From positions 1 through 64,000 of the forward strand of contig JAFTRN010000005.1 in NCBI GenBank assembly GCA_017462265.1: 64,000 bases of DNA, read 5' to 3'. The first letter of the stretch is position 1, and each line of letters begins with the position of its first letter. A program made the position numbers and the translations under genes. This DNA is from Coprobacter sp. Lineage in GTDB: Bacteria; Bacteroidota; Bacteroidia; Bacteroidales; UBA11471. The notes below the pieces were generated by a model. The model did no database searches and was not told the DNA's origin. It saw only the letters and a program-made list of their open reading frames with translations. Positions 1-64,000 of this stretch are shown in pieces.

Positions 1-108
1 ATCCTTCAATGCTAAAATCAAACTTTTCAGAGCCAATCTTAGGGGTGTCGTTGATAAGAGGTTTTTCCTCTTTCGCATTGCTAAGCTTTACGCTTACCCA
101 CACTAAAT
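1..108. other. Unassigned flank left of the CRISPR array
   Basis: No gene can be assigned. Two frames are open across this short stretch. On the plus strand a frame runs from base 2 to a TAA at 104-106 (34 codons, Arg/Phe/Leu-rich). On the minus strand a frame reads leftward off the window and contains the protein-like segment PLINDTPKIGSEKFDFSIEG; it has no ATG before two in-frame TAG codons that lie inside the first CRISPR repeat. Either could be the end of a neighbouring gene lying mostly outside the window, or chance. An AT-rich CRISPR leader would be expected here if the array is transcribed rightward, but I see no clear leader signature or promoter. Confidence 0.3.
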
Positions 109-384
109 AACTACTGAGCCATTTTAATTTCTACTATTGTAGATATGGTTGTACCGTTTGTCACTCTTGTAGTCTAATAAGACATTTTAATTTCTACTAT
201 TGTAGATTCGTAAATAGGTGCGGGGTACACGTTGGTCTAATAAGACATTTTAATTTCTACTATTGTAGATTTATATGACCACCCGAATTTGCCATTTGCG
301 TCTAATAAGACATTTTAATTTCTACTATTGTAGATAATATCACCAAGAAGCGCCCCAAAATAGGTCTAATAAGACATTTTAATT
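109..384 (+). CRISPR. Type V-A (Cas12a-type) CRISPR array, truncated, 4 spacers
   Basis: Three identical 36-bp repeats lie at 172-207, 235-270 and 300-335. Each ends in AATTTCTACTATTGTAGAT, the conserved Cas12a crRNA handle (stem TCTAC...GTAGA). Two partial repeats flank them. At 109-144 the 3' 24 nt are intact but the first 12 nt are divergent. At 364-384 only the first 21 nt remain. Spacers are 145-171 (27), 208-234 (27), 271-299 (29) and 336-363 (28). The handle precedes each spacer, so functional crRNAs would be transcribed on the plus strand. No cas12a, cas4, cas1 or cas2 lies in the window, so the effector, if any, must be left of base 1 or elsewhere. Assignment to type V-A rests on repeat sequence, which is highly diagnostic; a Cas12a-like V subtype sharing this handle is the alternative. 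Confidence 0.93.
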
Positions 385-973
385 ATTGGTGTCCGATAAA
401 CTCTGTCAAAAACCTTCGTAAATCTTTGATTAAACATAATTTATGCGATAATATAAAAAGAGGGGCTTGTTTTTGTATTATAAAAAGATTGCCGTTAGGT
501 AATCGATTAGTACAGCCCCGTATTGCGTTCGCCTACCGACTCTCTTATACGGGGGATTGATATACGTGCATTACCAAAGCCTTTAGGTATTGGACATTTT
601 CATTATAGCAACATCTTCGACGTAGCTATTTTTTTACGTACATCTACCCCACGAATCGCCATGCTCTATCGTGGGGATTCCTCCTAAGAAACCTCTCCGA
701 GGTTTTATCATTAGATACCTTAACAACAATATCCATCGAAGATGTTGGTTTACAAAAACCCCACAATTTCACTACGTTACATTGTGATGTTAGGCACGTT
801 TTTCCTCAAAAAACTACGTTGGAAACCATTGCTTTATTGAGTCATTTTTCCCAACGGAAGCTTGGACCAAGCCACCCTACATTTTGCAGGTCGGGGTTTC
901 GCTTATCGTAGGACGAGCCATACCGAAAAAAAAGATTGCCACGGTATGCTGTATTTTTATCGGACACCAATAA
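383..973. mobile_element. 591-bp inverted-repeat-bounded structured segment inside the CRISPR array end
   Basis: The segment is bounded by perfect 18-bp inverted repeats: TTATTGGTGTCCGATAAA at 383-400 and its reverse complement at 956-973. The left end coincides to within 2 nt with the point where the last CRISPR repeat stops matching. The interior has no credible full gene. It is dense in stems: 516-523/547-554 (8 bp), 609-620/736-747 (12 bp, perfect), 647-654/669-676 (8 bp), 689-695/699-705 (7 bp) and 762-767/781-786 (6 bp). Read on the minus strand, the 647-676 hairpin sits in a GGAATCCCC...GGGGTAGATG context resembling the end hairpins of IS605/IS1341 (TnpB) elements. A non-autonomous transposable element or derelict IS is the likeliest reading; a transcribed structured RNA is the alternative. 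No target-site duplication is evident, and the missing repeat half does not reappear on the right. Confidence 0.55.
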
Positions 974-974
974 A

Positions 975-1010
975 AAAATACCACTGACATTGCGGTGTCG
1001 GTGGTATTTT
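975..1010. terminator. Bidirectional terminator hairpin
   Basis: The stem AATACCACTGACA (977-989) pairs with TGTCGGTGGTATT (996-1008), 13 bp with one G-U pair and a 6-nt loop, flanked by A-runs on the left and T-runs on the right. It sits directly beside the right inverted repeat of the 591-bp segment. It could end leftward transcription from the acyl-CoA ligase gene and rightward transcription from the array. Confidence 0.8.
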
Positions 1011-1094
1011 GTGTGAGAGGGTATGCGTCGATATGGCAAATTTATTTTTTAGAATTCATTCTCGGCATAGCGTCATTAGCAATATCGGTTAGGA

Positions 1095-2996
1095 CTATTT
1101 CAGGGCGGAGAGGTTTTGGGGGTTGAGGAGTTGTTTGCCTTCGGCGGTGTACATATATTCTATGCGTGCCGTGTAGGCTTTTTCTATCTTGCCTCGTACC
1201 ATCTTCATGGTGCTGTTTATCATCTGATTTTGCTCGGTAAAGGGCTCGGACAGCACGGCAAAGCAGCTCGGCAACCAACGTTCGGGGAACATACCTTCAC
1301 ACTCACCGCCTTTCTTGAACTTGGCTATAGAGGCCTCTATCAGATCCAATGCCGATTGGCGACCGGCCTCATCGGCTAACGAAAGGCTCTGCGCCTTGAG
1401 GGCTTGTTGTAATCGGTCTCTATTGGGTACTATCAGCGCCGTGGTATAGAGCGATTGGTTGTTGTAGAGCATGATTTGATCGATATAGGGCGAATGTTCT
1501 ACAAGAGCTTCTTCTATACCCTCGGGGCTGTATTTCTCGCCATCGCTCGATATAAGCAGGCTCTTGAAGCGACCTTTGACATAGAGCAGACCCTCGGCCG
1601 TCATATAACCGAGGTCGCCGGTATAGAGATAGCCGTCGCGCACGGTCTCGGCTGTGGATTCGGGATTTTTCCAATATCCGGCCATTACGTTTTCGCCACG
1701 TACTACAATCTCGCCCATTTCGCCCAACGGGAGTTCTTTTCCCTCGGAGTCACAGATCTTCAATTCAATGGGTTTTACCAGTTTTCCACTCGAGCCGAAA
1801 CGATACCTATCGGGACCGTTAGACGAGATGACCGGAGTAGCCTCGGACAGTCCATAGCCTTGGAACATGGGCATACCCACGCCTATGTAGAATTTCTGCA
1901 AATCCTTGTCGAGCAACGCGCCGCCTCCGATAAAAAAGCGTAAGCAACCACCGAAATTATCACGGACTTTCGAGAAAAGCACTTTATCGAACAGGGCGAC
2001 AAGAGGTTTGAGGAATATACGCAGACCTTTGGGATCGAGGTTGCTATCGCCATAGTAGAGCTGTTTCACTCGCAGACCGGCGTTGAACAGTTTTTCGGTG
2101 GTCTTGCCTTTGGCCCTGATAGCTTGCTCGATATTTTTCTTGAATGTCTTGGCCAATGCCGGGACTGAGAGTATAAAATGGGGCTTCACCTCACGTATAT
2201 TGAGGGGTATATTTTTAAGGGTTTCGAGCGGAGTGCGGCCCACCTGCACCGTAGCCGCCGTAGCTCCTCGCGACATCATGATATAGAAGCCCACCACATG
2301 GGCAAAACAGTGGTCGAGCGGCAGGATTATAAGCGTGCGCCAAGTCTGGTCGATATGTACCAAGGTGAGAGCTTGTTCCACATTGGCCGTGTAGTTGCGA
2401 TGCGTAAGCACCACCCCTTTGGGATCGGCCGTCGTACCGCTGGTGTAGGTAATGGTCGCGTAATCGTCGTTCTGTATGGAATGCGCAACGGCCAAAAAAT
2501 CGTCGATAGAGTGCGATGCGAGAAATTCATCGCCCATGGCCAATACCTCGCCGAGTGCTATCTCCTTGTCCTCGTAGCTTTCTTGCTCGTCGAACACTAT
2601 AACTCGTTGCACCTCGGTAAGTTTTTCTTTGATAAGACGCACCTTTTTCAACTGCGTGCCCGACACCATGATGTATTTCACATCTCCGTGAATGAGGCGG
2701 AAAAGCAGGTCGTTACTCTCTTCGAGTTTGATGGAAAGGGGCACGTTTATAGCACCGGCATAGAACATCGCCAGCTCGCCTATAACCCACATATTACGTC
2801 CCTCGCTGAGCAAAGCCATCGTATCGCCTTTTTTCACACCAAGGGCCTGCAATCCGGCTCCGAGACGATACACCTGTTCTTTTACCTGCGTGTAGGTGGT
2901 AGGAGTAAATTGTTTTCCCGTCTTCTCCAACAGGAATGTATTATCGGGATATGTTTTTACCGATTCCTCAAATAGGTCAATCAGAGTTTTTTTCAT
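1095..2996 (-). CDS. Long-chain acyl-CoA ligase (AMP-forming)
   Basis: Activates a fatty acid with ATP to an acyl-adenylate and then an acyl-CoA; cytoplasmic or membrane-associated. The 633-residue protein shows the ANL-superfamily signature YTSGTTADPKG at residues 184-194. Further on are the GYGLSEATP adenine-binding motif and YTGDLGYM followed by VKGRFK of the C-terminal hinge. The Ser/Thr/Gly loop and the Asp of the TGD motif are intact. The start is the ATG at 2994-2996, with a promoter just upstream (3048-3077), so it can be transcribed independently of the GH43-like gene behind it. Substrate chain length cannot be read from sequence; the protein resembles the FadD/FACS group common in Bacteroidales. 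Confidence 0.93.
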   Translation of the reverse strand: MKKTLIDLFEESVKTYPDNTFLLEKTGKQFTPTTYTQVKEQVYRLGAGLQALGVKKGDTMALLSEGRNMWVIGELAMFYAGAINVPLSIKLEESNDLLFRLIHGDVKYIMVSGTQLKKVRLIKEKLTEVQRVIVFDEQESYEDKEIALGEVLAMGDEFLASHSIDDFLAVAHSIQNDDYATITYTSGTTADPKGVVLTHRNYTANVEQALTLVHIDQTWRTLIILPLDHCFAHVVGFYIMMSRGATAATVQVGRTPLETLKNIPLNIREVKPHFILSVPALAKTFKKNIEQAIRAKGKTTEKLFNAGLRVKQLYYGDSNLDPKGLRIFLKPLVALFDKVLFSKVRDNFGGCLRFFIGGGALLDKDLQKFYIGVGMPMFQGYGLSEATPVISSNGPDRYRFGSSGKLVKPIELKICDSEGKELPLGEMGEIVVRGENVMAGYWKNPESTAETVRDGYLYTGDLGYMTAEGLLYVKGRFKSLLISSDGEKYSPEGIEEALVEHSPYIDQIMLYNNQSLYTTALIVPNRDRLQQALKAQSLSLADEAGRQSALDLIEASIAKFKKGGECEGMFPERWLPSCFAVLSEPFTEQNQMINSTMKMVRGKIEKAYTARIEYMYTAEGKQLLNPQNLSALK

Positions 2997-3047
2997 AGCA
3001 CTTACGTTTTATTGTTTACCCATCACAGATAGGTCGTTTACTGCGCA

Positions 3048-3077
3048 CAAAGATACGGAAAAATATTTTATTACAAA
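3048..3077 (-). promoter_or_regulatory. Bacteroidetes-type promoter for the acyl-CoA ligase
   Basis: Read on the minus strand, TTTG (3074-3077) is followed after 18 nt by TATCTTTG (3048-3055). This matches the Bacteroidetes -33 TTTG / -7 TAnnTTTG consensus, about 50 bp before the ATG. The -33 box overlaps the last codons of the upstream GH43-like gene. Confidence 0.65.
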
Positions 3078-3985
3078 TTCTTACTGTTGCCTGCGGCAGA
3101 AAGTAATCGCCGCAGATAGTGCTCATCGACTTCGATTATCGTGCCGTGTTTGTGGCGGGGTGGTACGGATATGGAATCGGTAATATCGACAAAGGTTTCA
3201 AAGTCGCTCGTGCGCACCGCACCATAGCGATATTGCTTATACAAATCGAAATAAATCAAATAATCGTCGCCCACCCTCACCCAGGTAGGTCCTTCGCTCC
3301 ACTCCGGGGTAAATGGCGCGCTATCGTCGTGCCACGGACCCACCGGGGTGGTGCCGAATGACACGTGTATATGACTATACCCGGGTTTACGATTGTCTTT
3401 CACTGCCAACACATAATCGCCATCACCTCTACGTAATACAGCTCCATCGATAGAATTATATCCCGGGTCGTAGAAGAGACGGGGCGAGGTAAAGGTCTCG
3501 AAATCGCGTGTCACGGTATAATATTGTCGCTGCGTATCGTCGAATCGCCCGGGTATGGCCGAAGCCCACACGATATAATATTCAGCGGTCGTAGGTTCGT
3601 AAAAAAGCTCTGGCGCCCACACATTGCGAGTGAGCGTATCGTAGTCGCGCATCAACTCGATATGGCGCTGTGGCGTCCAATGTATGAGGTCTTGCGACGA
3701 GGCGTATCCTATGCCATAATCATCGCGCCAACTCGAGGTCCACACCAAATGAAATGTTCCGTCGGGGGCTTGTATTATCGAGGGGTCGCGCATCAATCGT
3801 TGCGTTCCTACCTCGGGCACAAGCCACACACCCGGCACCGAATCCCAATGATAGCCGTCGTAACTATATATGAATCGCAGTCCATCGGTCGCCGGCTCGC
3901 GAAACGAGGTCGAGAGATAGACCTTGCGTGGTGTACACGCATACCCTATAATCAAGCATAGAAATAGGAGCAAATGGCGTATCAT
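3071..3985 (-). CDS. GH43-like glycosidase lipoprotein
   Basis: A 304-residue five-bladed propeller-type protein of the family 43 glycosidase group, probably acting on arabinose- or xylose-containing side chains. It begins with a lipoprotein signal peptide, hydrophobic from about residue 4 and ending IGYACTP with the lipobox Cys near residue 17, so it is predicted to be membrane-anchored. Family features are the blade motif RDPSIIQAPDGTFHLVWTSS, VWAPELFY, IDGAVLR and SEGPTWVR, which place the usual acidic residues in successive blades. At about 300 residues it is the catalytic domain alone. The start lies 15 bp after the stop of the CvfB-like gene, so the two are probably co-transcribed. Specificity (arabinofuranosidase, xylosidase or a sucrase-like relative) is not determinable here. 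Confidence 0.82.
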   Translation of the reverse strand: MIRHLLLFLCLIIGYACTPRKVYLSTSFREPATDGLRFIYSYDGYHWDSVPGVWLVPEVGTQRLMRDPSIIQAPDGTFHLVWTSSWRDDYGIGYASSQDLIHWTPQRHIELMRDYDTLTRNVWAPELFYEPTTAEYYIVWASAIPGRFDDTQRQYYTVTRDFETFTSPRLFYDPGYNSIDGAVLRRGDGDYVLAVKDNRKPGYSHIHVSFGTTPVGPWHDDSAPFTPEWSEGPTWVRVGDDYLIYFDLYKQYRYGAVRTSDFETFVDITDSISVPPRHKHGTIIEVDEHYLRRLLSAAGNSKNL

Positions 3986-4000
3986 ACGGGGATATAGGGG

Positions 4001-4843
4001 CTATTTACCGCCAAGTTTTATACCATTGTCGAGCAATTGTATCTGATGTTTCTTATACAACGCCCCGATGGCCTTTTTGAAATTCTTTTTACTACATCCG
4101 AAATAGGAGGCGATAAGTTCGGCATCGGACTTATCGGTCAAGGGTAAAAATCCCCCCTCGCGTCCCAAGGCCTCAAGTATCATTTCGGCTAACGGATCGA
4201 CCGATGCCTTGTATCCGACAGGTTGCAAGGCCACATCTACTTTCTCATCGGCACGGATATGAGTTACATACCCCCGCAACTTATCACCTCGACGCACCGC
4301 TGTAAATATCTCACTATGGTATATCATACCCCAATGGGCATTGTTCACAATGACCTTAAAGCCCAAATCGGTCTCTTGTGTCACCAACAAATCGACCGTC
4401 TGATTGAACGTATAATCTACCGGTGTCTGCCCCAAGTAACGATTGATTTTGGCCGTAGCGACAATACGCTCACTCGCCTCATCTACATACAGATATACTA
4501 TATAATATTTTCCTGCGACCATCTCGGCTCGTTGCTCGCGAAAGGGCACAAGGAGCTCCTTGGAATCTAAACCCCAATCGAGAAAGGCCCCTACCCTGTT
4601 TACCGAGTTTACCCGCAAGCAAGCAAATTCACCCACCTGTGCATAAGGCGTTTCGGTGGTGGCAATAATGCGATCCTCACTATCGAGGTAAATAAACACC
4701 TCCACATCATCGCCCGGTGCCACATTACGCGGTACATACTTGGCCGGCAACAATATCTCGCCACGTTCACCGCCATCGAGATATACTCCGAAATCTACCT
4801 CTTTTACAATTGTCAGTCTGTTGTATCTTCCTATTTCTAACAT
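4001..4843 (-). CDS. CvfB-family S1 RNA-binding protein
   Basis: This 280-residue protein matches the CvfB/YitL layout: tandem S1-like OB folds followed by a C-terminal winged helix. Visible landmarks are VDFGVYLDGG near residue 16, with LLPAKYVP; a second S1 repeat containing GAFLDWGLDSKELLVPFREQ; a third around LGFKVIVNNAHWGMIYHSEI; and a C-terminal SYFGCSKKNFKKAIGALYK segment of the DNA/RNA-binding winged helix. CvfB proteins bind RNA and affect gene expression in Firmicutes; the role in Bacteroidota is not established. It lies 18 bp after the DUF2027 gene and 15 bp before the GH43-like gene, suggesting one leftward transcript. Confidence 0.88.
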   Translation of the reverse strand: MLEIGRYNRLTIVKEVDFGVYLDGGERGEILLPAKYVPRNVAPGDDVEVFIYLDSEDRIIATTETPYAQVGEFACLRVNSVNRVGAFLDWGLDSKELLVPFREQRAEMVAGKYYIVYLYVDEASERIVATAKINRYLGQTPVDYTFNQTVDLLVTQETDLGFKVIVNNAHWGMIYHSEIFTAVRRGDKLRGYVTHIRADEKVDVALQPVGYKASVDPLAEMILEALGREGGFLPLTDKSDAELIASYFGCSKKNFKKAIGALYKKHQIQLLDNGIKLGGK

Positions 4844-4861
4844 ATCATAAACTTCTATTAC

Positions 4862-5929
4862 TTAACGAATCGTGACCTGTGTAGCCCCGAAACCATACTC
4901 TCGAAACGAGGCATCTTGATAGTCGTAATTTTTATACCTACGCTGTAGCTCATCGAGTATGGCACGTCGCAATACACCATCGCCTTTTCCGTGAATAAAC
5001 ACGATTTTGCGCCCCTTCTCCTTGCGATGGGCATCGAGTGTATCGCGGAAGGTCTGTAATTGCAACTGCAACATATCGCTGTTGCTCATACCGGCTGTCG
5101 TATCGACCAACTGATGTATGTGCAGATCGATTTCCAATGGGCCGGTCTGTACCTGCTTGTGCGACACAACTTTTTTGCGAGGGCGGTCATCGGCTTTTTG
5201 GCGCATGGCCTCGGCCAATGATTGCGCATCGATACGAAGCGGACGCGTAGGTAAATCGTTCTCGACCACCGGTACAACCCAAGCGTTCTCGTCAAAGAAA
5301 TCATTCTCTCCAAATGTGTGCAATTTGTAGAATTTCACGGGGTCGATATGCAATATCGTAGAAATGGGTTCTTTGTAGGGGTATGATTTATCACGCTTAT
5401 AGGCAACGGCCTGTATCGAAAAATGTTCGAAAGCGGTCACATCTTCATGGGTAATCGTCTCCATGTAGAATTGAATGTTAGGTTCTATTGTGCCACGATA
5501 TATCATTGCCCAGCCATCACCCTCGTTGTTGCGCGACATACATATATAATCGAGGTAATAATTACTATCGTTTATCAGATATACGTCAAAAGCCGTTTGA
5601 TTGAGCCGACGATCCTCCTCGGGGAGAAATGCCAAATACAGATTTATCTTATTACCACCGGTAGTTTCCACAATCGGCAACTCCGGCTCATCTTCCGGTT
5701 CTATGACCGGCATGACTTGTGGTGCACGACGCGGCGACTCTTTCTTATCGACGGGTACTGCTCTGGTATCTTGCACCCGACCACTCTCTATGACTACACA
5801 CTCTCGAGCCAACACCGGGGTTTCAAAACCATCTTCTTCCTCGACCAGCACTATGTCTCGGTCGATACGTCGCACAATACCGCCACCGACAGCATTGAGG
5901 AAACGCACTTTATCGCCTATCTTTATCAT
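4862..5929 (-). CDS. DUF2027 / Smr-domain protein
   Basis: A 355-residue Bacteroidota protein. An N-terminal KOW/SH3-like barrel (IGDKVRFLNAVGGGIV) precedes the DUF2027 beta domain with FLPEEDRRLNQTAFDVYLIN. The C-terminal Smr domain carries EIDLHIHQL and the catalytic-type motif IHGKGDGVLR, as in MutS2 C-termini, which nick or bind branched nucleic acids or act on stalled ribosomes. I chose the ATG at 5927-5929 because homologues begin at MIKIGDKVRFL; the longer frame to 6010 would overlap the divergent queA start. It is the first gene of a leftward run with the CvfB-like and GH43-like genes. The cellular role is inferred only from the Smr domain. Confidence 0.88.
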   Translation of the reverse strand: MIKIGDKVRFLNAVGGGIVRRIDRDIVLVEEEDGFETPVLARECVVIESGRVQDTRAVPVDKKESPRRAPQVMPVIEPEDEPELPIVETTGGNKINLYLAFLPEEDRRLNQTAFDVYLINDSNYYLDYICMSRNNEGDGWAMIYRGTIEPNIQFYMETITHEDVTAFEHFSIQAVAYKRDKSYPYKEPISTILHIDPVKFYKLHTFGENDFFDENAWVVPVVENDLPTRPLRIDAQSLAEAMRQKADDRPRKKVVSHKQVQTGPLEIDLHIHQLVDTTAGMSNSDMLQLQLQTFRDTLDAHRKEKGRKIVFIHGKGDGVLRRAILDELQRRYKNYDYQDASFREYGFGATQVTIR

Positions 5930-6008
5930 ATTATTTTCTTTTACTCGCAGATTTTCGTCTTTTGTATTGCAAAGATGATTATTTTTGCAGAAATATTCAA
6001 CAAGGTAC

Positions 6009-7229
6009 ATGCAAAATCCGCAAAATATCCGTATTGACGAATACGATTATCCGCTACCCGATGAGCGTATCGCCAAATTTCCGCTTTCTCGTCGCGACAC
6101 GTCAAAACTTTTAATCTATCGACAAGGCGACATATCCGAATCGAAATTCGACCGACTACCCGAGATACTTCCCGCCGACACATTGTTGGTATGTAACAAT
6201 ACCCGGGTGATACAGGCACGTCTGCACTTTCGAAAGAGTACCGGAGCTCTCATAGAAATATTCTGCCTCGAACCCCTATCGCCCCACGACTACCTCATGT
6301 CGTTCCAATCGACCGAACGATGTGTATGGAGCTGTCTCATAGGCAATCTGAGTAAATGGAAACAGGGCTCGTTGCATCGCACGCTCGATATAGACGGGCA
6401 AGAGGTTACGCTCACCGTTGAACGAGGTAATACACACGGTAGTAATGCTCACGAGATAACTTTCACATGGGATAATAGCGGTATAACTTTCGCCTCATTG
6501 CTCGAAGCTTTCGGGGAACTACCTATTCCGCCCTATCTCAATCGCGAGACAGAAGAATCGGACAAAGAGACCTACCAAACTGTATATTCCCGCATAGAGG
6601 GTTCTGTAGCCGCCCCTACAGCCGGACTGCACTTCACTCCCGAGGTATTTGCAGCGTTGGAAAAGCGAGATATTCCACGCAAAGAACTGACACTGCACGT
6701 CGGTGCCGGAACTTTCAAACCTGTAAAAAGTGTGACCATTGCCGACCATGAGATGCACACCGAATACATATCGGTATCGTTGGATTTATTGGAAACATTA
6801 GCCACGACCGAGCGACGTATTATCGCCGTCGGCACGACATCGGTACGCACACTCGAAAGCCTGTATTACATCGGTTGTAAATTGATACAAAATCCGACCG
6901 CATCGCCTGAAGATTTAACCGTGGAGCAATGGCAACCCTATAACGAAACGCTTGAAATTTCAAGTCGAGAGGCCCTGCAAGCGATTATCGGGTATCTGAG
7001 AAGAAATTCACTCGACCGCCTGGTGTCAGCCACCCGCATTATCATTGTTCCCGGATATAAATTTCATATTGTACAGGGACTTATTACCAATTTTCACCAG
7101 CCACACAGTACCCTGTTGTTGCTTGTCTCGGCATTCTTAAATGGTGATTGGCGTAAAATATACGATTACGCGTTGAGCCACGACTTCAGATTCCTCAGTT
7201 ACGGCGACAGCTCTTTGCTATTACCTTAG
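6009..7229 (+). CDS. queA: S-adenosylmethionine:tRNA ribosyltransferase-isomerase (QueA)
   Basis: Transfers and isomerises the ribosyl group of SAM onto preQ1 in tRNA to form epoxyqueuosine. Family motifs are YPLPDERIAKFPLSRRDTSKLL at the N-terminus, NNTRVIQARL, the AAPTAGLHFTP loop, HVGAGTFKPV, HTEY, and ITNFHQPHSTLLLLVSAF near the end. The ATG at 6009 gives 406 residues; an upstream in-frame ATG at 5985 would add eight residues with no homology. This is longer than the roughly 340-350 residues of E. coli-type QueA, with extra sequence between the N-terminal motifs and the HFTP region. It is followed after 1 bp by queF, so the pair form a queuosine operon. Confidence 0.93.
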   Translation: MQNPQNIRIDEYDYPLPDERIAKFPLSRRDTSKLLIYRQGDISESKFDRLPEILPADTLLVCNNTRVIQARLHFRKSTGALIEIFCLEPLSPHDYLMSFQSTERCVWSCLIGNLSKWKQGSLHRTLDIDGQEVTLTVERGNTHGSNAHEITFTWDNSGITFASLLEAFGELPIPPYLNRETEESDKETYQTVYSRIEGSVAAPTAGLHFTPEVFAALEKRDIPRKELTLHVGAGTFKPVKSVTIADHEMHTEYISVSLDLLETLATTERRIIAVGTTSVRTLESLYYIGCKLIQNPTASPEDLTVEQWQPYNETLEISSREALQAIIGYLRRNSLDRLVSATRIIIVPGYKFHIVQGLITNFHQPHSTLLLLVSAFLNGDWRKIYDYALSHDFRFLSYGDSSLLLP

Positions 7230-7230
7230 T

Positions 7231-8121
7231 ATGGAAAATGATATTCAGCACGTATTAGGTCGCAAGGTCGCCTATCCTCGGACGTACAGCCCCGAAATAT
7301 TGGTACGCGTTCCACGCTGTGAAAACCGTATCAATCATGGTATTAATACGCAAGAATTACCATTCGTCGGACTTGATTTGTGGAATTGCTACGAAGTAAG
7401 CGCCCTACTAAACAACGGCGCACCGGTAAATTATATCGTTCGTATTCTGTACTCGTGCGAAAGCCAATATATCGTGGAGAGTAAGTCGCTAAAACTATAC
7501 CTCAACGCATTCAATATGATGAAGTGTGGAGATGATGCGCCAAGTGTAAAACAGCATCTTGCCACGACCATCAGCCGAGACCTCTCGATACTGCTCGAAA
7601 TCGAAGTAAAGACCGCTATAAACAGCCCCGGAGAATTATCCCACATTTTACACTCGGCCCCGGCCGGCGAATGGGAATATTGGGGCTGTAACTACCTGAC
7701 ACCCGTCCCACTAACCTCGTACACACAAGACATTGACCTACTGCAATCATCGGGAGAAAACGGGGTATTACAAGGAATGACCGATATGTTGCGAAGTCGA
7801 TGTAAGATTACAGCACAACCCGACTGGGGCGACCTCTACCTATATATGGATAGTGACACCCTACCCACTATCGATTCGTTATTGCGATATATCGTTTCGT
7901 TCCGAGATGAAAATCATTTCCACGAAGAGGTTGTGGAAATGATATTCCAAGCACTATGGAGCAGATTTAGTCCTCGCAAACTGCTTGTTATGGCTTTTTA
8001 TACCCGTAGAGGCGGTATAGACATAAATCCGGCCAGGGCCAATCATGTCTCACTAATAGAAAAATACTGTCCTCATCTGGCTAATTTTCAAAACATTGCC
8101 ATAAAATTTCCGTGTCAATAA
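7231..8121 (+). CDS. queF: 7-cyano-7-deazaguanine reductase, long-form QueF
   Basis: NADPH-dependent reduction of preQ0 nitrile to preQ1, the substrate used by tRNA-guanine transglycosylase before QueA acts. At 296 residues it matches the bimodular E. coli-type QueF rather than the roughly 150-residue unimodular form. The N-terminal module contains the ESKSLKLYLNAFN motif and the C-terminal module contains SRCKITAQPDWGDLYLYM with the nucleophilic Cys. SFRDENHFHEEVVEMIF carries the substrate Glu/His, followed by YTRRGGIDINPAR. The ATG follows the queA stop by 1 bp, implying translational coupling. Its stop directly abuts the stop of the convergent nitroreductase gene with no intergenic DNA. 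Confidence 0.95.
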   Translation: MENDIQHVLGRKVAYPRTYSPEILVRVPRCENRINHGINTQELPFVGLDLWNCYEVSALLNNGAPVNYIVRILYSCESQYIVESKSLKLYLNAFNMMKCGDDAPSVKQHLATTISRDLSILLEIEVKTAINSPGELSHILHSAPAGEWEYWGCNYLTPVPLTSYTQDIDLLQSSGENGVLQGMTDMLRSRCKITAQPDWGDLYLYMDSDTLPTIDSLLRYIVSFRDENHFHEEVVEMIFQALWSRFSPRKLLVMAFYTRRGGIDINPARANHVSLIEKYCPHLANFQNIAIKFPCQ

Positions 8122-8730
8122 TCACCGAAAGATTTTGAGGCGGGTATCGAGGGGTAAAATTTCTTTTTTGCCCGGTTCTCGCAACGGTTTTCCAAAGGGC
8201 ATTTGAGCAATCAGCTGCCATGTTGCCGGTAGTTGCCATTCGGCTCGTACTCTATCATCTATCAACGGATTGTAATGCTGCAACGATGCACCCAGCCCTA
8301 CCCTTTCCAACATAGTCCATACAACAAATTGATGCATCGCCGATGTGTGTTGCGCCCATACGGGAAACCTATCGGCATAGAGGGGATAGGCAGCTTGTAA
8401 CGCCTCAACAGCCGCCATATCTTCCCAAAACAGCACCGAGCCATAGCCGGCAGCAAAAGAGGTATCTATCTTACGAGCGCTTTTCATAAATACATCCGAG
8501 GAAATTTGTTCGCGCAACACATCTTTTACCATCTGCCACAAGCACGTATGTGCCTTTCCGAGCAACAGTACCAATCTCGTGGTCTGAGAGTTGAATGCCG
8601 AGGGAACATACGTCAATGCTCGCTCTAAAATACCCTTTATCACACCATCGGGTACAGATATGTCTCTTCCTATGACATAATAACTGCGTCTCAATTTCAA
8701 CGCTTCTTCAAAATTACAATTCATATTCAT
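8122..8730 (-). CDS. FRM2/HBN1-like nitroreductase family protein
   Basis: A flavin (FMN)-dependent oxidoreductase fold of about 202 residues. The N-terminal segment RRSYYVIGRDISVPD, followed by YVPSAFNSQTTRLVLLLG, is characteristic of the nitroreductase subgroup that includes yeast Frm2/Hbn1 and bacterial YdgI-like enzymes; GVGASLQHYNP-like sequence (VGLGASLQHYNPLID) and PFGKPLREPGKKE follow. I chose the ATG at 8728-8730 (MNMNCNFEEALKLRRSYY) over the frame extension to 8841, whose 37 extra residues are AT-rich and unlike the family. The physiological substrate is unknown. Confidence 0.88.
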   Translation of the reverse strand: MNMNCNFEEALKLRRSYYVIGRDISVPDGVIKGILERALTYVPSAFNSQTTRLVLLLGKAHTCLWQMVKDVLREQISSDVFMKSARKIDTSFAAGYGSVLFWEDMAAVEALQAAYPLYADRFPVWAQHTSAMHQFVVWTMLERVGLGASLQHYNPLIDDRVRAEWQLPATWQLIAQMPFGKPLREPGKKEILPLDTRLKIFR

Positions 8731-8786
8731 GCTGTTTATACCCCTATAACAAAATCCTCTACCGAAGAGTTGAGAAAATAATTTGC

Positions 8787-8794
8787 TATATTTG
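8787..8794 (+). promoter_or_regulatory. -7 box upstream of GH43 gene
   Basis: TATATTTG matches the Bacteroidetes -7 consensus TAnnTTTG about 62 bp before the GH43 ATG. A TTG at 8770-8772 is too close for an ideal -33 box, so the assignment is tentative. Confidence 0.4.
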
Positions 8795-8855
8795 TAAATC
8801 GTTTTGAGTAAAAAATGTACTTCGAAACGTATATAGAACAAAAAATATTTCCGCT

Positions 8856-10502
8856 ATGAAACATATATCAAGCCTCATTTTCGTATGTCTCGTCTGTTTT
8901 AGTACACAAGCGCAATATGTATCACAAGTGTGGGTTGCCGACCAAAACGACGGGACCTATAAAAACCCTATATTACACGCCGACTATTCCGACCCCGATG
9001 TATGCGCGGTAGGCGATGATTTCTACATGACCGCCTCGAGTTTCGGTTGCGCCCCCGGACTTCCGATTTTACACTCCAAAGACCTTGTCAATTGGAAAAT
9101 CGTGAATTATGCCCTGAAAGAAATCGAGCCTCAAGAATATTTCTCCACCCCTCGTCATGGAAAAGGCGTGTGGGCCCCCTCGATACGCTTTCACAACGGC
9201 ACCTATTATATATACTGGGGGGACCCCGACCATGGTATTTTCATGGTAAAAACGAAAGATCCGCTCGGTGAATGGGACAAACCGGTATTGGTAAAAGCCG
9301 GTCGTGGCATGATAGATGCCACCCCACTGTGGGACGACGACGGGAAAGTGTACCTTATACACGCCTGGGCCGGCAGTCGTGCCAAAATGAACAGTATCCT
9401 CGTTGTAAGCGAGATGAACAAAGAGGGTACTCGTGTCATCAGCAACCCGATACTGGTATATGATGGAAATGACGGTGTAAATCACACGGTTGAGGGTCCT
9501 AAATTTTACAAAAGAAACGGATATTATTATATCTTCGCACCCGCCGGTGGCGTGGAAACCGGTTGGCAATTGGTGCTTCGTTCCCGAAATGTATATGGCC
9601 CTTACGAAGCAAAAATAGTCATGGCGCAGGGAAATAGCGACATCAACGGTCCTCACCAAGGCGCATGGATTGATACCCCAAAAGGAGAATCATGGTTCGT
9701 TCACTTTCAAGACAAAGCGATGTATGGCCGCATAATCCACCTCAACCCCATGACTTGGCACAACGACTGGCCCGTGATAGGCATAGACAAAGATGGTGAC
9801 GGCTGTGGAGAACCTGTAAGACGATACCGCAAACCCAATGTCGGTAAATCATATGCGATAGAAACGCCCATAGAGAGCGACGAATTTAACAGCCGGAAAC
9901 TCGGCCTGCAATGGGAATGGCATGCCAATTACCAGGACGTATATGGATTTACCTCTGATCTCGGATATATGCGCCTATATGGCCATATATTATCGGAGGG
10001 GTTTGTCAATTTCTGGGAAGTTCCCAACCTATTGTTGCAAAAATTCCCGGCCGAAGAGTTTGTGGCTACTACCAAACTGAAAGTCTCGGCCAAGGCCGAT
10101 GGACAACAATCGGGCCTCATCGTCATGGGGTGGGACTATTGTTATCTGGCCATCGTAAAAGAGGGTGAAAAATTTGTCTTGAACCAAGTGTCTTGCCACG
10201 ATGCCGAACAAGGAAATAAAGAGGTCATAACCCGCATCGCCGAAATACCCGAATGTCGAAAATACGAAGCCGGACTATACCCCAATTACGAAACAGACAT
10301 CTATCTGCGTGTCGCCGTCAAAAAGGGAGGAATATGCACGTTCTCATATAGTTTCGAGGGCAAGAAATTCCACAAAACAAGCGAGAAATTCACCGCCCGA
10401 CAAGGTAAGTGGATTGGGGCGAAAGTGGGACTGTTCAGCACCGCTCCTCATGGCCAAGAACGAGGTTGGGTAGATGCCGATTGGTTCAGAATTACCAAAT
10501 AG
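8856..10502 (+). CDS. GH43 beta-xylosidase/alpha-L-arabinofuranosidase, secreted
   Basis: A 548-residue secreted glycosidase: signal peptide (residues 1 to about 19, ending STQAQ), N-terminal GH43 five-bladed propeller, and a C-terminal beta-sandwich from about residue 330. The catalytic landmarks are HADYSDPDVCAVGDDFYMTAS (the Asp base in blade 1), GMIDATPLWDDDGKVYL (the pKa-modulating Asp) and HTVEGPKFYKRNGYYYIF (the Glu acid). The C-terminal part, with EFNSRKLGLQWEWHANYQ, is the usual GH43 sandwich that helps shape the active site. It probably cleaves arabino- or xylo-oligosaccharides in the periplasm or at the surface. The SGNH hydrolase gene starts 10 bp downstream, so the two form an operon suited to acetylated hemicellulose or pectin side chains. 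Confidence 0.93.
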   Translation: MKHISSLIFVCLVCFSTQAQYVSQVWVADQNDGTYKNPILHADYSDPDVCAVGDDFYMTASSFGCAPGLPILHSKDLVNWKIVNYALKEIEPQEYFSTPRHGKGVWAPSIRFHNGTYYIYWGDPDHGIFMVKTKDPLGEWDKPVLVKAGRGMIDATPLWDDDGKVYLIHAWAGSRAKMNSILVVSEMNKEGTRVISNPILVYDGNDGVNHTVEGPKFYKRNGYYYIFAPAGGVETGWQLVLRSRNVYGPYEAKIVMAQGNSDINGPHQGAWIDTPKGESWFVHFQDKAMYGRIIHLNPMTWHNDWPVIGIDKDGDGCGEPVRRYRKPNVGKSYAIETPIESDEFNSRKLGLQWEWHANYQDVYGFTSDLGYMRLYGHILSEGFVNFWEVPNLLLQKFPAEEFVATTKLKVSAKADGQQSGLIVMGWDYCYLAIVKEGEKFVLNQVSCHDAEQGNKEVITRIAEIPECRKYEAGLYPNYETDIYLRVAVKKGGICTFSYSFEGKKFHKTSEKFTARQGKWIGAKVGLFSTAPHGQERGWVDADWFRITK

Positions 10503-10512
10503 CACGTTCTAT

Positions 10513-11295
10513 ATGATACGATTTAACACGCTACTTATAACGCTCCTACTCCTATGTGGTATAGCCACAGATGGGCACACTGCACCTCGCAAAGAAAAAG
10601 GCAGGGCCAAACGCGTCTTGTTCATCGGCGACTCTATAACCGACGGCAATTGGGGTAATAGCAATGGTGGCGCACAACCATCGGAAAAACGCACGCATTG
10701 GGATATGAACCATATATACGGACACGGATATATGAGCCTTTGCGCATCGCACTACCAAAGCCGATATCCCAAACGAGCTTACCAATTCTACAATCGGGGT
10801 ATCAGTGGAAATACATTACAAGATCTTGCCTCTCGTTGGGAAAAAGATGTTTTAGCCCTCAACCCCGATGTTGTAACCATTCTCATAGGGACTAATGATG
10901 TGCACAATGTTCTACAATCTGGCAATCAACTCGATTACACTGAATGGGATAAACTCTATAGAAATCTGCTGGATAGATGCCTTAAAAACAATCCCGAAAT
11001 AAAATTTGTCTTGTGTGCGCCTTTCGTAGCCCATACCGGAAAGATGAAAAACAGCCCCAATTATCAAGCAAGGGCCGAAATGGTCGCACAATGCGCCGAT
11101 GTAGTACGACAAATCGCACGAGACTACAATGCAACACTTATCCCCTTCGACATATTGTTTGAGAAATTATATAAAGAGACCGAGGTCGATAGCGATACCT
11201 ATTGGATATGGGACGGAATACACCCTACCCCTGCCGGACATCAACGTATGGCCGATATGTGGATAAAGAGAGTAAATAGGGCCGGAATACTTTAG
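10513..11295 (+). CDS. SGNH/GDSL hydrolase, secreted (probable carbohydrate esterase)
   Basis: A 260-residue SGNH-fold esterase with a signal peptide (LLITLLLLCGIATDGHTA). Block I is VLFIGDSITDGNWG with the nucleophilic Ser, block II has the NRGISGNT Gly, block III is LIGTNDVHN with the Asn, and block V is DGIHPTPAGHQRMAD with the catalytic Asp and His. I used the ATG at 10513, 10 bp after the GH43 stop; an ATG at 10474 inside the GH43 gene would precede it in frame but spoils the signal peptide. The likely role is removing acetyl or other ester groups from the polysaccharide attacked by the neighbouring GH43. Confidence 0.92.
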   Translation: MIRFNTLLITLLLLCGIATDGHTAPRKEKGRAKRVLFIGDSITDGNWGNSNGGAQPSEKRTHWDMNHIYGHGYMSLCASHYQSRYPKRAYQFYNRGISGNTLQDLASRWEKDVLALNPDVVTILIGTNDVHNVLQSGNQLDYTEWDKLYRNLLDRCLKNNPEIKFVLCAPFVAHTGKMKNSPNYQARAEMVAQCADVVRQIARDYNATLIPFDILFEKLYKETEVDSDTYWIWDGIHPTPAGHQRMADMWIKRVNRAGIL

Positions 11296-11410
11296 AAACG
11301 TTTTCGGGATTTTGTATCTAAACACAGACGCTATTTGAAATTTTTCTTTATTCCCGACGTCTGATTGTTAATTCTATTATCGTATAGTTGGCAAATTTTG
11401 CATAAGTTGT

Positions 11411-11441
11411 TTTGTCATTACATAAAATGTAATTACCTTTG
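11411..11441 (+). promoter_or_regulatory. Bacteroidetes-type promoter for psd-pssA
   Basis: TTTG at 11411-11414, a 19-nt spacer, then TACCTTTG at 11434-11441. This is a near-perfect match to the -33/-7 consensus and lies 43 bp before the psd ATG. Confidence 0.7.
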
Positions 11442-11484
11442 TACGAAATAAGCACATACGTGCTGCATAACCGACACGAAAAAC

Positions 11485-12153
11485 ATGAAAGTAAAAATAC
11501 ATAGAGAAGGTCGTAACATTTTACTCGTAACACTATTGATTCTGCTCCTCGTCAATGGGTTGCTCTATTATTTTTGTCCTATACAACTTATAAAAATTGT
11601 AGTTCTCTCACTTTCAACCATTTTCTATTTGCTATTATTAAACTTCTTCCGTTCTCCCCGTCGTCATTTTCCCGGTGAGCAGGAAAACGTGGTGGTAGCA
11701 CCTGCCGATGGCGTAATCGTAGTGACCGAGGAGGTAATGGAAAATGAGTATTTTCACGATAAACGTATGCAGGTATCCATATTCATGAATATATTCAATG
11801 TTCATGCCAATTGGACACCGGTAAACGGCACTGTCACCCATGTGAGCCACCAAGATGGACGTTATATGGCAGCGTGGCTTCCCAAATCGAGTACCGAGAA
11901 CGAACGCTCGACCATCGTAATCAAAGCCGACAACGGACAGGAAATACTTATGCGCCAAGTAGCCGGTGCCATGGCTCGTCGTGTTGTGACGTATGCCGAG
12001 GAGGGCGAATCCTGCCAAATCGATGAGCATATCGGTTTTATCAAATTTGGTTCGCGTATAGACCTCTATCTCCCACTCGATACCGAAATATTGGTAAAAC
12101 TGAACGATAAGACGACCGGTAATATCACGCCTGTGGCTCGACTGAAAGCCTGA
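11485..12153 (+). CDS. psd: Phosphatidylserine decarboxylase
   Basis: Converts phosphatidylserine to phosphatidylethanolamine in the inner membrane. It is a 222-residue short-form enzyme with two hydrophobic N-terminal segments (about residues 13-50), then FRSPRRHFPGEQENVVVAPADGVIVV, FMNIFNVHANWTPVNG, and the C-terminal IGFIKFGSRIDLYLP. The Gly-Ser within FGS is the self-cleavage site that generates the pyruvoyl prosthetic group. It is first in the run psd-pssA-DUF4834, that is, the two consecutive enzymes of PE synthesis. A copy of the dispersed 65-bp repeat lies between it and pssA. Confidence 0.95.
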   Translation: MKVKIHREGRNILLVTLLILLLVNGLLYYFCPIQLIKIVVLSLSTIFYLLLLNFFRSPRRHFPGEQENVVVAPADGVIVVTEEVMENEYFHDKRMQVSIFMNIFNVHANWTPVNGTVTHVSHQDGRYMAAWLPKSSTENERSTIVIKADNGQEILMRQVAGAMARRVVTYAEEGESCQIDEHIGFIKFGSRIDLYLPLDTEILVKLNDKTTGNITPVARLKA

Positions 12154-12200
12154 TTTCGTCGCTCCTCACAATCAAAAATCGGTGTCTCTTTGTTTCATAT

Positions 12201-12266
12201 TAAGAAGCTGTTTGAAATTTTCTTAAAAAAATTATTACGGCTTCAAAAAACAAAGTTTCGGCTTCT
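12201..12266 (+). repeat. Dispersed repeat copy A (between psd and pssA)
   Basis: A sequence starting TAAGAAGCTGTTTGAAATTT, with the internal core AAATTATTACGGCTTC and ending TTTCGGCTTCTA. It is shared with copy B at 13001-13066 (same strand), copy C at 21922-22005 and copy D at 55145-55206 (minus strand). It ends 24 bp before the pssA ATG. Confidence 0.85.
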
Positions 12267-12289
12267 AATACCACAAATCTTCAGACATT

Positions 12290-13003
12290 ATGAAACGCAT
12301 TACCTCATATATACCCAATACTATCACCTGTGGCAATCTGCTATCGGGCTGTATGGCGGTAATTTTCACATTTCAAGATCGATTTGACGTAGCGGCTCTA
12401 TTTATACTCCTCGCAGCTATTTGTGATTTTCTCGATGGGCTGGCGGCTCGTGTATTGAAAGCCTATTCACCCATGGGTAAAGAGCTTGACTCCTTGGCCG
12501 ACCTTGTGAGTTTCGGTATCGCCCCGGGTATGATGGTATGGAGCTTGTTGGACGGTTTCACACTATTCCCCTATTGGTTCAAAGAATTGTCCTACATAGC
12601 GTTGTTGATTCCGGTTGCAGGAGCTTTGCGGCTGGCCAAATTCAATACCGATACCCGGCAGACCACCTCTTTCAGAGGTTTACCCATACCGGCCAACGCA
12701 CTATTCTGGATAGGAATATGTCTCTTCGACAACACCGCGACGTGGCATCCGTTGTTAATTCCCGCATTAGTCGTAGTATTCTCGTACCTTATGGTATCGG
12801 AACTCCCGATGTTCTCGTTGAAAGTATCCTCCCTCTCTTGGCGAGCCAATAAGTTACGTTACATACTGATAGCCGGCAGCTTAGCGCTTATAGCATGGTA
12901 TGGTACTGCCGGATTTGCCGGTGCCATCGTTCTATATATCCTACTATCGATAATAGACGATATAACGAATCTTTGCTCTAAGTCCTCTAACACAAGAGTG
13001 TAA
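12290..13003 (+). CDS. pssA: CDP-diacylglycerol--serine O-phosphatidyltransferase
   Basis: Makes phosphatidylserine from CDP-diacylglycerol and serine, the step before Psd. It is a 237-residue polytopic membrane protein. The CDP-alcohol phosphotransferase motif is complete at about residues 45-70: DFLDGLAARVL...G...D...D, with the metal-binding Asp residues of DG-x2-AR-x8-G-x3-D-x3-D all present. Several hydrophobic helices follow to the C-terminus. Its TAA stop at 13001-13003 is the first three bases of repeat copy B. It lies between direct-repeat copies A and B, an arrangement that would permit loss of the gene by recombination. Confidence 0.95.
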   Translation: MKRITSYIPNTITCGNLLSGCMAVIFTFQDRFDVAALFILLAAICDFLDGLAARVLKAYSPMGKELDSLADLVSFGIAPGMMVWSLLDGFTLFPYWFKELSYIALLIPVAGALRLAKFNTDTRQTTSFRGLPIPANALFWIGICLFDNTATWHPLLIPALVVVFSYLMVSELPMFSLKVSSLSWRANKLRYILIAGSLALIAWYGTAGFAGAIVLYILLSIIDDITNLCSKSSNTRV

Positions 13004-13066
13004 GAAGTTGTTTAAAATTTTCTTGAAAAAATTATTACGGCTTCTAAAAAACATTTCGGCTTCTAA
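13001..13066 (+). repeat. Dispersed repeat copy B (overlaps pssA stop)
   Basis: Starts TAAGAAGTTGTTTAAAATTT and keeps the core AAATTATTACGGCTTC and the end TTTCGGCTTCTA of copy A. The first three bases serve as the pssA stop codon. It ends 14 bp before the DUF4834 ATG. Confidence 0.85.
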
Positions 13067-13080
13067 AAACATATAAAACC

Positions 13081-13344
13081 ATGTTCATTTTTCAATTCTT
13101 CATATTCATCGGGTTTATCATCTTATTGTTGGTATTCGGATTTATATTCCGCATCGCTAACTTGTTTGGTGGCCGACGTCCGTCACAGAACTCGTCGTTC
13201 TATACCAATCCCGAAAATCCCAACCAAGCACAAAATAACTCACAAGCCGACAGTCCTTCTCCCCGCCGTCGCAAAAAGGTCTTCGACCACACCGATGGGG
13301 AGTATGTCGATTTCGTAGAGGTAAAAGAGAACCCCAAGGAATAA
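13081..13344 (+). CDS. DUF4834 small membrane protein
   Basis: An 87-residue protein with one N-terminal transmembrane helix (about residues 3-27, rich in Phe/Ile/Leu), a basic FGGRRP turn, a Gln/Asn-rich low-complexity middle, and a conserved C-terminal stretch DGEYVDFVEVKENPKE. That tail and the position after pssA are typical of DUF4834 proteins of Bacteroidota. The function is unknown; the tail probably faces the cytoplasm. It is probably co-transcribed with psd and pssA. Confidence 0.85.
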   Translation: MFIFQFFIFIGFIILLLVFGFIFRIANLFGGRRPSQNSSFYTNPENPNQAQNNSQADSPSPRRRKKVFDHTDGEYVDFVEVKENPKE

Positions 13345-13532
13345 AATCTCGATAAGAGGGACAAAATATCGTGACGCAAGCGTCTGCAATGAGAAATAAA
13401 TGGCCCAAAGGGCTAAAAAGGGAACAAGGCAGAAAGGCCTAACGGCATAGAGTTTATTCCCTATCGGATACTTGGGCCAAGTGCCCCTACGAGGTTGCCT
13501 AAGTGTACCGACATTTTCGGGCACCAATGATA
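13345..13532. other. GC-richer intergenic stretch with short hairpins
   Basis: This 188-bp gap between convergent genes holds several short stems: GACGC-AA-GCGTC near 13369-13380, GGCCC-AAA-GGGCT near 13402-13414, and ACTTGG-G-CCAAGT near 13470-13482. A minus-strand frame is open across it and beyond, but it runs back through the DUF4834 coding region. I cannot assign an RNA family. Confidence 0.35.
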
Positions 13533-13718
13533 TTATACTCTTTTGCGGAGGATAAATACCCACACTACCGAAAATATCAAAGAGGCTATCAACGTAGAAA
13601 ACAACAACTCTTCCATAGTACGAGTTTCGCTCCGCAGATAGTGATTAATCACACTCATCAGCGTAAAACCCACAGCATAGGTGAGGACAAATATTCGTAT
13701 AAAATTCCATCTTTTCAT
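13533..13718 (-). CDS. Small two-helix membrane protein, unknown
   Basis: The 61-residue frame from the ATG at 13716-13718 has two predicted transmembrane segments, about residues 8-22 and 37-56, separated by a charged loop containing RSETRTMEE. It ends in a basic RKR tail. I do not recognise a family. The longer version to 13766 adds a hydrophobic lead that is less like a start. It is isolated: DUF4834 converges on it from the left across about 190 bp of unexplained DNA, and a strong terminator lies upstream. It could be a genuine small protein or a fortuitous frame. Confidence 0.5.
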   Translation of the reverse strand: MKRWNFIRIFVLTYAVGFTLMSVINHYLRSETRTMEELLFSTLIASLIFSVVWVFILRKRV

Positions 13719-13825
13719 AAGCAAACAGATTTTAATGTTTAACATGAAGAGTACTTTATTTTGCAAATATAATAATATTCAGAAAAAAAACAAAGAAATT
13801 TGTAATAATTATTTCCATTCATACA

Positions 13826-13860
13826 ACAAGGGGATATCGCAATCTGCGATACCCCCTTGT
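13826..13860. terminator. Strong bidirectional terminator
   Basis: ACAAGGGG (13826-13833) pairs with CCCCTTGT (13853-13860), and the inner ATATCGCA pairs with TGCGATAC with one mismatch and a 3-nt loop. It lies just downstream of the leftward OPT transporter gene. Confidence 0.8.
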
Positions 13861-13895
13861 ATGATGTAAAGATGTATATTATCGATCCCTATAAA

Positions 13896-15878
13896 TTATT
13901 CCGTCTTCTTGGCCGAGAGACTGCTCTTGGCAAGATAGATAATCAATGCCAAATAGAGTACCAATCCGAGCGATTGCAACAAGGTTTCGTTCATCGTACA
14001 AGTGTATTCAAATCCGGCAAAGCGTATAGCCGCACTGACTACACCCATCAAGGCACCACCGGCAATAAATCCCGATGCCAACAGCGTACCTTTTTCCTGA
14101 CGGGCTTTATTCAAAGCCTTATCGGTAGAACGGGTTGAAACATACCAGCTGACAAGTCCACCGATTACCAACGGAGTGTTGAGTTCCAACGGAATAAACA
14201 TACCGAGTGCGAATGCCAATGCAGGGATTTTGAGCCATGTAAGGATCAGCGCCAATACAGCCCCTACGCCATAGAGCAACCAAGGTGCGCCCTGTCCCAA
14301 CATCAGGGGTTGAATAACGGCCGCCATGGCATTGGCTTGAGGTGCAGATAAGGCATTTTCGCCTGTAAATCCGTAGGTCTTATTGAGAATAATCATTACG
14401 CCACCCACCGTAGCGGCAGCCACTAATGTCCCGACAAATTTCCAGGTCTGTTGTTTTGCCGGAGTAGAACCCAACCAATAACCTATTTTAAGGTCGGTAA
14501 CCAGCTCTCCGGCCGTAGATAATGCGGTACATACCACCCCGCCGATAACCAGCGCCGCAATCATGCCCGACGTTCCGGACAGGCCTGAGGCAACCAATAC
14601 CACCGATGCCAGAATAAGCGACATGAGCGTCATACCCGATACGGGGTTTGTTCCCACAATGGCGATAGCGTTAGCCGCCACCGTAGTGAAGAGGAAAGCA
14701 ATAAGTGTTACCACCACAAAGGCGATAAGCGCCTGCACAAAGTTGTGTATCACGCCTAAATAGAAGAACAGCAGTATCAACACCAATGTAATGGCTATTG
14801 CCACCACGAGCGATTTCATGGCGATATCCTTTTGAGTGCGTTTCACAACGACACGCGAAGCCGAGGCCTGCCCTTTCAACTCTTTCGAGGCCAATCCCAC
14901 CGCACTACGTATCACGCCCCAAGAACGTACTATACCTATGACACCCGCCATAGCAATACCGCCTATACCTATATAACGCACGTAGGTAGTGAATATCTGT
15001 TCGGGAGTCATCGCGCCGACAGTCATCGACACATCGCCACTATTGAGATGGAGCATGGTATCGCCCCATATCATATTGAAACCGGGTATCAACAAAAACC
15101 ATACAAAAATAGAGCCGGCACATATTATAAGGCAATATTTCAATCCGATAATGTAGCCAAGGCCCAACACCGCCGCACCGGTATTCACCTTGAACACCAA
15201 TTTGGCCTTATCGGCAATCATATCGCCAAACGGCAAAATGCGGGTTGTAAGTACCTCGCTCCACCAGCCGAATGTGGACAATAAAAAGTCATACAAACCA
15301 CCGATAAGACCTGCAAAAATCAGCGGCTTGGCCTGACTGCCACCTTTCTGACCCGAAATAAGTATTTGCGTGGTAGCCGTAGCCTCGGGGAAGGGATATT
15401 TTCCGTGCATATCCGATACAAAGTACTTGCGGAAAGGTATCAAGAACAATATGCCCAATACACCACCCAGCAACGAACTCATAAAGATTTGCAGGAAATT
15501 GGCCGAAAGTCCGGGAATAATGTAAAGTGCCGGCAAAGTGAATATAACGCCGGCTACGACATTACCCGAACAGGCTCCTATCGATTGTATAATCACGTTC
15601 TCGCCCAAAGCGTTTTTACGCTTAGCTGCCGTGGAAAGGCCTACTGCAATAATAGCGATAGGTATGGCGGCCTCGAACACCTGACCTACCTTCAGGCCCA
15701 AATAGGCCGCAGCCGCCGAAAATACGATTGTCATCACAATACCCCAAGAAACCGACCACGGAGTCACCTCCCGATAATTTTTATCGGGCGACATCACCGG
15801 TTGGTATTCTTCACCTTCGTTCAATTCACGAAAGGCGTTTTCCGGTAAATTTACCGGCATACTTTCCTCTTCTTTCAT
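13896..15878 (-). CDS. OPT-family oligopeptide transporter
   Basis: A 660-residue integral inner-membrane transporter of the OPT (oligopeptide/YSL) family, predicted to move small peptides or metal chelates with protons. Hydrophobic helices span nearly the whole length. Recognisable conserved pieces are the N-terminal EVTPWSVSWGIVMTIVFSAAAAYLGLKVGQVFEAAIP, where the first helix is rich in small residues, the central GKYPFPEATATTQILI motif, and a long hydrophobic C-terminal half. The ATG at 15876-15878 gives a cytoplasmic N-terminal tail of about 40 residues. It is transcribed alone, divergent from the DUF2461 gene. The substrate cannot be predicted from sequence. Confidence 0.92.
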   Translation of the reverse strand: MKEEESMPVNLPENAFRELNEGEEYQPVMSPDKNYREVTPWSVSWGIVMTIVFSAAAAYLGLKVGQVFEAAIPIAIIAVGLSTAAKRKNALGENVIIQSIGACSGNVVAGVIFTLPALYIIPGLSANFLQIFMSSLLGGVLGILFLIPFRKYFVSDMHGKYPFPEATATTQILISGQKGGSQAKPLIFAGLIGGLYDFLLSTFGWWSEVLTTRILPFGDMIADKAKLVFKVNTGAAVLGLGYIIGLKYCLIICAGSIFVWFLLIPGFNMIWGDTMLHLNSGDVSMTVGAMTPEQIFTTYVRYIGIGGIAMAGVIGIVRSWGVIRSAVGLASKELKGQASASRVVVKRTQKDIAMKSLVVAIAITLVLILLFFYLGVIHNFVQALIAFVVVTLIAFLFTTVAANAIAIVGTNPVSGMTLMSLILASVVLVASGLSGTSGMIAALVIGGVVCTALSTAGELVTDLKIGYWLGSTPAKQQTWKFVGTLVAAATVGGVMIILNKTYGFTGENALSAPQANAMAAVIQPLMLGQGAPWLLYGVGAVLALILTWLKIPALAFALGMFIPLELNTPLVIGGLVSWYVSTRSTDKALNKARQEKGTLLASGFIAGGALMGVVSAAIRFAGFEYTCTMNETLLQSLGLVLYLALIIYLAKSSLSAKKTE

Positions 15879-16014
15879 TGTATTTTATTAAAAGTTTTAC
15901 AATATTGGTGAATAAGTGAGCGCAAGTTAGTTATTTTTTGCAGAATAATTGTCCGCCATGTGCAAGAATGTCAAATTTTATAGTTACTTTCGTTGAGAAA
16001 ACGAGAATTACATC

Positions 16015-16683
16015 ATGAAAGATATACTAAACTACTTGCGGGAACTCCGCGCACACAACAATCGCGAATGGTTCAACGCCCATAAGGAAGAATACACCCT
16101 ATTGCGCAAACGATTTGAGCTATACGTCGATAAAATAATCGCCCTGTTGAGCCTGCACGATGAAGAATTGCGTGGTCTCGAAGCCAAGGATTGTCTCTAC
16201 CGCATATATCGCGACATACGATTCTCGGCCGATAAAACACCCTATAAATGCCACTTTGCCGCCTATATGGTACGTGGCGGAAAAAACAATCCTCGGGCCG
16301 GCTATTATCTGCATATAGAGCCTGATAATTGTATGCTGAGTGCCGGTCTTTGGTGCCCCGAACCACACGTATTGAAAGCGGTGAGACAGGCCATCTACGA
16401 CAACTGCGATGAATTTGTAGAAATATTGGAAAATCCGAAATTCAAAAAAATATATGCCGGAATAAACGAAGAGCGTATGCTGAAAATAGTTCCTCGGCCT
16501 TTCCCGCGAGATTTTGAATATGGCAATCTTTTGAAACATCGCGACTATTCCGTCATCGGGCAGAAAGAGGAGGCATTTTTCGAGAGTGAAGACTGGATAC
16601 ATCGCACTGCCGATGAATTACTTGTTGCACAACCCCTCAATCAATTTCTAAATTACACATATGATGAACTTTTAGACCTATAA
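16015..16683 (+). CDS. DUF2461 (TIGR02453) family protein
   Basis: A 222-residue protein of the conserved DUF2461 family. Motifs are ELRAHNNREWFNAHKEEY at the N-terminus, YRIYRDIRFSADKTPYKCHFAAYMVRGG, and GYYLHIEPDNCMLSAGLWCPEPHVL with a conserved acidic/His/Cys pattern suggestive of an enzyme. LLKHRDYSVIGQKEE lies near the end. No reaction is established for the family. The gene stands alone, with a -7-like TACTTTCG at 15985-15992. Confidence 0.9.
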   Translation: MKDILNYLRELRAHNNREWFNAHKEEYTLLRKRFELYVDKIIALLSLHDEELRGLEAKDCLYRIYRDIRFSADKTPYKCHFAAYMVRGGKNNPRAGYYLHIEPDNCMLSAGLWCPEPHVLKAVRQAIYDNCDEFVEILENPKFKKIYAGINEERMLKIVPRPFPRDFEYGNLLKHRDYSVIGQKEEAFFESEDWIHRTADELLVAQPLNQFLNYTYDELLDL

Positions 16684-16731
16684 ATACACGTTTTTCGTCT
16701 AAATGTACACCTATCCGATACGATATTCCTC

Positions 16732-16760
16732 TTGTTTTTACCGGATAGAGAATATCTTTG
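16732..16760 (+). promoter_or_regulatory. Promoter for the GH28-CE8 pectin operon
   Basis: TTG at 16732-16734 is followed after 18 nt by TATCTTTG at 16753-16760, 21 bp before the GH28 ATG. The -7 box is a perfect TAnnTTTG and the -33 box is partial. Confidence 0.6.
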
Positions 16761-16781
16761 TGCAAAATAAAAATCACGCTT

Positions 16782-18326
16782 ATGAAAAAATTCCTTGTAT
16801 TCAGCCTATGCCTCATCGTGGCACAATATGCCACATCAAAAACCTACGACATCAAAAAATTGGGAGCTGACGCCACCGGCAAAAAGTCCTGCACCGAATT
16901 GATAAACAAAACCATAGAAAAAGCAGCCGAGGAGGGTGGCGGAACCATCTATTTCCCGGCCGGAACATACCTTACCGCCACCATCGAAATGAAAAGCAAT
17001 ATCACTCTACACATAGAATCGGGAGCGACATTGCGTTTCTCAGACACGTTTGAGGACTATCTGCCTTTCGTGAAAATACGTTGGGAAGGAACGGTAATGA
17101 ATACCCTTTCACCCCTTATCTACGCTCACGATGCCGATAACCTGACCATCACCGGACGCGGTACGCTCGATGGCAACGGATTCAAATGGTGGGCTTGGGA
17201 AGCCGAAACAAGAAAAATATTGAAAGAGAATGGTGGCAAACTCCCTACCAAGAACCAATTGCAACAAATGTGGGAAGAGGCCAATCAAGACCTTGAAGTG
17301 TCGGACTACTATAAAGGTTCACTCGAACGTCGTATGTTCCGCCCACCGTTCATACAATTCTACGAATGTAGCAATATAATGATAGAGAATGTAAAAATCA
17401 TAAATTCACCGTTCTGGACCATCAACCCCGCCTTTTGCGACAATGTAGTGGTGCATGGTGTTACCATCAACAATCCCGATAAAAACCCGAAAGGGCCCAA
17501 CACCGACGGTATAAACCCCACATCGTGCCGCAATGTGCGAATATCCGACTGTTTTATCAGCGTAGGCGATGATTGCGTCACCATCAAGTCGGGCCGCGAT
17601 GCCGACGGACGCAAATATGGAAAAGCCTGTGAAAATATTACCATTACCAACTGTGTGATGCTGTCGGGCCACGGAGGCGTGGTGATAGGTAGCGAAATGT
17701 CGGGCGGTGTGAAACGTGTTACCATATCCAACTGCGTATTCGATGGTACCGATGCCGGAATACGATTGAAAGCCTCCCGCGGTCGTGGTGGCGTGGTAGA
17801 GCAAATACGTGTAGATAATATCGTGATGCGCAATATACAACGCAACGCGTTCATTTTTGATCTGTTCTACGACAAAACCTCAAAAGTAGAGCCTGTAAGC
17901 GAACGTACACCGGTATTCCGCAACATACATTTGAGCAATATTTCCGGTCGTGAGATAAAACAAATAGGTTACATCAACGGTATAGAGGAAATGCCCGTAC
18001 AAAACCTGTCGTTCAATAACATCAATATGGAGGGTAAAATAGGATTTATTGTCGATACCGCCAAAGAAATTTATTTCAACAACGTGGAATTTTCCGTAGA
18101 GAAGGGTTGCGCATGGGAATTTAAGAACAGTGACAAAATCGTACTGAACAACATTCGTACCAAATATCCGGCAGAGGGTATGCCGGTCGTAAAATTCGAG
18201 AATGTAACCAACGGATTTATCAACGATTGTTTCCAAATAGAACCGGTAGAAACATTCTACGAGGCAATCAACAGTTCCATTATCGAAGGTAACAACTATT
18301 GGAATAACGTAAAAAACGCACAATAA
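16782..18326 (+). CDS. Polygalacturonase-like GH28, secreted
   Basis: Hydrolyses alpha-1,4-galacturonan (pectin backbone) by inversion. It has 514 residues with a signal peptide (KKFLVFSLCLIVAQYATS) and a right-handed parallel beta-helix. All four GH28 active-site motifs are intact: GPNTDGINP (NTD), VGDDCVTIKSG (DD), SGHGGVVIGSE (GHG) and GIRLKASRGRGG (RxK). It opens with the pectate-lyase-like LGADATGKKSCTELINKTIE. I chose the ATG at 16782 because it directly precedes the signal peptide; the frame extends to 16758. The CE8 pectinesterase gene begins 1 bp after the stop, so demethylation and backbone cleavage are encoded by one transcript. Confidence 0.95.
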   Translation: MKKFLVFSLCLIVAQYATSKTYDIKKLGADATGKKSCTELINKTIEKAAEEGGGTIYFPAGTYLTATIEMKSNITLHIESGATLRFSDTFEDYLPFVKIRWEGTVMNTLSPLIYAHDADNLTITGRGTLDGNGFKWWAWEAETRKILKENGGKLPTKNQLQQMWEEANQDLEVSDYYKGSLERRMFRPPFIQFYECSNIMIENVKIINSPFWTINPAFCDNVVVHGVTINNPDKNPKGPNTDGINPTSCRNVRISDCFISVGDDCVTIKSGRDADGRKYGKACENITITNCVMLSGHGGVVIGSEMSGGVKRVTISNCVFDGTDAGIRLKASRGRGGVVEQIRVDNIVMRNIQRNAFIFDLFYDKTSKVEPVSERTPVFRNIHLSNISGREIKQIGYINGIEEMPVQNLSFNNINMEGKIGFIVDTAKEIYFNNVEFSVEKGCAWEFKNSDKIVLNNIRTKYPAEGMPVVKFENVTNGFINDCFQIEPVETFYEAINSSIIEGNNYWNNVKNAQ

Positions 18327-18327
18327 T

Positions 18328-19623
18328 ATGAAACATCTAAGAAAAATATGGTCTTTGAGTATCACGATGCTCATATCATCGACCCTCTATGCTCAAAATG
18401 CACCGTTCCATGCGGTTGTAGCAACCGACAACAGTGGCGACTATGCCAAGGTGCAAGAGGCTATCGATGCCGCACCCGAAAACAGAACCGAACCCTGGAT
18501 TATCTTTGTAAAAAACGGTTCTTATCGCGAGCATGTGGTTATACCCCGCAACAAGCCATTTATTCACCTTATCGGCCAAGATAAGGAAAAGACCATCATT
18601 CATCATAATCTGAATGTAGGTGGCGCCCCCAACGAAAAAACAAAAGACGCCACTTACTGGGCACACTCGGTACACAATCCCCAAGCCGAAGTGCATAAAT
18701 ACGAAGGCAGTGTAGTGAAGGTAAAATCGACCGATTTCTACACCGAAAATATTTCGTATATCAACGATTGGGGCGTGGAGGCACAAGCCGGACCTCAAGC
18801 CTTGGCCATGAATAGTTCGGGAGACAGAGCCTCTTTCAAAAATTGTATTTTCCGTTCATTCCAAGATACGTGGATGACGACCACACAAGACACCGCCCGC
18901 CATTATGTAAAAGACTGCTATATCGAAGGCGCTGTTGATTACTTCTATGGCGGTGGTGATGTATTACTCGAAAATTGCACCCTCTACAACGTGCGTCGCG
19001 GCTCGGTAATCGTAGCCCCTTGCCACAAAGATGCCAAATATGGATATATACTCCGCGACTGTATCGTAGATGGCAATAAAGCTGCTGCCAAAGATAGTCG
19101 CACCACCCTCGGTCGCCCTTGGCATAACGCCCCTCGCACAATCTACATCAACACCCGACTGATGATACCTATCAACCCCATCGGTTGGTCTCTGATGGGT
19201 ACCGTGCCGGCTATATTCGCCGAATATAACAGTGTAGATAAAGAGGGAAATCTTGTCGATCTCAGCAAACGTCGCTCGGAATATGTGGGACGTGGCGAAA
19301 ATGCCTCCAAAGGTTCTTGCCCCACCACCATCACAAAAGACGAGGCCGACAAACTGACCTATGAAAATGTAATACTCAACAATGGCAACACTTGGAATCC
19401 CCGTGAAATCATGGCCCAATTACCCGCCCCAAAAGGATTGAAGGTAAAAGGTAATAAAGTCTCGTGGAAACGCGTAAAAGGCGCTACCGGCTATATAGTA
19501 CTTGCCGGTGATAATGTTATCGATATTACCACTAAATGCAAAGCCGACATCGAGCCCGGTACGACAGCAATACAAGTAAGAGCCGTCAGCAAATATGGCG
19601 CGTTAGGCGCAATCGCAAAATAG
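18328..19623 (+). CDS. Pectinesterase (CE8) with C-terminal Fn3-like domain
   Basis: Removes methyl esters from homogalacturonan, making it accessible to the upstream polygalacturonase. It has 431 residues with a signal peptide (ITMLISSTLYAQN). The CE8 beta-helix carries the oxyanion Gln and first catalytic Asp in RSFQDTWMT, the second Asp in AVDYFYGGGD (the usual GTVDFIFG is changed to YFYG) and the Arg/Trp pair in LGRPWHNAP. After about residue 365 a short fibronectin-III-like module (PKGLKVKGNKVSWKRVKGA...) forms the C-terminus. Translation is probably coupled to GH28. Confidence 0.94.
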   Translation: MKHLRKIWSLSITMLISSTLYAQNAPFHAVVATDNSGDYAKVQEAIDAAPENRTEPWIIFVKNGSYREHVVIPRNKPFIHLIGQDKEKTIIHHNLNVGGAPNEKTKDATYWAHSVHNPQAEVHKYEGSVVKVKSTDFYTENISYINDWGVEAQAGPQALAMNSSGDRASFKNCIFRSFQDTWMTTTQDTARHYVKDCYIEGAVDYFYGGGDVLLENCTLYNVRRGSVIVAPCHKDAKYGYILRDCIVDGNKAAAKDSRTTLGRPWHNAPRTIYINTRLMIPINPIGWSLMGTVPAIFAEYNSVDKEGNLVDLSKRRSEYVGRGENASKGSCPTTITKDEADKLTYENVILNNGNTWNPREIMAQLPAPKGLKVKGNKVSWKRVKGATGYIVLAGDNVIDITTKCKADIEPGTTAIQVRAVSKYGALGAIAK

Positions 19624-19642
19624 TAAACGACTTTCTGATATA

Positions 19643-19680
19643 AAAAGCGCGTCGGAGTGTTCAGTTCTCGACGCGCTTTT
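19643..19680. terminator. Terminator between pectinesterase and dpp4
   Basis: AAAAGCGCGTCG (19643-19654) pairs with CGACGCGCTTTT (19669-19680), 12 bp with a 14-nt loop and flanking A/T runs, so it can serve the two convergent genes. Confidence 0.88.
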
Positions 19681-19685
19681 ATTTA

Positions 19686-21860
19686 TCATTTCAACAACTT
19701 GGTTCGGAAGAACTCGATAAATCGCTTGTAAAGATGTGGACGAGCATTGCGTCCATATATGCTATGATTGCGGTCGGTGTAGAGTTGCATCTCAAATTGC
19801 TTATCGGCGGCAACCAATTCATCGACATACCGCAATGTGTGGGTATAATGCACATTATCGTCGGCCGTACCTGCCATTATGAGCAGGCTACCCGATAAAT
19901 CTTTCGCTCTATTCAAAGCCGATGCGGCATTATAACCTTCACCATTTTCTTGAGGCGTGGACATATATCGCTCGGTATATACCGTGTCGTAAAAACGCCA
20001 ATCGGTAACCGGAGCTATAGACACTCCGGCACAATACACATCGGCCACCGACGACATGGTCATGAGGGTCATATATCCACCGAAACTCCAGCCCCAAATA
20101 GCAATACGCGACGCATCGACATAGGGTTGCGATGCCATATAACGCGCAGCCGCAATCTGGTCTTGCGTTTCTATCACGCCCAGTTGTTTGTAGGTGCATT
20201 GACGGAAATCCCGACCTCTTGCGCCTGTGCCTCGACCATCGACACAAGCCACAATCACCCCCTCGGGTACAAAACATTGCTCCCAATCGATTGAAATCCA
20301 TTTGTCGAGCACCTCTTGCGAACCGGGACCGCTATATTGTGTCATAATTACCGGATAACGTCGAGTAGCGTCGAAATCTTTTGGTTTCATGATGAATCCA
20401 TTCAACGTCTCTCCCGTTTCATTAGTGAAGGTAAAAAATTCGGGGATAATAAGATCACCGACCGGGTAACCGGCATTGTCTTCAAGAGTACGCACCTCTT
20501 TCCTACGTTTCACATCATTGAGTGTATATACCGGAGGGGTATTTATATTGCTATATTGATTGATATAATAGGTGCATGAAGGGTTGAACCACGCCGTATT
20601 GGTTCCTTTATCGGCCGAAAGTTTGCGACGTTTTCCTTTTTTATCCACGCAATACACAGCCCTATAAAGCGGCCCCTCCTCGCACGATTGATAGTAGATA
20701 TTGCCCTTGCTGTCGCGACCATAATAATCGGTAACTTCCCAATCGCCCGACGTCACGACACGTTGTAACGTTCCATCGTAGCTATACTGATAAATATGCC
20801 GATAACCACTACGTTCGGAGAAGGTCATAAAACAATCGGGATAGAATATTGCCGATACAATATCGCGTTCCTGAATATATTTTTCGTCAATATCCTCGTA
20901 TAACAATCGCGACGACAAAGTATTCACATCTACAGCTATCAAGCGGATATGATTTTGTTGCCGATTGAGCGCAGTAATTACCGCCTCGCCGGTCTTGGGT
21001 ATAAAATGTAAGGCCGGAAGATACTCGGCCTCATAAGGCAGAGTTACGAGACGTACCTCTCCCCCATTCCATACACACAGCGACACCTTACTGTTATCGA
21101 CACCTGCGACAGGATACTTGAACCCGGCATAGCGAGGATATACATCTTGCGGAGTGTCATATTTATATGATGGCGAGCGAAACAACTGCATGGGATATTC
21201 CTCTACCCCCGACTCATCGGTGCGCACAAACGCCAATGTTTTACTATCGGGCGACCATGCCATAAGAGTAGTCTGCGCAAACTCCTCCTCATACACCCAA
21301 TCGGTCACGCCATACATGATTTTATTGTACTCACCGTCGTGCGTCACAGCCGTTTCCGTATTATCGGAAAGATTTTTCACATATATATTATTCTCATACA
21401 CAAATGCAACCTTTTCACCATCGGGCGAAAGCGTGGCTATACGTTGCTTGGGGCATTGTGTAGATAGGCGTTTCAGAATATGCGACTTCACATCGGTAAT
21501 ATAATATACCGCGCTATATGACCGGCGATATATCGACTCGGCCTCGGTGAAAACCATCATACGGCTCTCATCTACACCAAAAGAGTACCCCCCGATAGCT
21601 TTTATGGGGGTTCCCGGCACACGATTTACATCGAGCAGGGTATCGACCGGTAAACCTGTCGCATAGGCGTATCGCACGATGCAAGTACGCTCGGGCGATA
21701 AACAGGTGTAATGTACGCCGTCGGCCGAGGGACGTATTCCCGACACAGATTTTGTGCGATATTTTCCCGAGAATATATCGTCTATCTCAATCGCTTGGAG
21801 AGGGAAGGCGACAAACAGTACACATATCGCAATAATCATTCTTAATTGGCTCATATTCAT
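19686..21860 (-). CDS. Dipeptidyl peptidase IV (S9B)
   Basis: A secreted serine peptidase that releases X-Pro/X-Ala dipeptides from protein N-termini. The 724-residue protein has a signal peptide (RMIIAICVLFVAFPLQA), an eight-bladed propeller with the substrate-binding DWVYEEEF double-Glu motif, and a C-terminal alpha/beta hydrolase. The triad is Ser592 in GWSFGGYMT, Asp667/668 in GTADDNVH and His699 in DRNHSIYG. Homologues in Porphyromonas and Bacteroides process dietary or host peptides. The start is the ATG at 21858-21860 or the in-frame ATG six bases later. It is monocistronic, facing the pectin operon across the shared terminator. Confidence 0.95.
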   Translation of the reverse strand: MNMSQLRMIIAICVLFVAFPLQAIEIDDIFSGKYRTKSVSGIRPSADGVHYTCLSPERTCIVRYAYATGLPVDTLLDVNRVPGTPIKAIGGYSFGVDESRMMVFTEAESIYRRSYSAVYYITDVKSHILKRLSTQCPKQRIATLSPDGEKVAFVYENNIYVKNLSDNTETAVTHDGEYNKIMYGVTDWVYEEEFAQTTLMAWSPDSKTLAFVRTDESGVEEYPMQLFRSPSYKYDTPQDVYPRYAGFKYPVAGVDNSKVSLCVWNGGEVRLVTLPYEAEYLPALHFIPKTGEAVITALNRQQNHIRLIAVDVNTLSSRLLYEDIDEKYIQERDIVSAIFYPDCFMTFSERSGYRHIYQYSYDGTLQRVVTSGDWEVTDYYGRDSKGNIYYQSCEEGPLYRAVYCVDKKGKRRKLSADKGTNTAWFNPSCTYYINQYSNINTPPVYTLNDVKRRKEVRTLEDNAGYPVGDLIIPEFFTFTNETGETLNGFIMKPKDFDATRRYPVIMTQYSGPGSQEVLDKWISIDWEQCFVPEGVIVACVDGRGTGARGRDFRQCTYKQLGVIETQDQIAAARYMASQPYVDASRIAIWGWSFGGYMTLMTMSSVADVYCAGVSIAPVTDWRFYDTVYTERYMSTPQENGEGYNAASALNRAKDLSGSLLIMAGTADDNVHYTHTLRYVDELVAADKQFEMQLYTDRNHSIYGRNARPHLYKRFIEFFRTKLLK

Positions 21861-21921
21861 AGTTTAATTTTTTTCAAATACAGAATCAAGTTGAATTGAA
21901 GCAGTCCTATCTACCGGAGTT

Positions 21922-22005
21922 TAGTAGCTGTTCTAAATTTTCTTGGGAAAATTATTACAGCTTTAAAAGACAAAGTCTTCAAATAAAATTCAAACAGCTT
22001 CTTAA
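21922..22005 (+). repeat. Dispersed repeat copy C (upstream of nadE)
   Basis: Begins TAGTAGCTGTTCTAAATTTT, contains AAAATTATTACAGCTT like copies A and B, and ends with CAAACAGCTTCTTA, an imperfect inverted repeat of its own start. The copy is therefore about 84 bp with MITE-like ends. The nadE promoter follows at 22056. Confidence 0.75.
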
Positions 22006-22055
22006 TCATTGCAAAAATAATGAATCATCGGCAAAGAGAAAAATTTCGAGGTTGA

Positions 22056-22089
22056 TTTGGTACAGACAAAGTGTTTTTTTCTACCTTTG
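22056..22089 (+). promoter_or_regulatory. Promoter for nadE
   Basis: TTTG (22056-22059) and TACCTTTG (22082-22089) are separated by 22 nt, 31 bp before the chosen nadE ATG. Confidence 0.6.
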
Positions 22090-22119
22090 CTCTTATCAAA
22101 ACAACCTATAAGGTGCCTT

Positions 22120-24033
22120 ATGAAATACGGATTTATAAAAGTAGCAACAGCTATTCCCGATTGCCGGGTAGGTGATTGTAATTACAACAGTGACCAAATC
22201 ATAGAGTTACTGCATCGTGCCGATGAACAAAAAGCCGAAATCGTGGTATTCCCCGAATTATGTATTACGGGATATTCCTGTGGCGACCTATTCGGCCAAC
22301 GTTTATTGCTCGAGGCTGCCGAGAAATCCATTCGTAAAGTAGTGGAGTCCACACGCTCTACACAAGTATTAGCCATCATAGGTGCACCTTTGGCACAAAG
22401 TAATAAGGTGTTCAACGTGGCAATAATCATCGGTCACGGACGTATTTATGGTATTGTACCCAAAACTCACCTGCCCAATTATAAAGAGTTTTATGAAAAA
22501 CGTTGGTTTTGTTCGGCAATGGATATGACCAACGATACCATAGATTGTTGCGGAGAGAGTGTGCCCTTTGGTACGCAAATTCTATTTACATCGGGCAATA
22601 CCAAAATCGCCGTAGAATTATGTGAAGATTTATGGGTGACGATACCTCCCTCGTCGTACCACGCCCAGAATGGTGCCAACATCATCGTCAATCTCTCGGC
22701 AAGCAACGACCTTGCAGGAAAACACGACTATCTGCGTACACTTGTTTCCCAACAATCGGCTCGCACTACATCGGCATACCTCTATGTATCGGCCGGTCTC
22801 GGTGAGTCATCGACCGACTTGGTATTCGGTGGGAAGGGCATCATTGCCGAGAGCGGGACTATTCTTGCCGAAGGAAAACGTTTCTGCGACGAGCCACAAA
22901 TCATCATTACAGAAATAGATATCGAGCGACTACTGAACGCCCGACGTAGTAATACCGCCGCAGGAAGTAAAATATCGGAATATCGATATATACCCGTACC
23001 CCTCCCCAACTATACCGATAGCGACCTGACACGCCGTGTAGATTCTCACCCGTTCATTCCTTCGGACAACTCACTACTCAACGAACGTTGCGAAGAGATT
23101 TTCAACATTCAGGTGTCGGGCCTTGTAAAACGTCTGCGTCACACAGGCGCACAATCGGCTGTGATAGGTATATCCGGCGGTCTCGACTCTACTTTGGCTC
23201 TACTTGTCACCGTGCGGGCATTCGACCGATTAGGACTTTCGAGAGATAAAATCACGGGTATCACCATGCCCGGATTTGGTACTACCGATCGCACCTACAA
23301 CAACGCGCTCGACTTAATGCGCTCGTTGGGGGTATCGATACGTGAAATCAGCATCAAAAATGCTTGCATACAACATTTCAATGATATAGGACATGATCTC
23401 AATACCCACGATGTAACCTATGAAAATAGTCAGGCACGAGAACGCACTCAGATATTAATGGACGTTGCCAACCAAACCGGCGGATTAGTCGTTGGTACGG
23501 GCGATTTATCGGAATTGGCCCTCGGATGGGCTACCTATAACGGCGACCATATGTCGATGTACGGAGTGAACGGCAGTGTGCCTAAAACGTTGGTACGCCA
23601 CTTGGTATGTTGGATTGCCTCTCACGAACAAAATGAGACTACACGCGCTACCCTGCTCGATGTAGTCGATACTCCCATCAGCCCCGAACTTATCCCGGCC
23701 GATGAACAGGGCAATATAAAGCAAAAAACCGAGGATTTGGTGGGACCTTACGAACTTCATGATTTCTTTTTATACCACTTTATACGCCACGGATTTTCCC
23801 CCGAGAAGATTTATTTCCTCGCACAAAAGGCCTTTGGAGAGACCTACGACCAAGCCACTATCAAACATTGGCTGACGACCTTCTTCCGCCGTTTCTTCAA
23901 CCAACAATTCAAGCGGTCGTGTCTTCCCGACGGGCCGAAAGTGGGTTCGGTAAGTCTTTCTCCCCGAGGTGACTGGCGTATGCCGAGCGATGCAAGCAGC
24001 GCATTGTGGTTGCAAGCCTGCGAAGCATTATAA
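22120..24033 (+). CDS. nadE: Glutamine-dependent NAD+ synthetase
   Basis: Amidates nicotinate adenine dinucleotide to NAD+ with ammonia drawn from glutamine. Two domains are present. The N-terminal nitrilase-fold glutaminase has the Glu in FPELCITGYSCGD, the Lys in PKTHLPNYKEFYE and the Cys in VELCEDLW. The C-terminal NAD synthetase has the ATP loop GISGGLDSTLALL and GTGDLSELALGWATY. I used the ATG at 22120 (637 residues); the frame is open from 22057 but those 21 residues overlap the promoter. It is monocistronic with a terminator at 24050-24081. Confidence 0.96.
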   Translation: MKYGFIKVATAIPDCRVGDCNYNSDQIIELLHRADEQKAEIVVFPELCITGYSCGDLFGQRLLLEAAEKSIRKVVESTRSTQVLAIIGAPLAQSNKVFNVAIIIGHGRIYGIVPKTHLPNYKEFYEKRWFCSAMDMTNDTIDCCGESVPFGTQILFTSGNTKIAVELCEDLWVTIPPSSYHAQNGANIIVNLSASNDLAGKHDYLRTLVSQQSARTTSAYLYVSAGLGESSTDLVFGGKGIIAESGTILAEGKRFCDEPQIIITEIDIERLLNARRSNTAAGSKISEYRYIPVPLPNYTDSDLTRRVDSHPFIPSDNSLLNERCEEIFNIQVSGLVKRLRHTGAQSAVIGISGGLDSTLALLVTVRAFDRLGLSRDKITGITMPGFGTTDRTYNNALDLMRSLGVSIREISIKNACIQHFNDIGHDLNTHDVTYENSQARERTQILMDVANQTGGLVVGTGDLSELALGWATYNGDHMSMYGVNGSVPKTLVRHLVCWIASHEQNETTRATLLDVVDTPISPELIPADEQGNIKQKTEDLVGPYELHDFFLYHFIRHGFSPEKIYFLAQKAFGETYDQATIKHWLTTFFRRFFNQQFKRSCLPDGPKVGSVSLSPRGDWRMPSDASSALWLQACEAL

Positions 24034-24049
24034 TCAGAGCTGATAATAC

Positions 24050-24081
24050 GAAGAGGGCGTACCAATAGATGCGCCCTCTTC
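24050..24081. terminator. Terminator between nadE and the antiporter
   Basis: GAAGAGGGCG (24050-24059) pairs with CGCCCTCTTC (24072-24081) across a 12-nt loop. It is placed between two convergent genes. Confidence 0.85.
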
Positions 24082-24099
24082 ATCGTTTATAAAATGAGT

Positions 24100-25608
24100 C
24101 TAATTCTTCTCTATGGAGTATTCTTTGATGCCTAATGCCTCGTAGGCCTTTCGCAACTCCTCCTCATTGTCACTAATTACAAGCAATTTATCTCCGGGAA
24201 TCAACACCGTGTGACCTTTGGGAACGAAAAAATTATTGTCGCGTTTCACCATCACGGCAAGAGTATTATCGGGAAGTATCATATCCATCAACCGATTACC
24301 ATTGGCAAGCGTCCGGTCATTGATTTCAATCTCCGACATCGACGATTTTATCTCTTCGGGCAGTTGCACATCGAAATTCTTTTTATTCTTCTCGGGTGCT
24401 ATAAGGTGCAGCCACTTAGCCATAGTACCTACGGTAGTACCCTGCACGAGTAGCGATATAAGAGTGATAAAGAATACGATATTGAATATCAAGCCCGAAT
24501 TTTCGACACCGGCCAACATGGGGTATGTGGCAAATATGATAGGTACGGCACCACGCAGTCCCACCCACGAAATATACAAGCGTGCCCGGGTGGAGAAATT
24601 ACGGAATGGCAACAAGCACACCAATACACTCACCGGACGGGCTACAATTATCACAAACACGCCTATAATAAGACCTATCCCCGCAATCGGAGGTAATTGA
24701 CTGGGGGTGACAAGCAATCCAAGGGTTAGGAACATGACGATTTGGAACAACCATGTGAATCCGTCGAAAAATGTCGCCATACTGCGACGATGCACCACCT
24801 TGGCATTACCTACAACCAATCCGGCAAGATATACGGCCAAATAGCCGTTTCCGCCCAGCATATCGGTGAAGGAAAAGATAAAAAAGACAAATGCCAACAA
24901 TAATATGGGATAGAGCGACTGATTATGCACATTGAGGCGGTTGAGCGCCATTACCGCAAGACGCCCGAACAGAAACCCCAATACTGCACCTATACTCAAC
25001 TGCATAAGCAATGTGCCCATGAAACTCCAAAACGAGAATTTACCCATTTGTATGATTTGTATCAATATAATGGTGAGCATATAAGCCATGGGGTCGTTAC
25101 TACCACTCTCCAACTCGAGTGTGGGACGCAACCGCTCTTTCAAGCTCAATCCCTTAGATCGTAATATAGAGAATACCGAGGCTGAGTCGGTCGATGACAT
25201 TACGGCTGCCAACAACATCGATTCCCATATACCGAGATGCACATCGGGTATAAACCCACAAATAAAATAGATAAAATAGCCGGTGATGAGTGTCGTGAGA
25301 AATACTCCGATGGTAGCCAGTACCACACCCGGCGCTATAACCGGTCGTATGTCGCTGAACTTAGTATCCATTCCACCCGAGAACAATATGATGCTCAGAG
25401 CTATAACGCCTATAAACTGGGCAATTTTGGGGCTATCGAAATGTATTTGTAAAAAGGGGATAGGACCATCACAACCGAAAAACATACCCACACCGAGGAA
25501 GAGCAACAATGCGGGCAATCCGAATTTATAGCCTGTTTTTCCGGCAATTACACTGAAAAACAGCAATACGGCACCAATTAAAACAAAATTTTCAGGATTC
25601 AGATTCAT
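24100..25608 (-). CDS. CPA1-family K+/H+ antiporter with TrkA-C domain
   Basis: A monovalent cation/proton antiporter of the NhaP2/CvrA type. It has about 502 residues with 12-13 membrane helices; the conserved ion-pathway stretch MLLAAVMSSTDSASVFSILR and ELESGSNDPMAYMLTIILIQ carry the Ser/Thr-Asp and Asn-Asp pairs of CPA1 transporters. The cytoplasmic tail (from about residue 400) includes an RCK-C/TrkA-C domain, LPDNTLAVMVKRDNNFFVPKG, ending in LLVISDNEEELRKAYEALG, which binds nucleotide or senses ions. The ATG at 25606-25608 leaves 13 bp after trmD; the upstream ATG at 25635 would overlap trmD. It is co-transcribed with trmD. Confidence 0.92.
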   Translation of the reverse strand: MNLNPENFVLIGAVLLFFSVIAGKTGYKFGLPALLLFLGVGMFFGCDGPIPFLQIHFDSPKIAQFIGVIALSIILFSGGMDTKFSDIRPVIAPGVVLATIGVFLTTLITGYFIYFICGFIPDVHLGIWESMLLAAVMSSTDSASVFSILRSKGLSLKERLRPTLELESGSNDPMAYMLTIILIQIIQMGKFSFWSFMGTLLMQLSIGAVLGFLFGRLAVMALNRLNVHNQSLYPILLLAFVFFIFSFTDMLGGNGYLAVYLAGLVVGNAKVVHRRSMATFFDGFTWLFQIVMFLTLGLLVTPSQLPPIAGIGLIIGVFVIIVARPVSVLVCLLPFRNFSTRARLYISWVGLRGAVPIIFATYPMLAGVENSGLIFNIVFFITLISLLVQGTTVGTMAKWLHLIAPEKNKKNFDVQLPEEIKSSMSEIEINDRTLANGNRLMDMILPDNTLAVMVKRDNNFFVPKGHTVLIPGDKLLVISDNEEELRKAYEALGIKEYSIEKN

Positions 25609-25621
25609 ATCGGGTAATTTA

Positions 25622-26302
25622 TTAGAAGTTGTCAAGCAGGTCGGGACGCAGGCGACGAGTACGCTCTACCGACTGCTCGTGCTGCCATTCGTCGATCTTA
25701 CGTTGGTGACCCGAGAGTAATATTTCGGGCACTTTCCAACCCTTGTATTCGGCCGGTCGCGTATATACCGGCGGTGCCAACAGATTGTCTTGGAAAGAAT
25801 CGGATAGAGCCGATTGCTCATCGCCTATAGCACCGGGAATGAGCCGTACGATGGCATCGCACATGATAGCCGCGGGAAGCTCGCCACCGGTAAGCACATA
25901 GTCGCCTACCGATATTTCCCGGGTGATAAAATGCTCTCGCACACGATAATCGATACCTTTATAATGTCCGCACAAGATTATCAGATTCTCGGCCATCGAC
26001 AGCGAATTGGCTATAGGTTGGTTAAATGTCTCACCGTCGGGCGAGGTATATATCACTTCGTCGTAGTCGCGTTCGCTCTTGAGTTGCGAGATGGCCCTAT
26101 CTATAGGCTCTATCTGCATCACCATTCCGGCCGCACCACCAAACGGATAGTCATCAACCCTACGATGCTTATCGGTAGAGTAATCTCTCAAATTATGCAC
26201 CACAATCTCTACAAGCCCCTTGTCTTGCGCCCGCTTCAAAATAGAATGATTCAACGGGCTTTCAAGCAATTCTGGCAATACGGTTATTATATCTATGCGC
26301 AT
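25622..26302 (-). CDS. trmD: tRNA (guanine-N1-)-methyltransferase TrmD
   Basis: Methylates G37 of tRNAs with SAM, preventing frameshifting. It has 226 residues with a SPOUT trefoil-knot fold; conserved motifs are [13 protein letters not shown], the knot segment [31 protein letters not shown] and, near the C-terminus, [12 protein letters not shown]. The ATG is at 26300-26302, with a minus-strand TAAATTTG at 26343-26350 as a possible -7 box. In many bacteria trmD sits with rpsP/rimM/rplS; here it is beside an antiporter instead. Confidence 0.96.
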
Positions 26303-26419
26303 AGGTTGTATGTTCGATATTTTCAGTCTCGGTTTTCAGTTTGCAAATTTAATGAAAATTGTCATTTCTCATCGATATATTCGTCTGTTTCTATCAACTA
26401 ATTTATACAAAATTTTGTT

Positions 26420-26449
26420 TTTGAAAATGCGGAAATTTATGTAGATTTG
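26420..26449 (+). promoter_or_regulatory. Promoter for ligA
   Basis: TTTG (26420-26423), an 18-nt spacer and TAGATTTG (26442-26449), 50 bp before the ligA ATG. This is a good consensus match. Confidence 0.68.
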
Positions 26450-26480
26450 CAAAACAATAGGAATAGGTTTCCGGGATTGA

Positions 26481-28502
<2,022 letters not shown>

Positions 28503-28508
28503 AGGATT

Positions 28509-29033
28509 ATGTGGAAATCACTCACCATAAGCCAGATAAAACGGTTATATCGCCGTAACGGGAAGTTGCGCGAAAAGCGATTTTTGCCTTTCGCCGACGC
28601 ACAAAATATTGTAGTGCTTGCCGACGCACAAGGCGCACAGCAAGTATTACCCATATTGCAATCGTGGGTGAACGCCGGTAAACGGGTCACATTGTATTAT
28701 TTCACATTCGCACTGAAACAAACAGGATTACTTTTCCCCGGTATCGACACGGTGGAAATATCGTTGCAAGAACTTTGCTGGGGGCACAATAGACCTCGCA
28801 CGGAGGTGTGCAAAGACTTTCTTGCCCTACAGCCCGATGCAGTTATAGACCTCACCTTGGAGGCGCAACTCCCGGTATCCTACTTTATGTCCATATCCAC
28901 CGCACCGCTACATATCGGCATGAAAAAGGAGGGCCTCACTCCTGCCGACGTCATGATGCAACAGGCCGAAACGCCCTTTACCGCCGAAACCCTCCTACAA
29001 AATATTTTGCACTATTGGCAATGCCTTCGCTAA
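28509..29033 (+). CDS. Conserved Bacteroidota protein (DUF6913-like)
   Basis: A 174-residue cytoplasmic protein with no signal peptide or membrane helix. It has a basic N-terminus, a Rossmann-like middle (VVLADAQGAQQVLPILQSWVNAGKRVTLYYFTF), then VIDLTLEAQLPVSYFMSISTAPLHIGMKKEG, and ends in a helical segment with two Trp/Tyr-rich turns. It resembles the DUF6913 family of Bacteroidota; I have no reaction to offer. Its 6-bp spacing from ligA suggests translational coupling and a terminator follows at 29103. Confidence 0.75.
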   Translation: MWKSLTISQIKRLYRRNGKLREKRFLPFADAQNIVVLADAQGAQQVLPILQSWVNAGKRVTLYYFTFALKQTGLLFPGIDTVEISLQELCWGHNRPRTEVCKDFLALQPDAVIDLTLEAQLPVSYFMSISTAPLHIGMKKEGLTPADVMMQQAETPFTAETLLQNILHYWQCLR

Positions 29034-29102
29034 TGCACCCTCCGAGGCTATCGCTATCATTATGCCGATGACAATCTTTAAACTCACTCCAAATTGCAAT
29101 AA

Positions 29103-29133
29103 AGGGCTGAATCCGCCAAATAGAATCAGCCCT
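29103..29133 (+). terminator. Terminator after ligA operon
   Basis: AGGGCTGA (29103-29110) pairs with TCAGCCCT (29126-29133) and is followed by ATTTTATGTTTT. Confidence 0.75.
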
Positions 29134-29172
29134 ATTTTATGTTTTCAAAAAAGTTTATCGAATACCTACGAT

Positions 29173-29688
29173 TTAATTAGGGTTTGCGCCATATTCATTT
29201 TCACCGTCTTGGCTTGGTGTACAATACCATATTATGAGCAGTATCGGACCGACAAGGGGAATTAGGAAGAACAAGTAGCACCATCCGCTCTTACCAATAT
29301 CATGTAAGCGACGCACGGCCACAGCTATTGATGGTATTATTGATCCTATGAAAAGTAGTAACGCAACCCCAGTCCAAGATAGAACAATGAGAATAAAGTT
29401 AAATAAAACCCAATACCAATATTCACTTCGGTTGGCTCTACCTTCGAAGACAGCATACTTATTAAAGCATGTTTTGATGGCGCCACCAAAGGAATCTACA
29501 ACATCAGTCGTCGGAATATTACCTTTTAATTTGTGTCCACATTTCACACAAACCTCGGCAAGTGGATCCGGTTCTGCACCACAATTTTTACAATAACGAT
29601 TTCCATTACCGGCTTTCACCCCGCAGTTTAAACAAACAGCAGCACCCTCGTTCAATAGCTTTCCACAGTTCTTACAATACATAGTCAT
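29173..29688 (-). CDS. Zinc-ribbon plus DUF805 membrane protein
   Basis: A 171-residue protein. The N-terminal 53 residues contain two double zinc ribbons built from CxxC pairs (YCKNCGKLL, VCLNCGVKA, YCKNCGAEP, VCVKCGHKL). The rest is a DUF805 domain with the signature FEGRANRSEYWYW, two or three hydrophobic helices and VRRLHDIGKSGWCYL. Topology is probably cytoplasmic ribbons on an inner-membrane anchor. The function of DUF805 is unknown. The start is the ATG at 29686-29688, with a second ATG two codons in. It is monocistronic. Confidence 0.9.
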   Translation of the reverse strand: MTMYCKNCGKLLNEGAAVCLNCGVKAGNGNRYCKNCGAEPDPLAEVCVKCGHKLKGNIPTTDVVDSFGGAIKTCFNKYAVFEGRANRSEYWYWVLFNFILIVLSWTGVALLLFIGSIIPSIAVAVRRLHDIGKSGWCYLFFLIPLVGPILLIIWYCTPSQDGENEYGANPN

Positions 29689-29987
29689 TCATTTTGAGAA
29701 GGTTCTATAAAATCTTTTTATCATTAGTAAGTAGCCTGAACCTCATTAAAACTACTACTAATGAATATTGTTGTTTTTCATATCTATGCGCAAAGATAAA
29801 ATATATAGACATCTATAACAACATTTATTAAAAAAATTTTTTGAAAAGATTTCTAAAGGAATATATTTTCGACGCAAAAAGGTTTCAAAAAATGGAATAA
29901 TATCAGAAAATCAGAAGATAGTATATATCACGTATGACATAACATCTATATATTTGTATCTGTTTAGACTACAACAACTCTATCGTC
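29689..29987. other. AT-rich intergenic region upstream of GH92
   Basis: About 300 bp, strongly AT-rich, between two divergent genes. TATATTTG at 29949-29956 fits a -7 box for the GH92 gene, 32 bp before its ATG. No convincing -33 box, hairpin or small gene is visible. Confidence 0.5.
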
Positions 29988-32741
29988 ATGTATATACGCA
30001 TACTGTTATTTTTGTTACTCGGTACTATACCTTTTATATGCCATGCCACACCGCATAATATCGCCACCAAAGGCCGTATAACGGTTTCGTCAACCCTCGA
30101 TAATGCGAACCCTGCTCGGTGTGTAACCGATGGTATAATGCGTATCGATGGGTTGGGAGAATGGCTATCGGGTAGCGAAGTGACATTCTGGGGTGAAATA
30201 GATTTTCCGTGGATAGAATTGAGATGGGAATCGGCCGTGACCATAAACCGAGTGGTAATCTACGACCGCCCGAGCCTCGACAGCCATGCCGCCGGAGGTA
30301 CATTGCATTTCAGCGACGGAACGAGTGTGGGGGTATATGGCATTCCCAACAATGGCGCGCCCCGTGTCGTGAATTTTGCCCCGAAAACGACGGAATATAT
30401 ACGCTTTGAAATCACCGATGGCACAGGAACGCACATCGGACTATCGGAGATAGAGGTGTACCCCGCCCCTACCGACTACAACGAGTATATAGAATATGTC
30501 GATCCTTACATCGAAACAACACGCGGACGCTATTTCTTTTTTGTAACCGGTAGTCAGCCCTATGGTATGATAAGTGCCGCACCGCTCACCCGCAACAAAA
30601 ATCAAGGTGGTGGCGGATATAATTACAACGACAGCGAAATACTGGGATTTCCTCAGATACATGGGTGGATGTTGTCGGGGCTGAGCATCATGCCAGCAAC
30701 CGTGCAAACCGATCCCACTCTCGGCGAGCAAGGCTGGAAATCGGAATTTTCGCACGACGGCGAAGTGGTACAACCCGGCTATCACCGACTATATCTCGAC
30801 CGCTACAACGCGCAGGTAGAGCAGACAGCAACCGACCGCGCAAGCCTATACCGCATTATATACAGCGACGATACCGACGCTCGGATACTCTTCAACCTCG
30901 GTGGCTATATCGGTACCACCACCATGGTGAATGCCCGAGCACATAAGGTAAACGACCGCAAGATTGTGGGCAGTTTCAGCACTACCGGACGGCTATGGGG
31001 CGGTCCCGACAATGTAAAAATATTCTTCACCGCCGAGTTTGACCGAGCATTTACCTCGCTCGATAGTTGGGTAGGCGACACCTTGCACACCAATATTTCC
31101 GGCATGCAGAGCAACGAAAAGGCCGTTCCTCGCAATGAGGGTATGAGTTACAGCGACGCCCCCTCCGCCGGTATCGCCGCTAACTTTGCCTTGAAAAAGG
31201 GAGAACCGTTGTTGCTGAAAATCGCCATATCCTATACCTCGATAGAGAATGCCGAGCGGAATATGGCAAGCTCGGGTATCGTTTGGGACTTCGATACCGT
31301 GCTACAAGCCTCCCGGCAAGAATGGAACGACTATTTAGGGCGTATTGCCGTGAAAGGCGGACGCGATGACCAACGGGTGAAATTCTATACCGACTTGTGG
31401 CATGTACTACTCGGTCGTCATAAAATAGACGATTGCAACGGCGCATACCCCGACTATACCACCGGAGGAACTCGACAAGGTAAATACACCTACGATGTAC
31501 CATTGAAGATAAGGCAGTTACCCTGCGATAAGCAGGACAATCCGCGTCACCACATGTACAACTCCGATGCCGTGTGGCTCACACAATGGAACCTCAATTC
31601 ACTATGGGGTATCGCCTATCCATCGATATTAGACGATTTTGCCGCCTCATTCCTACAATACAGCCTCAATGGCGGATTACTGCCTCGCGGGCCCAATGCC
31701 GGAGGCTATTCTTTCATTATGAGCGGCTGCCCGGCCACCTCGCTCATTACAAGTGCCTACCAGCGAGGAATCTCCCACAAATGGTCGGTCACTACGGCTT
31801 ACAAAGCGATGAAACGCAATCACGAACGAGGCGGTATGCTCGCCATAGACCAAGACGACGATCTTGCTTTCTATATCGCCAACGGTTATTGTCCCGACCG
31901 TGCCGGCCTCACTATACAATGGGCTTTCGAGGATTGGGCGCTCGGGAATATGGCCCGAAAATTAGGTAAACGAAAAGAGGCCGCCTATTACCACCGCCGA
32001 GCCGATGGGTGGAAGCAATCGTTCAATCCCGAACTGAAATTGATACTGCCCCGGCGTGGCGACAGCAGTTGGCTACATACCAACCCTCTCGATGGTTGGG
32101 GATATGAGGAGGCCAACGCTTGGCAGGCGACATTCGGGGTATCGCACGATATACCCGGTCTCGCCCTATTGATGGGCGGTAACGATACATTGTGCGCCAT
32201 GCTCCAACACGCATTCATGCAATCGGTAACTACCGATTTTGTAACCGGGTATGGTCGCGGCTATGTGAGCTATGCCAACCAACCGGGGCTGTCAAATGCC
32301 CACGTATTTGCCCACGCCGGAAAACCTTGGCTCTCACAATACTGGGTACGTCGCGTGAAAGAACAGGCCTACGGCGCCATCACCCCCGACAAAGGCTATG
32401 GCGGTCACGACGAGGACCAAGGGCAGATGGGTGCGCTCAGCGCACTGATGGCAATAGGACTGTTCAGCCTCGATGGCGGAGCGAGTATCACACCGACCTA
32501 CGACATTACAAGTCCTATATTCGATGAGATATGTATCACCCTCGATGCCGACTATTGCTCGGGGAAAGAGTTTCGCATAAAGGTACACAACAACAGCGAC
32601 GAAAATTGCTACATACAACGTGCCCGGCTCAATGGCGAGGAACATACTCATTATCAAATCACCCACGAGGCCCTCGCCCGTGGCGGTGTACTTGAGCTGT
32701 TTATGGGCCCTACCCCCAACCCCACCTGGGGCGTAGAATAG
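29988..32741 (+). CDS. GH92 family alpha-mannosidase-like, secreted
   Basis: Ca2+-dependent exo-alpha-mannosidases of GH92 release mannose from N-glycans or mannans. The 917-residue protein has a signal peptide (LLFLLLGTIPFICHA) and an extra N-terminal discoidin/galactose-binding-like module (about residues 25-160, ITVSSTLDNANPARCVTDG...FEITDGTGTHIGLSEIEVYP). The GH92 N- and C-domains start at VDPYIETTRGRYFFF. Core motifs are HGWMLSGLSIMPATV, YTTGGTRQGKYTYDVP, HMYNSDAVWLTQWNLNSLWG and GGHDEDQGQMGALSALMAIGLF. The last replaces the commoner NDDxGQMSAWYVFSALGFYP, marking a divergent subgroup. It is monocistronic; linkage specificity is unknown. Confidence 0.9.
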   Translation: MYIRILLFLLLGTIPFICHATPHNIATKGRITVSSTLDNANPARCVTDGIMRIDGLGEWLSGSEVTFWGEIDFPWIELRWESAVTINRVVIYDRPSLDSHAAGGTLHFSDGTSVGVYGIPNNGAPRVVNFAPKTTEYIRFEITDGTGTHIGLSEIEVYPAPTDYNEYIEYVDPYIETTRGRYFFFVTGSQPYGMISAAPLTRNKNQGGGGYNYNDSEILGFPQIHGWMLSGLSIMPATVQTDPTLGEQGWKSEFSHDGEVVQPGYHRLYLDRYNAQVEQTATDRASLYRIIYSDDTDARILFNLGGYIGTTTMVNARAHKVNDRKIVGSFSTTGRLWGGPDNVKIFFTAEFDRAFTSLDSWVGDTLHTNISGMQSNEKAVPRNEGMSYSDAPSAGIAANFALKKGEPLLLKIAISYTSIENAERNMASSGIVWDFDTVLQASRQEWNDYLGRIAVKGGRDDQRVKFYTDLWHVLLGRHKIDDCNGAYPDYTTGGTRQGKYTYDVPLKIRQLPCDKQDNPRHHMYNSDAVWLTQWNLNSLWGIAYPSILDDFAASFLQYSLNGGLLPRGPNAGGYSFIMSGCPATSLITSAYQRGISHKWSVTTAYKAMKRNHERGGMLAIDQDDDLAFYIANGYCPDRAGLTIQWAFEDWALGNMARKLGKRKEAAYYHRRADGWKQSFNPELKLILPRRGDSSWLHTNPLDGWGYEEANAWQATFGVSHDIPGLALLMGGNDTLCAMLQHAFMQSVTTDFVTGYGRGYVSYANQPGLSNAHVFAHAGKPWLSQYWVRRVKEQAYGAITPDKGYGGHDEDQGQMGALSALMAIGLFSLDGGASITPTYDITSPIFDEICITLDADYCSGKEFRIKVHNNSDENCYIQRARLNGEEHTHYQITHEALARGGVLELFMGPTPNPTWGVE

Positions 32742-32782
32742 TAACGACTATTTATAAATCAATCCATGAATTAGGGAGACTC

Positions 32783-33610
32783 TTAATAGAGGCAGGGGCC
32801 GGACCAGAGTTGGCAGTCGGGAAAACGAGATGACAAGTCAGCCGGAAGGTCGGTAAAAAGCGCGTAAAGTGTAGAACCCGAACCTGACATAGAGGCATAA
32901 ACCGCTCCTGCGTCATAGAGTCGCCATTTCAACCGCGCCAACTGCGGATAATGGGAAAAAACACTACGCTCGAAATCGTTTGTCAATACATCGCGCCACA
33001 GCGATATGGGGCATTGCAATATCTTACACAAAGGTATCACGGGTATCGACGGTGTGACTAACGAGTAGGCCTCGGCGGTAGAAACCGATACCGAAGGTTT
33101 CACCAGTACCAAACTATACCCGGTAAGCGACACCTCGATGGGCGATAACACATCGCCTATACCCTCGGCCAGCATCGGGCGATTGTAGATAAAAAACGGA
33201 CAGTCGGCCCCAAGACGCACGGCATAACGCGCCAAATCATCGTCAGAAAGCGGCAGAGAGAAAAGATCGCGCAACATACGTAGCATAAATGAGGCATCGG
33301 CCGATCCCCCCCCTAATCCTGCTCCGAAAGGTATATTTTTGTGCAAATAAATATCTACGGCGGGCAATGAAAAATCCTCGGCCAACAGTCGATATGCCTT
33401 TACCACCAAGTTGTTGTGCGCATCGCCATCGATAACAATACCCGACACGTGCAACCGGCATTCTCCCGCCGGCACAGAGGCCGGTACTATTTCGAGCGCA
33501 TCGCTCCACCCCACCGGATAAAATACGGTGGCGAGATTGTGGTATCTATCGGGACGGCGCGAAATAATTTGCAGACCAAGATTTATTTTTGCATTGGGAA
33601 AGGTAATCAT
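32783..33610 (-). CDS. ispE: 4-diphosphocytidyl-2-C-methyl-D-erythritol kinase
   Basis: A GHMP kinase that phosphorylates CDP-ME in the MEP isoprenoid pathway. The 275 residues from the ATG at 33608-33610 begin MITFPNAKINLGLQI, the family N-terminus; the frame extends ten codons further upstream but without homology. The glycine-rich ATP loop is NIPFGAGLGGGSADASFML, the next motif is LGADCPFFIYNRP, and MSGSGSTLYALF is the C-terminal GHMP motif. A minus-strand TATATTTG at 33628-33635 and TTTG at 33658-33661 could form its promoter. It is convergent with GH92. Confidence 0.95.
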   Translation of the reverse strand: MITFPNAKINLGLQIISRRPDRYHNLATVFYPVGWSDALEIVPASVPAGECRLHVSGIVIDGDAHNNLVVKAYRLLAEDFSLPAVDIYLHKNIPFGAGLGGGSADASFMLRMLRDLFSLPLSDDDLARYAVRLGADCPFFIYNRPMLAEGIGDVLSPIEVSLTGYSLVLVKPSVSVSTAEAYSLVTPSIPVIPLCKILQCPISLWRDVLTNDFERSVFSHYPQLARLKWRLYDAGAVYASMSGSGSTLYALFTDLPADLSSRFPDCQLWSGPCLY

Positions 33611-33930
33611 AGTGACATTGTTTACTGCAAATATACACAAAGGCGAGTGAAGAAAAACAAATTTATTTGATTTTTATTCCGAGCCGCCTCCTATATTGGT
33701 TGCTTACAACAAATATAATAACAAACGAGCGAGAAATATCAAGCTTGCTTGGATATTTTTCACAGCGAGCGCAGTCTGTATTCGTTGCTTGCAACAAATA
33801 TAAACATTATATCAACATCGCATTTCATAACTCGGTCGAAATTTTTAGTCGGAAATTCATTTCTATTTTGTAATTTTGTTGCCCCGATAGAAAAAAGCGA
33901 CACCGACTTATCACATAAACACACATATAT
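33611..33930. other. ispE-dnaB divergent intergenic region with direct repeats and hairpin
   Basis: The 320 bp contain two 22-bp near-identical direct repeats (33696-33717 and 33781-33802; common part TGCTTRCAACAAATATA) spaced 85 bp apart. Between them lies a hairpin AAATATC-AAGC...GCTT-GGATATTT near 33737-33760. TAATTTTG at 33871-33878 is a plausible -7 box for dnaB and CAAATATA at 33628-33635 one for ispE. No gene is visible. Confidence 0.5.
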
Positions 33931-35478
33931 ATGGCAGGAGAAGGAGCACCATCAAGACGCGGAAATACGACACGCAAAAAAACAGTAACCCCACTTATAG
34001 AGATGGGGCGATTACAGCCACAAGCTCGCGAACTCGAAGAGGCTGTTCTGGGTGCGTTGATGCTCGAAAAAGATGCATATCCCATCGTCAGCGACATACT
34101 GAAACCTGAATATTTCTACGAACACAAGCATCAACTGATATACAAGGCCATTGTAGATTTGGCAATGAAACAACAACCCATAGATATGCTCACCGTGTGC
34201 GAACAGCTGCGTCGTAACGGGACCATAGAAGAGGTGGGTGGTGAATATGTGATAACCGAACTGACGGGACGAGTATCATCGGCCGCCCACGTCGAGTTCC
34301 ATGCCCGCATCGTAGCCCAGAAATACCTCGCTCGCGAGTTGATACGCTTCTCGGGCGAAATACAAGCCAAGGCTTTCGACGAGACCTTCGATGTAGATGA
34401 CTTGATGCAGGAAGCCGAAGGGCAGTTGTTTGAAATATCCCAGCGCAACGTAAAAAAAGATGTGGTACAAATCAATCCTGTCATACAAGAGGCGCTGGAT
34501 ATACTCGAGATAGCCTCGAAACGAAAAGATGGATTGAGCGGCTTGCAAACCGGATTTACCGACCTTGACAAGATGACCTCGGGCTGGCAGAACTCAGACT
34601 TGGTAATTATTGCCGCCCGCCCCGCCATGGGTAAAACCGCATTCGTTCTCTCCATGGCCAAGAGTATGGCCGTGAATTACAATACACCCGTGGCGCTGTT
34701 CTCGCTTGAAATGTCGAATGTGCAGTTGGTAAACCGTCTCATCGTAAACACTTGCGAAATACCCGGTGAGAAAATAAAGAGCGGACAACTCGCCCCCCAC
34801 GAATGGGAACAACTCAACGCCAAGATAAGCGACCTATACGACGCCCCTCTATATATCGACGACACCCCCAGTCTATCGGTATTCGAACTTCGCACCAAGG
34901 CCCGCCGACTGGTACGCGAACATGGGGTGAAAATTATTATCATCGACTACTTGCAACTGATGAATGCCAGTGGTATGAGTTTCGGCAGTCGTCAAGAGGA
35001 AGTAAGTACCATTTCGCGTTCACTCAAAGGTCTTGCCAAAGAGTTGAACATTCCCATCATAGCCCTGTCGCAATTGAATCGTGGTGTAGAAGCACGTACC
35101 GGAGAAGAGGGTAAGCGCCCCCAACTATCAGACCTGCGTGAGTCGGGAGCCATAGAGCAAGATGCCGATATGGTATGCTTCATACACCGTCCCGAATACT
35201 ACAAAATGACCGAAGACAGTCACGGAAACTCTCTTGTAGGATTGGCCGAAATCATCATCGCCAAGCACCGTAACGGCGCGGTAGGCGACGTACGTATGCG
35301 TTTCCGCGGAGAATTCGCCCGATTCCAGAACCTCTCCGACGACTCGATGATACCCTCCAAAATCAATAAACAACCGACCAAAAGCGCACCCTCGACATAC
35401 ACATCCGAGACAACGCCTACGGGTATCAGTCCCAACGATGAATTCTACAAAAACCAGAGCAACAATCCACCATTCTAA
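33931..35478 (+). CDS. dnaB: Replicative DNA helicase DnaB
   Basis: Hexameric 5'-3' helicase of the replication fork. It has 515 residues: a basic N-terminal tail (about 25 residues), the N-terminal helical domain with LQPQARELEEAVLGALMLEKDA, a linker, and a RecA-like domain with Walker A AARPAMGKTAF at about residues 228-238. Walker B is VKIIIIDYLQLM, followed by LSQLNRGVEART and the DLRESGAIEQDADM motif. The low-complexity Ser/Thr/Asn tail (after about residue 470) is probably disordered. No intein interrupts the P-loop or other motifs. It begins a rightward run with the AlkD-like and mnmA genes (12- and 22-bp gaps). Confidence 0.97.
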   Translation: MAGEGAPSRRGNTTRKKTVTPLIEMGRLQPQARELEEAVLGALMLEKDAYPIVSDILKPEYFYEHKHQLIYKAIVDLAMKQQPIDMLTVCEQLRRNGTIEEVGGEYVITELTGRVSSAAHVEFHARIVAQKYLARELIRFSGEIQAKAFDETFDVDDLMQEAEGQLFEISQRNVKKDVVQINPVIQEALDILEIASKRKDGLSGLQTGFTDLDKMTSGWQNSDLVIIAARPAMGKTAFVLSMAKSMAVNYNTPVALFSLEMSNVQLVNRLIVNTCEIPGEKIKSGQLAPHEWEQLNAKISDLYDAPLYIDDTPSLSVFELRTKARRLVREHGVKIIIIDYLQLMNASGMSFGSRQEEVSTISRSLKGLAKELNIPIIALSQLNRGVEARTGEEGKRPQLSDLRESGAIEQDADMVCFIHRPEYYKMTEDSHGNSLVGLAEIIIAKHRNGAVGDVRMRFRGEFARFQNLSDDSMIPSKINKQPTKSAPSTYTSETTPTGISPNDEFYKNQSNNPPF

Positions 35479-35490
35479 GAGACTGAAACT

Positions 35491-36168
35491 ATGGAATCTA
35501 TCGACGAAAAGATACGTGAGATAAAACGTCAATTCCGCAAAGCGATGAATGGTATCGTAGCGGGCAGTATGCACGAAAAAGGGGTGGAATATCGAGTAAA
35601 CTTCGGTCTGACACTCCCCCTCGTAAAACGTATTGCCGCACATTTCCCCCCCGATAAAGAGTTGGCCACCCGATTGTGGAACGAGCAGGTGCGTGAATCG
35701 AAATTGCTGTCCACCTATCTCTATCCACCCACAGAAGTTGATAGAGACACGGCTCGGCGCATGATACAAGAATCGACCTATTCCGAAATAGCCGACGCTT
35801 GTTGTACAAATCTTTTCGTGAATTTGGCTTTCGCTCCGGAATTGGCCAACGAATGTATAGCCTCGCCTCATGAAATGGCTAAATATATCGGCTATCAGCT
35901 ATGGAACCGATTATTTATCAATCGGTACAGCCCGAGCGTCGAAGAGTCCGAAGCATTACTCTCGTCGGTGAAACAGCTACTGTTAGAGGGCGTTACCCTA
36001 TCGGTACTGACACCGGTGGCCAATGCCATAAAACGACTTATACAGCAAAACAATTCCAATACCTACCTCGTGAAACATATCTTAGAAGATGTATTGCCCC
36101 AATGCCCGGAAAGTAGCCGTCCGATAGTGGAAGAATTGATTGACGAATGTAATTCAAACAGTTTCTAA
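35491..36168 (+). CDS. AlkD-like DNA alkylation repair protein
   Basis: A 225-residue all-helical HEAT-repeat protein of the DNA alkylation repair family. Visible repeat blocks are NFGLTLPLVKRIAAHFPPDKELATRLWNEQVRESKLLSTYLYPP, typical of AlkD-type N-terminal repeats, and EIADACCTNLFVNLAFAPELANECIA. The family excises alkylated bases or binds branched DNA. It is 12 bp downstream of dnaB. Some family members have lost glycosylase activity, and I cannot confirm catalytic residues by eye. Confidence 0.82.
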   Translation: MESIDEKIREIKRQFRKAMNGIVAGSMHEKGVEYRVNFGLTLPLVKRIAAHFPPDKELATRLWNEQVRESKLLSTYLYPPTEVDRDTARRMIQESTYSEIADACCTNLFVNLAFAPELANECIASPHEMAKYIGYQLWNRLFINRYSPSVEESEALLSSVKQLLLEGVTLSVLTPVANAIKRLIQQNNSNTYLVKHILEDVLPQCPESSRPIVEELIDECNSNSF

Positions 36169-36190
36169 TCTAAACGATATTTCATAACAT

Positions 36191-37258
36191 ATGGAAATTG
36201 CAGCACTTGTATCAGGTGGCGTAGATAGCTCGGTAGTCGTGCACTTGTTGAAAGAGCAGGGGTACAACCCTACCTTGTTCTACATACGCATCGGTATGGA
36301 AGATAAGGACAAGACCTTGCACTGCCACTCCGAGGAAGACATAGAAATGGTATCGCTCATTGCCCGCAAATATGGTTGCAAACTCGAAATCGTATCGCTC
36401 CACGATGAGTATTGGAAATATGTGATGGGCTATACCCTCGATGCCATAAAGCGCGGATACACCCCCAACCCCGATGTGATGTGCAACAAATACATCAAGT
36501 TCGGTTTCTTTGAGCAGTATTGGGGTAAAAATTTTGACAAAATCGCAACCGGTCACTATGCCAGTATCGTAGAGCAAGACGGAGTAACCTATCTCGGTAC
36601 CGCTGTCGATCCGGTGAAAGATCAGACCGACTTCCTCTCCCAACTCAACACCTTGCAAGTGTCGAAACTGATGTTTCCCCTCGGTGGACTGATGAAAAGC
36701 GAGGTACGCGCCATCGCCGAAAAAGCCGGTCTGCCCAGCGCCAAACGCCGTGACAGCCAAGGTATATGCTTCTTGGGCGACATCAACTACAACGAGTTTA
36801 TACGCAACTATTTGGGCGAAAAAGAGGGTAATATCATCGATATAGAGAGCGGTAAAATACTGGGAAAACACAAAGGCTATTGGTTTCATACGATAGGACA
36901 ACGCAAAGGTTTGGGATTGAGCGGAGGTCCATGGTTTGTCATACGTAAAGACATCTCCCACAATACTTTGTACGTAGCCAACGGATTCGATCCCGAAACC
37001 CAATATGGCACGGAACTCAATCTTACCGGATTCCGCTTTATCACAGGCAATCCGTTGGGCGAGCTCGATGAGCCGGTACGCATCACGTTCAAAAACCGAC
37101 ATACCCCCGAGTTTACCGGTGGTACACTGCAACGTACCGGAGAGGATAAAGTGCGCATCGTATCGGACAACCGCATACAGGGTATAGCCCCCGGTCAATT
37201 CGGTGTTATATACAGCGCCGACCGACGTCTATGTCTTGCCGGAGGCGTTATCGAATAA
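36191..37258 (+). CDS. mnmA: tRNA-specific 2-thiouridylase MnmA
   Basis: Thiolates U34 of Lys/Glu/Gln tRNAs using ATP and a sulfur relay. The 355 residues start with the PP-loop [16 protein letters not shown]. The two catalytic Cys are in [14 protein letters not shown] and SQGICFLGD, with GHYASI and QTDFLSQL between. The C-terminal beta-barrel region includes [14 protein letters not shown]. The length matches the family. A strong terminator follows at 37281. Confidence 0.96.
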
Positions 37259-37280
37259 AACGGTATTATTTTCATCAATA

Positions 37281-37313
37281 GAGAAAGCCGCGACACACAA
37301 TCGCGGCTTTCTC
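37281..37313. terminator. Terminator between mnmA and glnN
   Basis: GAGAAAGCCGCGA (37281-37293) pairs perfectly with TCGCGGCTTTCTC (37301-37313) over a 7-nt loop. It is shared by two convergent genes. Confidence 0.9.
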
Positions 37314-37335
37314 TTTGTATATCTGTTCCATTGTA

Positions 37336-39525
37336 TTATCGAACGAAAAGGAGTTCTCGGTATTTGGGTAATGTCCACAAACGATCATCGACAACGAGTT
37401 CGAGTTTGTCGATATGATAACGTATTTCTTCAAGTTTAGAGGCGATAATATCGTGATACGCAATCGCTTTTTCGCGTTCGTCGGTGATGCGATTGGCAAC
37501 TTTACGCGCCTCGACCAATTCATCGACTTTGGCTTTGATGGCGATTTCACGTTCGGCAATATCTTCAATGATTTCAAGATTTTTGGCCGACAGTCGCACC
37601 GCTTTCTCGGGTGTAAACAGATCACGCATTTTATACACATTGTCGATGAGTGTCGATTGATATGCCGTAGCGACCGGTATTATATGGTTCATCACCAAAT
37701 CTCCCAATACACGTGCCTCGATCTGTATCTTTTTGGTATAGGTCTCCCATTTCACCTCATTACGTGCACGTAACTCTTTACGATTCATGACGCCGGTTTC
37801 CTCGAACATCTTTATCGATTCCTCTTTGAGGTAATTATCAAAAATCAAGGGTACACTCGTCTCACAATCGAGCCCGCGACGAGCCGCCTCGGCTTTCCAT
37901 TCATCGCTATACCCGTTTCCATCGAAATGTATCGCCTTGCACTCTTTTATATATCGACGCAACACCTGCATGATAGCCACTTTACAATCGAGACCATCTG
38001 TTAGCAATGTATCGACATCGACTTTGAACTGCTTGAGCTGATGTGCCATTGCCGCATTGAGCGCAATCATAGCCGACGCACAATTTGCCTCAGAACCCAC
38101 GGCACGGAATTCAAAACGATTGCCGGTAAAGGCAAATGGTGAGGTACGATTGCGGTCGGTATTGTCGATAAACAATTCGGGTATCTGCGGAATATCGAGT
38201 TTCATACCATGCTTACTGCCCAATGCCGAGAAATCGTTTTCATCGCTCTCCTCAATATGGTCGAGCACTTTCGACAACTGCGAGCCTAAAAAACTGGAAA
38301 TAATAGCCGGAGGAGCCTCATTCGCCCCAAGACGATGAGCATTTGTCGCGCTCGAAATAGAGGCTTTCAACAGGCCATTGTGCTTATACACTGCCATGAG
38401 TGTGTTTACCACAAAAGTAATGAATCGCAAATTTTCGTCAGGAGTTTTTCCGGGAGCCATCAGCAATACACCGGTATCGGTACCCAATGACCAGTTATTG
38501 TGCTTACCCGAACCATTAACTCCCTTAAAGGGTTTCTCGTGCAACAATACACGGAATCCATGATTACGCGCCAATTTACGCATCAGCGACATAATAAGCA
38601 GATTATGGTCATTGGCCAAGTTACACTCTTCAAAAATCGGTGCCAACTCAAATTGGTTGGGTGCGACCTCATTATGACGAGTTTTAACCGGAATTCCCAA
38701 CTTCAATGCCTCGACTTCGAGATCTTTCATGAAAGCCACCACACGGCCGGGAATAGCCCCGAAATAGTGGTCTTCGAGCTGTTGATTTTTGGAACTTTCA
38801 TGTCCCATCAATGTTCGACCGGTCAGCAATAGGTCGGGACGTGCCGCATACAATCCCTCATCGACCAAGAAATATTCTTGCTCCCAGCCGAGATAGGCAT
38901 ATACCTTTTTCACCTCGGGATTGAAATAGTGACACACCTCTACAGCGGCCTTATCAACGGCACGAAGCGCTTTCAGCAATGGTGCTTTATAATCGAGCGA
39001 TTCGCCGGTGTAGGCTATAAATATGGTAGGAATACAGAGGGTATCATCTACGATGAAAGCCGGCGACGAAGGGTCCCAAGCCGAATAACCACGCGCCTCA
39101 AATGTGTTGCGAATACCTCCATTGGGAAAACTCGACGCATCAGGTTCCTGTTGCACAAGAACCTTTCCCGAGAATTCTTGTAACACGCCGCCATCACCAT
39201 TGAGTTCTATAAACGAGTCGTGTTTCTCGGCAGTACCCTCGGTAAGAGGAGCGAACCAGTGAGTATAGTGTGTAGCCCCCATCTCTACAGCCCATGTTTT
39301 CATTCCGTCGGCAATGCGATCGGCCATAGCCCGGTCGAGTGGAGCACCGTCACAAATAGCATGCATCAAATGCGTATATACCTCCGATGGCAGATATTGC
39401 TGCATCTTTTCTTGGTTGAATACATACATACCAAAGTATTCCGACGGGTGCTCCTTGGGCAGAGGAACTTCTACCGGCTTTTTCTTGAAAGCCTCCTCAA
39501 CAACTCTGAATCGAAGTATAGACAT
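37336..39525 (-). CDS. glnN: Glutamine synthetase type III
   Basis: ATP-dependent ammonium assimilation into glutamine. The 729-residue length and N-terminal segment (RFRVVEEAFKKKPVEVPLPKEHPSEYFGMYVFNQEKM) are those of GSIII, common in Bacteroidota. Conserved catalytic pieces are GWEQEYFLVD, KTRHNEVAPNQFELAPIFEECNLANDHN, NGSGKHNNWSLGTDTG, and NRTSPFAFTGNRFEFRAVGS with the Arg contacting glutamate. A minus-strand TATCTTTG at 39618-39625 is the probable -7 box, leaving a leader of roughly 90 nt. It is monocistronic. Confidence 0.96.
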   Translation of the reverse strand: MSILRFRVVEEAFKKKPVEVPLPKEHPSEYFGMYVFNQEKMQQYLPSEVYTHLMHAICDGAPLDRAMADRIADGMKTWAVEMGATHYTHWFAPLTEGTAEKHDSFIELNGDGGVLQEFSGKVLVQQEPDASSFPNGGIRNTFEARGYSAWDPSSPAFIVDDTLCIPTIFIAYTGESLDYKAPLLKALRAVDKAAVEVCHYFNPEVKKVYAYLGWEQEYFLVDEGLYAARPDLLLTGRTLMGHESSKNQQLEDHYFGAIPGRVVAFMKDLEVEALKLGIPVKTRHNEVAPNQFELAPIFEECNLANDHNLLIMSLMRKLARNHGFRVLLHEKPFKGVNGSGKHNNWSLGTDTGVLLMAPGKTPDENLRFITFVVNTLMAVYKHNGLLKASISSATNAHRLGANEAPPAIISSFLGSQLSKVLDHIEESDENDFSALGSKHGMKLDIPQIPELFIDNTDRNRTSPFAFTGNRFEFRAVGSEANCASAMIALNAAMAHQLKQFKVDVDTLLTDGLDCKVAIMQVLRRYIKECKAIHFDGNGYSDEWKAEAARRGLDCETSVPLIFDNYLKEESIKMFEETGVMNRKELRARNEVKWETYTKKIQIEARVLGDLVMNHIIPVATAYQSTLIDNVYKMRDLFTPEKAVRLSAKNLEIIEDIAEREIAIKAKVDELVEARKVANRITDEREKAIAYHDIIASKLEEIRYHIDKLELVVDDRLWTLPKYRELLFVR

Positions 39526-39617
39526 AATCTTGCGTATTTTACCTATATAAACCTGTCTTTTACAAGCACATAATAAAGACTTGAATATCTCGTTCTGTAA
39601 CCTTGTCTTTTCGACGA

Positions 39618-39625
39618 CAAAGATA
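39618..39625 (-). promoter_or_regulatory. -7 box for glnN
   Basis: TATCTTTG on the minus strand, a perfect TAnnTTTG box 93 bp before the glnN ATG. No clear TTTG -33 element is seen. Confidence 0.45.
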
Positions 39626-39671
39626 TATTTTTTTTCATAATTAGAAATCGTTTATATATCGATAAATTTCT

Positions 39672-39679
39672 TACATTTG
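39672..39679 (+). promoter_or_regulatory. -7 box for the arabinoside operon
   Basis: TACATTTG on the plus strand, 41 bp before the GH127 ATG. The -33 element is not recognisable. Confidence 0.45.
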
Positions 39680-39719
39680 CGGTAAAGCGTAAAAATTTTA
39701 ATACACAACTTCTTATACC

Positions 39720-41741
39720 ATGAAACATATACTTGCCACGTTATTGTTGATAACCGCTATCGTACCATGGTGTCGTTCGCAACAATTACACTCGGGCTAT
39801 CCCATCACTCCGGTAGCATTTACCGATGTAAAAATCACCGACCACTTCTGGAAAGATCGCTTGCAAGCCAACCGAGAGGTCACCATACCACTCGCCTTTG
39901 AAAAGTGCGAAGAGACCGGACGCTACGACAACTTCGTAAAAGCAGCACACCCCGACACAAGCTACAAGGTAGAGGGATTTTCGTTTGACGACACCGATGT
40001 GTATAAAATCATAGAAGGTGCCAGTTATTCGTTGCAGACATTCCCCGACAAGAGATTGTCGCAATATATCGACAGCGTACTCGACATTGTGGCCGGTGCG
40101 CAAGAAAGCGATGGCTATCTCTATACCGCTCGCTCGATGAATCCCACTCACCCACATGCTTGGGCCGGTGCTACTCGTTGGTCGGCTGTAGAACATCTCA
40201 GCCACGAGTTCTATAACTTAGGACACATGATCGAAGGCGCAGTAGCTCATTATCAGGCAACAGGAAGTCGTAAATTTCTCGATATCGCTATACGATATGC
40301 CGACTGCGTATGCAGAGAAATTGGTGATAGAGAAGGCCAAACAGTCGCTGTACCCGGACATCAAATAGCCGAAATGGCTCTTGCAAAACTCTATTTGGTA
40401 ACAGGTGATAAGAAATACTTGGAACAAGCCAAATTTTTCTTGGACAAACGTGGATATACCTCTCGCAAAGACAAATACAGCCAAGCCCATCGCCCCGTTA
40501 TAGAGCAAGATGAGGCCGTAGGACATGCCGTACGAGCCGTCTATATGTACTCGGGTATGGCCGATGTAGCGGCACTCACCGGCGATAGTTCTTACATACA
40601 AGCCATAGACCGCATTTGGGACAATATCGTAAACCACAAATTGTATATTACCGGAGGTATAGGTGCCACATACAGCGGCGAAGCATTCGGCCGAAATTAT
40701 GAATTACCCAATCTCACCTCCTATTGCGAAACGTGCGCCTCGATAGGCCATGTATATATGAACTATCGTATGTTTCTATTACATGGTGATGCCAAATATT
40801 ATGATATATTGGAACGTACCTTGTACAACAGCCTCATTGCCGGTATTTCGCTCGATGGCGGGAAATTTTTCTACCCCAACCCGCTGGCATCTGACGGACG
40901 GTTCGAGCGTCAATCATGGTTTGGCTGCGCTTGTTGCCCATCGAATGTATGCCGATTTATCCCCTCTCTGCCCGGCTATGTGTATGCCACTCGCGACGAC
41001 AGTCTATATGTAAATCTGTTTGTCGCCAACAGCTCTACGCTAAAACTCGGAGGTAAAAAGGTCGAAATCACACAATCGGGAAATTATCCATGGAGTGGCG
41101 ATATGGCCATCACCATTTCCCCACAAAAACGGCAATCATTCACGCTGAAAATACGTATCCCCGGTTGGGTGCAAAATACTCCGCTACCCGGTGACCTTTA
41201 TTCCTATATCGATGACAAACACACCTCGTACACCATAAAACTCAACGGACAACCCATCGAAGGGGATTTACATAACGGATATTTCACAATCACACGCGCC
41301 TGGAAGAAGGGCGATAAAGTAGAGGTATCACTCGACATGACACCTCGCCTCGTTGCTGCCAACCACAAAGTAGCAGCCGATCGTGGTCGCATCGCCGTTG
41401 AGCGAGGTCCGATTGTGTATTGCGCCGAATGGTGCGACAACGATGTAAAAATCACGAATATACTATTGAGTAAAAAGCCCATATTCGATGAAAGCTACAA
41501 AGCGGATAAATTACATGGAATTATAGAGTTGCAAACCAACGATGTACAAGTGTTAAATTACGATGCAACCGGCAAATTGCACGTGCAAGATACCTCACTC
41601 ATATTGATACCCTACTACTCGTGGGCACATCGAGGCAAGGGACATATGTCCGTATGGTTGCCGACAGAACTCTATTCTGTAGAATTGACTCGCCCGAAAG
41701 AGGATATTTTACAAAACAACGGATTTTTCAAGCAGGAATAA
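39720..41741 (+). CDS. GH127 beta-L-arabinofuranosidase, secreted
   Basis: A retaining glycosidase that removes beta-L-arabinofuranose from arabinosides such as those on plant hydroxyproline-rich glycoproteins or pectic RG-II. The 673-residue protein has a signal peptide (HILATLLLITAIVPWCRSQQ), an (alpha/alpha)6 barrel and C-terminal beta domains. The Zn-coordinating Cys/Glu set of the family is visible: YCETCASIGH supplies the Glu and first Cys, and FGCACCPSNVCRF supplies the Cys pair including the nucleophile. It begins the sugar-use run GH127-MFS-DUF5107-GalM. Confidence 0.94.
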   Translation: MKHILATLLLITAIVPWCRSQQLHSGYPITPVAFTDVKITDHFWKDRLQANREVTIPLAFEKCEETGRYDNFVKAAHPDTSYKVEGFSFDDTDVYKIIEGASYSLQTFPDKRLSQYIDSVLDIVAGAQESDGYLYTARSMNPTHPHAWAGATRWSAVEHLSHEFYNLGHMIEGAVAHYQATGSRKFLDIAIRYADCVCREIGDREGQTVAVPGHQIAEMALAKLYLVTGDKKYLEQAKFFLDKRGYTSRKDKYSQAHRPVIEQDEAVGHAVRAVYMYSGMADVAALTGDSSYIQAIDRIWDNIVNHKLYITGGIGATYSGEAFGRNYELPNLTSYCETCASIGHVYMNYRMFLLHGDAKYYDILERTLYNSLIAGISLDGGKFFYPNPLASDGRFERQSWFGCACCPSNVCRFIPSLPGYVYATRDDSLYVNLFVANSSTLKLGGKKVEITQSGNYPWSGDMAITISPQKRQSFTLKIRIPGWVQNTPLPGDLYSYIDDKHTSYTIKLNGQPIEGDLHNGYFTITRAWKKGDKVEVSLDMTPRLVAANHKVAADRGRIAVERGPIVYCAEWCDNDVKITNILLSKKPIFDESYKADKLHGIIELQTNDVQVLNYDATGKLHVQDTSLILIPYYSWAHRGKGHMSVWLPTELYSVELTRPKEDILQNNGFFKQE

Positions 41742-41778
41742 TCATATACGATTATACGCACACGATATATCGGCGCGC

Positions 41779-41810
41779 CTTATTGTAAGGTGCTCCGATG
41801 TCACAATAAG
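41779..41810 (+). other. Intercistronic hairpin between GH127 and the sugar porter
   Basis: CTTATTGT (41779-41786) pairs with ACAATAAG (41803-41810) over a 16-nt loop, within the 158-bp gap. TTTCTTTG at 41867-41874 is a -7-like box, so the porter-DUF5107-GalM genes may have their own promoter. There is no U-run, so attenuation or mRNA stabilisation is as likely as termination. Confidence 0.4.
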
Positions 41811-41899
41811 ATTATCCATATCATAAGTAATTCTATCCATTTTTCATATTCATAAATTGCCGTTTCTTTGCAGAAAATTTCAAACCATAAATATATCTC

Positions 41900-43282
41900 A
41901 TGAAAACACAAACCAGTATCTATCTTTTCTTGATAGCTCTGATATCTGCCATGGGCGGATTTCTTTTCGGCTACGATTGGGTGGTCATAGGAGGTGCTAA
42001 ACCTTTTTACGAACAATTTTTCGATATAGCCAACAGCCCCACACTGCAAGGCTGGGCCATGAGTAGCGCCTTGATAGGTTGCCTGTTTGGAGCAATAAGT
42101 GCCGGAAAACTCAGCGACAAATTCGGTCGCAAGCCTATACTTATATTATCGGCAGGCTTGTTTATCTGCACAGCCATAGGTACCGGAGCCGCCAATACCT
42201 TCTCACTATTCAATGTATTCCGACTGATTGGCGGATTTGCCATAGGTATCGCATCGAGCCTTTCACCTATGTATATAGCCGAAATAGCTCCCGCACATTT
42301 ACGCGGAAGATTTGTCGCCATCAATCAGCTGACCGTAGTATTGGGTATTTTATCGGCACAAATCGTCAATTGGTTGATTGCCGAACCCGTAGCCGCAGAT
42401 GCTACAGCCGAAATGATACGAGAATCGTGGAACGGCCAGACCGGCTGGCGTATGATGTTCTGGGCCATGATAGTCCCGGCAGCCCTGTTCTTCTTGTTCA
42501 GTTTCGTACTACCCGAAAGTCCCCGGTGGCTTGCCTCTACAGGTCGCACGGCAAGCGCGCTCAAGATATTTTCCCGCATCGGAGGCGAAATTTATGCTCG
42601 AAATGAGGTAAATGCCATAGAGGCCACTTCAAAACAAATAGAAGAAGGCGGTTTCAAAAGTTTATTACAGCCCGCCATGCTGAAAATATTGCTTATAGGC
42701 GTGGTAATGGCCGTGTTGCAACAATGGTGCGGTATAAACGTCATATTCAATTACGCGCAAGAGATATTTATGGCCGCAGGATATGGTGTATCCGACGTAT
42801 TGATGAACATCGTAGTAACCGGTATCACCAATGTGATTTTCACTATTATCGCCATGTGTTTTGTCGATCGTTGGGGACGTAAAGCACTGACACTCTTCGG
42901 TGCATTCGGGCTCACCTGCATCTATGCCTTCATGGGTGCCGCATACTATTTCCACCTCACCGGTGTATTATTACTTGTCATAGTGGTTGCAGCGATAGCC
43001 TGTTATGCCATGACATTGGCCACTACCATGTGGGTTATCATCTCCGAAATATTCCCCAACCGCATACGTGGTATAGCCATGTCGGTCTGCACGTTCGCCT
43101 TATGGGCAGCCTGTTTCATACTCACCTACACATTCCCCGTATTGAACAGCGGATTGGGTGCCGCCGGTACCTTCTGGCTCTATGGCATCATCTGTCTCGT
43201 AGGTGGAATATTTGTGTGGAAACGCCTACCCGAGACCAAAGGTAAAAGTCTCGAAGAAATAGAAAAAGAACTTATAAAATAA
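41900..43282 (+). CDS. Sugar porter family MFS transporter (sugar/H+ symporter)
   Basis: An inner-membrane sugar/proton symporter, 460 residues with 12 predicted helices. Sugar-porter signatures are GGFLFGYDWVVIGGA in helix 1, GKLSDKFGRKPIL (loop 2-3), PMYIAEIAPAHLRGRFVAINQLTVVLGI, VLPESPRWLAS, QWCGINVIFNYA in helix 7 and RLPETKGKSLEEIE at the C-terminus. These match the XylE/GalP group. Placed between GH127 and the epimerase, it most likely imports L-arabinose or a related monosaccharide. The DUF5107 gene starts 10 bp after its stop. Confidence 0.93.
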   Translation: MKTQTSIYLFLIALISAMGGFLFGYDWVVIGGAKPFYEQFFDIANSPTLQGWAMSSALIGCLFGAISAGKLSDKFGRKPILILSAGLFICTAIGTGAANTFSLFNVFRLIGGFAIGIASSLSPMYIAEIAPAHLRGRFVAINQLTVVLGILSAQIVNWLIAEPVAADATAEMIRESWNGQTGWRMMFWAMIVPAALFFLFSFVLPESPRWLASTGRTASALKIFSRIGGEIYARNEVNAIEATSKQIEEGGFKSLLQPAMLKILLIGVVMAVLQQWCGINVIFNYAQEIFMAAGYGVSDVLMNIVVTGITNVIFTIIAMCFVDRWGRKALTLFGAFGLTCIYAFMGAAYYFHLTGVLLLVIVVAAIACYAMTLATTMWVIISEIFPNRIRGIAMSVCTFALWAACFILTYTFPVLNSGLGAAGTFWLYGIICLVGGIFVWKRLPETKGKSLEEIEKELIK

Positions 43283-43292
43283 CTCCGGACAA

Positions 43293-46200
43293 ATGGAAAA
43301 AATCACATCGTATCTCATACAAAGCACTGTAAATACCTATGAAGTACGTGCATGGGAAGAAGATATTATGCTCCCGACCTATGAAATAGGGAAAGAAGAG
43401 AAAAACCCCATATTCCTCGAAAAACGAGTATATCAGGGTAGTAGCGGGGTTGTATATCCCTACCCGGTGGTAGAAAAAATATCCGATGAAAAGAGAGATA
43501 AAAAATACCACGCGCTGTTCATCGAGAACAAGTATATCAAAGTGATGATATTGCCCGAGCTCGGCGGTCGCATACACATGGCCTACGACAAAGTGAAACA
43601 ACGCCACTTTGTGTATTACAATCAAGTGGTGAAACCGGCACTCGTGGGATTGACCGGTCCCTGGATCTCGGGAGGTATAGAGTTTAACTGGCCCCAACAC
43701 CATCGTCCATCGACATTTCTGCCCACCGATTTCTCCATCGAAGAGCATGAAGATGGCAGTAAGACCGTATGGTGCAACGAGGTAGAACGTATGTTCCGCA
43801 CCAAAGGTATGCAGGGATTCCGCCTCTATCCCGACAAAGCCTATATCGAAATCAATGTCAAAATCTATAATCGCACCTCTTTCCCGCAAACATTCTTGTG
43901 GTGGGCCAATCCGGCGGTTGTAGTCAATGACCATTATCACTCGGTATTTCCACCCGATGTAAATGCGGTATTCGACCACGGAAAACGCGATGTATCCTCC
44001 TTCCCCATCGCTACCGGGGTATATTACAAGCAGGACTATTCGGCCGGTGTGGATATATCGAAATACAAAAATATACCCGTGCCTACGTCGTATATGGCCA
44101 TCAAGTCTAAATTTGACTTTGTGGGCGGATACGAAGAAGATGTAAAAGGCGGATTGTTGCACGTTGCCGACCATCATGTATCTCCCGGTAAGAAACAATG
44201 GACCTGGGGTAATGGCGATTTCGGATGTGCATGGGACAGAAATCTCACCGACGAAGATGGGCCCTACATCGAACTGATGACCGGTATGTACACCGACAAC
44301 CAGCCCGACTTCTCGTGGCTACAACCCTATGAGGAGAAATCGTGGGTGCAATATTTCATGCCTTACGCCGAGGTGGGTTATGTGAAAAATGCCACCAAAG
44401 AGGCCTTGTTGAACGTAGAAATAAAGAATAATACCGGCGCTGTCACACTCTATACCACCGGAATAAACAAAGATGTGCATATCCTTGTAAAAGAAGTAAG
44501 AAATGGCAATGTTTTGTTTGAAAAAGTCCTTGAAATATCGCCGGAATGTCCGTTCCATGCCGGATTTAGCGCTGAAAATCTGCACGACGAGGATATCGTC
44601 ACCGAAGTGCGTAACAGCGAGGGGCATATCTTGGTAAGCTATCGTGCCGACAAACCCGAAATAAAGCCTATACCCGACCCTGCCAAGGCGGCAAAAGCGC
44701 CTCGCGACATAGCCTCTATAGAACAACTGTATCTCACAGGATTGCATCTGGAACAATACCGCCATGCAACCTACAACCCGCTGGATTATTACGAAGAGGC
44801 CCTGCGTCGCGAACCCGGCGATGTGCGTTGCAACAACGCCGTAGGTCTCATTCTTCTACGCAAAGGTCAATTTGCTAAAGCCGAACCCTACTTCCGTAAA
44901 GCCATCGAAACCCTTACCGAGCGCAATCCCAATCCTTACGACGGAGAGGCCTATTACAACCTCGGTTGGTGCTGTCTCTTACAAAACAAAGACGACGAGG
45001 CTTACGAGGCCTTCTTCAAATCGGCTTGGAACGCAGCGTGGCAAGATGCCGCTTATTATGCTTTGGCTCAAATCGATTGTCGAAAAGGAGAATATAAAAA
45101 AGCGTTAGACAAGGTCGATCGCTCGTTGATACGCAACTGGCACAACCACAAGGCCCGCCAGTTGAAAACATCGATTTTACGAAAACTCGGACGTGAGACC
45201 GAGGCTCTTTCGTGGACTGGCGCCTCCCTTTCCATCGATGGATTCAATATGGGTTGTAGATATGAAAAATATCTGCTCACCGGCAACGATGGCGATTTGA
45301 AAGAGATGCAATCGTTGATGCAAAATCGAGTACACGGATATATCGAGTATGCTCTCGATTTTGCCATGGCCGGTCTATATGACGAGGGGGCCGATATGCT
45401 CGAAGCATTTTGTAGCAACAACATCGATATATATCCCATGCTGTATTACGCGTTGGGGTATTTCATGTCGCGCAAGGGCGACAAGGACAAAGCTCTCGAA
45501 TATTATATAAAAGCCGAGAAGTGCGATCATTCGCATTGTTTCCCTAATCGTGTAGAAGAGGTATTGATTTTGCAAGACGCTATGGCCGTAAACAAGAATT
45601 GCGCCAAAGCAGCCTATTGCCTCGGAAACTTCTGGTATGCCGCCCGCCAATACGAAAACGCTATAACTTGCTGGGAAACTTCGGTTTCTATCGACGATAA
45701 ATTCCCCACTGTATTGCGTAACTTGGCATTGGCCTATTACAACAAGCATAAATCGCCCGAAAAGGCTCGTGTAACCTTGGAAAAAGCCTACCGACTCGAC
45801 GAACATGACGCCCGTATATTGATGGAGCTCGACCAACTCTACAAGAAACTAGGCTATCCTCAAAAAGTTCGATTGGCACTATTAGAAAGCCATCTGCCCG
45901 AGACTACAAGTCGAGACGACCTATCGATAGAACGTATTACCCTCTACAATCAACTGGGTCGCTATGAGGAGGCTCGTCAATTAATTGCCTCGCAGAAATT
46001 CCACCCGTGGGAAGGTGGTGAAGGCAAGATTACGGGACAATTTGTATTGTGCCACACCGAATTGGCTAAAATCGCACTCCAAGAGCAGCGATATGACGAT
46101 GCTCTGGCCCTATTACAAGCTACCGATAAATATCCCTACAACTTGGGCGAAGGAAAATTGATTAATGCCGAGGAAAACGACATCTGGTACTACAAAGGTG

Positions 46201-46649
46201 TAGCCTACCGCGGACTTGGCGATGAAACCGCCGCCACAACCTGCTTCACCAAAGCAACCATAGGCTCGGAAGAACCACAACAAGCCTTCTTCTACAACGA
46301 CGCGCAACCCGACAAGATATTCTATCAAGGGTTGGCTTGGAGAGCTTTAGGCGAAGAGGGTAAGGCAAGAGGTAAATTCAACAAGCTCATCAAGCATGGA
46401 GAAAAACATCTGTTCGACCAATGCAACATCGACTATTTTGCCGTATCGCTACCCGATCTCGCTATTTGGGACGATGATTTGAACAAGCGTAACGCCATTC
46501 ATTGCAACTATGTAATGGGATTAGGATATTTAGGATTGGGTGATGCGGAAATAGCTGCCACATTCTTCGACAAAGTGCTGAAATCGGACATCAACCACCA
46601 AGGGTGCCAAATACACCGCAATATGTGTGAGCATGAAATTATTCTATAA
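43293..46649 (+). CDS. DUF5107-TPR protein
   Basis: A 1118-residue cytoplasmic protein with no signal peptide. The first roughly 420 residues are DUF5107, whose segments FIENKYIKVMILPELGGRIHMAYDK, GGIEFNWPQHHRPSTF and MTGMYTDNQPDFSWLQPYEEKSWVQYFMPY give a galactose-mutarotase-like beta-sandwich with the pattern of a carbohydrate-binding fold. From about residue 470 onward there are many TPR-type helical repeats (for example AYYNLGWCCLLQNKDDEAYEAFFKSAWNAAW). Homologues occur in sugar-use operons but no reaction is established. Its end overlaps the galM start, so expression is coupled. The likely role, by inference only, is sugar or oligosaccharide recognition or metabolism. Confidence 0.9.
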   Translation: MEKITSYLIQSTVNTYEVRAWEEDIMLPTYEIGKEEKNPIFLEKRVYQGSSGVVYPYPVVEKISDEKRDKKYHALFIENKYIKVMILPELGGRIHMAYDKVKQRHFVYYNQVVKPALVGLTGPWISGGIEFNWPQHHRPSTFLPTDFSIEEHEDGSKTVWCNEVERMFRTKGMQGFRLYPDKAYIEINVKIYNRTSFPQTFLWWANPAVVVNDHYHSVFPPDVNAVFDHGKRDVSSFPIATGVYYKQDYSAGVDISKYKNIPVPTSYMAIKSKFDFVGGYEEDVKGGLLHVADHHVSPGKKQWTWGNGDFGCAWDRNLTDEDGPYIELMTGMYTDNQPDFSWLQPYEEKSWVQYFMPYAEVGYVKNATKEALLNVEIKNNTGAVTLYTTGINKDVHILVKEVRNGNVLFEKVLEISPECPFHAGFSAENLHDEDIVTEVRNSEGHILVSYRADKPEIKPIPDPAKAAKAPRDIASIEQLYLTGLHLEQYRHATYNPLDYYEEALRREPGDVRCNNAVGLILLRKGQFAKAEPYFRKAIETLTERNPNPYDGEAYYNLGWCCLLQNKDDEAYEAFFKSAWNAAWQDAAYYALAQIDCRKGEYKKALDKVDRSLIRNWHNHKARQLKTSILRKLGRETEALSWTGASLSIDGFNMGCRYEKYLLTGNDGDLKEMQSLMQNRVHGYIEYALDFAMAGLYDEGADMLEAFCSNNIDIYPMLYYALGYFMSRKGDKDKALEYYIKAEKCDHSHCFPNRVEEVLILQDAMAVNKNCAKAAYCLGNFWYAARQYENAITCWETSVSIDDKFPTVLRNLALAYYNKHKSPEKARVTLEKAYRLDEHDARILMELDQLYKKLGYPQKVRLALLESHLPETTSRDDLSIERITLYNQLGRYEEARQLIASQKFHPWEGGEGKITGQFVLCHTELAKIALQEQRYDDALALLQATDKYPYNLGEGKLINAEENDIWYYKGVAYRGLGDETAATTCFTKATIGSEEPQQAFFYNDAQPDKIFYQGLAWRALGEEGKARGKFNKLIKHGEKHLFDQCNIDYFAVSLPDLAIWDDDLNKRNAIHCNYVMGLGYLGLGDAEIAATFFDKVLKSDINHQGCQIHRNMCEHEIIL

Positions 46650-47655
46650 AATAGATAGTTATACCCGTAGCGGTAAGCCTATATACAGGTTTACCGCTAC
46701 GAATGTTTCGGGAGCATACGTAGAATTTTCGAACCGAGGTGCCCGCTGGCTGTCGGCAGTCGTTCCCGATGCCAATGGTGTATCGGAAAATGTAATCGTC
46801 GGTTACGATAGGGCCAAAGACTACCTGGGCGATGAATATTATATGGGAGCCGTTATCGGTCGCTTTGCCAACCGCATCGCCAATGCCACTTTTACCCTAA
46901 ACGGGCGAAACTACACGTTGGAAAAGAACGATGGACGCAACAGCAACCATGGCGGATATTCGGGCTTTCATCAGAAAATATGGGATTGGGAAGAGCTTCC
47001 CGATGGTGTACGTTTCACACTCTCCTCTCCCGATGGCGAAGGCGGATATCCCGGCAATATTCGTGTCGCGGTAGAATATCATTGGAGCGATAAATGTGAG
47101 TTGAGAATAGAATATTTCGGTATAACCGATATGCCGACTTACCTCAATATGACCAATCACGCCTACTTCAATCTTACGGGAAAAAAGTGTAAAATCATCG
47201 GGCATAAATTATGGATTCCATCACACCGCATATTAGATACCACCGCAGAATTTATACCTACCGGGCGACGTGTAGAGGTAAATGGTACCCCATTTGATTT
47301 CACACGAGAAAAAGAAATCGGAAAAGACCTATATTCCGACAACGAGCAATTACGGCAAAACAAGGGGTATAACCACTGCTATATATTGAAAGATAAGAAA
47401 TCGTCGGATATGGTCGAGGCCGCATACCTCACCGACCCTGTCAGCGGACGTACACTGACTGTAGAAACGGACTTACCGGCACTGCTACTCTACACGGCAG
47501 GATATTATATCCGCCCCGACAGCGCTGTATGCTTTGAGACACAATACTACCCCGACACCCCGTCACATTCCGATTTTCCATCGTGTCTGCTACACCCGGG
47601 AGAGGAATACCGCCATAGAACTATTTTCAAATTCGGCATTATCGAAGGGCGATAA
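46633..47655 (+). CDS. galM: Aldose 1-epimerase (galactose mutarotase)
   Basis: Interconverts alpha and beta anomers of aldoses such as arabinose or galactose. It has 340 residues with a supersandwich fold. The active-site His residues are in SNHGGYSGFHQKIWDWE and MTNHAYFNL, and the catalytic Glu is in ETQYYPDTPSHSDFPS. I used the ATG at 46633; the frame also has a GTG at 46627. The start lies within the last 17 bases of the DUF5107 gene. There is no signal peptide, so it acts in the cytoplasm on the imported sugar. Its stop is only about 23 bp from the stop of the convergent SUMF1-like gene. Confidence 0.94.
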   Translation: MKLFYKIDSYTRSGKPIYRFTATNVSGAYVEFSNRGARWLSAVVPDANGVSENVIVGYDRAKDYLGDEYYMGAVIGRFANRIANATFTLNGRNYTLEKNDGRNSNHGGYSGFHQKIWDWEELPDGVRFTLSSPDGEGGYPGNIRVAVEYHWSDKCELRIEYFGITDMPTYLNMTNHAYFNLTGKKCKIIGHKLWIPSHRILDTTAEFIPTGRRVEVNGTPFDFTREKEIGKDLYSDNEQLRQNKGYNHCYILKDKKSSDMVEAAYLTDPVSGRTLTVETDLPALLLYTAGYYIRPDSAVCFETQYYPDTPSHSDFPSCLLHPGEEYRHRTIFKFGIIEGR

Positions 47656-47678
47656 TCCTATCGGACACAGATGAGTTG

Positions 47679-48434
47679 TTATTTATCGGTGTTTGTCAAA
47701 GCGAGGCGGAATCCGAGGCTGAAGTTGCGATAGTGGGGCTCGTCGTGGTCACGATAAGATACACGGCAGTACCCTGCAAAGTCGCACCAACCTCCCCCGC
47801 GAAGCACACAACCGATAGCGGGATCGGTAGGATTAGATTGTGAAACGGTATTATAACGCACATACCAATCATTACACCATTCCCATACATTACCACTCAT
47901 ATCGTACAGGCCAAGCTCATTGGGTTCTTTATCTTTTACGATATGCGTCGTATTGTCGCTATTATCATTGTACCAAGCCACATCGCCTATATTATTGCTA
48001 CCGGCATATTTATAGCCCATACTCTTATTACCACCCCGGGCGGCAAACTCCCACTCCGCCTCAGTCGGCAAGCGGAAATTCAGTCCCGTAAGTTGGTTCA
48101 GTTTATTTATAAATTCTTGACTATCGTTCCATGAAACGTTTTCTACCGGGTACTGTGAATTCCCGGTAAAGTGGCTCGGATTTTCACCCATTACCGCTTG
48201 CCACAACGCTTGCGTCACTACAGTCTCTCCTATATAGTAATCACAGAGAGTGACTATGTGGCAAGGCATTTCATTATTGAACGCTTCACCCTCTTGCTCT
48301 ATCGTAGCACCCATGGTGAACGTTCCCCCCGCGACAAGTATCATTTTGAATGTTACACCATCTATTGTAAAATCCATACTGCCATCGGCCAGACTTTTAC
48401 TCGACACCATTGGAGTTTCTGCGTTCTTTTCCAT
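47679..48434 (-). CDS. SUMF1/formylglycine-generating-enzyme-fold protein
   Basis: A 251-residue protein with the FGE-sulfatase fold: FKMILVAGGTFTMGAT, then HIVTLCDYYIGETVVTQALWQAVMG, PVENVSWNDSQEFI, FRLPTEAEWEFAARGG, LGLYDMSGNVWEWCNDWY, and VLRGGGWCDFAGYCRVSYRD ending in LGFRLAL. There is no N-terminal signal peptide, unlike most Bacteroidota members. Two Cys near the usual active-site position are spaced C-x5-C, whereas the human enzyme has C-x4-C, so catalytic competence is uncertain. It is the last gene of the dnaN-recN-rlmB run (19 bp after rlmB). No sulfatase gene is nearby. It could be a C-type-lectin-fold binding protein rather than an oxidase. Confidence 0.85.
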   Translation of the reverse strand: MEKNAETPMVSSKSLADGSMDFTIDGVTFKMILVAGGTFTMGATIEQEGEAFNNEMPCHIVTLCDYYIGETVVTQALWQAVMGENPSHFTGNSQYPVENVSWNDSQEFINKLNQLTGLNFRLPTEAEWEFAARGGNKSMGYKYAGSNNIGDVAWYNDNSDNTTHIVKDKEPNELGLYDMSGNVWEWCNDWYVRYNTVSQSNPTDPAIGCVLRGGGWCDFAGYCRVSYRDHDEPHYRNFSLGFRLALTNTDK

Positions 48435-48453
48435 ATCCTTAATAAAAGATTTT

Positions 48454-49194
48454 TTATTCGGCCGAGCGCTGGCGAAGCACTTCGTATATCATCACACCGG
48501 CTGCTACCGACACATTGAGTGAACCGATACGGCCCTTCTGAGGCAGTGCCACTTGTGCCTCACACAGGCGCATGGCCTGCGGAGAGATACCCACGTCCTC
48601 TGCGCCCATCACTATGGCTATAGGGGTTGTATAATCTTCGGCAGTGTAAGCAACAGAGGCTTTTTCCGACGCGGCTACAATCTTTATACCACACTCTTGC
48701 AGGTATTGCAACGTATCTGCAATGGAGCGCTCGCGACACACGGGTATATGCAACAAAGCTCCGGCAGAGGTCTTCACGGCATCGGCTGTAACCGACACGC
48801 TACCCCGCTCGGGTATGACGATGGCATCGACACCGGCACATTCACAGGTGCGGGCTATCGCGCCAAAATTGCGAACATCGGTAAGGCCGTCGAGCAAAAC
48901 GATAAAGGGCACTTTCCCCACCTCGTAAAGCGAAGGAACTATATTATCGATATGCTGATATGCCACCGGCGATATAAAGGCGATGACACCTTGATGATTT
49001 TTGCGTGTAATGCGATTGAGTTTCTCGATAGGAACACGCTGTACCGGTATATCCAATCCTTTAATCGCTGCAAATAATTCCTGAGCCAATTCACCCTGTA
49101 AATCCTTTTTTACAAGTATTTTATCTATTTCCTTACCGGCATCGACAGCTTCGAGTAAAGCTCTGATACCAAATATCATATCGTTATGTTCCAT
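48454..49194 (-). CDS. rlmB: 23S rRNA 2'-O-methyltransferase RlmB-type (TrmH family)
   Basis: A SPOUT methyltransferase predicted to methylate G2251 in 23S rRNA. The 246 residues contain an N-terminal substrate-binding domain (FGIRALLEAVDAGKEIDKILV) and a SpoU catalytic domain. SpoU motifs are LLDGLTDVRNFGAIARTCECAGVDAIV, IAIVMGAEDVGISPQAMRLCEAQV and IGSLNVSVAAGVMIYEVLRQR. It sits 8 bp after recN in a leftward operon. Confidence 0.93.
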   Translation of the reverse strand: MEHNDMIFGIRALLEAVDAGKEIDKILVKKDLQGELAQELFAAIKGLDIPVQRVPIEKLNRITRKNHQGVIAFISPVAYQHIDNIVPSLYEVGKVPFIVLLDGLTDVRNFGAIARTCECAGVDAIVIPERGSVSVTADAVKTSAGALLHIPVCRERSIADTLQYLQECGIKIVAASEKASVAYTAEDYTTPIAIVMGAEDVGISPQAMRLCEAQVALPQKGRIGSLNVSVAAGVMIYEVLRQRSAE

Positions 49195-49202
49195 AACTGT
49201 GA

Positions 49203-50861
49203 TTATTTACGATTTAACAATTCTGAGGCATTGATGAGAGCCGCCTCGGTAAGCTGAGAACCGCTGAGCATACGCGCCACCTCCTGACGGCGTCCCTCCA
49301 TATCGAGCCTCTCGATGCAGGTACGAGAGGTATCTCCCGCATCGTCTTTGTATATACGATAATGACAGCTCCCTCGTGAGGCCACTTGTGGCAGGTGGGT
49401 AATGGCCACAACCTGCATATTTCGGGCCATATCGGCCATAATAGTCCCCATTTTATCGGCAATCTCGCCCGACACACCGGTATCTATCTCATCGAAAATA
49501 ATGGTAGGCAACGCCGTGACATCGGCCGCCAACGATTTAATAGCAAGCATCAGGCGCGAAATTTCACCACCCGATGCCACCTCAGCTACCGATTGCAAAG
49601 GTCTGTTTTTGTTGGCAGAGAATAAGAATCGTACCGTCTCCAATCCCTCTATATCGAAATGCTCCTTAGATGTCCATTCCACCTCGAATCGCAGATGTGG
49701 CATACCCAATGGTGCCGCCCGTTCGATCAATCGCTCGGTGAAAACCGCAGAACATTGATGGCGACTATGCGATAGCTTCTGTCCAAGGTCCAATACCTGC
49801 GATTTCAGCGCTTGTAAAGCCTCTTCCATTTCTTTGATTTTGGTATCGGAATTGTCGATATCGGCCAATTGCATTTCCAAGTCATCACGCAAAGCGATAA
49901 GTTCTTCTGCGGTATTCAGTCGATGTTTCTGCAACAATGAATATATCAAATCGAGCCGGGTCTCTACCTGTTGCAGACGCTCGGGATCGACCGATGTTCG
50001 CTCCTGACGGTCATCGAGCTCGGCATGAATATCCTTCAGCTCTATAAGGGTACTTTCGAGACGCTCGATAAGCGGTACTACAGCCGGATAGACTTGCTGT
50101 ATGGGACGCAACTGCGACAAGGTATCTTTGAGGCAGACCATCACCCCCATATCGTCGCCATCTAACACTCGGGTGGCCGAAAAAAGTGCATTTTTTATCT
50201 CCTCGGCATGTGTTAATGTTTCCAACGTCTCTTCGAGACGGATTTGCTCGCCAGCTTGCAAAGCGGCCTCACACAGTTGATTATATTGAAATCGCAAATA
50301 TTCCTCCTCCTTACGGCTCTCGGCACATAGGCGACGAGCCTCATCAAGTTCCTTGGCCAACTCCCGATAGCGAAGATAGGCCTCTCTATATCGAGCGGAC
50401 AAATCTTTTTCACTCGCCCACAAATCAATCACACGCAGTTGGAAGTGGTTGTCACTCAACAAGAGATTTTGATGTTGGGAATGTATATCTATAAGCTGTT
50501 CGCCTAATTCGCGTAATTGCGCCAAAGAAGCCGGGGTGTCGTTTATAAACGAACGGCTTTTACCCGAGGGTAGAATTTCCCGACGGATTATACAATGAGG
50601 TTCGTAATCGAAATCGTTATCGGCAAAATAGGTCTGCAACGCATATCGCGATATGTCGAATGTACCTTCGACCACGGTTTTCGACGAAACGTCTTTCATC
50701 GACTTCGCATCGGCGCGCTGCCCCAATATAAGTGATAACGCACCAAGTATGACCGACTTACCCGCACCGGTTTCACCGGTCATTACCGTCAATCCTTGTT
50801 GGAAATCCATTTCCAACGAATCAATCAATGCATAATTGCGTATAGCGAGTTTTTGTAACAT
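49203..50861 (-). CDS. recN: DNA repair protein RecN
   Basis: An SMC-like ATPase active in double-strand break repair. It has 552 residues: N-terminal Walker A MTGETGAGKSVILGAL, long coiled-coil arms (about residues 155-380), then the signature ASGGEISRLMLAIKSL and Walker B IIFDEIDTGVSGEIADKMG at the C-terminal half. The organisation and length are standard. It is preceded by DUF4835 (9 bp) and followed by rlmB (8 bp). Confidence 0.96.
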   Translation of the reverse strand: MLQKLAIRNYALIDSLEMDFQQGLTVMTGETGAGKSVILGALSLILGQRADAKSMKDVSSKTVVEGTFDISRYALQTYFADNDFDYEPHCIIRREILPSGKSRSFINDTPASLAQLRELGEQLIDIHSQHQNLLLSDNHFQLRVIDLWASEKDLSARYREAYLRYRELAKELDEARRLCAESRKEEEYLRFQYNQLCEAALQAGEQIRLEETLETLTHAEEIKNALFSATRVLDGDDMGVMVCLKDTLSQLRPIQQVYPAVVPLIERLESTLIELKDIHAELDDRQERTSVDPERLQQVETRLDLIYSLLQKHRLNTAEELIALRDDLEMQLADIDNSDTKIKEMEEALQALKSQVLDLGQKLSHSRHQCSAVFTERLIERAAPLGMPHLRFEVEWTSKEHFDIEGLETVRFLFSANKNRPLQSVAEVASGGEISRLMLAIKSLAADVTALPTIIFDEIDTGVSGEIADKMGTIMADMARNMQVVAITHLPQVASRGSCHYRIYKDDAGDTSRTCIERLDMEGRRQEVARMLSGSQLTEAALINASELLNRK

Positions 50862-50870
50862 TTTCGAAAA

Positions 50871-51764
50871 TTATTTACGCAAAGGTTCAAGCCGTCGTGT
50901 CTCCGTAGGATAGAGCCGATTGAGAATTTTATACACGGCGTCTTTCTCTTGTTTGGGCGCTTCGGAGTAGATATTCACCACCTCATCAAGCTTGGCATCG
51001 CTAAAAAGCGGTATCAATACCGACGTGGAGGACAACTCGTATATCTCCACCAATTTATTGAGTGCCTCGGTCACTTTGGCCCGTCCTTTATCGACACTCA
51101 AAGCCATTTCGTCGAGGCCCAACCGATGATAGTCGTACCACAATCGGCGGAACGGCTCATTACGAACCTCTATAAATGCCGTAAGCAGGGCGTGTCGATT
51201 GCGCGTACTACCAAATCCTGTCCAGCCACTACCCTGTGTCGATTGGCCCAGATTAACAATCTCCTCGGCCCGACGGAAAAAGGGTTCGCCCCCCTTGTAG
51301 GAAAAACTGTCGAAATCGATAGCCAGCATCATATATACATAGAAATCGATCACACCGGTGAGATTGCTCTCCATAGTCGTTTCGTTGTACACAAGCGGGT
51401 CATGCTCTTGGTAGGTAAACTCAAACTCCGTATCGCGGAAATTGAGCAACGTCGTGGTATAGGAGCTGTTATACACCGGGCGTCGCGACTGTACCTGTAT
51501 CTCGCACGTATAGCGGGTATCATCTACCTCTTTCACGACAATGAGCAAGCTACATTCTATCTTTTCGTTTACGGCAATCTGCGCCTCACTCCATTTGCGA
51601 GTATTGATATACTCGGTAATAGCCTGTTCGAGCGTGGTAAACACCTGCTTATTGGTACCCTGTATCTTCTCACTGTTGATTTGCACACGGCACGACAACT
51701 CTTGTGCCGACAAATATGGTATTGTCAGCCACATAAGTGTACATATCAAAAGCCATTTTCTCAT
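50871..51764 (-). CDS. DUF4835 secreted protein
   Basis: 297 residues, starting with a signal peptide (KWLLICTLMWLTIPYLSA), then a predicted periplasmic beta/alpha domain: QELSCRVQINSEKIQGTNKQVFTTLEQAITEYINTRKW is the family hallmark. It continues through the NRHALLTAFIEVRNEPFRRLWYDYHRLG region to a helical C-terminus. DUF4835 occurs widely in Bacteroidota in the same position between coaBC and recN, but no function is established. Secretion is inferred from the signal peptide. Co-transcribed with coaBC (24 bp) and recN (9 bp). Confidence 0.9.
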   Translation of the reverse strand: MRKWLLICTLMWLTIPYLSAQELSCRVQINSEKIQGTNKQVFTTLEQAITEYINTRKWSEAQIAVNEKIECSLLIVVKEVDDTRYTCEIQVQSRRPVYNSSYTTTLLNFRDTEFEFTYQEHDPLVYNETTMESNLTGVIDFYVYMMLAIDFDSFSYKGGEPFFRRAEEIVNLGQSTQGSGWTGFGSTRNRHALLTAFIEVRNEPFRRLWYDYHRLGLDEMALSVDKGRAKVTEALNKLVEIYELSSTSVLIPLFSDAKLDEVVNIYSEAPKQEKDAVYKILNRLYPTETRRLEPLRK

Positions 51765-51788
51765 ATCGTAAGAAGCTACAAGTATTAT

Positions 51789-52991
51789 TTATTGCGACAA
51801 ATATTCCGAGAGGGTATCAATAATATCGGTTGCCACCTCATTTTTGGGTTTCACGGGATATTCCACGGTAGTGCCGTCGCCCTTGAATATGGAAATCTTA
51901 TTGGTATCACCCCCAAAACCGGCACCGGCATCTTGCAGTGAGTTCATCACGATGAAGTCGAAATTTTTACGACGCATCTTGCCTTGCGCGTTATCGGCCT
52001 CATTGTCGGTTTCCAGGGCAAAGCCTGCCAGATATTGTCCCGGACGCTTCGTCTTACCCAATTCTGCCGCAATGTCTTTATTGGGTTTCAAGACGATGGT
52101 ACGAGTATCGGACGAACGTTTCAGTTTTGTATCGCTATACTCCGCCGGTGCATAATCGGCAACTGCGGCGCAACATATCGCAGCATCGGCCGTAGGGTAT
52201 TCGGCCATCGCCACCTCGTACATTTGTGTGGCCGTCTCTACATCGATGCGACGTATCGACGCGTGAGGCGTCGATAACGATACCGGGCCCGAAATCAATA
52301 CGACATCGGCACCCCGTTCGGCGCAACAACGCGCCAAAGCAAACCCCATTTTTCCCGAAGAGTAATTGCCGATAAAACGTACCGGATCTATCTTCTCATA
52401 CGTCGGTCCGGCCGTAATGATAATTTTGCGGCCGGATAGGGATTGCCGATTTTTGAAAAAATCTTCGAGGTAAGCCACTATGCGATCGGGCTCCTCCATG
52501 CGACCTTTGCCTTCGAGATGGCTGGCCAACTCACCTACACCGGGTTCTATAATATGGTTTCCATACGAGCGCAACAGGTCGAGATTGTGCTGCGTCGTAG
52601 GGTGCGCAAACATATCAAGATCCATAGCCGGAGCCACAAACACCGGAGCCTTCGCCGACAGATAGGTGGTGATGAGCATATTATCGGCTACACCATGAGC
52701 CATCTTGGCGATAGTCGATGCCGTAGCCGGCGCCACCACCATGGCATCGGCCCACAGTCCCAAATCGACATGGCTATGCCACGTACCATCATTGGCTGTG
52801 AAAAATTCACTGATTACGGGCTTACCGGTCAATGCCGACAATGTGACCGGCGTAATAAATTCTTTTCCCGACGGAGTAATGACTATCTGTACCTCCGCAC
52901 CTTTCTTTATCAACGCCCGGGTAAGGTAGGCCGCCTTATAGGCCGCTATACTGCCGGTAATACCCAATATGATTTTTTTGCCTTGTAGCAT
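51789..52991 (-). CDS. coaBC: Bifunctional CoaBC
   Basis: Joins phosphopantothenate and cysteine (CoaB) and decarboxylates the product (CoaC) in coenzyme A synthesis. It has 400 residues. The N-terminal flavoprotein CoaC domain carries GSIAAYKAAYLTRALIKKG, WHSHVDLGLWADAMVVAPATASTIAKMAHG with the catalytic His, and PAMDLDMFAHP. The C-terminal CoaB domain from about residue 185 carries GRKIIITAGPTYEKIDPVRFIGNYSSGKMGFALA and LKPNKDIAAELG. Coupled tightly to the exonuclease gene upstream (3 bp). Confidence 0.96.
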   Translation of the reverse strand: MLQGKKIILGITGSIAAYKAAYLTRALIKKGAEVQIVITPSGKEFITPVTLSALTGKPVISEFFTANDGTWHSHVDLGLWADAMVVAPATASTIAKMAHGVADNMLITTYLSAKAPVFVAPAMDLDMFAHPTTQHNLDLLRSYGNHIIEPGVGELASHLEGKGRMEEPDRIVAYLEDFFKNRQSLSGRKIIITAGPTYEKIDPVRFIGNYSSGKMGFALARCCAERGADVVLISGPVSLSTPHASIRRIDVETATQMYEVAMAEYPTADAAICCAAVADYAPAEYSDTKLKRSSDTRTIVLKPNKDIAAELGKTKRPGQYLAGFALETDNEADNAQGKMRRKNFDFIVMNSLQDAGAGFGGDTNKISIFKGDGTTVEYPVKPKNEVATDIIDTLSEYLSQ

Positions 52992-52994
52992 AGA

Positions 52995-53765
52995 TTATCG
53001 GTTGTTGAACGAACGCAATTTGATATTGGTTATTACATTTTTGGTATTCAACAAGAAGTCGCCCTGCATCATCCAACCATAATAACCGGTATCGGTGCGA
53101 AAGACCTCGGCCACCGAACGACCTTTGTATTTACCGAAATTGAACACCTCCACACCTTGCTCGTTGTAAATAATACGTCCTGCCAAATCGACATTACGGG
53201 TATAAGAGGTGAACTCGGAAAGTGCCGTCACATCGTTTCGCAACTGCGGGTAACGATCGAGCTGCGCCTTCAATACCTCGTAGGTGGCATGGGTATCGGC
53301 CTGTGCCGAATGGGCATCTTCGAGATCTTTGTCGCAATAGAACTTATAGGCTGCCGATAATGTACGTTGCTCCATTTTGTGGAATACCACTTGTACATCT
53401 ATCAATTTACGGCGAGACATATCAAACTGCACATCGGCCCGCAATAGCTCCTCGACCAATAAAGGCACATCGAAACGATTGGAATTATAGCCGGCCAAGT
53501 CGCAACCTTCCAAGTCATTGGCAATAGACTTTGCCACCTCCTTGAATGTAGGGCAATCGGCGACATCGGCATCGGTAATACCATGCACGGCCGTAGATTC
53601 GGGCGGAATGGGCATTCCGGGATTTATGCGCATGGTCTTGGTCTCTTCCCTACCATCGGGATATACCTTGAGGTAACTTATCTCCACGATTCGGTCGGTA
53701 GATATATTGATACCCGTTGTTTCCAAATCGAAGAAAACAATGGGATTTTTCAGATTTAATTGCAT
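52995..53765 (-). CDS. 3'-5' exonuclease (DnaQ/DEDDh type)
   Basis: 256 residues. The N-terminal exonuclease domain has Exo I FFDLETTGINISTDRIVEIS with the paired acidic residues, Exo II GYNSNRFDVPLLVEELL, and Exo III with the His/Asp in DAHSAQADTHATYEVL. After about residue 180 a C-terminal extension carries a basic strand motif FNFGKYKGRSVAEVF, seen in similar Bacteroidota proteins. It lies between dnaN (11 bp) and coaBC (3 bp); a proofreading or repair role next to the sliding-clamp gene is plausible but inferred. Confidence 0.92.
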   Translation of the reverse strand: MQLNLKNPIVFFDLETTGINISTDRIVEISYLKVYPDGREETKTMRINPGMPIPPESTAVHGITDADVADCPTFKEVAKSIANDLEGCDLAGYNSNRFDVPLLVEELLRADVQFDMSRRKLIDVQVVFHKMEQRTLSAAYKFYCDKDLEDAHSAQADTHATYEVLKAQLDRYPQLRNDVTALSEFTSYTRNVDLAGRIIYNEQGVEVFNFGKYKGRSVAEVFRTDTGYYGWMMQGDFLLNTKNVITNIKLRSFNNR

Positions 53766-53776
53766 TGTGTAGCGTC

Positions 53777-54901
53777 TTAATCTTTCAACATCATCGGCAT
53801 CAACAACATCAGCAGGTCTTCATCGGCCTCATTTTCCATGGGGAGTATGATACCGGCACGACCGGGATCGGCCAAATCGACAATTACCTCCTGAGAATTG
53901 AGATTGTTGAGTATCTCTATGAGATAATTGGCACTGAAACCGATACTCATCGTATCGCCACTATAGTTGCAGGTAATCGACTCATTTGCCGAGGTAGAGA
54001 AGTCACTGTATTGGGCCGAAACTTCCAAGCGATTGGGCGACAGATCGAGACGAACGAGCGAGCTTGCCGGGTCGGAGAATACCGATATACGACGCAACAC
54101 ACTGATGAACAGTACACGATCGATAACCAAGCGATTGCTGTTGTTCTGAGGTATTACCGACATATAATTGGGATAACGGCCCTCGATGAGACGGCAGGTC
54201 AAAACGAAATTTGCCAACTTGAAACAAGCGCTTTTTTCATCAAAAGCCACTTCGATATCACCCGACTCTTTCGGCAAAATGTTTTTCAGCAAGTTAGCCG
54301 GTTTTTTGGGCAGAATGACCAACGAATCCATGCCGGTCTTTACCGCGGTATTTTTGCAACGTACCAAGATATAACCATCGGAGGCTACAAAGAACATATC
54401 CTCTTTATGTATATCCATGCACACACCATTCATCACGGGACGCAACTCATCATCGGCCGTTGCAAACAAGGTATGTGAAATACCGTTCAACAACACTTGA
54501 GCCGGCATGGTAAAGCGGGTTGCCGACTCGGCTAATGGGGTACGTTGGGGATATTCATCACCATTCACACCCACAAAATTATACTTACCATTTTGGTAGT
54601 TGAGGGTGATTTCCAGATTGTCGTCGTTGATGAGGAAGGTTAGCGGTTGCTCGGGCAACTCTTTCAGCGGATCGAGTAATATTTTGGCCGACACCGCAAA
54701 TACGCCTTTACCTTCGGCCTCTATCAGACCAATAGTAGTGGTCATGGTTGTTTCTTGGTCCGAAGCTGTGATTGTCAGCATATTTCCGTCAAGGCTGAAC
54801 AGGAAATTGTCGAGAATCGCCATAGAATTTTTCGAGTTTATCACACGACCTATGGTCTGTAAATGAGAGAGTAAGAGGGTACTTGATACTACAAATTTCA
54901 T
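53777..54901 (-). CDS. dnaN: DNA polymerase III beta clamp
   Basis: The ring-shaped processivity clamp of replication. It has 374 residues in three clamp folds, from MKFVVSSTLLLSHLQTIGRVI to the C-terminal GIILPMENEADEDLLMLLMPMML. The start is the ATG at 54899-54901; nine further in-frame codons to 54928 are AT-rich and without homology. It heads the leftward run dnaN-exonuclease-coaBC-DUF4835-recN-rlmB-SUMF1-like, with gaps of 3-24 bp. dnaA is not adjacent, so this is probably not an origin-proximal dnaA-dnaN pair. Confidence 0.95.
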   Translation of the reverse strand: MKFVVSSTLLLSHLQTIGRVINSKNSMAILDNFLFSLDGNMLTITASDQETTMTTTIGLIEAEGKGVFAVSAKILLDPLKELPEQPLTFLINDDNLEITLNYQNGKYNFVGVNGDEYPQRTPLAESATRFTMPAQVLLNGISHTLFATADDELRPVMNGVCMDIHKEDMFFVASDGYILVRCKNTAVKTGMDSLVILPKKPANLLKNILPKESGDIEVAFDEKSACFKLANFVLTCRLIEGRYPNYMSVIPQNNSNRLVIDRVLFISVLRRISVFSDPASSLVRLDLSPNRLEVSAQYSDFSTSANESITCNYSGDTMSIGFSANYLIEILNNLNSQEVIVDLADPGRAGIILPMENEADEDLLMLLMPMMLKD

Positions 54902-54937
54902 AATATATATTTTTTTTGTTATATACAAAACTGCTTC

Positions 54938-55206
54938 TTAGAAGTTGTTTAAATTTTATTTTGTAGAAGATAGGCTGCACTCGCTTTGCAATCTGTAAAC
55001 AAGTTTACATTGCGCTCGTTGGCTCTATCTTTCGAGATTCTTTAAGAGGTATTTTGGAATGGATTTTTCATCAAAATGTGCAGGGAATAGCGGGCTATTT
55101 CCAAGCGTTTTAATGAAAAAGAGGGACAAAAGAGCCTTAAAGAATCCGAAACTTTGTTTTTTGAAGCCATGATAAATTTTTCAAGAAAATTTTAAACAGC
55201 TTCTTT
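54938..55206. repeat. Nested inverted-repeat element between dnaN and wzc-like gene
   Basis: The outer ends are inverted copies of the dispersed repeat start: TTAGAAGTTGTTTAAA on the left (54939-54954) and TTTAAACAGCTTCTTTA on the right (55190-55206). The right end is part of copy D, read on the minus strand from 55206 to 55145. Inside are two further structures. One is a hairpin from AAGATAG (54967) to CTATCTT (about 55031), with the inner stem GTAAAC-AA-GTTTAC. The other is an 11-bp perfect inverted repeat GATTCTTTAAG (55036-55046) / CTTAAAGAATC (55136-55146) enclosing more stems (TTTTTCAT/ATGAAAAA, AATAGC/GCTATT). MITE-like; no gene is present. Confidence 0.7.
55145..55206 (-). repeat. Dispersed repeat copy D
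   Basis: Read on the minus strand, it starts TAAAGAAGCTGTTTAAAATT, continues TTTCTTGAAAAATTTATCAT and GGCTTCAAAAAACAAAG and ends TTTCGG, almost identical to copy A at 12201-12266 in the opposite orientation. Confidence 0.85.
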
Positions 55207-55346
55207 ATACAGACAATGTCTATATTAGGAAACAAATGTATATATTTTTTTTCAGAGCACCATTATCCCCCGCAATAAATTTATCAACACCACTACTAAA
55301 CATATGTGTTACAAAACAGTAAATTATGATTACAATCAATGATATT

Positions 55347-57752
55347 TCAAAGTTTGTGGTGCGTTTTTCTTTCGCTTGCAGAGGTTGTTCCATTTGCGCC
55401 ATAACCATATGTGGCCGACCGGTGATAACCATATCCATAGCGACGATAACTATATGCCCGAGTGGACATATCGACTCCGTTGATTACCAAATATGGTGAA
55501 GGAGTTCCCCCACCCGAGAGTATTTCGCTAAACATTCCGAATGTCTTGCGTGAGGTATAATGTGCCCGTACCACAAAGAGCAGTGTATCGATTTCTCGTG
55601 CCACAAGTTGTGTATCAGACACCTGTCCCATGGGTGCAGTATCGAGCACGATATAGTCATACATATCTCTCAGTTCATGCATCATAGCCGCAAATCGAGG
55701 TGATCCCAGCAGTTCATTCGGATTAGGAGGTATGGGGCCCGACGGCAATATATCAAGTCTCTCATCGACACCCGACGGCTGTATCAATGCGGAAATATCG
55801 TCGCTAATAGCCGAGAGGTAAGTCGTAACACCCTGCCGATGGGTTATCGTTGAGAAATAGTGATGCAGACGGGGACGGCGAATATCCAAACCCACCAACA
55901 ACACGCGCTTACCCACAAGAGCTAGACTCAACGCCAAATTGCTGGCAATAAACGTCTTACCTTCGCCTGAAATCATAGAGGTAACACATATCACCCGTTT
56001 ATCGCCCGAGGTCATAACAAATTGCAGATTATTACGTAACAACCTGAAAAGTTCGACTATAGGAAGCGTAGAATGTGCGGTAACTACCAATGGAGAATCA
56101 GTATCTTTGTTGATACAGATTTCGCCCATAATAGGATATGGGGTAAGTCGTTCCACATCGGAGCGATCGCGGAACTTATCGTTGAAGTAGTATCGGCCGC
56201 CAATCACCACCGCCGGTAATGCCAATGCCAGGCACAAGGCGACCGCCATTGTACGTACCGGCCTGGGAAACACCACTCGGCCCGTAGTATCGGGCTCGTC
56301 CATAATGATGGCCATAGGTACGGTGAGCGTCTTGTTTAGGGAGTTTTCTTCCCGTTTTTCGAGTAAAAACACATAGAGTTTATCTTTGATGGCCTGCTGA
56401 CGATTGATCTCGGCCGACTCACGTTGCAATCCCGGTACCTCTTGTATGCGGGTTTTAGCCTCTTTTTTCTTATTGAGCAGGTCAGCACGCACTATATTCA
56501 TATTGGCACGAGTAGATACTATACCATCTTTCACGCCTTTTCGTAATATCGCAATATCTTGATTGATGGTAATCAGCACGGGATTACTCTCGGAAACGGA
56601 ACGCAAAAGTTGCTCACGTTCGAGCAATTTCTTATTATAGGTATCGACGATATTCAGAAACGTCTGGCTGGTAATATCCACAGCAGGAATCAGAGAATAG
56701 GTATTTCGGGAATCAGACACAAATTCTTCGATATAGTTCAAGCGGTTGATTTGCGACTCTATATCGAAAAGGCGCTCCTCTACCCCGTTTGACTCATCGA
56801 GATACGAGGCGGCAGCGGCGGTAATATCAACCAATTCGTTGGTACGCATAAAATTCTCCACCTCTTTTTCGACCGAGCCCAATTCCGACGAGAGCAAACG
56901 CAGGCGCTCATCGATAAAGCGTTCGGTGTTTTCGGCCACCCGATTTTTCTCGTTTACCGACAACGCATTGTAATAATACACGACCTTGGTGAGAATGTCG
57001 CGAGCTTTCGCCACATTACTCATATCGAGCGACATATTGATTATAGCCGAATTTTTATCGACCGGGACGGCTCTCACCGACGAGGCCAATCGTTGTGCCA
57101 CCACCTTCGGGTTTTGTACCGATATGTATAGCGTTCGCTTATCGGGAGCCACCGCATTATTGCGATAGACCATAAACGAAATATCCCCTATCTCCACCCG
57201 CAACGAATCATCGATAAACCGTATCGTCGTCTCCGTCTCGTTGTATCGCACACGCAACTCATAGCCCTGCGACAAGGGGTGGGCTACTATATCGATTTGA
57301 GGCGCCACATGGCGCACCAACAACGAATCGACTGCAAGCCGCAAGGGCGTATCCCTGTATAGGACCTCACGACGCAGGCCATTTCGGGCTCGATATTCGG
57401 TATATAGTTGTAAGTCCATGACTACCTGCATCATCACATTGCGAGAGCACATTATGCCTATTTCATCGTCGATATTGGTTTTTCCCGAGGGGGTGATGCC
57501 CAGGCCGTCCATTATCAACTTCTCCGAAGAGGTTGTATTGGAATTTTCGCCCTTCATCAGTATCATGGTCGAAACCGTATATACCCTATTCTGTCGCGCC
57601 AACCACAATACCGCGCCCGATAGGCACAATACAAGACTGAGCGCAAACCAACGCCAATGCCCGAGAAAAAGATAGAACAATTCTTTCACATCGACAGGAC
57701 GAGCCACACGCTCGTTTTCACGCGAGATCAATTCTTTTCGGTCTTCCATCAT
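55347..57752 (-). CDS. Wzc-type polysaccharide tyrosine autokinase
   Basis: An inner-membrane polysaccharide co-polymerase fused to a BY-kinase, controlling chain length and export of capsule or exopolysaccharide. It has 801 residues: first transmembrane helix at about 30-50, a periplasmic Wzz-like domain with coiled coils, a second helix around residues 493-510 (VRTMAVALCLALALPAVVIGG), and a cytoplasmic kinase. Walker A is SMISGEGKTFIASNLALSLAL, Walker A' VLLVGLDIRRPRLH and Walker B YDYIVLDTAPMG. The C-terminal tail has a Tyr cluster (YSYRRYGYGYHRSATYGYG) for autophosphorylation. Its start overlaps the wza-like stop by 4 bp. No glycosyltransferase genes follow. Confidence 0.94.
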   Translation of the reverse strand: MMEDRKELISRENERVARPVDVKELFYLFLGHWRWFALSLVLCLSGAVLWLARQNRVYTVSTMILMKGENSNTTSSEKLIMDGLGITPSGKTNIDDEIGIMCSRNVMMQVVMDLQLYTEYRARNGLRREVLYRDTPLRLAVDSLLVRHVAPQIDIVAHPLSQGYELRVRYNETETTIRFIDDSLRVEIGDISFMVYRNNAVAPDKRTLYISVQNPKVVAQRLASSVRAVPVDKNSAIINMSLDMSNVAKARDILTKVVYYYNALSVNEKNRVAENTERFIDERLRLLSSELGSVEKEVENFMRTNELVDITAAAASYLDESNGVEERLFDIESQINRLNYIEEFVSDSRNTYSLIPAVDITSQTFLNIVDTYNKKLLEREQLLRSVSESNPVLITINQDIAILRKGVKDGIVSTRANMNIVRADLLNKKKEAKTRIQEVPGLQRESAEINRQQAIKDKLYVFLLEKREENSLNKTLTVPMAIIMDEPDTTGRVVFPRPVRTMAVALCLALALPAVVIGGRYYFNDKFRDRSDVERLTPYPIMGEICINKDTDSPLVVTAHSTLPIVELFRLLRNNLQFVMTSGDKRVICVTSMISGEGKTFIASNLALSLALVGKRVLLVGLDIRRPRLHHYFSTITHRQGVTTYLSAISDDISALIQPSGVDERLDILPSGPIPPNPNELLGSPRFAAMMHELRDMYDYIVLDTAPMGQVSDTQLVAREIDTLLFVVRAHYTSRKTFGMFSEILSGGGTPSPYLVINGVDMSTRAYSYRRYGYGYHRSATYGYGANGTTSASERKTHHKL

Positions 57753-58534
57753 TCACGACTTATAGTAACTATGAGATTGGCAATGGTAGCAAGTAGCGAA
57801 AGAGTACTCACCGTGATTGTAGCCACAGGTGAGATAAGACGCGCCGTGCGTGTTTTCGACTTGTTGGGCTCGATATATATCACATCGTTTTGTTGCAAAT
57901 AATAATGGGGCGACGACAACAGAGAGGCATCGTTGAGATTGAGGCGGGATATTTGTTGCGAACCATCACCGAGGCGACGTATGAGCATCACATTGTCGCG
58001 CCGGCCGGTTATAGTCAGGTCGCCGGCCATCGCTATGGCCTCGAGTACCGATATACGCTCACCTGGCACCGGATATATTCCGGGATTTTTCACCTCCCCC
58101 ATTACCGAAATCTTGAAATTATCGATATGTATCGACACCGAGGGTTTCTCGGTAATGTAACGCGGATATATAGCATTGGCAATCAGCAGCTCGGCCTCAC
58201 TGCGAGTAAGTCCAGCCACCTGTAATTTCCCCACCAACGGAAAATTGATTTCACCATTACTATCCACCAAATAGGTTGGGCTTTGTGGAGGTGACGACTG
58301 TCGGCCCTCGTCGGAGGGCGAAAGATTGTTAAAAACCGCCACCGCTTTCGGTGTAGAAGAGGTGACTGTAATCGTGAGTATATCCCCCGGTGTGAACACC
58401 GCCTCGGATAGAGTGGCACGCAACAAAGTATCGACTATGGCTGTCTCCACATTCTGTAAATAAGTAACTTTACGAGACTCGGCACAAGCCGTCAGCAGCA
58501 CCATTGCCAACAACGATAAACAGGTTTTATTCAT
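57749..58534 (-). CDS. Polysaccharide export lipoprotein (Wza-type)
   Basis: An outer-membrane polysaccharide export protein. It has 261 residues with a lipoprotein signal (SLLAMVLLTACAES, Cys near residue 17). The Poly_export domain contains FTPGDILTITVTSS and YLVDSNGEINFPLVGKLQVAGLT. SLBB-like repeats carry VSIHIDNFKISVMGEVKNPGIYPVPGERISVLEAIAMAGDLT, and a C-terminal hydrophobic helix (LISPVATITVSTLSLLATIANLIV) is followed by a few residues. It is first gene of a two-gene operon with the Wzc-type kinase (4-bp overlap). Confidence 0.93.
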   Translation of the reverse strand: MNKTCLSLLAMVLLTACAESRKVTYLQNVETAIVDTLLRATLSEAVFTPGDILTITVTSSTPKAVAVFNNLSPSDEGRQSSPPQSPTYLVDSNGEINFPLVGKLQVAGLTRSEAELLIANAIYPRYITEKPSVSIHIDNFKISVMGEVKNPGIYPVPGERISVLEAIAMAGDLTITGRRDNVMLIRRLGDGSQQISRLNLNDASLLSSPHYYLQQNDVIYIEPNKSKTRTARLISPVATITVSTLSLLATIANLIVTISRE

Positions 58535-58639
58535 CTTACTATTGTACTATTTCTCAAAACTATTCGATTTTTTACTAAAAATACGATTTATACATTAACA
58601 AACCTTGTCGGCAAATAGTTTCCACATGCCCAAAACGAA

Positions 58640-58685
58640 AGAGGCTATACCAAAATTCTTCATTTTGGCACAGCCTCTTTTTATG
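58640..58685. terminator. Terminator upstream of wza-like gene
   Basis: AAAGAGGCT (58640-58648) pairs with AGCCTCTTT, with an inner CAAAAT-TCTTC-ATTTTGG stem and a T-run. It ends leftward transcription of the FISUMP gene. Confidence 0.85.
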
Positions 58686-58705
58686 GGATTAGTAGGGTAT
58701 CTTTA

Positions 58706-59425
58706 TTATTCTGTTACCGCACGAACGGGGTGTCCGTAGAAGCGTGGACTATACAGACTTGTAACACCATTATACAGATAATAGGCCACATATTTATAGA
58801 CACCGTGTCTGGTAGCAGTCCAATAATCAGTTCCACTTTGAGTTCCTGCGCTAATTAGCTCTTCTGTGCGATAACCCGCTGCCGGTAAGAATATAGAATT
58901 TCCATTAGGGCCTGTTATATGCCAACCGTTCACTCCATTATAATCGCCCCATGTCCATGTACATTTACGGACTAACTCTCCTTTTTCTCCTTGGGTGGGC
59001 ATACGCCAATTATCGCCCCACTTCACACGAGCAACATCATATTCTGTTCCGGATATATTTTCGCCTATATCCGTAAGTTCACTCTCATCAACCCGAAGAT
59101 CTCCGTCTTCGTCGTATATATAATATTTTCCGTCACCATTATTATCCGTCCAATATTTATAATTATCCCACGAATAGGATTCTTTCTCCTCGGTTTCGCC
59201 CCAAGCGTAATAACCACCAAATTTCTCGGGACTCGACGCACCGATATTGCAGGTAGCCCATTTTACGCTCAATCCCAGGTCAACAGCTTCTATTTTATCG
59301 GGTTCCGTAGAACCACCACCACTGATGAGGTCTTGTAACGAATCGTTATCGTCACCACACGAGGTTATAAACATCAGTAACGATACCGTCACGACACCCG
59401 TCATTACATAATTCCTGTATTTCAT
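58706..59425 (-). CDS. FISUMP-domain lipoprotein with EF-hand-like insert
   Basis: 239 residues. A lipoprotein signal (VSLLMFITSCGDD, lipobox Cys near residue 23) and a short linker lead to a FISUMP domain: VDLGLSVKWATCNIGASSPEKFGGYYAWGETEEK, then NWRMPTQGEKGELVRKCTW and a C-terminal GHPVRAVTE. FISUMP domains are common in surface proteins of Bacteroidota and Fibrobacteres; their role is unknown. A central insert holds two loops of EF-hand pattern, DNNGDGKYYIYD and DEDGDLRVDESE, suggesting Ca2+ binding. A minus-strand TACATTTG (59446-59453) may be its -7 box. It is monocistronic. Confidence 0.85.
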   Translation of the reverse strand: MKYRNYVMTGVVTVSLLMFITSCGDDNDSLQDLISGGGSTEPDKIEAVDLGLSVKWATCNIGASSPEKFGGYYAWGETEEKESYSWDNYKYWTDNNGDGKYYIYDEDGDLRVDESELTDIGENISGTEYDVARVKWGDNWRMPTQGEKGELVRKCTWTWGDYNGVNGWHITGPNGNSIFLPAAGYRTEELISAGTQSGTDYWTATRHGVYKYVAYYLYNGVTSLYSPRFYGHPVRAVTE

Positions 59426-59445
59426 AGTTATCCTTTATTTTTTTG

Positions 59446-59453
59446 CAAATGTA
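59446..59453 (-). promoter_or_regulatory. -7 box for FISUMP lipoprotein
   Basis: TACATTTG on the minus strand, 20 bp before the ATG. A matching -33 box is not evident. Confidence 0.4.
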
Positions 59454-59527
59454 TATAAACCTACAATATTATAACAACCTTTATTGAGAATTTTTTATAA
59501 AAAACGGATAACTATTGGACGTATGAA

Positions 59528-60031
59528 TCACTCTTCGTCGATTATCTGCATAGCGATAAGGGCGCAGGCTTCGGCATCGGCAAGGGCGTGATGGTGACGA
59601 GTGAGGTCGTAACCACAACGATAGGCCACGGTATGTAGCTGATGATTGGGTAATTCATCTCCAAAAACTCGTCGCGACGCCCGACAAGTACAGAAAAATC
59701 GATACCCGGGATAGGGCATGGCATAGCACTCGTGCACAGCTCGCAGACAGCCTTCATCGAAAGGGCTGTTATGCGCCACCAGAGGCAAATCCTCGATGAG
59801 AGGAGCAATCTCGCTCCACACCTCGGGGAAGTCGGGTGCATCATCGGTATCGGCCGCCGTGAGGCCATGTATATTGGTAGTCCAATGGGTATAATAGTTG
59901 GGATATGGGCGTATAAGGTGGTAGAACTTATCGACTATCTCGCCATCGCGCACTATGACCACACCTACACTGCACACACTACTGCGCTTACCATTGGCGG
60001 TTTCAAAATCTATAGCTGCAAAATTTTTCAT
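59528..60031 (-). CDS. 3'-5' exonuclease (DnaQ-like)
   Basis: A 167-residue single-domain DEDDh exonuclease: Exo I AAIDFETANGKRSSVCSVG, Exo II LVAHNSPFDEGCLRAVHECY and Exo III HHALADAEACALIAMQI with the His/Asp. The start ATG overlaps the stop of the upstream Spy-like gene (TAATG), so they are translationally coupled. The role in RNA or DNA 3'-end trimming is not determinable from sequence. Confidence 0.92.
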   Translation of the reverse strand: MKNFAAIDFETANGKRSSVCSVGVVIVRDGEIVDKFYHLIRPYPNYYTHWTTNIHGLTAADTDDAPDFPEVWSEIAPLIEDLPLVAHNSPFDEGCLRAVHECYAMPYPGYRFFCTCRASRRVFGDELPNHQLHTVAYRCGYDLTRHHHALADAEACALIAMQIIDEE

Positions 60032-60438
60032 TAATACCTTCTATGTTCATTATTACATTTGATGGGACGGGTATCCCAGTCGGGGGAACTGAATAGTACC
60101 AACAACTGTCGCGGTGTGAGAAAGAATCTGAATCTATCATAATATCGCTCTTGCACCGCCAAACGTTTACGACGGCTTTCGAATTCGGCTTTCATATATT
60201 GCTCTATTTCCCTATCGGTGTGTAGGGTGTCGGCACCGGTATATACCCGACATTGCATCAATGCATTCATATACTCTTGATACAAAGGTATAAATCGGGC
60301 TGTAGCATTATCGTCGAGCAACAGTTTCTCGGCCATACTGCGCGCTTTCAGTTCAGGATTGATTTTTGCTGTAGAGGTCTGTGCATATGTCGGTATCAAC
60401 ATCAATGCCACGGCTATGGTAAAGATAATTTTTTTCAT
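60031..60438 (-). CDS. Spy/CpxP-like small secreted protein
   Basis: 135 residues with a signal peptide (KKIIFTIAVALMLIPTYAQ), followed by a mostly helical region: MAEKLLLDDNATARFIPLYQEYMNALMQCRVYTG, then YMKAEFESRRKRLAVQERYYDRFRFFLTPRQLLVLF. The latter resembles the helical repeats of Bacteroidota Spy/CpxP-type periplasmic proteins with an LTPxQ-like turn. Homology is weak by eye; a periplasmic chaperone or metal-sensing role would be inference. It is coupled to the exonuclease gene downstream and follows the GH28 gene by about 18 bp. Confidence 0.6.
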   Translation of the reverse strand: MKKIIFTIAVALMLIPTYAQTSTAKINPELKARSMAEKLLLDDNATARFIPLYQEYMNALMQCRVYTGADTLHTDREIEQYMKAEFESRRKRLAVQERYYDRFRFFLTPRQLLVLFSSPDWDTRPIKCNNEHRRY

Positions 60439-60456
60439 TTCAATTTTATAATAGGT

Positions 60457-62013
60457 TTATAAAGGGATTGTAAATACGTTTTCCATTTTGGGATATTCAT
60501 CTAAATACTCTTTTTCGGGATCCTCTACTCGTAAATGGCCGCCGGGGAGAGTGAATTTTACATTTTTCAACCGCACATTTTCACACTCGGAGAGGGAAAA
60601 CAGGCTGTCGATACAGCTTATCTCTACGTTGGTCAGCGAGAAATTTTTCACATCTTGCAAGCGAATAAGTCGCTTGCTATGAGCCTGTACGTTCTCGATC
60701 GAAACATCGGAGAGCGGAATCTCGGGTATTCCTATGGCTTTGATGAATTGGTCGCACTCCTCCACGATAATGTCGCGGGCGGTAATATGGCGATACGAGG
60801 GTGTGAGTGGTGTGATGTCGCGTGCCGGAAATCGCTCGGCCAGTTCACCCACGAAAGTTTTACTTCCCAGCATATCCCACACGAATGGCTGATTGCGCAA
60901 GGTCATGCGTATGCGTTCGTATGTAATATGCTCACCACCACCGCCTCGGTTGCGACGTGTCTTGAATCGTATTCCGGCTCCGGTTCCGTCGAACACACAA
61001 TCGTGAAGATAGAGGTTGCGTATGGTACCGGCAGTCTCACTGCCGCAGGTTATTCCCCCATGCCCCTCTTCGGCCAAGCAATAACGTACCACGACATTCT
61101 CGGTAGGCTGGTTCACCCGCATACCGTCCTCACACCGACCGGCTTTCATGGTGAAACAGTCGTCGCCACAACTGAGCGTACAATACTCTATCAACACATT
61201 GCGCGACGACTCTATATCTATGCCGTCACCACGCGGTATGCCCACCGATCGCACGGTAACACCCCGTATAATCACCCCGTCGCAATAGACCGGCACGATA
61301 TTCCAGAAAGGGGTATTTTCGAGCGTAACGCCCTCGATATAGACATTGCGACAACGGATAGGCGATACAAACATCGGGAGAAACACGCCTCCCCCATCGC
61401 AACCATCATAGAGACGTTGCGCCACAGGTGTTGTAGGGTCGATAAGGTTCTCTATGACAGCGCCACGCATCTGACGACGCTGTATCTCACAATCGCGAGC
61501 AGGGCCCACCAGGCGACCTTTGCCGGTAAGGGCTATATTCTCTTCTCCATCGGCATATATCAAGGCTCCGAGAGAGATGACCTCTACTCCCTCCTGCCGG
61601 GTAAAGACCGCAGGCAGATAATCGATTATATCGCCACTGAAATGCAACTCGGCCCCCTCGGTAAGGTGTAGATTCACATTTGAGCGTAACATCACACGCC
61701 CCGTACGCCACACCCCGTCAGGGACTATCACCCTACCGCCACCGACAGCCGACAAATCGGCTATCGCCCTATTTATCGCCTCGGTCGCCGGCTTGTCGGT
61801 ACAAGCTCCGTATGCGGTAATGCACACCGAGGTATCGGGAAAATACGGTTTCTCCAATCGGGGCATATCAAATGGGGCCGTAACGGGGGCTATCGCCTCG
61901 GGTAGTACCTCGGCTCCTACCTCATCGCGTGTAGGGACCGCAGCCTGCCAAGCGTGGTTTTGACACGACAATAAAAATATCGCAACTATGAAAAACAATG
62001 ATTTTCTATACAT
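60457..62013 (-). CDS. GH28 polygalacturonase-like lipoprotein
   Basis: 518 residues, starting with a lipoprotein signal (SLFFIVAIFLLSCQN). A beta-helix GH28 domain begins at ITAYGACTDKPATEAINRAI. Three of the four GH28 motifs are canonical: CGDDCFTMKAG (DD), EEGHGGITCGSE (GHG) and GIRFKTRRNRGG (RxK). The first is altered from NTD to GDG in IPRGDGIDIESS, keeping the Asp. It therefore probably acts on a modified pectin or rhamnogalacturonan. I used the ATG at 62011-62013; the frame opens with a TTG two codons earlier. It follows the GLUG-repeat gene by about 23 bp and precedes the Spy-like gene, so these may form one transcript. Confidence 0.91.
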   Translation of the reverse strand: MYRKSLFFIVAIFLLSCQNHAWQAAVPTRDEVGAEVLPEAIAPVTAPFDMPRLEKPYFPDTSVCITAYGACTDKPATEAINRAIADLSAVGGGRVIVPDGVWRTGRVMLRSNVNLHLTEGAELHFSGDIIDYLPAVFTRQEGVEVISLGALIYADGEENIALTGKGRLVGPARDCEIQRRQMRGAVIENLIDPTTPVAQRLYDGCDGGGVFLPMFVSPIRCRNVYIEGVTLENTPFWNIVPVYCDGVIIRGVTVRSVGIPRGDGIDIESSRNVLIEYCTLSCGDDCFTMKAGRCEDGMRVNQPTENVVVRYCLAEEGHGGITCGSETAGTIRNLYLHDCVFDGTGAGIRFKTRRNRGGGGEHITYERIRMTLRNQPFVWDMLGSKTFVGELAERFPARDITPLTPSYRHITARDIIVEECDQFIKAIGIPEIPLSDVSIENVQAHSKRLIRLQDVKNFSLTNVEISCIDSLFSLSECENVRLKNVKFTLPGGHLRVEDPEKEYLDEYPKMENVFTIPL

Positions 62014-62036
62014 AATCAACTATTGAGGGCATTTTA

Positions 62037-64000
62037 CTATTGAGGAGCCGATAAAAGCTGGAACGGACATTGTTGCAATATGGCCTTTCCCCCACTCATC
62101 GTCCATTTTTCTGAAAAATTAAACCCTTCATAGGTACTTTGACTACCCTGTTCCGATGCTGAGAACGATTTGGTCGCATGCCAATTGCCACCTGTACCCG
62201 AGAGATAATAGAGATACGAGGTGTATAGGTCGGCAATACCGGTCTTGGTACCTATCATCGCATTACCGTGGTGCACCTTTCCATAATTGACACAATATTT
62301 GATGGTCGTACAATAGTCGGCATTTCCTACGATACCTCCGTTATTTTCATCTTGGTCTGAGGTTATTTCGCCACAATTATAACATTCGCGCACTTGCGAG
62401 TCGGTCGCACCCGAGTTGCCCTCTTCTTGGAATCCGATGATACCACCTACATAACTATCGGCGCCCGACGAATGTACTTTACCATAGTTGGCACACTCAT
62501 ATACATCAAGATTATCGTCTGTAAAAAAGCCATCGTCCAAGCCCAAGCTGCCGGCCACACCGCCTACCCCACGAAAAACACCGTCACCCGACACCTCTCC
62601 ATGGTTGGCACAATGCGATACACGCACCTTTTTGGTATTCGACTTACCTACGATACCCCCTATACCACTGCGATCACTCGATGGTTTACCCACAACATAA
62701 CCGTAGTTACCACATTTATTGATTTTGCACCAGTCATACCTGTTCGTCGATGATACAAAACCTACAATACCACCTATATCGCCTTTTCCACCGTTGACCT
62801 TACCCAGATTGACACATACCGAAATGAATGGTTCGTCGTCATCATAGTTCACTTTACCCACAATACCACCGACAGGACCGCCTCCGGCACTTTTTACCTC
62901 GCCATAATTGATACATTCGACAACCTGGCCTTTGTTGGCCACCTCACCAACTATACCGCCCATATAATTCCCACCATTGACCAGTCCAGAGAAAGTACAA
63001 TCGGTGATTTTTTTATCGTCGGCAAACAAGGCGTAGCCTACGACGCCACCGGTATAGATGTGCGACGTATTATAGACCGAAGCTTTTACGGAGATACCCT
63101 TTACATTGGACTTATGGCACCAACCGACAGCACCGCCTACTCCATCGCCATTACCATTCACGGTGGCAATAGCAGTGATATATTGGGTATTGAACGAGGG
63201 GATAGAGCTGGTCGGTGTCAGATTTTGATTGCCCGACAACGTAGAATTGACCAATCGGCCTACAAGTCCGCCAACATTGGTCGTGCCCGTCACCTCTATA
63301 CCCTGTGCCTCTGCGGTAGTCAAGGGTGTATATAACAACGATGAACCCAGTGTGATATTTGAATCATCGACATAACCGGCAACTCCACCGACATAAGATG
63401 AACCTTCGACCGAATCCATCAAGTAATTTTTGCCCGAAAGTGTAAAGTTCTTGACGGCGAGATAGCCAAAATAACCTCCGACAGTATTAGCTCCACGAAT
63501 AAATGTATCGCCATTGCTATCATCTACATAAGAATTGTTCGAAAAAGCAAGTTGGTTATCGGCAGTCGTGATCGCATGGCCTATAAATCCGCCTATATCG
63601 CCACCTCCGAGTATTATACCCGAGAAGATAGAATTATCAATAGTGAGTTTATTATTGAGCTGGGCGATACCTATAAAGCCTCCGCCATATTTCGATACAT
63701 GAATGGGCAATATCACCTCGCAATTTTTAATAGAGCTCTCGGCCGAAAGGCTGTTGAGCTTACCCACGATACCACCTATATAGTCATTACCATATACGAC
63801 TTTTGCCACACTCTCTTCGTTGATGGTGGAGTGGTCAAAATCGACCGAAGATATGGCAAACGAGGCATTATCGACCAACCCGACAACACCACCCACGGCT
63901 GAGGCTTCTTGATTACCTACCGAGAAAGCGCCTTGCGCCGCGGCAACAGTTATATCCGATACCACCAATTTGCAATTCTTACACCGGCCTATCAAACCGC
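62037..64000 (-). CDS. GLUG-repeat surface protein (partial, N-terminus outside window)
   Basis: At least 653 residues are visible; the reading frame continues past base 64000 with no start. It is built of repeating segments of about 40-45 residues with the GLUG-like pattern GGIVGKV...CxNxGxV: for example GGIVGKVNYDDDEPF, then CVNLGKVNGGKGDIGGIVG, CANHGEVSGDGVFRGVGGVAG and CYNCGEITSDQDENNGGIVG, each with paired Cys. Such repeats form long right-handed beta-helices in adhesins and cell-surface proteins. The upstream edge reads GLIGRCKN, another repeat, so the true N-terminus and any signal peptide lie outside. The C-terminus (LQQCPFQLLSAPQ) shows no LPxTG-type sorting signal. Probable function: surface structure or adhesin. 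Confidence 0.85.
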   Translation of the reverse strand, partial: GLIGRCKNCKLVVSDITVAAAQGAFSVGNQEASAVGGVVGLVDNASFAISSVDFDHSTINEESVAKVVYGNDYIGGIVGKLNSLSAESSIKNCEVILPIHVSKYGGGFIGIAQLNNKLTIDNSIFSGIILGGGDIGGFIGHAITTADNQLAFSNNSYVDDSNGDTFIRGANTVGGYFGYLAVKNFTLSGKNYLMDSVEGSSYVGGVAGYVDDSNITLGSSLLYTPLTTAEAQGIEVTGTTNVGGLVGRLVNSTLSGNQNLTPTSSIPSFNTQYITAIATVNGNGDGVGGAVGWCHKSNVKGISVKASVYNTSHIYTGGVVGYALFADDKKITDCTFSGLVNGGNYMGGIVGEVANKGQVVECINYGEVKSAGGGPVGGIVGKVNYDDDEPFISVCVNLGKVNGGKGDIGGIVGFVSSTNRYDWCKINKCGNYGYVVGKPSSDRSGIGGIVGKSNTKKVRVSHCANHGEVSGDGVFRGVGGVAGSLGLDDGFFTDDNLDVYECANYGKVHSSGADSYVGGIIGFQEEGNSGATDSQVRECYNCGEITSDQDENNGGIVGNADYCTTIKYCVNYGKVHHGNAMIGTKTGIADLYTSYLYYLSGTGGNWHATKSFSASEQGSQSTYEGFNFSEKWTMSGGKAILQQCPFQLLSAPQ

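Follow-up and report, generated by a model that had tools for sequence, protein, structure and literature searches.

The window analysed here, a stretch of 64,000 nt from a Coprobacter sp. contig, carries an element of nested inverted repeats upstream of dnaN (Table 1). The start codon of dnaN is separated from the left duplication by 36 nt. Since TTA at the left border and TTT at the right border are duplications, positions 54938–55206 comprise the element together with these duplications. Each end is a terminal inverted repeat of about 22 bp, and hairpins are nested between the two. On direct reading, the repeats given in a preliminary description match the sequence to the base. In its 65-nt hairpin, AAGATAG (54967–54973) pairs with CTATCTT (55025–55031). 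The 11-bp perfect inverted repeat is formed by GATTCTTTAAG (55036–55046), the exact reverse complement of CTTAAAGAATC (55136–55146). The outer ends, GAAGTTGTTTAAA at 54941 and GAAGCTGTTTAAA on the minus strand at 55203, belong, as had been claimed, to a dispersed repeat in inverted orientation.

Table 1. Features of the dnaN locus, in positions of the window
Feature	Position	Strand	Basis or remark
dnaN (beta clamp)	53777..54901	-	sequence, ORF, relatives' proteins
left target-site duplication TTA	54938..54940	.	TNA pattern, 50 copies
left terminal inverted repeat GAAGTTGTTTAAATTTTATTTT	54941..54962	+	sequence, genome end search, copy pairing
hairpin A module	54963..55032	+	in ~265- and ~336-bp forms, absent from ~195-bp copies
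core hairpin	55033..55152	+	covaries across species; alignment, pair counts, covariance-model matches
core apex GCAG..TAGCGGGCTA..CAAGCG	55080..55106	+	TAGCG(G/A)GCTA in 8 of 9 representatives
right spacer with T-rich tract	55153..55179	+	retained in most short forms
right terminal inverted repeat	55180..55203	-	sequence, end search, copy pairing
right target-site duplication TTT	55204..55206	.	one base off TTA (decayed)
dnaN promoter -7 box TACATTTG (TAnnTTTG)	55233..55240	-	conserved, upstream of element

Compared with dinucleotide shuffles, the element folds better on either strand (z −3.79 and z −3.86; 1 and 0 of 200 shuffles, respectively, are as good). A repeat-pair search with a 12-bp minimum returned no pairs at the element, whose perfect repeat is 11 bp long. 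Within the window, the end motif occurs five times at ≤1 mismatch, two of these being the element's own ends, against 0.14 matches expected in shuffles. The other matches (12204–12216, 13004–13016 and 21989–22001) belong to short or fragmentary copies. We also notice CAAAACTGCTTC at 54929–54940, adjoining the element; it is similar to the outer portion of the end of a different copy and may have been left behind by an earlier insertion or excision.

The element in the probable dnaN leader

DnaN proteins are 64–86% identical in six same-genus species, and the element is absent upstream of dnaN in all six. The leaders differ between species, so that the exact empty junction is not alignable base for base. 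A TAnnTTTG box, given as the −7 box consensus in PMC7366714, is found upstream of dnaN in all seven species (that of the window and the six of the same genus). Because this conserved box lies upstream of the element, the element is placed within the dnaN 5′ leader, which would have a length of 331 nt if counted from the assumed start.

As part of the dnaN mRNA, the element should form a large hairpin, in antisense (element minus strand). We infer that transcription would pass through the element, with little effect on translation and a possible effect on mRNA processing. The earlier suggestion that the element could influence dnaN transcription is retained in part: any influence would be exerted through the leader RNA and not on initiation at the upstream-box promoter. 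Sequestration of the start codon by the element was considered and rejected, as the predicted accessibility of the start region is practically unchanged (0.53 when the element is present, 0.50 when the empty site is joined). A simple scan for intrinsic terminators over 54800–55450 found none and lends no support to polarity of one orientation. Sigma-70-type sites from the same scan were set aside, as a promoter type that we did not apply to a Bacteroidales genome.

Further upstream of dnaN, 55347–57752 reads by eye as a Wzc-like capsule/EPS tyrosine kinase. What we take by eye to be a GuaA-like C-terminus precedes dnaN in four sister species (L141, L142, L143 and L146), and the different upstream neighbour suggests a rearrangement. 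TTATCAACA, which differs from the DnaA box of E. coli at a single position, is present upstream of dnaN in the window (55281–55289) and in five of the six sister species (L141–L145); in the window it is on the opposite strand.

Copies, modules and gene context

The window genome amounts to 2.32 Mb in 62 contigs and is 79% complete. A search of it for other copies of the interior, as proposed earlier, placed them at no fewer than 40 separate sites (at least 40, from the 40 scored of 172 candidates). Four of these are truncated at contig ends, which suggests that the assembly hides more copies. Terminal-repeat matches number 230 in the whole genome, against 27 for a reversed control pattern. The copies described below were fetched from about 100 listed of the 230 end places and from the 40 scored interior candidates, and form an incomplete sample.

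Pairing of the ends revealed 3-bp target duplications of the form TNA, mostly TTA (50 paired copies). The middle base is equal in 39 of the 50 copies, compared with 24.5 in shuffles, and the whole duplicated triplet in 31, compared with 19.1. This set derives from 82 end pairs, from which those of <60 bp and the loci L058, L065 and L067 were dropped and to which 11 copies were added by hand.

Forty-eight own-genome copies were oriented, and none of them lies inside a called gene. Nine copies (~66–102 bp) consist of the ends, mostly together with the right spacer, and 20 (~190–196 bp) of the ends and the core hairpin. The hairpin-A class comprises 15 copies, 13 of ~262–269 bp and two shorter ones (230 and 242 bp). 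In the remaining four (~335–336 bp), a third hairpin is added within the core. This third hairpin is about 75 bp long, is inserted at the core apex (L017, L018, L030 and L035) and has weak similarity to some palindromes of the genome G034.

The family thus displays terminal inverted repeats, target duplications, short length (~66–336 bp), multiple copies and no transposase gene, as MITEs do, and the label 'MITE-like' of the preliminary description is borne out by the terminal repeats, the TNA duplications and the many copies. On this basis, 54938–55206 is very probably a non-autonomous MITE moved in trans, of which one copy landed in the dnaN 5′ leader. Four points argue against the MITE reading: the right duplication is TTT and not TTA, searches of three genomes with PF01609 and PF13359 found no IS5-type transposase, the complete pairs of ends listed in the genome G225 are all 192–197 bp apart, and the core is conserved across distant genomes beyond what is expected for a passive MITE interior.

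Copies between co-directional genes are placed strongly one way. In the window genome, 25 of them have the (−,−) and 2 the (+,+) arrangement (binomial p 5.6e-6). The one-way orientation holds across all module classes; as the core-less short forms are equally biased (4 vs 0), the bias need not stem from the core. It may be general, since co-directional copies are 3 vs 0 in RGIG4576 and 3 vs 0 among the oriented copies of G225, two further genomes. When every neighbouring gene side is counted, the window genome gives 70 vs 17 and RGIG4576 gives 17 vs 13 (Fisher p 0.015, on sides that are not independent). Former gaps of ≤14 bp harbour 9 of the 25 co-directional copies, where single distances may be off, genes having been called by a simple codon-usage script. 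Targeting of stop codons was also considered: 11 of the 25 copies coincide exactly with the TAA stop codon of the gene upstream, compared with 9.35 expected from the available TAA/TTA sites, and hence no special targeting is claimed.

With the 269-bp element as the query at E ≤ 1e-5, none of 59 other relatives matches. The element family is carried by two ruminant-gut MAGs, RGIG4576 (Muribaculaceae, roe deer) and RGIG6483 (Bacteroidaceae, sheep). All copies examined in these two genomes, in G142 and in G225 are without hairpin A, and 18 of 20 copies in RGIG4576 measure ~195 bp. The dnaN copy had been proposed as the parent form of which isolated copies may be fragments. This view finds no support: since the copies of other species are without hairpin A, the core-only form is the likely ancestor and the window copy, with its added hairpin, an enlarged derivative. 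The ancestral unit likely consisted of two ends and the covarying core hairpin, ~195 bp in all. A separate weak match to the hairpin-A region is present in RGIG4576 (G060:C16:1152–1221; 73% identity, E 4.6e-4).

Core hairpin and hairpin A

Comparing 60 cores from three species revealed double changes at 18 of the 30 pairs, whereas slid controls give 4–7 pairs. The double-change cells number 117 against 29.7 in shuffles, and 0 of 500 shuffles are as high. These cores were kept from 118 candidates after opposite-strand palindrome readings, chance matches and the longer cores of the ~336-bp forms had been removed. In nine representatives from eight genomes, 90.3% of the pairs are canonical, and 20 of the 30 pairs occur as more than one Watson-Crick type, against 4–10 in slid controls; all these pair counts refer to copies and not to events, and the nine-representative alignment was fitted to the structure of the model. 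By eye, the unequal apex flanks GCAG and CAA are present in about seven of the nine in the same alignment. The apex motif itself (Table 1) is varied in some own-genome copies.

Searched with a covariance model, 6 of 295 Bacteroidales genomes contain the core, the window's own included, as against none in a draw of 295 further genomes across the phylum, which includes two or more members of this order; the filters were strict in both sets, and weak matches may be lost. Most of the distant matches have ends of the type seen in the window element, for example GAGCCTGTTTAAA in G225 and AGAAGCTGTTTTGA in G158, and the G225 copies are flanked by TTA/TAA. In G025, the ends are more diverged. The match in G103, with no such ends and no apex motif, is the weakest case; two cobalamin riboswitches lie close to this weak core match (L153).

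At the gathering threshold, Rfam has no family in the window. The best sub-threshold match in 54900–55250 is to a microRNA model (E 0.079), which is taken as chance. Over the element copies in 11 loci, Rfam again gave no family, and the matches in those loci are rRNA, tRNA and cobalamin riboswitches.

The element had also been called RNA-like. The check shows that the core covaries, but homogenisation of the two arms as the DNA replicates competes as an explanation. Hairpin pairing can arise and be preserved through template switching (PMC8794818). By copying one palindrome arm onto the other, such switching would keep the core paired in the absence of selection, and we regard such a mutational origin of the covariation as a real possibility, somewhat short of probable. 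The core centre of copy L006 is fully symmetric, as from one arm-copying event. By itself, however, template switching leaves the cross-genome likeness of the apex and of the unequal flanks GCAG/CAA unexplained. Because template switching can give such patterns and L006 looks like one, selection on RNA is not claimed; an RNA function of the core is unproven.

On the other hand, the core may be selected as a functional RNA structure or as a hairpin of single-stranded DNA, with the ends doing no more than spread it. In leaders and operon junctions, the copies would then serve in the processing, stability or attenuation of mRNA. We find this rather doubtful. Double changes and pairs of more than one Watson-Crick type, in numbers well above the shuffled and slid controls, speak for it together with the 90.3% canonical pairs, as does the orientation among co-directional genes (25 vs 2 in the window genome, 3 vs 0 in RGIG4576 and in G225). 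Against it, the bias is shared by the core-less short forms (4 vs 0), all gene sides in RGIG4576 (17 vs 13) reveal no clear bias, and the pairing was counted per copy on a structure-fitted alignment. The strand of a putative RNA likewise does not emerge. The plus strand folds better in 58 of the 60 cores, but we rejected this as an indication, as RNAalifold pairs favour the folded strand. Under strand-neutral Watson-Crick pairing, G-U cells outnumber A-C cells by 117 to 73 in the loosest and by 93 to 71 in the strictest setting, a ratio too weak to name a strand. A wider proposal describes a Bacteroidales-wide mobile regulatory element, whose TAGCGRGCTA-apex core is selected as an RNA or as a hairpin to which a host or transposase protein binds. 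Brought by short ends into leaders and operon junctions in the one orientation permitted, it would set the processing of mRNA between adjacent genes, and in this species it would have been built into the dnaN leader; we think this unlikely.

A palindrome similar to hairpin A is carried by a Segatella hominis plasmid (E 8e-8, 79.5% identity). This plasmid is the sole credible record of the 15 that match in a plasmid search with the element, the others having E 0.3–0.9. When the Segatella palindrome is searched for, 3 of 149 genomes match, the window's own included, which leads to two other Bacteroidales genomes. In local alignments, hairpin A scores higher than each of 200 shuffles against six of six targets, which were chosen by similarity search. 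Hairpin B does so for just two of the six, and hairpins A and B align with each other no better than shuffles do. In G034 and G027, we observed palindromes of ~70–85 bp, some in tandem arrays (L129, L132, L133, L135, L137 and L139). Several of them end in TATCTTTGC close upstream of genes that appear panB- and dgt-like by eye. Judged from their sequences, the G034/G027 palindromes are a possible family of promoter-bearing palindromes in Bacteroidales.

Hairpin A might accordingly be read as a mobile promoter, a copy of which adds or alters transcription starts of dnaN, a reading that we hold to be improbable. The related palindromes end in or near TATCTTTGC, which resembles the TAnnTTTG −7 box, and L129 has, by eye, the arrangement TTTG-N19-TATCTTTG. 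Among eight loci, seven are orientable; six of the seven face a gene of the same direction, four within 24–88 nt. However, the intact-looking end of the present copy, TATCTTTC, faces away from dnaN, and the dnaN-facing end, TATCTTCT, is a poor match to the box. Moreover, the native box is kept upstream of the element, and core-only copies share the gene context of hairpin-A copies. For hairpin A, a promoter role is a lead at most.

Mobilisation and known systems

PF01609 (IS5-type transposase) has no match in the window genome or in RGIG4576, and RGIG6483 has only a 19-bit, below-cut-off stretch with two stops. PF13359 has no match in any of these three genomes. The transposase search comprised these two families in incomplete genomes; as multi-copy IS get lost from MAGs, absence in the window genome is weak evidence. 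Among the ends listed in G225, which is 98% complete, there are 15 complete pairs, each 192–197 bp apart, and 11 unpaired ends, and no IS-sized pair. Two copies 10 kb apart, seen on two contigs of G225, were considered as a composite transposon and dismissed, both stretches being 100% identical over 16 kb. This identity of L165 and L166 (G225 C1 and C7) indicates that the contigs are probably redundant and that two of the 15 pairs are duplicates. Of the 11 unpaired ends, three were retrieved for inspection, and one more lies within L162. Two ORFs by unpaired ends were rejected as transposases, one encoding a Sde182/nucleoside-hydrolase-like protein and the other a carbon-nitrogen hydrolase; a third ORF beside an unpaired end has no Pfam match. 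Neither the G225 element nor the L129 palindromes matched any plasmid, and a phage search was likewise negative. One viral contig contains a sequence resembling an end, for which no partner occurs at ≤3 mismatches.

In the IS5 family, a 3-bp TNA duplication is the rule of the IS1031-like group, and the TNA duplications found here fit this rule. The ends also resemble, by eye, the end GAGACTGTTGCA of the P. gingivalis IS5-family ISPg4. From these duplications and this resemblance, the family is perhaps mobilised by an IS5-like transposase; since no related IS5 transposase was found, we do not file the element as an IS5 member.

For the non-autonomous MITE that we favour, we propose that its ends are recognised in trans by a transposase, perhaps of IS5 type, which places it at TNA sites, TTA in most cases, and duplicates 3 bp. 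In this way, the gene-less element would have reached its high copy number in the present species. Hairpin A, a palindrome that resembles a promoter and has another origin, would have entered the ~195-bp unit later. Both the order of module gain and the transposase type are what we infer.

Our analysis delimits, in an order of dominant gut bacteria, a modular MITE family that is absent from Rfam and whose core is conserved in structure. It provides a base-level example of an element entering the leader of an essential gene, as well as very tight gene junctions, with the genes unbroken. The conserved core poses a testable question, namely whether an RNA or single-stranded DNA hairpin is selected or the palindrome is kept up by template switching.

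Modular dispersed structured repeats are known as BOX elements in pneumococcus. The Chunjie MITE of Geobacter is size-variable (178–235 bp) with many partial copies, and is likened to the present family by description and not by sequence. In PMC10969869, the Correia elements of Neisseria are described as high-copy MITEs, some with promoters; one lies just downstream of the mtrCDE promoter, and RNase III cuts Correia transcripts at the terminal repeats. They belong to another phylum, whereas the present family has a covarying core and nested palindromes, and the likeness is again one of description, not of sequence. ERIC of Enterobacteriaceae and Vibrionaceae is presented in the same source as a mostly intergenic MITE, whose insertion at a 3′ end can alter mRNA via an RNase E site (PMC10969869). 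Its lineage is different, the likeness is by description, and the effect on mRNA is known for ERIC alone.

The MITEs of P. gingivalis (MITE464/PgRS, BrickBuilt), together with ISPg1/ISPg4, have IS5-type ends such as GAGACTGTTGCA, and one P. gingivalis element contains another MITE, as reported in PMC4596501. The present family is like them in being from Bacteroidales, but differs in its ends (GAAGCTGTTTAAA or GAGCCTGTTTAAA), its TNA duplications, the lack of a minisatellite and the covarying core. Among the papers listed in literature searches, there was no description of this element family, which looks new, its kind (MITE) being known from other bacteria. For a well-supported MITE, two of its traits are uncommon: a core conserved in structure across Bacteroidales genera, and a strongly one-sided insertion between co-directional genes.
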